The translations under genes were made by a program, and so were the position numbers. Source: a virus. Taken from it: DNA of 26,413 nucleotides. Where the stretch lies: positions 4,148-30,560 of the IMG/VR virus record IMGVR_UViG_3300001472_000092. One strand, 5' to 3'. The notes beneath the pieces are model-generated. The model did no database searches. It saw nothing but the letters and a program-made list of their open reading frames with translations, and was not told the origin of the DNA. This document shows positions 1 to 26,413 of this stretch, piece by piece. The stretch's first letter is position 1, and the number at the start of each line of letters is the position of its first letter.

Positions 1-3000
1 GTTGAGGCGGGTGCCTCCGAGCTCTATGCGGTTCTGTGTTCCAATGTACTCGACTGCTCTAGCCTTGGCGATCGAGGTGACTTTGCCCTCGACCTCAGCT
101 ACTTCACCAGAAAAGTGGGTCAGGATAACATCGGTATCATTGAACCACTTTCTGATTTCCCTAGTGTTTGCATTCGCGGCCTCTTGGTAGACCTCAGCAA
201 ACTTATTGCCCATGACGCCGACCCGTGTTGTCGCAATGCCAGATCGATCTATCGCGTCCGCAACCTGTATAAACTTGGCCTGATAGGTGTAAAACTTATC
301 GGTGTAAAAAGAAGGCTTGGCAAATCTAGTCCAGAGAATGCCGTGCTTATCCTTCAGGCGTTTTGCAACATTGTTGATATTCTCAAATCCCCGGAGAGCC
401 TCTTGGCCCATCGCTGCGTAGCCAAGAAATGATAGGACCAATCGCTTCGATCCCTCACCACCCGTCTCCGCAATGACCTTTAGTTTTGAGTCACCAGCGG
501 CCAAACGGCTTTGAACATCGAAGTATTTGTCTGTGATTGACGCGGCCTCTTCAGGAGCATCGGCCAACACCTTGCGCGTCGTAGTCCCTTCAGGGGTCCG
601 AAACCTTGTGTTAATAAACTTCTGACCCTCTTTTGATGCCGCGACTTCTGCGGCAGCACGGAACGTGCGGCTGACACGCTTCAATACCTCAAGAGAGTTC
701 TCTTGGTTATTCCATAGGCCTGGTATTGCGTCTGTGCTTGGAGTGGCTGCGAGCTTTTCGTGCGCTCGATTTGTTATCTCAAGCTGCTTTTCAACCTCGG
801 CCACCTTATCAGTTGCGGTAGCGTAAGCCTTCTCCGCCTTGCTCACCTGCTCTAAAGCAAGGTCCGCCAGCTCGTCGTAGCCCTTACCGCCATCTGCAGC
901 GGTGGATACGATGCGTCCGAGTGCCGCACTATCCGCCTTCCACCCCGCCTCACCTACGGTTTTACGCAGCTTCTCTACCGTCTCAGCCTGGTCTGCAAGC
1001 ATCTGCTGGATTCTTGGAGAGGTTGCCCTAGCATCCGCCTCCTCGCTCGTCTTGACGAGGATGGTTTTGATTCTCTCACGCACGTCTGCTGACGCTTGTC
1101 GCCTCTGTGCAGGGCTAAGGTCTCCGGCCTCGATGTCGTCGAGAGACTTTTGCAGAGAGACGAGCTCGCGATTGCGTGCCTCTAGGTCTTCAAATCGGTC
1201 AGCCTTTTCTTTCTTTGTTCGAGGGGCACCGTCGGCCTTCTTCGCGCCTTTAGCGGTAGGCGCAGATAGCTGCTCCATCTGCTTGTTGACCGCAGCCTCG
1301 CGCACGGCCAAATCAATCTGGGTTCTACGCACATCAAGTTCCGCAGATAGCTTGTCAACCTCAGCGGCCTTCTTCTCCAACGAAGCCTTGAGCACCTTGG
1401 TGGATTCTACCTTTTGCTCGGCGGCAGTCTGCGCGCCCTTGGCGGTGTCTATCTGCTTGTCTAGTTGCGTTGACGCATAGTTTAGCCGGACCTCTGCGCT
1501 TTTAAGAGCCTCCATCTCCGAAGCCACTAGCTTGGCTGCGTCCTTTGAACCTTTAGCGTTAAGTTGCCGAGCCGCCTCTTGTGCAACCAGTCGGTTCGCA
1601 ACAGTAGTGCTACCGCTTACGTCGCTTTTTACGGCAGCTTGAACCAGCGCCTGAACCGCAGCGGGGGATTCTGCGGCTTGGATTGCATCGTCCAACCTCA
1701 CAGCACCTTTGCTAATGGTCTTATATGTCCGGGCGAGCTTGCCTACTGCTGAGACGCCTTTGCCCCCTGCCGCTCCGAAGACCCCGCCGATGCCAGCGAA
1801 GGTGGCCTGCAGCGCATCAGGCTCGGCCAGCATCATCGCGAGTCTTGGAGCGCCTGCCATCAAGGTGGCTAGGGTAGGGAAGTCCTCATAAAACTCTGGG
1901 TATTCAATCTTACCTGCCTTTATGAGCATTTGCCCGGCAGGGTCATAGTTAGCCGCAACGGCCATCGTCAGTCTGTCAGGGTCGTTGGATATTTCATACG
2001 TCCTCTTACGGACAAAATCCTGCCGCCCTTCCACTGGGTCAAGCACGCGCTTACCGTTAGCGTCCACGGTGCCTTGCTTGTCGTTGAAGATCAACCATTC
2101 TTTGTACGCCTGCCACTCGGCAGCGGCCATAACGGTGCTTGGCGCTATGCGGATCAAGTCGTCCAGAGCGCGGGTTGCCCCGTATTCTGTAAACTGTTCT
2201 CCATACAGAGCTTCGGCGGCAAACTCAAATCCACCTTCTTCCGCCAAACTTCTCTTAAATCCGCTGTCTTCTTTTTCGATTGTACCCGCGACCGCCCGGA
2301 CAGGGAGCGTAAGCGCGCCAAGCTCACGGGCCACAGGTACTGTACCAATCCCTCTGTAGATGTCGCCCTCGAGGTAATCCTCAATAGATTCGCTGTCTGT
2401 ACTAAAAAGGTAAGTGTTTTTAAGTTGCGCGCGTAAATGGTTTATTTCTTGACGGCCTTCACGTCTTTGCTCAGTCCGAACGTAGTCCATCACCGCATCG
2501 GCGTAGGCCTCGGCGGTCGTAAACCCCTCTAGTGGAACGTCCAGCAGGCGGTTATTACCGTAGTATGCTTGGATTGCATCGTCCTTGACCTCCTCCATCG
2601 AGCGACCGCCCGTGGTCTTGAGGAAAGATTTCTTTTCCGCCAGTTCTCGCACAGAGTCTAGGTCAATGCTGTTCCTGCCTCTGTAGCCCCTATCGAGTGT
2701 AGGGTCTTCAAACATAGGAACAATGACAAGAGCCAACCCGGTTTTTTCAACATCGGGGCCAGGTCGATACAAGTTCCGAATGTCCCTCGCCGTGGGCTTT
2801 TCCTCGAGCCTGTTTCGATTTTCTTCGGTGTCAAGCAGGCCTGCGGTCACACCGGCCCAGTCGTCTTGGTCAAGGTTTGCCAGCAGTAGGGTTTTTTCCG
2901 GTCCCTCGGGCAATCGGTCTGCTAGTCGCTTGTCAAAGTCTGTGCCCGTGATGGGTACTGGAGTAGCCTTGCCCGAGATGGGGTTAAAGGCCACAGCGAC

Positions 3001-3516
3001 AAACTTGGGCCGAACTTCTTTTGCGTCCATGTTGAGCGTGTCAAACGCATCTAGGTCAAGGCGGGAGTCGGCCTCGTAGTTATCGGCGATGTCCTGTTCG
3101 GTTGTGTAGGCTCCGCTTTGTATGCGAGAGTAGGCAGAGCTCCATGCTTGGTTGAATGCTGATTCAGGGATGTCAGGGTACTGGCGCATCGCGGTTTTTT
3201 TGGCGCGATCGATATAGTTGAGCGTGTCCCGATATTGTCTGCCCTCGTCAGCCGGGAGCTGTGACTTTGGGATAGCCGAGCCAGTGCCTGGGAGGATTAG
3301 CAAATCCTCTAAGTCATCAGACTTTTCTTCGGCTAGGGCAGCGTTGAACGCGTTTGCGGCGAGAAGCTCCGCAGGTGCCTCTGGAAGCGTGGCGCTAAAC
3401 TCATCTTCAGTAGGAGGTGCGGGCGCTTCTGGTTCAGGCGCGTCCTCCGTGCCTTCGTAGTTACGGGCCATCGTGTCTAGTAGCGTGCCTGAGAGTGAGC
3501 GAAATCTTGTAGACAT
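1..3516 (-). CDS. Giant coiled-coil phage protein, N-terminal 1172 residues (runs off left edge)
   Basis: An open frame starts at an ATG (3514-3516), preceded by GAGG five bases upstream, and stays open to base 1, so the window holds exactly 1172 codons and the stop lies outside. Residues 1-60 are acidic and Pro/Ala-rich. A Gly/Ala-rich hydrophobic stretch lies near residues 560-590. About residues 655-920 are rich in Glu, Lys, Ala and Gln with heptad-like spacing, predicting a long coiled coil. I recognise no catalytic motif. Giant last genes in a tail cluster of podoviruses are often internal virion or ejected proteins, such as T7 gp16-like or N4-type virion proteins, and polyvalent proteins. 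Its position after the nozzle and two minor structural genes suggests the same role, but this is inference. It starts 8 bases after the upstream stop. The reading frame is certain; the function is not. Confidence 0.9.
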   Translation of the reverse strand, partial: MSTRFRSLSGTLLDTMARNYEGTEDAPEPEAPAPPTEDEFSATLPEAPAELLAANAFNAALAEEKSDDLEDLLILPGTGSAIPKSQLPADEGRQYRDTLNYIDRAKKTAMRQYPDIPESAFNQAWSSAYSRIQSGAYTTEQDIADNYEADSRLDLDAFDTLNMDAKEVRPKFVAVAFNPISGKATPVPITGTDFDKRLADRLPEGPEKTLLLANLDQDDWAGVTAGLLDTEENRNRLEEKPTARDIRNLYRPGPDVEKTGLALVIVPMFEDPTLDRGYRGRNSIDLDSVRELAEKKSFLKTTGGRSMEEVKDDAIQAYYGNNRLLDVPLEGFTTAEAYADAVMDYVRTEQRREGRQEINHLRAQLKNTYLFSTDSESIEDYLEGDIYRGIGTVPVARELGALTLPVRAVAGTIEKEDSGFKRSLAEEGGFEFAAEALYGEQFTEYGATRALDDLIRIAPSTVMAAAEWQAYKEWLIFNDKQGTVDANGKRVLDPVEGRQDFVRKRTYEISNDPDRLTMAVAANYDPAGQMLIKAGKIEYPEFYEDFPTLATLMAGAPRLAMMLAEPDALQATFAGIGGVFGAAGGKGVSAVGKLARTYKTISKGAVRLDDAIQAAESPAAVQALVQAAVKSDVSGSTTVANRLVAQEAARQLNAKGSKDAAKLVASEMEALKSAEVRLNYASTQLDKQIDTAKGAQTAAEQKVESTKVLKASLEKKAAEVDKLSAELDVRRTQIDLAVREAAVNKQMEQLSAPTAKGAKKADGAPRTKKEKADRFEDLEARNRELVSLQKSLDDIEAGDLSPAQRRQASADVRERIKTILVKTSEEADARATSPRIQQMLADQAETVEKLRKTVGEAGWKADSAALGRIVSTAADGGKGYDELADLALEQVSKAEKAYATATDKVAEVEKQLEITNRAHEKLAATPSTDAIPGLWNNQENSLEVLKRVSRTFRAAAEVAASKEGQKFINTRFRTPEGTTTRKVLADAPEEAASITDKYFDVQSRLAAGDSKLKVIAETGGEGSKRLVLSFLGYAAMGQEALRGFENINNVAKRLKDKHGILWTRFAKPSFYTDKFYTYQAKFIQVADAIDRSGIATTRVGVMGNKFAEVYQEAANANTREIRKWFNDTDVILTHFSGEVAEVEGKVTSIAKARAVEYIGTQNRIELGGTRLN

Positions 3517-3524
3517 AACGGCCT

Positions 3525-4373
3525 CTAGCTTATTTTGGCGTGGATCGGAATCGCGGTGAGGTTAGCCTTGGAGTAAACTAACTCAGCTCTTTTAATGCCA
3601 TCGCTTGTTCCCGTTGAAAATCTGGAGGGCGCTCGGCGCTCAAAGGCAATCTTGTGTATTTTGCGACCCGTTTTAATGTCGGACGGAAGTATGACGCAGC
3701 GGATAGAAACGTCTTGGAACGTCTGAATGTCTCCTCTCGCCAAGGAGTTGTCGGCAAACGTCGCCGGGTTTTTGGTGTTCAAGCCTGTATAGCGAGGAGA
3801 TTCTTTTTCTGAGATCGTAACGCGCGGTGACAATGACCGAGCCGACCTGTCAATCGTGTACTTGTTGCCATGGTCATCTATCACCCGGATAAAAAAATCA
3901 AAATACACGACATCTTCGTTTGGGGCGTACTTGCTGGCGTCGGTTTCTTTACCGTTCCACTCGCACAGCATGCGCTCAACGCAGACATTGGCAAGGACGA
4001 TAACCGCGCTCACGTTTTGTTTCCCGGTATTTGTCATGTCAAGTTCGTATTGGTCGCTTTCAAGATACTCAAGTTGACGTATGATTGGAGAATACGAAGG
4101 TAGTCCCGGTATTCCTAGGGGATTCACCTCATCTCTATTGATAAAGGCAACGTCTTTTTCGAGCGTAAAACTGTCTTTACCGATGGTGCCCGTGAGACTT
4201 GATGAGTGAATCATCCTTGGGATAAGATTGCTTCTAAAGCAGCCCGGAGAAAGTGAGCTTAGATTAATTGCGTTTAGGCCCCTATTGATGCCTGCGACGT
4301 CCTCTAAGCGTAAGGATAGTTCGCTCGAGGAGTAGTCTGTATTGGTTTCTAGGTAGGTGTATTTATCTGACAT
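3525..4373 (-). CDS. Putative minor virion/tail protein (282 aa)
   Basis: I do not recognise this protein by family. It has no transmembrane helix or signal peptide. Alternating hydrophobic and polar residues, for example around residues 140-190 and 225-275, suggest a beta-sandwich. Near residues 30-40 it has GLNAINL, which resembles GLNEHNF in the preceding gene product (4373-5143) and DALNGKIETVNL in the 17794-18570 product. All three may be diverged paralogues. Its ATG overlaps the upstream stop by one base (TGATG), implying translational coupling. Lying between the tail nozzle candidate and the giant protein, it is most likely a minor tail or fibre component. The assignment is by context only. 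Confidence 0.85.
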   Translation of the reverse strand: MSDKYTYLETNTDYSSSELSLRLEDVAGINRGLNAINLSSLSPGCFRSNLIPRMIHSSSLTGTIGKDSFTLEKDVAFINRDEVNPLGIPGLPSYSPIIRQLEYLESDQYELDMTNTGKQNVSAVIVLANVCVERMLCEWNGKETDASKYAPNEDVVYFDFFIRVIDDHGNKYTIDRSARSLSPRVTISEKESPRYTGLNTKNPATFADNSLARGDIQTFQDVSIRCVILPSDIKTGRKIHKIAFERRAPSRFSTGTSDGIKRAELVYSKANLTAIPIHAKIS

Positions 4374-5143
4374 CAGCGCCTCATCTCCAACACAAACAGT
4401 TCGCGGCTAGCAATGAAGCAGTCGTTTTCCGAAGCGGCGTTGCCTGGGGTTCCGTTACCACCGGACCAGTTGTGCCCCCGGATGCTCTTGACGCATATCT
4501 CTACGACGTGCTCGCCCGGTGGAATATCTACGATAGCGTCCACGGTCACGGGCAGGCGTGCGCCGCAAATCCCGCCACCGCCATACGCGGTATTTTGAGT
4601 GGCCTTGTCTACGTCGGTTTTTCTCATCCCTGCTCTGTTCTCAAAGCCGCGATAAAACTCACCTTGTGGATCTCCAGAACCCAACATGGAGTCATGAATA
4701 ACAACACCATCTAGCTTGAGCGCCACCAGAAAACCAAAGCCTTTTTGAGTTTCCGAAAGAGGTTTAGAAACCGTCAGATCATCAGTGGCGATGATTTGAA
4801 ACGAGGCGCAAAGCCAAGCGGTAGAGCCGCGTGACACAAACGAAAGCCGCGCGCCGTCTGAATCGTACACCTGCCAAGTGTCAACAGGCTTGATTTTAAG
4901 CCAATCAGACCGGTGAGGGGGCACATTTGTCGTCGCCGTTGACGTAGTGAGAATACGGAACACGGCACCGGTCTTCAGGTTTGCCCGTGTTAAGACCCCG
5001 TCAGGGTCTTCCTCTGCGTTGAAGTTGTGCTCATTAAGACCACCGGACACTTCGTTCGCAACGCCAAGAAGATTGTCGTTGATTGGATCGATATCAACAA
5101 CGTAACCGCTCTTGATGTCAAACTGCGGGTATTTCCACGCCAT
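4373..5143 (-). CDS. Putative minor virion/tail protein (256 aa)
   Basis: The ATG lies two bases after the stop of the tail nozzle candidate. The protein looks like a soluble beta-rich domain. It has a Gly-rich loop (YGGGGICGARLPV, about residues 188-200), then a strand-like PPGEHVVEICVKS segment, and ends in a hydrophobic strand (RELFVLEMRR). PPGxHxVxxxV is the kind of phrase seen in jelly-roll or collagen-like virion proteins, though I cannot name a family. The N-terminal GLNEHNF motif links it loosely to the 3525-4373 and 17794-18570 products. A role as a minor structural or receptor-contacting protein is inferred from position and fold-like pattern. Confidence 0.85.
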   Translation of the reverse strand: MAWKYPQFDIKSGYVVDIDPINDNLLGVANEVSGGLNEHNFNAEEDPDGVLTRANLKTGAVFRILTTSTATTNVPPHRSDWLKIKPVDTWQVYDSDGARLSFVSRGSTAWLCASFQIIATDDLTVSKPLSETQKGFGFLVALKLDGVVIHDSMLGSGDPQGEFYRGFENRAGMRKTDVDKATQNTAYGGGGICGARLPVTVDAIVDIPPGEHVVEICVKSIRGHNWSGGNGTPGNAASENDCFIASRELFVLEMRR

Positions 5144-5145
5144 GC

Positions 5146-7509
5146 TTACCCCGGAAGTTGTGCATTCCCGTATGTCCGGGGCGATGCGTCAAACGATAAA
5201 CCAACAAACTCCCAAAAACCGGTGCCTGTTATGCGGAACTTAACAACTTCAGCGGAAGGCAGGTATATTTGAGCTCTTGTCCAGTACGGACGACGGCGGC
5301 GAAACTTTGCGCCCGACTCCCCTAAGCGCGTCTTGCCCCATACTGAAGGCTCGTCCACGTTGGTGAAGCGGTCAATCGTGACTTCCTCGACAACATCCTC
5401 TCTCCAATCACGCATGACCTCAATCTTCACGGAATCTATCTCCGTCTCCCTGAACCAGAGGTAGATGGTGGGGATGGTTTCCTTGCGCTTAGACTGGAAG
5501 CCCTGCATCCATACCGTCTCAATCTTCGACTCGCGTACATCAGATAGAGTTCTAAGGTCGCTGTGAGCTCTTGAGGCGGCGTGATCGAGCAAGAACACTC
5601 CGTCGCGCCCCTCTTGGCCTGTAACGCTTCCTGCGGCCAATAGATACGACCTGTGATCGTCAGTAACGCAAGCATCACGGGGCTGAACGTCTGTACGAGT
5701 TCTCCACAAATCGCCAGAGTAGGTAAGGCACAGGTTGTTCTCGACCGACCCGTCAGTCGAAACCCAGCACCGGTACTCATTCGACATGCCGTCAAAAACA
5801 GAGCATGCTTGACTGAAGCGGGCGAGAGTAAATCTCTTCAATAGGCGGTTAAGAGGGGCAGACTCGAAAGAAATGGTGTTGCCGTCAAACGAATAGAACC
5901 CACCGTAACTTAGCCAAATCACCCTACCATCGGGTAACGTCTGAAGCGAGTTCGGGGCCGCACATCCCACTTCTCTGGAGATTGGCACTGCGCTAAAGTC
6001 GCTGCCTTGGTTGAGTGCTGTAATCAAGAATGTGCTCGACGAGGTAAACGCCAGTAGGCCTCGGTCGCAGCGCCACAGGCCTGTGATCTCCCCGCCCGAC
6101 GCATCGGGATAGATGGAGTCACCCTTCTGAAAAGTTCCCCACGCACCAGGCTGGGAGAACCTAATCAGACCCTCGTTGTCTCTGGTGTTAGCAATGAACA
6201 ATCGACCAAACGCAGCTCGGCACAGCTTGAAGCGCGGCACCGGAACAACATCCATCAGCTTCGCGCCGAGGTACGAGTCGGACATGTTGTCCGGGTAGAT
6301 GGTGGTGACGTTGTCCTGCAGTGTAGCAAACGTCGTGAACGTGGCCGATGTGTTCTGCGGTAGAGCGTAGTAACCAGCATCACCAGAGTTAATAAGGTCT
6401 TTCGTTCTGTAGAGGTTGCGCCCAACACAGTGGTCAGGACCAGTCGATACCCCGGTCCACGCGAGTTGAAACTTCAAGTTTTCGGGGGCGACATTTTCTC
6501 CAGCCTCTGCCGATATAAAATCAAACTTGTTGCGCACGCGAGTTGCCGTGCCTTGCCGGTCGCAGCCAACGGGCGCGCTCGCCTCCGAAGGGGGTGAAAG
6601 GTTGCCAAAGACATCAATGTATTGCACCTTGCAACGCCACTCGCCCGCGTCAAGCAGGCCTGCAGCATACGGGGTGGAACTGTCGGAAGGGCCGTCCATA
6701 AGGTAAGGGTTCACAGTTCCAATACGGCTTTTCTTAAACCCGTACTCCATACCTGATGGATTATTTTTATCTTTGGAAATCCAAAGTCCCGTGTGTGCAT
6801 AACCTGTGTCGTTTATACCATCGGTCTTACCGCTTGCTGCCCCACGGAAGAAGCTGGTGGTGCTCTCCGGCCCCGACGACATCGGGGTTGAAGGGGTCTC
6901 ACTGAACCCGAGAGGTGCGATGATGTGCCCGTCGTAAAAATAGGCCCGGCCATTCTGCGGAACGATAACAACACCGTTGCCCACCGTCTCAAACTGCGTG
7001 GGAAAACTAGGCGACTCATCGTCAGGCAGTTCGCCTCTCAGCCCGTGGGCTGATGCAGGGTTGCTAATAAGCTGCCGCCAGTCCCTCTTCCAACCACGAA
7101 ACTCCCACAACTCGTTAGATGTATGGAGCAAGAGTACGTCACGCTCACCGCCCTGAAGTACCGCATGGTGGATGCCGTGCTGCAGTTTGCCGTACAGAGG
7201 CAGAGAGGAGTCACACACATTAAACGGGGCAAAGACCTTTGGATCGTCGTAGGCAAAGCTCCGGGCGGATGCAGGTTGGCCACCGCTGTCAATAATGATA
7301 GAGCCGTCTTCACGCGCCAACGGAGCTTTCTGCGGAACGTAAACCGCAGGCCCCCATGCAGACCGAAGAGTTCCCTCCTCGAGGCTGTACATGTTTACAA
7401 TCTCATGAGCGAGCTCATTCGGTAGAATCAGCCCGTCATCTTGGCCTCGGATAAAGTACGCGCTCTCAGAGCCGGAAGGTCTTTCGCGGCGGTTCTTTAA
7501 GTAGGCCAT
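5146..7509 (-). CDS. Tail nozzle/hub protein, beta-propeller-like (787 aa)
   Basis: Short repeated strand-turn units recur through the middle of the protein: FETVGNGVVIVPQNGRAYFYDG, ITGLWRCDRGLLAFTSSSTF and LPDGRVIWLSYGGFYSFDGN. This spacing is typical of blade repeats in podoviral tail tube B or P22 gp10-type proteins, which form beta-propeller hubs below the connector. The length (787 residues) fits the T7 gp12 class, and the place, downstream of capsid and connector genes, fits too. The C-terminal 200 residues are strand-rich, with a basic RRRRPYWTR patch. It starts 3 bases after the preceding stop with only a weak ribosome site, so coupling is likely. The structural role is reasonably supported; the exact family is inferred without alignment. 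Confidence 0.8.
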   Translation of the reverse strand: MAYLKNRRERPSGSESAYFIRGQDDGLILPNELAHEIVNMYSLEEGTLRSAWGPAVYVPQKAPLAREDGSIIIDSGGQPASARSFAYDDPKVFAPFNVCDSSLPLYGKLQHGIHHAVLQGGERDVLLLHTSNELWEFRGWKRDWRQLISNPASAHGLRGELPDDESPSFPTQFETVGNGVVIVPQNGRAYFYDGHIIAPLGFSETPSTPMSSGPESTTSFFRGAASGKTDGINDTGYAHTGLWISKDKNNPSGMEYGFKKSRIGTVNPYLMDGPSDSSTPYAAGLLDAGEWRCKVQYIDVFGNLSPPSEASAPVGCDRQGTATRVRNKFDFISAEAGENVAPENLKFQLAWTGVSTGPDHCVGRNLYRTKDLINSGDAGYYALPQNTSATFTTFATLQDNVTTIYPDNMSDSYLGAKLMDVVPVPRFKLCRAAFGRLFIANTRDNEGLIRFSQPGAWGTFQKGDSIYPDASGGEITGLWRCDRGLLAFTSSSTFLITALNQGSDFSAVPISREVGCAAPNSLQTLPDGRVIWLSYGGFYSFDGNTISFESAPLNRLLKRFTLARFSQACSVFDGMSNEYRCWVSTDGSVENNLCLTYSGDLWRTRTDVQPRDACVTDDHRSYLLAAGSVTGQEGRDGVFLLDHAASRAHSDLRTLSDVRESKIETVWMQGFQSKRKETIPTIYLWFRETEIDSVKIEVMRDWREDVVEEVTIDRFTNVDEPSVWGKTRLGESGAKFRRRRPYWTRAQIYLPSAEVVKFRITGTGFWEFVGLSFDASPRTYGNAQLPG

Positions 7510-7512
7510 GAT

Positions 7513-7818
7513 TTAACTCTTTTTTCTGGGTCGCCCCACGCTGGTCTTTGCCCGTCGCACAGGAGGCTTAGGCTCTGGCTTAGGCTCTGGTTTCTCAATA
7601 ACCAAAGGCGCTGGCTTTGCAATCAGCTCTAGCTTTGCCAAGCGGTCTTTGTTGTGATTCGTAACCAGTTCAGGCTTGAACCCGGTCCAGTAAATCAAGC
7701 CAGACTGCTCGTTACCATTGATAGTCAAGGCCACCATTAGGCCGTGCCTTTCAACATCGTGCAAGTCTAGCTGCTTGTACACTCCCCCACAAATAAGTGG
7801 CGTATCTTCTTTACCCAT
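7513..7818 (-). CDS. Small protein with Lys/Pro-rich tail (101 aa), unknown
   Basis: The ATG overlaps the end of the connector gene by 8 bases and has a strong upstream site (GGAGGAG, 5-6 bases away), so the start is well supported. Residues 1-70 look like a small folded domain. The rest is KPEPKPEPKP followed by a basic end rich in Arg and Lys, a flexible tether suited to binding DNA or acidic partners. The KPEP part comes from a 12-base tandem repeat at 7565-7588. I do not recognise the family. Its location between connector and nozzle genes suggests a minor head-tail joining or tail assembly factor, but there is no motif proof. Confidence 0.8.
   Translation of the reverse strand: MGKEDTPLICGGVYKQLDLHDVERHGLMVALTINGNEQSGLIYWTGFKPELVTNHNKDRLAKLELIAKPAPLVIEKPEPKPEPKPPVRRAKTSVGRPRKKS
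7565..7588. repeat. Two 12-bp tandem units (KPEP tail)
   Basis: GGCTTAGGCTCT is repeated twice without gap, encoding KPEPKPEP in the 7513-7818 product. It is a typical slippage-prone flexible linker. Confidence 0.85.
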
Positions 7819-9718
7819 CGACTACTCCTCCCAGGTCATCGCTTGACAGTCTACGGTTCCATCGGCGGTTCGTTCTGATGCCGGTGGCCCGTGTCATAGT
7901 GCGTAACACAGGTGCGGAGGGTGGGCGAAGATCGCCGTATCTTTTTGTGAGAGTAAAGAGAAGTTCTTGATAACGAGAAGTGCTGTAGTCAGACCGAGCC
8001 GTCTGCCCCATGTTTTCATACAAGTACACCATCGCCTTTTCAATCAAGACGTTGGTCGCTTCTGCATGCACCAAGGGAACGTCTTGGTCCGCTGTCAACT
8101 CTTCAGGACGAATAACGCCTCGGATGTCAACGACGTACCGCTGGTCAGGCTTGGGGTAAAACTGGATTGTTTGATACCCGTGAATATCCCGCAGCCTGCG
8201 ACTGTAGTCAGGTAAAAACTCACCATTGTCGTACCACACGCCCGAGTTGTTGCTATCTGCACGGAACTCTGACAACAGATAAAAGGCGTTGTCCGAATCT
8301 AGTTGAGACTGCTGGAGACCGTCAGCAGCGTTCTCAAGCAACCCGTAGTCGTTCATGTTCGCGTCAATGCGGCGGCGATAAATGCGGATGTAAACACCGC
8401 TTTGGTCGAGGCTCTGCCTACTGTGAGACCCAAACTTAGTCAGAAATCCTAGCGCGTAGGTGATGTTTGGAAGCGACAGCTTGACAGCAGCAAACTCATC
8501 GCCAACCCGTGCGACAGTCATTGCGTTTGATACCGGAGACGGTGGAGATTCAAATCGTGGTGTTCTAAACCTATTTCGCGATGGAGTGTCGCCGTTTGCT
8601 GATGTGCTCGCGCTTGGGAATGGCGTACTGTTCGTAATGTCAAGAGGCTGCGCAAACCCCTCCCAACTGCCGAGGCCTGGGAGTTGGAACTCTACATCCC
8701 TCTTCCCCCAAGAGTACGTCACGCGGTACTCAAACGTGCCTGCGGGTTCGGGGCCAAGCCACTTGTTGTCAATCGCGGTTGCGCCAGCATCGCTGGCGAG
8801 GTCAGGCCCGACATGTGCGCCTGCGTTTGGATCGACGTTGACCTCTCCTCGTCTTTTCGCCTGCTCTCTCGTAGCATCAAAAGATCCGGGCTTTTTTGGG
8901 TCTGCGATATTTTTCGGCTCAAAAACATTTGGATTGGTCAGGGCCGGAGACGCTACTGGAGCAGAGCTCGGGCCGCGCATGTGGACATGACTGCGGCGAA
9001 AAATGACGCGGGGTATGCCCGAGGCAACTTGTGACGGGGGTCCGTCGAGTTGCAGGTCTTCGGATTCTCGTTGACCAAAAACATCCAAAGGGTAGTTGTT
9101 GGTATTGTCGCGAAGGCGGGCAGTGCTCAACTGAATCAAATCGTCGGGCAGCGCGTAGGCTTCAGTAAAAATACGGTACTTGAATCCGACAAACCCGTCC
9201 ATATCCAACGTGCCGTTCCCGTAAGTACCAATGTCCCACGGAGTGACAAGAGTAAACGTATAGCGGTACGACGCCCCGTCTGTTTCTCGCCAGATAGACC
9301 GAATCTGATTGCGGACTTTTGTGCCGTCCGCTGTCGTAATCTCAATCATTCGACCGTCCCACGATCGGTCTGTTTTCCACACGGTAAACAAGTCGGGGTA
9401 GCTTGTTGTTGTGGCATGCGTGTATGTCGTATGCCAAGTCCAAGGATCCCGTGTGGTCGGTGATCCCGGAAGAGTGTTCGCCCCCGCCAACTGGATTCGA
9501 TCTCCAGCGGCGGCGGCTGTTGAGCCTGCTTTAGACTCGACATCCGGCTCTGTAGCCAGATGCACCTTAGACTCGAAAAAGAGAAACGGAGCTTCTAGGG
9601 CTAACTGATTGTAGGCCCTATTGATGAAGCTATTAGCGCGAGAGATCGCCTCAGACGACTGGGTCGGTGCCCAGTCCGCCTGGGCGAACATCGCGTTCCG
9701 AATCTCTTTGAGATTCAT
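7811..9718 (-). CDS. Head-tail connector/adaptor protein (635 aa)
   Basis: The first 50 residues (MNLKEIRNAMFAQADW, then a helix with ANSFINRAYNQLALEAPFLF) read like the N-terminal helix pair of phage neck proteins. The last 130 residues carry YPKPDQRYVVDIRGVIRPEEL, DVPLVHAEATNVLIEKAMVY and a tail ending in TLTKRYGDLRPPSAP. These resemble the closing helical part of podoviral gp4/gp11-type adaptors, where a beta strand pair precedes a helix bundle that docks on the portal. At 635 residues it is much longer than those families, with a Pro/Gly/Ser-rich beta-type insert in the middle (about residues 80-480). It follows TAG TAG directly with ATG and lacks a strong ribosome site. The assignment is from remembered family pattern and gene order. 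Confidence 0.72.
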   Translation of the reverse strand: MNLKEIRNAMFAQADWAPTQSSEAISRANSFINRAYNQLALEAPFLFFESKVHLATEPDVESKAGSTAAAAGDRIQLAGANTLPGSPTTRDPWTWHTTYTHATTTSYPDLFTVWKTDRSWDGRMIEITTADGTKVRNQIRSIWRETDGASYRYTFTLVTPWDIGTYGNGTLDMDGFVGFKYRIFTEAYALPDDLIQLSTARLRDNTNNYPLDVFGQRESEDLQLDGPPSQVASGIPRVIFRRSHVHMRGPSSAPVASPALTNPNVFEPKNIADPKKPGSFDATREQAKRRGEVNVDPNAGAHVGPDLASDAGATAIDNKWLGPEPAGTFEYRVTYSWGKRDVEFQLPGLGSWEGFAQPLDITNSTPFPSASTSANGDTPSRNRFRTPRFESPPSPVSNAMTVARVGDEFAAVKLSLPNITYALGFLTKFGSHSRQSLDQSGVYIRIYRRRIDANMNDYGLLENAADGLQQSQLDSDNAFYLLSEFRADSNNSGVWYDNGEFLPDYSRRLRDIHGYQTIQFYPKPDQRYVVDIRGVIRPEELTADQDVPLVHAEATNVLIEKAMVYLYENMGQTARSDYSTSRYQELLFTLTKRYGDLRPPSAPVLRTMTRATGIRTNRRWNRRLSSDDLGGVVDG

Positions 9719-9721
9719 CTA

Positions 9722-10192
9722 CTAGCCCATACAGTTAATGTGAGCGTTGCCCGTCTCACCTGTACCAATCGCCGCGAGGGAAAGCCCGAACGTCGGGTGG
9801 GTCAGCGCGCCACCAGACGCATCTGCGCGTCCAGCGGTGCCGTTGCCAACCTGAAGTCCAGCGTTCGCACTAACACCCGTGTCAATCAACACGGTACCAA
9901 CGCCCTTGCGGAGAATGAAACCATACGACTCTGCTGGAATCGCGGTCTGAACGCATCCAACCACCCGTGCCGTTGTCTCGCTGGTGGGACAGCGAAGAAC
10001 TTGGTAGGTGAGGGACGAGCCGACGCGACCGCAAACGGTGCCCACAACAAGCTCTACAGAGTCTTTGTTTTGGACATAAATCCACTCTTGCGCTCCGTTG
10101 TCACCGTCAGGAGCGGTGAGAATAAAGCCCAGAGGTGCTTGCTGTGTAGTAGTAACAGTGGTGGTAGTGATACCAGATGCTGTGAAACCCAT
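9722..10192 (-). CDS. Probable capsid decoration/stabilisation protein (156 aa)
   Basis: It is encoded immediately after the major capsid gene (10-base gap) and preceded by a full AAGGAGG ribosome site 5 bases before the ATG, one of the two strongest in the window, as expected for a high-copy protein. The sequence is small, uncharged and rich in Gly, Thr, Val and Ala. It has a strand-rich core and a Gly/Ala C-terminal half (GVSANAGLQVGNGTAGRADA) like head-decoration proteins and phage head fibre knobs. There is no enzymatic motif. It ends in tandem TAG TAG before the connector gene. A decoration role is inferred from position, composition and translation signal; a small head completion protein is the alternative. 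Confidence 0.8.
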   Translation of the reverse strand: MGFTASGITTTTVTTTQQAPLGFILTAPDGDNGAQEWIYVQNKDSVELVVGTVCGRVGSSLTYQVLRCPTSETTARVVGCVQTAIPAESYGFILRKGVGTVLIDTGVSANAGLQVGNGTAGRADASGGALTHPTFGLSLAAIGTGETGNAHINCMG

Positions 10193-10197
10193 GGGAT

Positions 10198-10204
10198 CCT
10201 CCTT
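10198..10204 (-). promoter_or_regulatory. Full AAGGAGG ribosome site for the decoration-protein gene
   Basis: AAGGAGG lies five bases before ATG 10190-10192 and overlaps the capsid stop codon. Along with the capsid gene's site it is one of two full seven-base matches I noticed among the starts examined; most other genes have shorter sites such as GGAG or GAGG. Confidence 0.72.
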
Positions 10205-11297
10205 ATGGGGTGCCTGCGCCGGTGACGACGAAGTTGGAACGAAGCTGCGTGGTGTGCATGCCCATCATGAGCACCAACTCGTAGCGGAAGATATCTTGGT
10301 CAGGGATACGGAACGGTCCACGGAGAGCGAAGTCGCCCTTCGTTTCGCGAGCCGCGTCGTGGCCAAGAGTGAACATGTGCCAGACCGAAGTCTTGAGGCC
10401 GTAGATGATGCCATCGGTCGCCGCAGTCGCATTGCCTGCGCCATCCTTGAAGGCTGCGTCAGACACGTCGATCGAGTCGTCGAGGAAGAAGTCAGCGTCG
10501 AGGAACTTGACGCCTTGACGTACCAGAGGTGGAGCCTTGTCGCCCTCAACCTTGACCACGCGGACTTGATCGTCCAAGTCGTCGATGTAGTTGAGGTAAG
10601 AGGACTCGTCACCGATCATCAAGTCAACAGGGCCAGCAGTCTTGCCTTGGCGTGATGCGGCGAAGTACGCCTTACGCATTTGGCTACGACCGTTGACAGC
10701 GAACGAAGTGATGTCTTCGTACTGGTTGTTCCAGCCGCTGATAGCGCCTGCACCTGCACCTGCACACTTCAGTCCGTGAACTGTCTTGGCAGAAGAAGCG
10801 GAGATCTGAAGGAATCCGTCACGGGCAGTTCCGTCTGGGTTGAACGTGGTGTTGCCGTTCAGGGTAGCGAAGCCGCCGACCTGATTGCCGTTACCTGTTC
10901 CAAGCTGATTCGAGATCCGCTCATGGAAGTCGGACAGAGCCAGCTCTGGGTAGTGCTGAAGGATTCGTGCGAGGTCCATCTCGCCATTGGCCTCAGCCAA
11001 GTCCTTGCCGGGAACGTCGAACGCATAGATGAGACGTGGTGCAAGCACGTTACCTCGGTGTGCATTCTGCGAGCGTCCGCCTGCGATGACTTCAGAACCG
11101 GTGTTGACTTGCGTCACAGTACCGGGACCATCGGTCACAACAGCAAACTCGCGGCGCGGGCCTTTGAGTGTGTCACGGGTCATATTCCCGTTCAGCATGA
11201 TTTTTTCCATCAAGGGGTGAAACTTGACGAACATTTCACTGTACGAAGGCATAAGCTCATTGAGCGCCGTCGCCAGTACGTCGGGTGAGATGGCCAT
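10203..11297 (-). CDS. Major capsid protein (364 aa)
   Basis: It lies directly after the scaffold gene, with a 1-base stop/start overlap (TAATG) and a perfect AAGGAGG site, the strongest arrangement in the window. Size (364 residues), composition and placement between scaffold and decoration genes fit an HK97-fold coat protein. The N-terminal arm is helical (LNELMPSYSEMFVKFHPLME), then comes a loop rich in Gly, Thr and Val (about residues 45-80) that could be the E-loop. A spine-helix-like segment follows (about 100-135). The C-terminal part has DLMIGDESSYLNYIDDLDD and GIIYGLKTSVWHMFTLGHD, typical of coat P- and A-domain text. A Gly/Ala run (AGAGAGA, about residue 180) comes from a CCTGCA triplet repeat. 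Confident by synteny, not by search. Confidence 0.88.
   Translation of the reverse strand: MAISPDVLATALNELMPSYSEMFVKFHPLMEKIMLNGNMTRDTLKGPRREFAVVTDGPGTVTQVNTGSEVIAGGRSQNAHRGNVLAPRLIYAFDVPGKDLAEANGEMDLARILQHYPELALSDFHERISNQLGTGNGNQVGGFATLNGNTTFNPDGTARDGFLQISASSAKTVHGLKCAGAGAGAISGWNNQYEDITSFAVNGRSQMRKAYFAASRQGKTAGPVDLMIGDESSYLNYIDDLDDQVRVVKVEGDKAPPLVRQGVKFLDADFFLDDSIDVSDAAFKDGAGNATAATDGIIYGLKTSVWHMFTLGHDAARETKGDFALRGPFRIPDQDIFRYELVLMMGMHTTQLRSNFVVTGAGTP
10747..10764. repeat. Three CCTGCA units inside the major capsid gene
   Basis: CCTGCA is repeated three times, encoding an alternating Gly/Ala run in the capsid protein near residue 180. Probably a flexible loop made by local slippage. Confidence 0.8.
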
Positions 11298-12178
11298 TAG
11301 GCCCTCCTTTTACTAGTGTTCAGAGCATTACGCGCAACATGTTTCCGCCAGTCCGCCAAGGACATCGCCCCAGTATTCGTCGTTTCCACCTGCTCGGGGG
11401 AGCGGCTGGGGGTTGTGGCCCCGGACGTTAACTTAGCGCCAGGCCGAGGCTGAGGTGACCGCATTTTCGTACCACGCGCAAGTTTGAGCGCATACGAATC
11501 AGGAACACCATCTGCCTTTGCCTGTTTTGCAACCTCAAGAACATTCTGTGGAAGGCGCGAGGCTTCCGCAGCGGTCTCAAGATCCCAGCCCTCTTCGAGC
11601 AGGTCTGCAAAAGTATTCGAGAGAGCCTCATCATTAAACAAGTCCGTGTTCGATTCTTGGAAGGCTTGAGCAAAACGCTCGGCCTCTGCTTCGATAGACT
11701 TGTTGACGCTCTCTACGAAAAGTTTGTTGTCAGATTCTAGTGACGCAAACTTTGCCTCTAGAACGCTGTGCTTTTGCTCCCAATCTTGCAACTGCCCCGT
11801 ATACTCGGCCACACGCGGATCTTCTTTGCCGCTAATCAAGGCCTCGTACAAACTGTGCTGTTGTTCAATCTGTTGCCGCTGTTGGTCTAGCGCCGCTTGA
11901 TGGCGAGACCCGTAGTAGCCGTTGAACTTGTCGCCCCAACTGCGGAGCTGCTCGGGAAGTTGCTCAAACTCGCCGTCCCAAGAGTCCCAACCGAAGTCAT
12001 CAGCAGAAGGAAAAGAGACGGGGGCAGACTCCTCGGAATCTGTGTCGGCGGAGAGGGAGAGCTCCGAAGTGGCAGGCGCTTCATCGGAAGCGGCATCAAC
12101 CGGGGCCGCATCAACAGAAGCGTCAACTGCCTCGGATACGGGAGCATCAACCCCCGCCTCAAAATCTTCTTCGTTCAT
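11297..12178 (-). CDS. Capsid scaffolding protein (293 aa)
   Basis: Located immediately upstream of the coat gene. Residues 1-70 are very acidic and Ala/Ser-rich. Residues about 95-195 are Gln/Glu/Lys-rich and heptad-like, predicting a long helix or coiled coil (QQRQQIEQQHSLYEALISGK). The C-terminus is basic (SLADWRKHVARNALNTSKRRA), like the coat-binding helix of P22-type scaffolds. This charge layout, acidic front, helical middle, basic end, is the classic scaffold signature. Its ATG overlaps the upstream stop by one base (TAATG), with GGGAGGAG just before it. I see no serine-protease motif, so maturation cleavage by this protein is not suggested. Confidence 0.87.
   Translation of the reverse strand: MNEEDFEAGVDAPVSEAVDASVDAAPVDAASDEAPATSELSLSADTDSEESAPVSFPSADDFGWDSWDGEFEQLPEQLRSWGDKFNGYYGSRHQAALDQQRQQIEQQHSLYEALISGKEDPRVAEYTGQLQDWEQKHSVLEAKFASLESDNKLFVESVNKSIEAEAERFAQAFQESNTDLFNDEALSNTFADLLEEGWDLETAAEASRLPQNVLEVAKQAKADGVPDSYALKLARGTKMRSPQPRPGAKLTSGATTPSRSPEQVETTNTGAMSLADWRKHVARNALNTSKRRA
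11303..11309 (-). promoter_or_regulatory. Full AAGGAGG ribosome site for the major capsid gene
   Basis: The complement of CCTCCTT gives AAGGAGG, five bases before the coat-protein ATG. It lies inside the last codons of the scaffold gene. With the TAATG overlap it should permit both coupling and independent initiation, fitting a protein needed in hundreds of copies. Confidence 0.75.
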
Positions 12179-12510
12179 TACTCCTCCCTTTTCTTATCCT
12201 TCGGGAGAGCTTTCTTTGCCGCAACAATAGTCATGCGACGAACCTTCATGCGAGGACTTTCATTTGGACTCGGAGCTCCCATGCCAGGGGGCATCATATC
12301 CATCAAGTCGTCTACAGGCTCTTCTTCTCCCTCATCTTCTGGACCCATGTCTTCCGGCATTTCTTCGGAATACGTCTCGTCGCCCATCCCCGCGCCAGGG
12401 TCTGTAACGGTCACGCCATAACCACAATCCGACATCAACTCCTCTAGTTCAGCAAAGTTGCCGGGAGGATTCTCGTTGAGCATTCGGATTAGTTTGTCTT
12501 GAGCTGGCAT
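12178..12510 (-). CDS. Acidic, Met-rich small protein of the head cluster (110 aa), unknown
   Basis: Residues 35-75 form a run of Glu, Asp, Met and Pro (for example MGPEDEGEEEPVDDLMDM), while the last 25 residues are basic (RMKVRRM, KKALPKDKKREE). Such charge-split, low-complexity proteins next to scaffold genes are sometimes assembly chaperones or scaffold accessories, but I know no family match. The ATG has a GAGG four bases upstream, and the stop is fused to the scaffold start. The gap of 18 bases to the previous gene is the second longest in the window and holds nothing else. Confidence 0.78.
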   Translation of the reverse strand: MPAQDKLIRMLNENPPGNFAELEELMSDCGYGVTVTDPGAGMGDETYSEEMPEDMGPEDEGEEEPVDDLMDMMPPGMGAPSPNESPRMKVRRMTIVAAKKALPKDKKREE

Positions 12511-12528
12511 GGGTACCTCATGATGTCT

Positions 12529-12945
12529 TTAGTGGACATATATTTGCTTGTCAACCTTACCGGCGCGTTTAGCTTTGTCTTTTTTGCGTTTGGCTTTTCT
12601 GTCAGCGTGGTCTCGGTAGCCCATCTTGCGTGCCCGCGCTTCGGCTTTTTCCGCAACAGTGTCTCGGTGCTTCCTCCATTCAGAGGAGTCTGACGAAACA
12701 ATCTGGCAGTCGGGGTTCTTTCGCTGGTAATCCCGCCACTCGGCCCCTGACTCAAACGTGCGGCCCACCTGCTTTACGACAAGGGGCTTAGACGGCATAG
12801 GGCCAATCAACGCCACGTCACCAATAACGGTGGACATCAATGCCCCGCATTCCGTGCAAGTTGTTTTGCCGTGTTGCGCCAAAGGCACAAAAATATCGTT
12901 AAAGTACCCACATCCTTCTGGGCACTTAAAGTCGTACATCGGCAT
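12529..12945 (-). CDS. FmdB-type zinc-ribbon protein (138 aa)
   Basis: The N-terminus MPMYDFKCPEGCG followed by CTECG at residues 30-34 matches the FmdB-type regulatory zinc-ribbon pattern, with four likely zinc ligands C8, C12, C30 and C33. In bacteria this domain is usually a small standalone ribbon. Here it is followed by a linker with a Trp/Arg/Tyr-rich helix (EWRDYQRKNPDCQ, about residues 68-80) and a Lys/Arg-rich helical tail (about 95-130), suggesting nucleic-acid contact. ATG 12943-12945 overlaps the upstream stop by one base (TGATG). I prefer it to a TTG one codon upstream. Zinc-ribbon proteins occur in several phage head clusters, so a packaging or assembly role is possible but unproven. 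Confidence 0.82.
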   Translation of the reverse strand: MPMYDFKCPEGCGYFNDIFVPLAQHGKTTCTECGALMSTVIGDVALIGPMPSKPLVVKQVGRTFESGAEWRDYQRKNPDCQIVSSDSSEWRKHRDTVAEKAEARARKMGYRDHADRKAKRKKDKAKRAGKVDKQIYVH

Positions 12946-13109
12946 CAATCACCCATCTCTTTCTTAGCCGCGTCGTGCGCTTGCGTGAAGGTCTTGCCCT
13001 TGGACATCATGTCCCGCATCATCTTCATATGCTTGGGACTATGATGCTTTGAGTGCTTTTTAAGCAGGGCTTCTTGAGCGACTTTTAACTTGTTAGGCAT
13101 GTTAGGCAT
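12945..13109 (-). CDS. Tiny basic His/Met-rich protein (54 aa)
   Basis: A 54-codon frame. It starts with MPNMPNKLKVAQEALLKKHS and continues HHSPKHMKMMRDMMSKGKTF, then TQAHDAAKKEMGD. It is rich in Lys, His and Met and predicted helical. It resembles a small protein I recall from many marine phages, where KHM-(M)-RxMM-x-GxxFxxAHxxAxKxxG recurs. Function is unknown; a DNA- or coat-binding assembly peptide is plausible. It is framed by exact 1-base stop/start overlaps on both sides, which supports it being a real translated gene despite its size. Confidence 0.8.
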   Translation of the reverse strand: MPNMPNKLKVAQEALLKKHSKHHSPKHMKMMRDMMSKGKTFTQAHDAAKKEMGD

Positions 13110-13243
13110 TAGTACGTTGCCTTTTTCTTAGCCTTCTTTTTTGTTGACTCAGTTATTTTGCCCTTCGGCTCTGGGGTCTGTTTGCCCTTATTGTGACTAT
13201 TAAAGGCTTTAGAGGCTGCTTTTTTTGTGCTGGGCATCTTCAT
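13109..13243 (-). CDS. Tiny lysine-rich protein (44 aa)
   Basis: A 44-codon frame, MKMPSTKKAASKAFNSHN onward, ending in STKKKAKKKATY. About a third of residues are Lys, with almost no hydrophobic core, so it is likely disordered and nucleic-acid or acidic-surface binding. I know no family. Support comes from its exact placement: the ATG shares a base with the upstream stop (TAATG) and its own stop shares a base with the next ATG (TAATG). Lys codons are mostly AAA/AAG, unlike the GC-rich gene preceding it. Confidence 0.7.
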   Translation of the reverse strand: MKMPSTKKAASKAFNSHNKGKQTPEPKGKITESTKKKAKKKATY

Positions 13244-13329
13244 TATTTCTTCCGTTTTTTAACAAGTGGGGCCACAAGTCGAAGGACAGAGCCTACAATA
13301 TCAAGGATTTTCTTGATGGGAACACGCAT
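13243..13329 (-). CDS. 28-residue hydrophobic/cationic peptide
   Basis: A complete 28-codon frame, MRVPIKKILDIVGSVLRLVA followed by PLVKKRKK. It begins exactly on the stop of the preceding gene (TAATG) and ends exactly on the next start (TAATG). A roughly 16-residue hydrophobic stretch (ILDIVGSVLRLVAPLV) is flanked by KK and by KKRKK. It is therefore an amphipathic or membrane-spanning helix with a positive end, as in pinholin-like, small membrane or membrane-active virion peptides. The prediction is from composition only. No endolysin or holin is recognised elsewhere in the window. The chance that it is a spacer between coupled genes cannot be excluded. Confidence 0.55.
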   Translation of the reverse strand: MRVPIKKILDIVGSVLRLVAPLVKKRKK

Positions 13330-13646
13330 TACGGCCTACCGCCACCGGGGCGTCCGGGCGGGCGTGGAGACGGGCGTGCGGGGGCGCGACCTGCTGCGTC
13401 CGCTACACTTTGTTTTGAGTCTTTAGCGCGTTGCGCCGCAGCATTCTCGGTCCGTTTTGCATCCGCAGCGCTTGTGGGAATCTTTTTCGGAGCGCCATGG
13501 CGAGTGCCACCCTTGCTCTTGGCGTTGCGTTTCTTTTCTCCGGCGGCACTCATCTTGCCTTTCGGACCTAAAACTTTTGCGAGAGAGTTTGCGGCGACAT
13601 CTGCCAGAGACTTGCCGGTGCCTAGACTGTTATACTTAAAAGCCAT
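13329..13646 (-). CDS. Small basic protein with Pro/Arg/Gly tail (105 aa)
   Basis: The N-terminal 35 residues are MAFKYNSLGTGKSLADVAAN and then a short helix with SLAKVLGPKGKMSAA. After that come Lys/Arg-rich repeats (GEKKRNAKSKGGTRHG) and a tail with APARPSPRPPGRPGGGRP. It is disordered-looking and DNA-binding in charge. The G+C-rich tail (13329-13400) stands out from the AT-rich small genes after it. The motif KGKMSAA also appears in the 20464-20781 product, so the two may share a binding function. Its stop shares one base with the next ATG. It follows the portal gene by 8 bases with AGGA upstream. Confidence 0.78.
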   Translation of the reverse strand: MAFKYNSLGTGKSLADVAANSLAKVLGPKGKMSAAGEKKRNAKSKGGTRHGAPKKIPTSAADAKRTENAAAQRAKDSKQSVADAAGRAPARPSPRPPGRPGGGRP

Positions 13647-13654
13647 GATGCATC

Positions 13655-15451
13655 CTATGAAGAGGGAAAGCCCGGCCCGCCGGCTGGAAGTGGGATTTGC
13701 GGTGGTGCCTCTGTACCTGGAGGTAACCCTCCTGTGACGACGCTGTCAACACCCGGAGGTTGCATTGCTTCAGGCGGGACTCCCGGCATCATTGGGGGCG
13801 CTTGTCCAGGCATAGGCGCGGGTGTTGGCGGAGGTGCGGGAGGAGCGTCTTCAGCCAAGTCCCTCATGCCTAGCAGGTCGAGAAGTTTGAGGACCAGTTT
13901 TTCTTTGTTTACGTTTGGTGCTTCCAGTAGCAGCGGCAAATACTGCTGAAACTTCTGGAGCTGAATAATCTTGTGGTTCTCTGTAGGCGAGTACGGCAGC
14001 GCATCGTAATCAAAGTCGAGGGGGTTTTCGCCGGGGTCGCGGTCAGGTCGGAGCATCAGGCTCTGGCGAGTGGCCTTCAGGACTTCCCTGCTTCCAGTAA
14101 GTCGGACGGGCAGCTTGGTGTTCGGGTCGAGAAACTCTTCGTATAGCCCGATGACTCGTTCTGCGGCGGCGTTTACCACGTCTTCAATCTGCTTTATTCT
14201 TCGTCCGTTTCTTGTTCGGGTCGCAGTGTCGGCAAGCGCGACCTCCGTAGCAACGTCCGCCACGCCCACAACCCCCCGACTATACTGAGGGATGCCAAGG
14301 ATAAACTCAATGACTTGATTGCAGCGATTCCGCATGTCCGTAAAGGAGGGGGAGAAGGACGGGACGGGCGTTTGGCCAATAATATCTCCTAGCGGCGCGT
14401 TTGCTTTGCCTTGGATAGAGATCATCGTACCAGGCTGATTCGCATCTTGCAGTGCAGTCATGATAGCTTCGGGGTTGTCAGCCAAGGCTGTGTTGACTAG
14501 CATCACGGGGGTCGAGGTATGGGCGTGCCAGAGCTCCAGCGTGTCAATCTCGTTTAGCCTCTGCTGGAGAGATTGGACGAGTTTGACATCGGACAAGCCT
14601 GCGAGGTCGGTCATGTTCTCATTGAACGTCAGCCCGATGAATGGGTTGCGGATGTACCGATAAGGCAGTTCGCCCTCGAACAGTGGCTCTTCGACATCTT
14701 CAAGGAAGTGATAGTACCTGCCTTCGCCTTCAAAATCGTACACTTCGTAGACGGTCACCCAACTATATACGTCAGTCGATGCCTCGTTGACGTAACTCTT
14801 GTTTCGAGAGTGGTCTTTGAGGAAAGTGGGGTAGCCGCCGAACACGGCTTTTTCGGACACTTTGTTGTTGTACAGAGCGCCTTTGCGTCCGTTCTTTTTT
14901 GTACGCCGCTTGTACTCAGATTTTGTAAGCACGGTCACTTCAATAAGGTAGCGGATGTCCTCAAACTTGGCGGCAGACATGTCAAAGAAAACAAACCGAG
15001 GGTCTACCGAATACATTTCCGGCGTGCCCTTGCGGAAGTTCCAGACGACTTTGAGGAACGACCGACCACAGATTGATGTGTTTGTCGATGACTTCCACAG
15101 CAAGGTGTGAAAGTTGCTTCGGCGGAATGTATCGTTGATGATTGCTTCCCGAAACTTAGCGGCTCCGCGCAGTTTGTCCCGACGTGCGCTAACCGTGACT
15201 TGCGGATTCTGGGGGCAGATGTTCGCAATCATGGTGTCGATAAAAGCGTAGGGGTAGTTCGTCTCGAAGTTAACGCCCTCATCACCGTTGGAGTTGCCTA
15301 CCGGAGCAGAGCCAGACGGGCCATCGCTCGACTGGTTCCAATACTCTGACATGTACCACGACCGCCATCGGTCCCAGTCTTGTCGTTCGGTTCTTGATTT
15401 TGATTTGTGGGTTCGGATGATGCCCTGAGCCTGTTTGCCCGTCAATGCCAT
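13655..15451 (-). CDS. Portal protein (598 aa)
   Basis: Size and internal text fit a podoviral portal. The N-terminal region has EYWNQ and INFETNYPYAFIDTMIANI-like text, used by portal wings for clamping. The middle holds VDPRFVFFD (about residue 150), a phrase seen in portals for the stem or clip region, then EGELPYRYIRNPF and NPFIGLTF. Residues 375-440 (CNQVIEFILGIPQYSRGVVG, VADVATEVALADTATRTR) are the long helical crown-side segment. The last 80 residues are Pro-rich and low complexity. It lies downstream of the large terminase, as is normal for packaging clusters. The ATG is preceded by GGGAG. Function is confident from pattern and synteny. Confidence 0.88.
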   Translation of the reverse strand: MALTGKQAQGIIRTHKSKSRTERQDWDRWRSWYMSEYWNQSSDGPSGSAPVGNSNGDEGVNFETNYPYAFIDTMIANICPQNPQVTVSARRDKLRGAAKFREAIINDTFRRSNFHTLLWKSSTNTSICGRSFLKVVWNFRKGTPEMYSVDPRFVFFDMSAAKFEDIRYLIEVTVLTKSEYKRRTKKNGRKGALYNNKVSEKAVFGGYPTFLKDHSRNKSYVNEASTDVYSWVTVYEVYDFEGEGRYYHFLEDVEEPLFEGELPYRYIRNPFIGLTFNENMTDLAGLSDVKLVQSLQQRLNEIDTLELWHAHTSTPVMLVNTALADNPEAIMTALQDANQPGTMISIQGKANAPLGDIIGQTPVPSFSPSFTDMRNRCNQVIEFILGIPQYSRGVVGVADVATEVALADTATRTRNGRRIKQIEDVVNAAAERVIGLYEEFLDPNTKLPVRLTGSREVLKATRQSLMLRPDRDPGENPLDFDYDALPYSPTENHKIIQLQKFQQYLPLLLEAPNVNKEKLVLKLLDLLGMRDLAEDAPPAPPPTPAPMPGQAPPMMPGVPPEAMQPPGVDSVVTGGLPPGTEAPPQIPLPAGGPGFPSS

Positions 15452-15460
15452 GTGTTCTCC

Positions 15461-17008
15461 CTAAGTTACAAAAATATCGCCGCCGCCTCTTTTGCCAGCT
15501 CCGCCCGTCAGTCTTTTTGTGACTGCGTTTTTCTTCGCGGTAACCGGGTCACCAGGCTTGCCGGGATTCGCCGCAGCGGCAGAAGCTGTCGGGGTCTTGC
15601 TTGGTGTTGTGAGTGGTCCCGTAGTTTCCACCGCTTCGTCGTCTTCCTTGTCTTGAGTAACAGCGGCGGTGACCGCCTCTTCATTAACGGGCTGAAGCGC
15701 GGGGGTTTTGTCTTGGTACTTGTTCTTCAAGAAAAACGCATACTCTTTTGGGTTAAGTCCTTTTGACTCCATGTCGTTCAACATGCGCTTATCGCCCGTC
15801 AGTGGACTGTAGTCACCCGTTCGCATAAGAATGTCCATCGCCTGTGAGACTTCGTTTTGTGTGCGCGCATCTGTTGCAAAAGCTTCTCGTTGAGACAGGC
15901 CGCTGATTTGATCGAACACGTCACCAGCGGTAAAGTCGTCTCCAAGTCCCGCAAGTTGCTCACGGCTAAGATTTTGGCGCGCAACTTTTTGAATCTGCTG
16001 CTCAATCCCCGGTAGGCTCGACAGATTCTTCAAAGCCTTCTTGGACCGATCCATCGCCTGCCGAACATCACCAGTGTCCAGCACCAATAGCTGTTGGGAA
16101 GAGAAGCCAGTAGGGTTTGGCCGAAGCGTGCCGCCGTCAATGATGGCTTGACGCTGCTTCATGTAGGTGCTGTTCAGCTTGTAGGACTCAGGGAGCGTTG
16201 CGCTGCCGCCGTAATCTACAGGGTCGTAAAAACCGGAGCCATCTGGCCTTCCCATAGTTTTTAAAATCTCGTCTTGGCCATCTTTGGTGAGCAGCACATA
16301 CTCGTCTTGGGCCTGCTGGCTTGTGATTTCACCCTTTTTTACACGGCTATTGAGGTCTGCTGCCAACCTTCTCTGCTCTTCAATCTCGCCTACAGTGGCC
16401 TCTCTGGCAATCGAGTTGACCCAATACGAAAACCTATCGAGAGCGTACTGTGTGTTGAGCTTGCTCATCTGCCCCTGAATCGCCGCCGTGGAACCTTGCC
16501 CCCTAGAGACAGCGTTAATAAATCTTTGCGCGGCGGCACGGGCTTTCGCGTCTTCCTCCGAGATTTCCTTCTTATCTCCGCCTTGAACCATCTCAAGGAG
16601 CTTTGCCTCGCGTTGCGATTCGAGCTCTGCCCGCTTTATCTCCGCCTCATTCTCGGGGGTGACTGAAGCCTGGGCGTCGTCTACAATGCCTTGAACAAAG
16701 TTCTGCCTCAACTCAAAGTATTTTGTTCGGGCTTCAGTCGTGTCTTGGTCCACGTCCTCTCTCGCCAGAGCACGTTGTTGCTGGTCCGTAGCTAAACGTC
16801 GGTTACGCAACGACTGTTGAAGGGGAAGGCCTGTGCCCGCTCGGATTCCTTGAGATAGCGCGTTAAATAAAAACTCTCTCGTCTTAGCGCCTTTTGCCCG
16901 CTTTATCTTCTCGTCCACCATAGACGGGTACAAAGCAGACATTTCCTCTTCAGAAAGTTGTTCGCCTGCTTGGAAGCGTTTTAGCATAGCTGTTTCTTCG
17001 GGCGTCAT
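15461..17008 (-). CDS. Large helical probable virion/internal protein (515 aa)
   Basis: Largely helical, charged and Gln/Glu/Lys/Arg-rich with no membrane helix. There is a leading helix (MLKRFQAGEQLSEEEMSALY), a coiled-coil-like middle (about residues 70-170) and a disordered Thr/Ala/Pro-rich tail after residue 440, ending GGAGKRGGGDIFVT. I recognise no enzyme motif. The gene sits between a Gly/Ala-rich putative internal protein and the portal, a place where internal core or ejection proteins are common in podoviruses. It has a good AGGAG site 5 bases before the ATG. Function is inferred from context. Confidence 0.8.
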   Translation of the reverse strand: MTPEETAMLKRFQAGEQLSEEEMSALYPSMVDEKIKRAKGAKTREFLFNALSQGIRAGTGLPLQQSLRNRRLATDQQQRALAREDVDQDTTEARTKYFELRQNFVQGIVDDAQASVTPENEAEIKRAELESQREAKLLEMVQGGDKKEISEEDAKARAAAQRFINAVSRGQGSTAAIQGQMSKLNTQYALDRFSYWVNSIAREATVGEIEEQRRLAADLNSRVKKGEITSQQAQDEYVLLTKDGQDEILKTMGRPDGSGFYDPVDYGGSATLPESYKLNSTYMKQRQAIIDGGTLRPNPTGFSSQQLLVLDTGDVRQAMDRSKKALKNLSSLPGIEQQIQKVARQNLSREQLAGLGDDFTAGDVFDQISGLSQREAFATDARTQNEVSQAMDILMRTGDYSPLTGDKRMLNDMESKGLNPKEYAFFLKNKYQDKTPALQPVNEEAVTAAVTQDKEDDEAVETTGPLTTPSKTPTASAAAANPGKPGDPVTAKKNAVTKRLTGGAGKRGGGDIFVT

Positions 17009-17016
17009 GGAGGCTC

Positions 17017-17781
17017 CTATGCAGTCCCGGCTTGGTCAGACAGGTCTGAACCTACTTGACCGAGAGCGCGAGTGACTACTGGGTTGGGCGCGGAGGGTTG
17101 TGTCGGATAGCCCATAAATGCAGCAAAGCGATTCTGGCTTTCTTGCTGGACTCGGTCCCGAACCATCTGTGCAATCTGAGCTCGCTCGGCTGCTTGCCCG
17201 CTGTCGGCTTGCTCCTGCGCTGCAGCAAAGGCTTCTGTCGTGTCGGCAACCTGACCACGCATCTGCGCTAGGCCAAGTGCTTGCCGCAGTTGATCGGTAG
17301 TTGTCTGCCGAGTCGCTTGTGCGGCACGCATCATGGCGTCCGTCTTACGGTCACCTACGCCAGCAGCTTTGAATGGGTTCTTTTCAAACTCGCGCATACG
17401 TTCCGCAGCAATGGCGGCACCAATCTCTTTACGGTCTGCGGTTCCGTATTCTGCCTTGAGACGCACGTCCTCGGCCTTCGCTTTCTTGCCGCGCTCCTCA
17501 AGACGGTCGGCCCGCGCCATCTTGTCGGCAGCACCTGCTTTGTAACCTTGGTCTCGGTACGCCTTCTCGCGCTTGCCTGGAATAAGTTTGGTGAGGCCGT
17601 AGCCGAGTGCGCCTGCGCCTAGAAGTCCTGCTCCGATTATTCCTGCTGTGCCTAGGCCTGTGGCTGTAGCAGCAGTGCCGCCTGCTTTTGCTGCCGTACC
17701 GCCTGTGCCAAGAAGGCCGAGCTGCTTTGCTGTAACAAGACCGCCTGCCGCGTCCATAATCGAGGGCTTATCTGAGCTCAT
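17017..17781 (-). CDS. Gly/Ala-rich probable internal virion or membrane-contact protein (254 aa)
   Basis: The first 60 residues are Gly/Ala/Leu/Thr-rich and hydrophobic (KQLGLLGTGGTAAKAGGTAA, then TGLGTAGIIGAGLLGAGALG), a glycine-zipper-like stretch that could insert in a bilayer. The rest is helical, with basic ALEERGKKAKAE-type text and Gln-rich regions. This architecture, a short hydrophobic head plus a long soluble helical body, is like podoviral ejection proteins that form a channel. I place the start at ATG 17779-17781 with GGAG six bases upstream, rather than the in-frame TTG at 17793, which would precede the site. The role is inferred, not shown. Confidence 0.75.
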   Translation of the reverse strand: MSSDKPSIMDAAGGLVTAKQLGLLGTGGTAAKAGGTAATATGLGTAGIIGAGLLGAGALGYGLTKLIPGKREKAYRDQGYKAGAADKMARADRLEERGKKAKAEDVRLKAEYGTADRKEIGAAIAAERMREFEKNPFKAAGVGDRKTDAMMRAAQATRQTTTDQLRQALGLAQMRGQVADTTEAFAAAQEQADSGQAAERAQIAQMVRDRVQQESQNRFAAFMGYPTQPSAPNPVVTRALGQVGSDLSDQAGTA

Positions 17782-17793
17782 GCTAATCTCCAA

Positions 17794-18570
17794 TCATGTG
17801 GGCGACTGCGCCTTAAAATAAATATACTTCATTGAGCGAGCGCGGACACGAACTTGAGGCGTCCCAGGCGTTTGGATAACCCGTAAAGAAGCGGAGTGAA
17901 AGCCTTTGCTCATCGGAGCGCCCACCCATTTGTGGCCTGACCAGTATCGGCCTTTGTATCTATCGCGAAGGTAGACGTTTGCTTCTTGACCTGTACCAGA
18001 GTCGTCAGCCACCTGAAACATGGTTTCTCGGACGCGGCGAACATTGCAGTCTAGGTTGACGCCTTTTTCATTGTCGATAAAGAGTCGGACATGGCAACCG
18101 TCTCTGCGGCCTGTTCGGTCTCCGACCGGATGGGAGCTGTTCGTAAACTCCATCGCCGCGTCACAGGTCCAAGTGATTTGCCACGTCAAAAGAACGTAAG
18201 CTCTAAATGGCAGGTAGAACTGAATCGACGCACCCGGTATTGCGATGAAGTCATTCGCATCCGCGTTACCCATGTTGTCCGCGCCCCGATAAATGCCGCT
18301 GGTCGATGTTTGGGAGGAGTCGGAGCTGTGCCGAATCACTTGGTGCGTAAAGTAATCAAGGTTGGCAGTTCCGGCGGTCATGCCGCCGCCGGATGACGAC
18401 TTCTTCTGCAAAAACGTATGGCCTACCGTCCTGTCGCCAAGGTCTTTGAGGTTTACGGTTTCTATTTTACCGTTGAGGGCATCGGTTGACAGCGTGTAGA
18501 TGGAGTCGAAAACATCTTCCCCTGCTACTGTGGTCCCGTCGATGAATGTGGGGGGCGTAACTTTAGCCAA
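17794..18570 (-). CDS. Putative virion structural protein, beta-rich (258 aa)
   Basis: Starts two bases after the preceding stop. The N-terminal DALNGKIETVNL phrase (about residues 30-41) parallels GLNEHNF and GLNAINL in the 4373-5143 and 3525-4373 products. Residues about 110-180 alternate hydrophobic residues (ASIQFYLPFRAYVLLTWQIT), a beta-sandwich-like pattern, and the C-terminus ends in strands (VRVRARSMKYIYFKAQ). It has no signal peptide, so it probably assembles in the cytoplasm on the virion. A minor capsid, fibre or receptor-contacting protein is the best guess from pattern and neighbours. I know no family for it. Confidence 0.78.
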   Translation of the reverse strand: MAKVTPPTFIDGTTVAGEDVFDSIYTLSTDALNGKIETVNLKDLGDRTVGHTFLQKKSSSGGGMTAGTANLDYFTHQVIRHSSDSSQTSTSGIYRGADNMGNADANDFIAIPGASIQFYLPFRAYVLLTWQITWTCDAAMEFTNSSHPVGDRTGRRDGCHVRLFIDNEKGVNLDCNVRRVRETMFQVADDSGTGQEANVYLRDRYKGRYWSGHKWVGAPMSKGFHSASLRVIQTPGTPQVRVRARSMKYIYFKAQSPT

Positions 18571-18572
18571 CC

Positions 18573-18761
18573 TTAACCTCGCATAGACCGTTTGTATTCC
18601 AAGACATCTGGGTTGGCAATCTCTTCGCCTTCTTCTTCATCGTTGATATCGCGTAGCGTAGAGTCCGCTTTGCCCATACGTCTTTCGGACAACCTCTTAA
18701 CGAGCTTGCGCGCTCTTGAGGCTGGAGCAGTGCTATTGCTTTGCGCGGCGGTTTCGGGCAT
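18573..18761 (-). CDS. Small charged protein (62 aa), unknown
   Basis: A 62-residue protein with a Ser/Ala-rich start, a basic RARKLVKRLSERRMGK segment (about residues 16-31) and an acidic NDEEEGEE segment (about residues 40-47). It could be a terminase partner or assembly factor, but I see no motif. The ATG shares a base with the terminase stop (TAATG), so it is probably translationally coupled to it. Two bases separate it from the next gene. Confidence 0.75.
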   Translation of the reverse strand: MPETAAQSNSTAPASRARKLVKRLSERRMGKADSTLRDINDEEEGEEIANPDVLEYKRSMRG

Positions 18762-20464
18762 TATTTTCTCCGGTAAGGATATTTACTTTTTCGCCAACGA
18801 TTCTTCTGCTCAGAACCTGTGCCTTTTTTTCTGTAGGCTTGGATTTGATCGTAACTCAAATCTTTGAACGGAATGACGTTTTCCATGCCCTCTGGCGCGT
18901 CTTTCTTGTACCTGCGGGGGCAGAACCTAGCGGCAACACAGGCTATTTGTAGCGCAGATATTTTATCCCAGTGGTGCCTGTCTCTGCGCTTGCCGGTCTT
19001 GCCGGAGTGCAGCATCTCTGAGAGCGCGCTTCGCTCAGTACGTTTGTCTTCCCGGTAAGAGCCGAGCTGACCAACTGTATCTTCGTCCTTTAAGATCAAC
19101 TCATCACGGAGTGCGTCCTGAAGGTACGACAACATCATCGTCACAGACTTGGCGGTAGCAGCGATTCCAGGCTTGTAGGGTTTTTCGTAGTAGAGATTTG
19201 AATAGCCCAGCTCCTCAAGTAGAGCCAGAGTAGCAACACCAACCCCGTTACTCTCCACAGCCACAAGCGCATTGTTGTACTTCTTGCCAACCTCATTGAT
19301 TTTCTTTGCAAATACGACGGGGTCAGTGACGCCTCCGTAGACTGCGACTTGGGTCCATTCTCCATCGTACACCTTCAGCACTTGGAATGCGGCATGATCG
19401 CGAGCAGCATAACCCGCTGGGTCAACTCCGATAGCGTAAACGGCTCCCGGCTCCGGCTTCTCGTATTCCATGTATGGACCTGCCCACGGAACCAATAAAG
19501 CGTCTTGGTGCCGTTTAAGCAGAGTGGAATGGAAGACCGAGCCGACAGATGCAATCCAGCAACTGATGTCGTCAAACGGGTAGTACACCTTAAACAAGTC
19601 TGGATTGCGACGAATCTCTGCGTCCGTGTCAATCATTAATCGGCGAAACTGAAGGTTCTCTTCTCGCAGTCCGAGGTGCCCGTACTTGTCGAGCAAACCC
19701 ATTTCTTCAAGGGTGAGCTTCTGCCCCTTGGGCCACGGGCGTCGGTTGAGCACACCGTCCCAGAAGGGGAAGAACGCATACGCCCATCGGCCTCGGCCCA
19801 GCTTTGCGTCACGGCAGTGGTCGCGCCACCATTCCGCAGAAGGCTCGCTCATTGGCGAGGGAGTTGATTCGAGCAAAACCTGTGAGTGGTCTCGGTTAAT
19901 CATCGACGGGTAAATCATCGAAAACTGGTGACCAGCATTACGCCAGTACGGAAGCTCTGACCCGTGGAAGCTGTCGGGGGACTGACCGATACCAACCGCG
20001 CCCGACTCACCAGACAGGACACGCATCTTGCCGCCGTGCTGGAACGTCAACTGCCGAACCTCTCGGTTGGGCACAGTGTCGGAGCGAACCAGTTCTGGCC
20101 AGCGGCTATGGGTAAGGTGAATGCGTCGGTGCAGGTACTCGGCCCTATCTTTGTTATCCGCAATACAGACGTGATCGTGACCTGGTGTGTAGGCCGATCG
20201 TATGTAGCCGCAGAGCTCTGCTGTGAGGCTCTTGCCTGCCTGCCGATACCCAAGGAGGGTCAGCCACTTGGTCTGTCCTAGAGCGGTCTTTGGTGGCTCG
20301 GAGTAGTACGAGACAACCGTTTCCTGCAGGCGGTCGGTAATCGCAAACGGATCGAAGGTATGTTCTTGACCGGTCTTCTGGTCAATGATCTTGGCGTAAG
20401 CGCGGAGGCTGATGGCGGGGTCAGCTAAAGCCTCAAGAGCCTCGCCTTCAAGAGGGAGGCCCAT
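18761..20464 (-). CDS. terL: Terminase large subunit (567 aa)
   Basis: The packaging motor: ATPase plus headful or cos nuclease. Residues 72-79 (GYRQAGKS) are Walker A. Residues 162-174 (SPDSFHGSELPYW) fill the Walker B position, with E170 as catalytic Glu but Ser instead of the usual Asp before it. LLESTPS (197-203) is the coupling motif. The RNase-H-like nuclease has D348 (AIGVDPAG), E404 (VAVESNGVG) and D500 (RHHWDKISALQ). I start at ATG 20462-20464, overlapping the upstream stop (TAATG) with AGGAG nine bases before it, rather than at 20488 inside the previous gene. 567 residues is a normal size. It has a basic C-terminal tail (KKGTGSEQKNRWRKSKYPYRRK region). Very confident. Confidence 0.95.
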   Translation of the reverse strand: MGLPLEGEALEALADPAISLRAYAKIIDQKTGQEHTFDPFAITDRLQETVVSYYSEPPKTALGQTKWLTLLGYRQAGKSLTAELCGYIRSAYTPGHDHVCIADNKDRAEYLHRRIHLTHSRWPELVRSDTVPNREVRQLTFQHGGKMRVLSGESGAVGIGQSPDSFHGSELPYWRNAGHQFSMIYPSMINRDHSQVLLESTPSPMSEPSAEWWRDHCRDAKLGRGRWAYAFFPFWDGVLNRRPWPKGQKLTLEEMGLLDKYGHLGLREENLQFRRLMIDTDAEIRRNPDLFKVYYPFDDISCWIASVGSVFHSTLLKRHQDALLVPWAGPYMEYEKPEPGAVYAIGVDPAGYAARDHAAFQVLKVYDGEWTQVAVYGGVTDPVVFAKKINEVGKKYNNALVAVESNGVGVATLALLEELGYSNLYYEKPYKPGIAATAKSVTMMLSYLQDALRDELILKDEDTVGQLGSYREDKRTERSALSEMLHSGKTGKRRDRHHWDKISALQIACVAARFCPRRYKKDAPEGMENVIPFKDLSYDQIQAYRKKGTGSEQKNRWRKSKYPYRRK

Positions 20465-20781
20465 TACCACTTGCTCCTGTCGGCCCAAAAAGCGGCACTC
20501 ATCTTGCCCTTGGCAATGTTCTTAGCGTGCCTTGCCTTAAAGCTGGCCCGCTTCTTGCGCATCTTATCGCCCTCACCCCTCTTGGGCTTGCCTGCTGTCT
20601 TCGCTCCTTGCTCGCCATAGCGAATCAGCTTGATGCGGTCGCCATCTTTTGCCAACACCATGTGAGACTTCTTAGGGTGACCCGGTGTACGCTTAGGTTT
20701 GTTGTAACCAGACAGCCCGTGCTTCTTCATGAGCATCGCGCCTCTTGCAGCATTGCGTCTTTTTTTAGCCGTGACCGCCAT
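20464..20781 (-). CDS. Small basic conserved phage protein (105 aa)
   Basis: The text LKKHGLSGYNKPKRTPGHP-like (residues 18-36) continues KSHMVLAKDGDRIKLIRYGE (residues 38-57) and ends ARHAKNIAKGKMSAAFWADR (residues 83-102). It matches a small protein family I recall across many marine phages, next to terminase genes. It is highly basic with a short beta core, so DNA or virion binding is likely, but the function is not established. The KGKMSAA motif recurs in the 13329-13646 product. It starts 2 bases after the preceding stop and its stop overlaps the terminase ATG. Confidence 0.85.
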   Translation of the reverse strand: MAVTAKKRRNAARGAMLMKKHGLSGYNKPKRTPGHPKKSHMVLAKDGDRIKLIRYGEQGAKTAGKPKRGEGDKMRKKRASFKARHAKNIAKGKMSAAFWADRSKW

Positions 20782-20783
20782 GA

Positions 20784-21008
20784 CTACCTCTTCTTGCCTT
20801 TATGTAACCCGTGCTTGGCGTGTTGCTTGCCTGCGGCTCGAGCTCGGCGCTTGACGGCGTTTGCTCTGGCGAGCTTTGGTGTTCCCTTTAGTTTCTCTAT
20901 CGTGGCCCGAGGAGCGTAGACTTCACCCGTGTCTTGGCTTCGTTTGCCAGACGCGGTAGTCCAGTCTTGGTCGGTCCAACGCTTGAGAGACTTCTGGGTC
21001 TTTTTCAC
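20784..21008 (-). CDS. Small basic protein, WTDQDW family (74 aa)
   Basis: The start is a GTG (21006-21008), overlapping the upstream stop by 4 bases (GTGA), with GGAGG six bases upstream. The sequence includes KRWTDQDWTTASGKRSQDTG and EVYAPRATIEKLKGTP, followed by an Arg/Lys/Ala-rich tail (KRRARAAGKQHAKHGLHKGKK). W-T-x-x-D-W ... S-G-K-x-S-x-x-T-G-E-x-Y-x-P is a motif I recall from small conserved proteins of marine phages and related viruses (I think a domain of unknown function). The function is unknown; very basic, hence probably nucleic acid binding. Confidence 0.85.
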   Translation of the reverse strand: MKKTQKSLKRWTDQDWTTASGKRSQDTGEVYAPRATIEKLKGTPKLARANAVKRRARAAGKQHAKHGLHKGKKR

Positions 21009-21184
21009 TTGTAGCCTCCGCCCTTCGCCTTGTACTGCTTGGCAAGCATTTGAGCTTTACGGGCAGACCATTGGCCAGGCTTACCACCTTTGGAGGACGA
21101 CTTGATCTTCTCAAACAGATTCTTACGCATGCTAGGCTTCGTATAGTTGCCCGCTTCGTTGACGCGGCTCTTTGGCTTACTCAT
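21005..21184 (-). CDS. Small basic conserved phage protein (59 aa)
   Basis: A 59-codon frame starting MSKPKSRVNEAGNYTKPSMR (residues 1-20), continuing NLFEKIKSSSKGGKPGQWSA (22-41) and ARKAQMLAKQYKAKGGGYK (41-59). The KGGKPGQWSARKAQ-LAK-YK-GGGYK core is a pattern I recall in several aquatic phages, so the gene is real although very short. The ATG overlaps the upstream stop by 8 bases and its own stop overlaps the downstream GTG. The function is unknown. Probably a basic helix-turn fold. Confidence 0.85.
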   Translation of the reverse strand: MSKPKSRVNEAGNYTKPSMRKNLFEKIKSSSKGGKPGQWSARKAQMLAKQYKAKGGGYK

Positions 21185-21383
21185 TCCTCAAGGCCTTGTT
21201 GGCTGCGGCAAAGCGTAAATCTTTTGGAGACGGGGCTTCTTCTGCCATGCCCTCTGTATTGCGAGCAACAAGGTCGTCTAGACTTAGGTATGGGATACCC
21301 TCGTCTGCTAAGGTGGCAATGTTTGCGTCCATCTTAATGTTCATGGCCTCAGCAAGGGCCTGCTCGACAGTATTAATCTTCAC
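21177..21383 (-). CDS. Small acidic-helical protein (68 aa), unknown
   Basis: The longer in-frame reading (starting at 21533) lies inside the preceding gene. A GTG at 21381-21383 with GGAGG six bases before it is the better start, giving 68 residues: VKINTVEQALAEAMNIKMDA and onward, ending LRFAAANKALRNE. It is mildly acidic and helical with no motif. It overlaps the end of the 1215-residue gene by 11 bases and the next gene by 8 bases, which supports a coupled gene. No family recognised. Confidence 0.72.
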   Translation of the reverse strand: MKINTVEQALAEAMNIKMDANIATLADEGIPYLSLDDLVARNTEGMAEEAPSPKDLRFAAANKALRNE

Positions 21384-24300
21384 TTGCCGCCTCCTCTGCC
21401 TTTCGTTTTTTCTCTGCGGCCTTAGCTTTACGCTCTGCGGCCTTAGCTTTTGCGAACTCGCTCTCACCGGACTTCGCTCTTTTCCGAGGAGACCGAACAG
21501 ACTCCATCGCGGCCCGGTTTTTATTAGTCCCAACGCCTACAGAGTAAGTCTTGGTGCCGGTAACCTTGTCACCCAAATACCCATTGGGAGTTATAAACCT
21601 AAGTTCAGGTAAAATATCCACAAACTTCCGCGCCCCCTCCGACATCGTACCGCTTTTCACAGAAGACTTTCCTAGCCTCCTGTACATGTTTTGCTCATAG
21701 AACCACAGAAGGGCCTGCACTTGGAAGTCTTCTAGATTTGTAGCCTTGCCAATATTTTTCCACATTTGCTGGGAAACTTTTTGAGTAATAGTCGGAGTTT
21801 TTACAAGGGCAGGGACGTCTGGATTTAAAAACTTTTTACCTGCGGCGTCTTTCTGTAGTAACCGCCCATACCCCATGCGGGTAAGCTCTTGACGATGCTG
21901 CCATACATCGAATGTGCCCCCAGGCATCCCAACCAAGTTGCCGCCGTATGTCCCAATCTTGGGACCGTTCCCATACAAGTTTGGCATAAGAGCGCCAATC
22001 GGAACAGGATGGCCGGGGCCCGCGTGTGTCGGAGAGAAGACCCCGGACTCTTGGCGCGTCTGCCGTATGCCTCGCTTACTGTTTAGCTCCAACAGTTCAC
22101 GAGCCGCTCCGTCAAGGCCGAGCTTTTTAATACGGCCACTGTAAAACAGTAGCCCTTGTTGAACGGTAGGCGCTCGAGTCCCGTACCCTGCTAGTCTGCC
22201 GTCTTTAATGGTAAAAGGATTTCTTCCGCTCATGCCGCCTTTTTGCGTCAACTCGGCGTAAGAGGCTAAGGCAAACCTTCCGTTTTCAACGGGGTTGAGA
22301 CCATTAGATGTATAGCTAGCGATGTTTAACAACGTCATCCGGTGAACTTCGCTGTTTTTTAACTCGGGAAAAACCTGTGAAGCGGTGTCGAGGAAGTCCC
22401 GGACATCGTCTGTGTACCAACTCATAAATGCTTTTGTATCTTCAAGTTGGCTAAGAAGTTCTTCCGTAAGCGTATTCTGCAGGTATACTAGGCCGGTATC
22501 GTCAAACGGCATAGGGGTTGTTCTGCCGGTCGCTTCTTCATACTTGTCTGTCAGAAAGTCAAAGATATTATTGTTGGTGATTGTCTGACCTTCTTTGGCA
22601 TACGGCGTTCCGTCTGGACGCAGAATCTCATAAAGAGTTCTGTCTTCTGCTACGATTGGCACAGTAAACGAAGCTCTTGAGTCAGCCACGATTTCGGGCG
22701 CGGCTTTGTTTAACGCAATCAGCGGAGCAGGCGGGCTTTGAATGTCGGGATACTGGTCAAGAATATCCTGAGAAACAGGCTCTCCACGCTTGTACTTGCT
22801 ACGGACCATCTTCTCATGGTACGCCCGTATGTCTTCTACTTCTTGGGGCTTGAGCCTGTTTTGCTTGGCAAGTCCTTTTGTATCCGAAGGAGAAACTCGT
22901 CCAGTGACTCGTTCGAGGACTTGTGAAAGAGCTTCATATTCTGGCGTCGTTGCGCCTTTGAGGATTTCTTCTCCAAACTCTACCTCCAAATCTGGCGTGT
23001 CAATCTCATCAAATGTATCAAGGTGGAAAATGGCGTCTTGGTCACCGTTCTTGGCCAGCCTTGCCGCGAGCAATCTACCCTCGTCTGTGTTTGGCGCAAC
23101 TACCGAAACGTCAAAAACGTATTTATTGTTGTCTTTATCAAACCAAACACCCAGGTGTACGCCGTCTACATCAAGCAGGCTTTCCATTGTCTGCGCGTAG
23201 GCCCGCACTGTGTCAGGGGTAAAATCTGCAGGGTCAACTTTAAGTTCGGTGTCTTTGAAAGGGGCAACGCTAAATCCAGTTTCTTTTGCGGTTTTTGTTC
23301 CGACATCGTAGGTTATCCCGCCATTGTCTCGGATGGTTTGCGCGAGGCCTGCCGTCTCTTCGGGGGCTAGATTGTATCGCCTAGATTGCGCGAACTGACG
23401 AACTGCGTCAGGAAGCTCAAGGGTGGCGATGTCAACCGCTCGGCGCTCAGAGTCTTTTGCCAATCCCACGTCGAGGTCGGCCCGACGTTGAAGTTCGGCA
23501 CCTTGTTCGGCGACATCGTCTACACCAGACAGGCCTCTCACATTTCTCGACGGAGGAGCGTCCTGTAGAGGCATGATGCCAGAAGCGTATGTGGGCGTGT
23601 CAATCTGAGCCGTCGTCTCTGCAGCTTGTTGCGCGCCCTCTGGGGTCTGTGCTGCGGCTCGACGAGTCTGAATGTCGGTAAGCCGATCATCTATAAACTT
23701 CTGACGAGTCAATCGTTCAGCACGATTTTCCAAGTAGGCTAAATCTTGCAGGCCAGCAGGGTCGCCTTCTTTTGGATTTAGCCTCCGCTCAATCTCCGCA
23801 GGAGGAAAGCCCAGCTCTTCCAATGTGCTCTTGATGTCCTCAACATCGCCAGTCTCCAAAGTCGTGACCTGCGTGCTAGAAGGCCGGGGCATTTTTTTGT
23901 AGCCCCGAGGAGCTCTTGCCTCAAAAGCATCCTCTGGGGTTTCTTTAGTATTGAATGTTACAACCTCTCGAGTGGGTTTATTACTCGTTAAAGACTGACC
24001 CAAAGCCTCGTAGGCTTTAAATCCTTTATCTTCAAGGGCTTTAACTAACTTTTTTGTAGCATCATCCCCAAGGTAGAAACCTTCATCTTTAAATCTAGGG
24101 TCAAGAAGCTCGTGCATCATTCCGTCATTATTTGCATTCTTGTAACCTAATCCAACTAAAATATTACGAGCTTCATCCTCAGATGCTATCTGACTTTTGG
24201 GTATTTTATATTCTAATATCTCGGAGGTTTCTTTCTCTTCAGCATACTCTTTAGCTAACTTCTTATCAGGTGTTGTATAACTAACAGGGCTATCTACATC

Positions 24301-25020
24301 TTCAGCGCCCCCTCTATATAATGTTACTAAATCTTCTTCAGCTTTAGGCATTTTTTTGTAGCTTTTGGTGGCTTGCTCCGCCCCTTCTTTTAACAACTCT
24401 TCCGCCGCGCCTTTTGCGGCCTTGGCTCCCTTTGCGCCTGGGATAAAGCCTAGTGAGGCCATTGACGTTGCGGCCAAGCGTTGCGCTTGAGTCAGATTAG
24501 GGTTCGAGTCTAAGGACTGCTTTAATATGTCGTAAGCGGCACCCGCTGCCCCAATCGGGTACGAGATGACCTCTGCAGGGAGTGTGGGGCGCTCTTTTAA
24601 GACCGCTCCTGCGATGTCTGCGCCAGTAGGTGTGCCTACTCGAGGTACGGTTGGGTCGATAGCAGGGATGTCTTGCTCTACAGCTCTTTGCTCTGTAGGA
24701 GTCGAGGGCCTAACCGTCGAGCCAGAGGGTATGGATATTGGGCGGTTTAACTTTAGATTTAAGCGCGCTACCAATGCGTCATTCTTAGCCTTTGCAATCC
24801 TGCGCTTTTCTTCCGGGGTCAAGTCTTCGGGGGCAATGTATGGGAGTTCCCGATCATACGCCAAAGACTCATTGTACGCACGCTGCGCTTGACCTTCTGG
24901 AGAAGCCTCAAACTCCTCCTGCTCACGCTTCACGGATGCTTGGCGTTCAAGGTCAATAGGGCTGGGGGCGAACCCTAAGTTTGCGGCTAGTTGCCGAAAA
25001 GAGAAATCACCTGTGGCCAT
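21373..25020 (-). CDS. Large polyvalent-type protein with ADP-ribosyltransferase-like module (1215 aa)
   Basis: The ATG lies one base after the preceding stop, with GAGGAG upstream. Segments seen: 1-220, helical with low complexity; 226-357, an ART-like module with R236 in LYRGG, S247-Y248 in VSYTTPDKKLAKEY and E352 in REVVTF; about 567-675, a beta-rich domain (GGITYDV, GFSVAP, GVWFDKDNNKYVFDVSVVAP) recalling the domain often seen in giant phage polyvalent proteins; about 930-1115, with GPKIGTYGGNLVGM, FDVWQHR and QVQALLWFYEQNMY, like another polyvalent domain; and a Lys/Ala heptad tail after 1190 (tandem repeat). Known polyvalent proteins are often virion-carried and injected into the host, so this one may be too. 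The catalytic role is inferred. The module is bracketed by direct repeats, described separately. Confidence 0.85.
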   Translation of the reverse strand: MATGDFSFRQLAANLGFAPSPIDLERQASVKREQEEFEASPEGQAQRAYNESLAYDRELPYIAPEDLTPEEKRRIAKAKNDALVARLNLKLNRPISIPSGSTVRPSTPTEQRAVEQDIPAIDPTVPRVGTPTGADIAGAVLKERPTLPAEVISYPIGAAGAAYDILKQSLDSNPNLTQAQRLAATSMASLGFIPGAKGAKAAKGAAEELLKEGAEQATKSYKKMPKAEEDLVTLYRGGAEDVDSPVSYTTPDKKLAKEYAEEKETSEILEYKIPKSQIASEDEARNILVGLGYKNANNDGMMHELLDPRFKDEGFYLGDDATKKLVKALEDKGFKAYEALGQSLTSNKPTREVVTFNTKETPEDAFEARAPRGYKKMPRPSSTQVTTLETGDVEDIKSTLEELGFPPAEIERRLNPKEGDPAGLQDLAYLENRAERLTRQKFIDDRLTDIQTRRAAAQTPEGAQQAAETTAQIDTPTYASGIMPLQDAPPSRNVRGLSGVDDVAEQGAELQRRADLDVGLAKDSERRAVDIATLELPDAVRQFAQSRRYNLAPEETAGLAQTIRDNGGITYDVGTKTAKETGFSVAPFKDTELKVDPADFTPDTVRAYAQTMESLLDVDGVHLGVWFDKDNNKYVFDVSVVAPNTDEGRLLAARLAKNGDQDAIFHLDTFDEIDTPDLEVEFGEEILKGATTPEYEALSQVLERVTGRVSPSDTKGLAKQNRLKPQEVEDIRAYHEKMVRSKYKRGEPVSQDILDQYPDIQSPPAPLIALNKAAPEIVADSRASFTVPIVAEDRTLYEILRPDGTPYAKEGQTITNNNIFDFLTDKYEEATGRTTPMPFDDTGLVYLQNTLTEELLSQLEDTKAFMSWYTDDVRDFLDTASQVFPELKNSEVHRMTLLNIASYTSNGLNPVENGRFALASYAELTQKGGMSGRNPFTIKDGRLAGYGTRAPTVQQGLLFYSGRIKKLGLDGAARELLELNSKRGIRQTRQESGVFSPTHAGPGHPVPIGALMPNLYGNGPKIGTYGGNLVGMPGGTFDVWQHRQELTRMGYGRLLQKDAAGKKFLNPDVPALVKTPTITQKVSQQMWKNIGKATNLEDFQVQALLWFYEQNMYRRLGKSSVKSGTMSEGARKFVDILPELRFITPNGYLGDKVTGTKTYSVGVGTNKNRAAMESVRSPRKRAKSGESEFAKAKAAERKAKAAEKKRKAEEAASED
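21412..21450. repeat. Tandem 21-bp period repeat in Lys/Ala tail
   Basis: CTCTGCGGCCTTAGCTTT occurs at 21412-21429 and again at 21433-21450, a period of 21 bases or 7 codons. It encodes a KAKAAE-type heptad at the C-terminus of the 1215-residue protein, giving a basic helical, histone-like tail. Confidence 0.85.
23888..23903. repeat. 16-bp direct repeat, copy 2 (end of ART-like module)
   Basis: GGCATTTTTTTGTAGC, perfect copy of 24347-24362. It encodes residues 374-378 (YKKMP); copy 1 encodes 221-225. In the coding direction copy 1 comes first. Confidence 0.9.
23904..24362 (-). other. AT-rich in-frame segment encoding an ADP-ribosyltransferase-like module
   Basis: By hand count 23941-24360 has 153 G+C in 420 bases (about 36%), while nearby 60-base rows at 23701, 23761 and 24421 give 50, 55 and 60%. 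The encoded segment has LYRGG, SYTT followed by a helix (KKLAKEYAEE), a strand with ILEYKIPKSQIAS and a final REVVTF, an R-S-E-like order seen in ADP-ribosyltransferase folds and in related domains of polyvalent phage proteins. Activity is inferred. Confidence 0.6.
24347..24362. repeat. 16-bp direct repeat, copy 1 (start of ART-like module)
   Basis: GGCATTTTTTTGTAGC, identical to the copy at 23888-23903. The two copies are 459 bases apart, a multiple of three, and both are read in the same frame as (S/G)YKKMP. They bracket an AT-rich segment encoding the ART-like module. Confidence 0.9.
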
Positions 25021-25021
25021 C

Positions 25022-25450
25022 TTAGAGCTCCTCTTCCGGCTCCTCGGTAGCCATCAGGTTCTTCATCACGTCCTCTCGGACTGACTTTCGGACAGGCCCT
25101 GCGCCCATTCCGTCCATTCGCATGGCGGGCATGGTAGCCAGAATCTGCGCTCTCTCCTCAGCCGAGATGGCGGGGCCGGTCATAGGCATCTCTTGCGGGG
25201 GCATCTCTTGCGGAGATGGTGGGTCTTCGCCACGGAGCAGTGTATTTGCCATCGCATCGCCTTGCTCTGCACGACGGCGAATGTCGCGGTCCTGCTCGGC
25301 GTAACGCATGGCCTCACCCATGTCCGAGTCTTCAGAAAGCATGGCGATGTCTTCTGGCGACATAGCAGCTTGTATTTCACGAAGCCGCATAAGCTCCGCT
25401 TCAAGTTCTTGCATTCGCCGCATGTCGTCTAGGGTAAGCCCGTCAGCCAT
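25022..25450 (-). CDS. Acidic helical protein (142 aa), unknown
   Basis: I place the start at ATG 25448-25450 rather than the upstream frame start at 25513, because that extension would lie within the previous gene. GGAGG sits seven bases upstream, and the ATG overlaps the preceding stop by 8 bases. The N-terminal 50 residues form a Glu/Arg/Met-rich helix (MRRMQELEAELMRLREIQAA), followed by a Pro/Met-rich repeat segment (QEMPPQEMPM, about residues 77-87) and an acidic tail. No family is recognised. Its place beside the polyvalent gene suggests an assembly partner or regulator; function unknown. Confidence 0.8.
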   Translation of the reverse strand: MADGLTLDDMRRMQELEAELMRLREIQAAMSPEDIAMLSEDSDMGEAMRYAEQDRDIRRRAEQGDAMANTLLRGEDPPSPQEMPPQEMPMTGPAISAEERAQILATMPAMRMDGMGAGPVRKSVREDVMKNLMATEEPEEEL

Positions 25451-25871
25451 TCTTGGCCTCCACAATAATAGGTGTCTGTTCTTCGATAACGTCGCTAGAA
25501 CTAAAGTAATCACCCCGGAGCTTTTTCGTCTCTCGTTTCACCTGCACTAGAGCAGTCACGATGTCAGAGTAAGTGCTGTCAGGGGCTTCCTCTTTGGTGT
25601 TCTTTGCAGCAATAACCGTGAAGTTCATCTCATGCCACGCGCGAAGTTCTTTTGCGATGGCGGGGGTAATACGCCCCTCCATGAGTGCAGCCATAATCTT
25701 GCAACCAAAGACAACTAAATCGTCGTAAGTTTCAACTTTATGCTCTGCAATAAAATCTGCGACTTCTTTACGTTTGTCCTTGGGAACCAGCAAGAGCCAC
25801 TGCGCGTAATCACTGCCTCCGCCTTCGGGTGGTCGGCCTCGGCCTTGGTTGCTTTTTGTGCGTGGTGGCAT
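25443..25871 (-). CDS. Possible small terminase-like DNA-binding protein (142 aa)
   Basis: A basic N-terminus (PPRTKSNQGRGRPPEGGG), then a helical core DKRKEVADFIAEHKVETYDD, VFGCKIMAALMEGRITPAIA and ELRAWHEMNFTVIAAKN. The GRITPAIAKELRAWHEM phrase reads like the central helix of small terminase or phage adaptor proteins. Size fits. It lies a few genes upstream of the large terminase. No small terminase is otherwise evident, so this is my best candidate, but a regulator or unrelated protein is possible. The start ATG has AGGAG six bases upstream. It follows the window's largest gap (40 bases). Confidence 0.72.
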   Translation of the reverse strand: MPPRTKSNQGRGRPPEGGGSDYAQWLLLVPKDKRKEVADFIAEHKVETYDDLVVFGCKIMAALMEGRITPAIAKELRAWHEMNFTVIAAKNTKEEAPDSTYSDIVTALVQVKRETKKLRGDYFSSSDVIEEQTPIIVEAKNG

Positions 25872-25911
25872 TCGAGCTCCTGTGTGTAACTAAGATGCGG
25901 GACTAACCGAG
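25872..25911 (-). promoter_or_regulatory. Largest intergenic gap; weak promoter candidate region
   Basis: This 40-base stretch is the only spacer above 18 bases in the window and separates a replication gene from the morphogenesis block. On the minus strand a TTGACT (25910-25915, overlapping the primase stop) stands 17 bases before TAGTTA, which matches the -10 consensus at only two of six positions. The ribosome site AGGAG for the 25443-25871 gene lies at its downstream end. I see no stem-loop. The promoter reading is weak. Confidence 0.2.
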
Positions 25912-26413
25912 TCAAGCCTCCGGCTCAGTCCATCCCATTGAGGACGCCATCTTCTTCATAGGCGACTGTGACGCCCGGTCTATGTGCTTAAGGGTTATCC
26001 CTCGCCACACGCGGACAGACTTTCGGTCACCGTTAAAGTTTATCTTGGTGACCTTAGAGCGGAAGTCGCGCTCTGAAAGCTGTCGGCTGAACAGCGAGTA
26101 ACTCTGCGGACGCTGCTTCATGTCCTCACACCACTCGACGTAATCGAGGTAGATTTGCTTCTTGGGAACAGACTTGCCTTTGCCGATAACGCACCTATCC
26201 TCCATGTATTCAGCGAGGACGTCCATCTCCTCACGGTACTCGCTGGTAGCTAGCCTGACTTTGTCGGGAGGCCGGAGTCCGGTTTTCTGCCAGTCGAGGC
26301 AACCTTCGATGAGTCGATTCAAAATGCCTGGGGCTTCTTTCTTCAACTTGTCGAAAAGAAACGGGTCTTTCTTGTCCGGTGTAATTTTTACCCGCCACGG
26401 GATCCTGATGACG
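25912..26413 (-). CDS. P4/D5-type primase-helicase, C-terminal end (truncated at right edge)
   Basis: Frame is open to base 26412 without a start, so the gene continues outside the window; 166 residues are visible. It reads VIRIPWRVKITPDKKDPFLF, then KLKKEAPGILNRLIEGCLDW, then a variable region and a winged-helix-like end (VLAEYMEDRCVIGKG, KKQIYLDYVEWCEDMKQRPQ, SYSLFSRQLSERDF). This is the C-terminal layout of phage/plasmid P4-type and D5-type primase-helicases: the end of the AAA+ helicase domain followed by a winged helix. An internal TTG (26346) would give a shorter product, but it is not a start because the frame continues. Function is confident at the family level; full architecture is not visible. 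Confidence 0.88.
   Translation of the reverse strand, partial: VIRIPWRVKITPDKKDPFLFDKLKKEAPGILNRLIEGCLDWQKTGLRPPDKVRLATSEYREEMDVLAEYMEDRCVIGKGKSVPKKQIYLDYVEWCEDMKQRPQSYSLFSRQLSERDFRSKVTKINFNGDRKSVRVWRGITLKHIDRASQSPMKKMASSMGWTEPEA

Follow-up and report, generated by a model that had tools for sequence, protein, structure and literature searches.

An ART-like insertion between direct repeats at a variable site of a polyvalent-type phage protein

Introduction

How do phages exchange one domain for another inside a single gene? Polyvalent proteins have a known mosaic make-up, and to our knowledge the mechanism by which domains are exchanged in frame within one reading frame is not settled. The question is raised by a long gene in the 26,413-nucleotide stretch analysed here (the window; positions 4,148 to 30,560 of IMG/VR virus record IMGVR_UViG_3300001472_000092), in which a segment resembling an ADP-ribosyltransferase (ART) lies between two direct repeats. 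A preliminary description proposed that this segment was gained recently by recombination through the repeat, or could be lost by deletion between its copies. We asked whether the segment is an insertion, what it encodes, and whether related phages carry it at the same site.

Results

The features of the gene considered below are as follows.

21373..25020 (-), carrier gene, an open reading frame for a 1215-residue polyvalent-type phage protein, with homologues in L026, L032/L033 and L029
24361..24948 (-), conserved N-terminal domain of the carrier, residues 25-220, with profile matches in L015, L017, L018, L026 and L032
24347..24362 (-), direct repeat copy 1, GCTACAAAAAAATGCC (encoding SYKKMP), exact match
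23887..24345 (-), ART-like cassette including the second repeat, residues 226-378, delimited by its absence from L032/L033, its replacement in L026, its homologues in other carriers and its composition
23953..24330 (-), ART-like core, residues 231-356, predicted from an AlphaFold2 model, structure comparison and conservation
23888..23903 (-), direct repeat copy 2, GCTACAAAAAAATGCC (encoding GYKKMP), exact match
21424..23886 (-), conserved core of the carrier, residues 379-1199, 60-69% identical to L026, L032 and L029

As originally described, the two 16-bp copies are identical, lie 459 bp apart and in frame, and place YKKMP at residues 221-225 and 374-378. They are the only sites in the window with 2 or fewer mismatches to the repeat (0.01 expected), and the full 30,560-bp record contains no further exact copy. 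A repeat of at least 16 bp at a spacing of 150-900 bp appeared in none of 300 codon shuffles of the gene (the longest was 15 bp). The same geometry was also placed at 194 other positions on this strand, and no repeat as good was found. It is highly improbable that the repeat reflects chance or an assembly artefact. Although a run of A supplies 7 of its 16 bases, neither shuffles nor control placements matched it, and its copies stand precisely at the borders of a segment that relatives lack. Moreover, two other IMG/VR contigs of this phage (L002 and L003/L014) carry both copies at the same spacing, which rules out an assembly slip.

The insertion site exists in three states among related phages: occupied by this module, empty, or occupied by a different ART-fold domain. 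In the window, the conserved N-terminal domain stops just ahead of the first repeat, and the conserved core restarts directly past the second (its profile begins at residue 384). L032/L033, with a core 66% identical to that of the window protein, have no module at the site. L026, with a core 60% identical, has a domain of a second family (ART family 2) that likewise has an ART-like predicted fold and is bracketed by a 23-bp direct repeat of its own, matching at 21 of 23 positions and unrelated in sequence to GCTACAAAAAAATGCC. Thus, both filled sites bear repeats (16/16 in the window, 21/23 in L026), while the longest exact repeat at the empty site is 10 bp. The preliminary description anticipated relatives without residues 226-378 that retain a single YKKMP. 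Such module-free relatives do exist, but L032/L033 hold no remnant of YKKMP or of the module, and the exact pre-insertion allele was therefore not found. The search for close homologues of the carrier yielded only three distinct ones, none with a single YKKMP, and the motif was present in no other phage compared. Scans of viral contigs with the core profile and with the N-terminal domain recovered no new close carriers, and a tblastn search of phages with the core by itself yielded no match with an E value below 0.2. On the strength of these sequence comparisons, we conclude that the segment is a real insertion. Its treatment as a one-off repeat cassette had to be given up, as the site is a replacement hotspot at which different ARTs are accompanied by different repeats.

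The low-G+C composition of the module is foreign. Its G+C content is 38.8% compared to 51.7% for the rest of the gene, so that the contrast drawn earlier holds while the figure of 36% was slightly low, and GC3 is 28% across residues 226-378 compared to 51% in the rest of the carrier gene. Among 5261 sliding 459-bp coding windows, the lowest G+C (37.7%) belongs to one overlapping the module; the minimum outside the module is 45.8%. These values bear on whether the module is ancestral, having been deleted in L032/L033 and replaced in L026, with the repeat a footprint of tandem linker evolution rather than of recent gain. Deletion between the repeats would indeed give a collinear empty protein like that of L032, and the known relatives are too few to give the change a direction. 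However, a long-resident segment should drift toward the composition of its host, whereas the G+C and GC3 of the module lie far under those of the carrier and of all other coding stretches scanned. Together with the lack of any remnant in the empty relatives, this makes an ancestral module unlikely.

The insert codes for the ART-like domain alone, in the frame of the carrier. An AlphaFold2 model of the module (pLDDT 79, pTM 0.71) was compared with known structures, as the preliminary description had proposed. About 24 of 26 VIA-align rows were ART-superfamily proteins, with Z scores of 2.2-5.9; since all lie below 8, they lend moderate support only. Matches of the model in BFVD include phage proteins named ART-PolyVal. 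Foldseek against the PDB returned no match with E<=0.001, and our judgement of the fold is based on VIA-align and BFVD. A sequence search of PDB chains gave chance-level matches only, no signal emerged from profile-profile comparison with three ART-PolyVal-like domains, for which the alignments were very thin, and neither the window module nor the L026 insert matched any Pfam model. The predicted fold thus resembles the ART superfamily, with moderate support that is modest but consistent. None of the outcomes named in advance as contradicting the insertion/deletion proposal, namely all close homologues carrying the segment at the same base composition with no single-repeat form, or the lack of an ART-like core, was seen.

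R236, S247-Y248-T249-T250 and E352 lie where they had been placed earlier, and R236, Y248 and E352 are candidate active-site residues. E352 is conserved in five closer copies of the module, while the distant copies in L012/L013 have H and N at candidate active-site positions. With respect to known classes, the window module is unmatched by the Pfam ART-PolyVal model (PF18760) at E<=10, and the copy in L012 reaches 17.5 bits where the curated cut-off is 31.2. The H, Y, D active site of Tox-ART-HYD2 is not present, the corresponding window residues being R236, Y248 and E352. Compared with the R, S, E of Alt/VIP2, R236 and E352 are present, the strand 2 assignment is ambiguous at S247-Y248-T249-T250, and profiles of the Alt family did not match the module. 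We give real, though lesser, weight to the possibility that this ART fold is an NAD+-degrading RES-type enzyme, or is inactive, instead of a protein ADP-ribosyltransferase. Toxins of RES type and KptA account for several of the highest-ranking structural matches, and the active site of RES enzymes contains R, Y and N (PMC9503650), to which R236, Y248 and E352 of the module and the H and N of L012/L013 may be compared. On the other hand, the five closer copies retain E352, and no Pfam RES model matched even at E<=10.

The carrier gene lies upstream of the terminase gene within a head/packaging cluster, with the portal also nearby.

20464..20781 (-), small gene between carrier and terminase, matching phrog_7595 (E=6e-39) and phrog_220 (E=1e-5)
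18761..20488 (-), terminase large subunit, identified by PHROG and Pfam

The PHROGs that the small gene resembles count 'minor head protein and DNA pilot' among their annotations. In the carrier, unrelated domains (the N-terminal domain, the cassette and the core) are combined in a single long chain whose gene lies in the head/terminase region, and in a homologue (L015) the same N-terminal domain is followed by GNAT and ART-PolyVal domains. Judged by its architecture and gene neighbourhood, the carrier fits the polyvalent proteins of Iyer et al. 2017 (PMC5512222). Its packaging into the virion, and its entry into the host along with the DNA, are probable.

The module also occurs in otherwise unrelated giant phage proteins, as the insertion/deletion proposal had led us to look for. 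Two unrelated carriers (L009 and L011) share DNA in the cassette only (390 bp, 81%). A second carrier family has this module (ART1) in L011 and ART2 in the same place in L103/L105, the proteins being homologous on either side of the cassette. DNA common to L103 and L105 is mainly a linker-ART-linker block of 345 bp (89% identity) that starts and stops inside repeated linkers of 35-37 bp; further linker matches and one 52-bp match are also shared, and the flanking protein regions are 29-42% identical. The linker is present in three copies in L105, where they separate two domains, and in two copies in L103, around a single domain. These linkers are Pro/Lys/Glu-rich low-complexity sequence, in which repeats arise easily, and the L103 and L105 loci are related to each other. 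No module-free homologues of the C75C1 and L103 carriers were found in phages.

Among 20 cassettes, a bracketing repeat above control was present in the window cassette (P1), L026, L103 and L105, and L012 was borderline. None above control was found in the other 15 (L007, L009-L011, L013, L098-L102, L104 and L106-L109), indicating that repeats are not obligatory and do not characterise ART1/ART2 cassettes in general. Repeats of at least 14 bp also occur in 6 of 70 long ORFs, beyond the copies of the window phage, L026 and L103-L105. In prokaryote genomes, one contig scan with two peptide patterns, which excludes close copies alone, found no module, and an exact linker 20-mer had no match.

A rival reading is that the repeats function as peptides, for instance as docking or protease cleavage sites through which the ART domain is released from the long protein, and that their DNA identity is incidental. 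YKKMP is repeated at the protein level, so that identical codons would follow about 1 time in 8, and DNA identity alone is modest evidence of a DNA-level event. The motif borders a discrete domain in the predicted fold, and peptidase domains are frequent in polyvalent proteins (PMC5512222). The comparative evidence for a DNA-level event is stronger than that identity, however. The repeat at the same site in L026 encodes EGxEKVAK and those of L103/L105 encode APATPK(D/E), and hence there is no common motif; YKKMP is confined to the window phage among those compared, the L026 repeats match as DNA (21/23), and the L103/L105 match stops inside the linkers. We consider a purely peptide-level role improbable.

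Discussion

Taken together, these findings make it probable that the window carries a horizontally acquired, exchangeable ART-fold cassette in a probably packaged polyvalent-type protein, with repeats that allow its exchange. We propose that the cassette arrived by horizontal transfer into a flexible linker that joins the N-terminal domain to the core, and that the direct repeats would be linker DNA duplicated and left behind by the insertion. Once in place, they could let homologous or annealing-type recombination replace the cassette in frame or delete it cleanly. The site serves as a hotspot of replacement that is empty in one lineage, and holds ART family 1 in the window and ART family 2 in another. 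The protein, probably packaged, would enter the host with the DNA, where the putative activity of the ART domain may modify a host target or consume NAD+ early in infection.

A broader version of this model is speculative, and we advance it tentatively. Polyvalent proteins may be built by a general linker-repeat system, in which near-identical linker DNA serves as a recombination seam for gain, loss or replacement of an ART in frame and in one step. Two ART families would then rotate through homologous slots of unrelated carriers, and the window phage, L026, L103/L105 and perhaps L104 would be snapshots of the process.

One slot has been observed empty, filled and differently filled, with repeats at the edges of both filled states, and in a second carrier family a DNA transfer stops inside repeated linkers. 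Linker-repeat-driven exchange of probably injected phage effectors thus becomes directly testable. The findings suggest how phages swap weapons inside one gene, and offer a practical route to effector domains missed by profile libraries: compare carriers, find bracketed inserts and fold them.

Several known systems resemble this locus. T4 Alt, ModA and ModB share an ART-superfamily fold with the module, but are separate proteins of the R-S-E clade, and no sequence match between them and the module was found. T4 Alt is packaged and injected, and belongs to the R-S-E clade, while the described ARTs of polyvalent proteins belong to the H-Y-D clade (PMC5512222). The comparison with Alt made in the preliminary description therefore stands in a functional sense only, as the module fits neither clade exactly. 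ART-PolyVal (PF18760) has a similar motif order ([HR]G[GT], Y[TF][TS], A..YA), similar carriers and a weak match to one distant copy, but the window module has R rather than H in strand 1. Phage protein-fragment shuffling (PMC10684548) likewise involves domain mosaicism within phage proteins, and that work makes no mention of polyvalent proteins, linkers or repeats. In polymorphic toxin systems, effector domains are replaced in a fixed carrier by recombination (PMC3482391, PMC5512222). There the variable domain is C-terminal, whereas the window insert is internal (residues 226-378) and followed by a conserved core, so that both of its edges must remain in frame. The closest likeness in setting is to polyvalent proteins, giant multidomain proteins encoded beside terminase and portal genes. 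ARTs are their commonest protein-modifying domain, their architectures are mosaic, and cassette recombination has been suggested for one kinase locus (PMC5512222). The terms 'direct repeat', 'insertion' and 'exchange' are absent from that text, whereas the present loci include a site that is empty, one that is replaced and a DNA transfer delimited by linkers.

Results

The 1215-residue polyvalent-type carrier protein (ORF 21373..25020, minus strand) was examined at the 16-bp repeat, encoding YKKMP, that brackets its ART-like module (residues 226-378). As the preliminary description had stated, the repeat is present as two exact copies (24347-24362 and 23888-23903) in the same frame and spaced 459 bp apart. 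The record holds just these two copies, both of which recur in a further pair of IMG/VR contigs from this phage, and a 16-bp repeat at 459-bp spacing was unmatched by codon shuffles or same-geometry controls. The low G+C content noted for the intervening DNA likewise held, this being the minimum among 459-bp stretches of the scanned coding sequence: the lowest value, 37.7%, comes from a window overlapping the module, compared to a minimum of 45.8% elsewhere. The carrier's C-terminal tail (window 21373-21500) is Lys/Arg-rich and is shared by the related loci L032 and L026; the version in the window includes a near-tandem repeat of 18 bp.

Relatives were collected by a terminase scan, which yielded 70 loci, ~60 of them at 54-100% identity. 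Carrier homologues with the same core were found in L026 (60% identity), L032/L033 (66%; their carrier genes are identical to each other) and L029 (69%, partial). Conservation of the N-terminal domain stops at residue 220 and that of the core restarts at ~384, both near the repeats, and the long DNA alignments among the window, L026 and L032 genomes (~66-82% identity) are broken across the cassette. Module-free relatives retaining a single YKKMP had been proposed; L032/L033 indeed have nothing between the N-terminal domain and the core, while the single YKKMP is absent there. Fusing the window flanks across one repeat copy gave a protein nearly collinear with that of L032 (KEGAEQATKSYKKMPRPSS.. 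vs KEGAEQAVEGAEEISD..). Since the empty relatives lack YKKMP, the exact parent allele was not found. More distant carriers (L015, L017 and L018) have the N-terminal domain in common and differ downstream of it. The polyvalent protein at L015:6322-9360, from a phage with a 98% identical terminase, shares only this domain with the carrier, followed by a GNAT and then an ART-PolyVal domain, with ParB-like stretches discerned by eye. A relative of the carrier core, L022:1-2922, bears a HELLH stretch resembling a zincin peptidase.

The slot of L026 holds a different domain (TITLYHRTSPEAAAEIRR..., family ART2), framed by GAAGGCGyrGAGAAGGTGGCGAA, 21/23 identical, 342 bp apart and in frame. This 23-bp repeat lies in the same linker as the YKKMP repeat and is unrelated to it in sequence. 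The domain recurs at a dozen additional IMG/VR loci of environmental origin, mostly in large multidomain-protein genes, and as a standalone ~117-aa protein in mycobacteriophages (phrog_6170, E=5.6e-8). Its model (pLDDT 84, pTM 0.78) matches Tpt1/KptA and diphtheria toxin with Z up to 7.5, nearly all of 50 rows being ART-fold proteins. The standalone mycobacteriophage homologues at L095:568-921 and L096:589-933 immediately adjoin tRNA-Cys genes.

Copies of the window module (family ART1) were found in phage C75C1 and L009-L013, within proteins of 1177-2958 aa. After masking of the cassettes, no mutual similarity at 1e-6 was found among the carriers of the window, L007/L009, L010, L011, L012 and L013, save for L007 and L009, the sole related pair of ART1 carriers. 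Between L009 and L011, the only DNA match is a 390-bp stretch inside the cassette, 81% identical. GC3 was lower in the module copy than in its own carrier in 5/6 cases.

L011 (ART1) and L103/L105 (ART2) are homologous on either side of the cassette; thus, in this second carrier, unrelated to the first, an equivalent site is occupied by one or the other ART family. At DNA level, a 345-bp linker-ART2-linker block is shared by L103 and L105 at 89% identity. Beyond it, the two match only in further linkers and over one 52-bp stretch, and their proteins are 42% and 29% identical on the two sides. One linker copy is 35/35 identical between them at different positions. In L105, three linker copies frame two domains, compared to two copies framing one in L103; the second domain (L105:2948-3588), which follows ART2 and is framed by the same linker repeat, is missing from L103. 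At L104:2218-2934, exact in-frame copies of a 39-bp repeat (IKNLQGNVKKDKA) frame a 226-codon unit just before ART2. The L103/L105 and L104 cases suggest that linkers serve as recombination seams. This view is countered by the low complexity of some linkers, by repeats of at least 14 bp in other long ORFs, and by the lack of a bracketing repeat above control at most cassettes.

The window module model (pLDDT 79, pTM 0.71) has an ART-compatible strand order. In VIA-align, with Z no higher than 5.9, almost every row was an ART-superfamily protein, including diphtheria toxin CRM197, KptA/Tpt1, RES and ParT toxins, tankyrase, ExoS and HopU1; BFVD matches include large polyvalent proteins and proteins named ART-PolyVal-like. 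PDB 9k3a_B residues 1418-1597, from a cyanophage A4 pre-ejectosome chain, also match (Z 5.6), a hint that an ejection protein of solved structure contains an ART-like domain. Closer module copies keep R236, Y248 and E352. In the distant copies at L012:5974-6420 and L013:5938-6339, H replaces R236 and N replaces E352; because of these substitutions, including loss of the glutamate, the two copies could have another chemistry or no activity. Pfam ART-PolyVal failed to match the window module and matched the L012 copy below cut-off only. The module is thus classed as ART-like, in an ART-PolyVal setting, and is not assigned to PF18760, HYD2 or Alt. Its putative role could be either host-protein modification or NAD+ consumption.

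Within the 30.6-kb virus record, the carrier gene lies upstream of the terminase large subunit gene, beyond which is a P22-like portal gene. One small gene lies between carrier and terminase, and its PHROG matches include 'minor head protein and DNA pilot'.

Discussion

Taken together, these findings demonstrate linker insertion and replacement in this carrier, with repeats at both of its filled slots, as well as DNA-level cassette transfer in the second carrier and a fold resemblance of the module. Insertion of a cassette may duplicate the linker, giving rise to the repeats, which could then permit replacement or deletion via homologous or annealing-type recombination. The carrier protein would be packaged in the virion, and the ART domain would act early in the host.

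The carrier gene neighbourhood is the genomic setting given for phage polyvalent proteins by Iyer and colleagues (PMC5512222). The literature searched, which lay mostly outside subscription journals, contained no description of internal ART cassettes that are delimited by repeats and have both empty and replaced alleles. Previous work covers polyvalent ARTs as well as mosaicism of phage proteins (PMC5512222, PMC9503650, PMC10684548). Cassette recombination is likewise known for polymorphic toxins (PMC3482391, PMC5512222), and has been suggested for one polyvalent kinase locus (PMC5512222).
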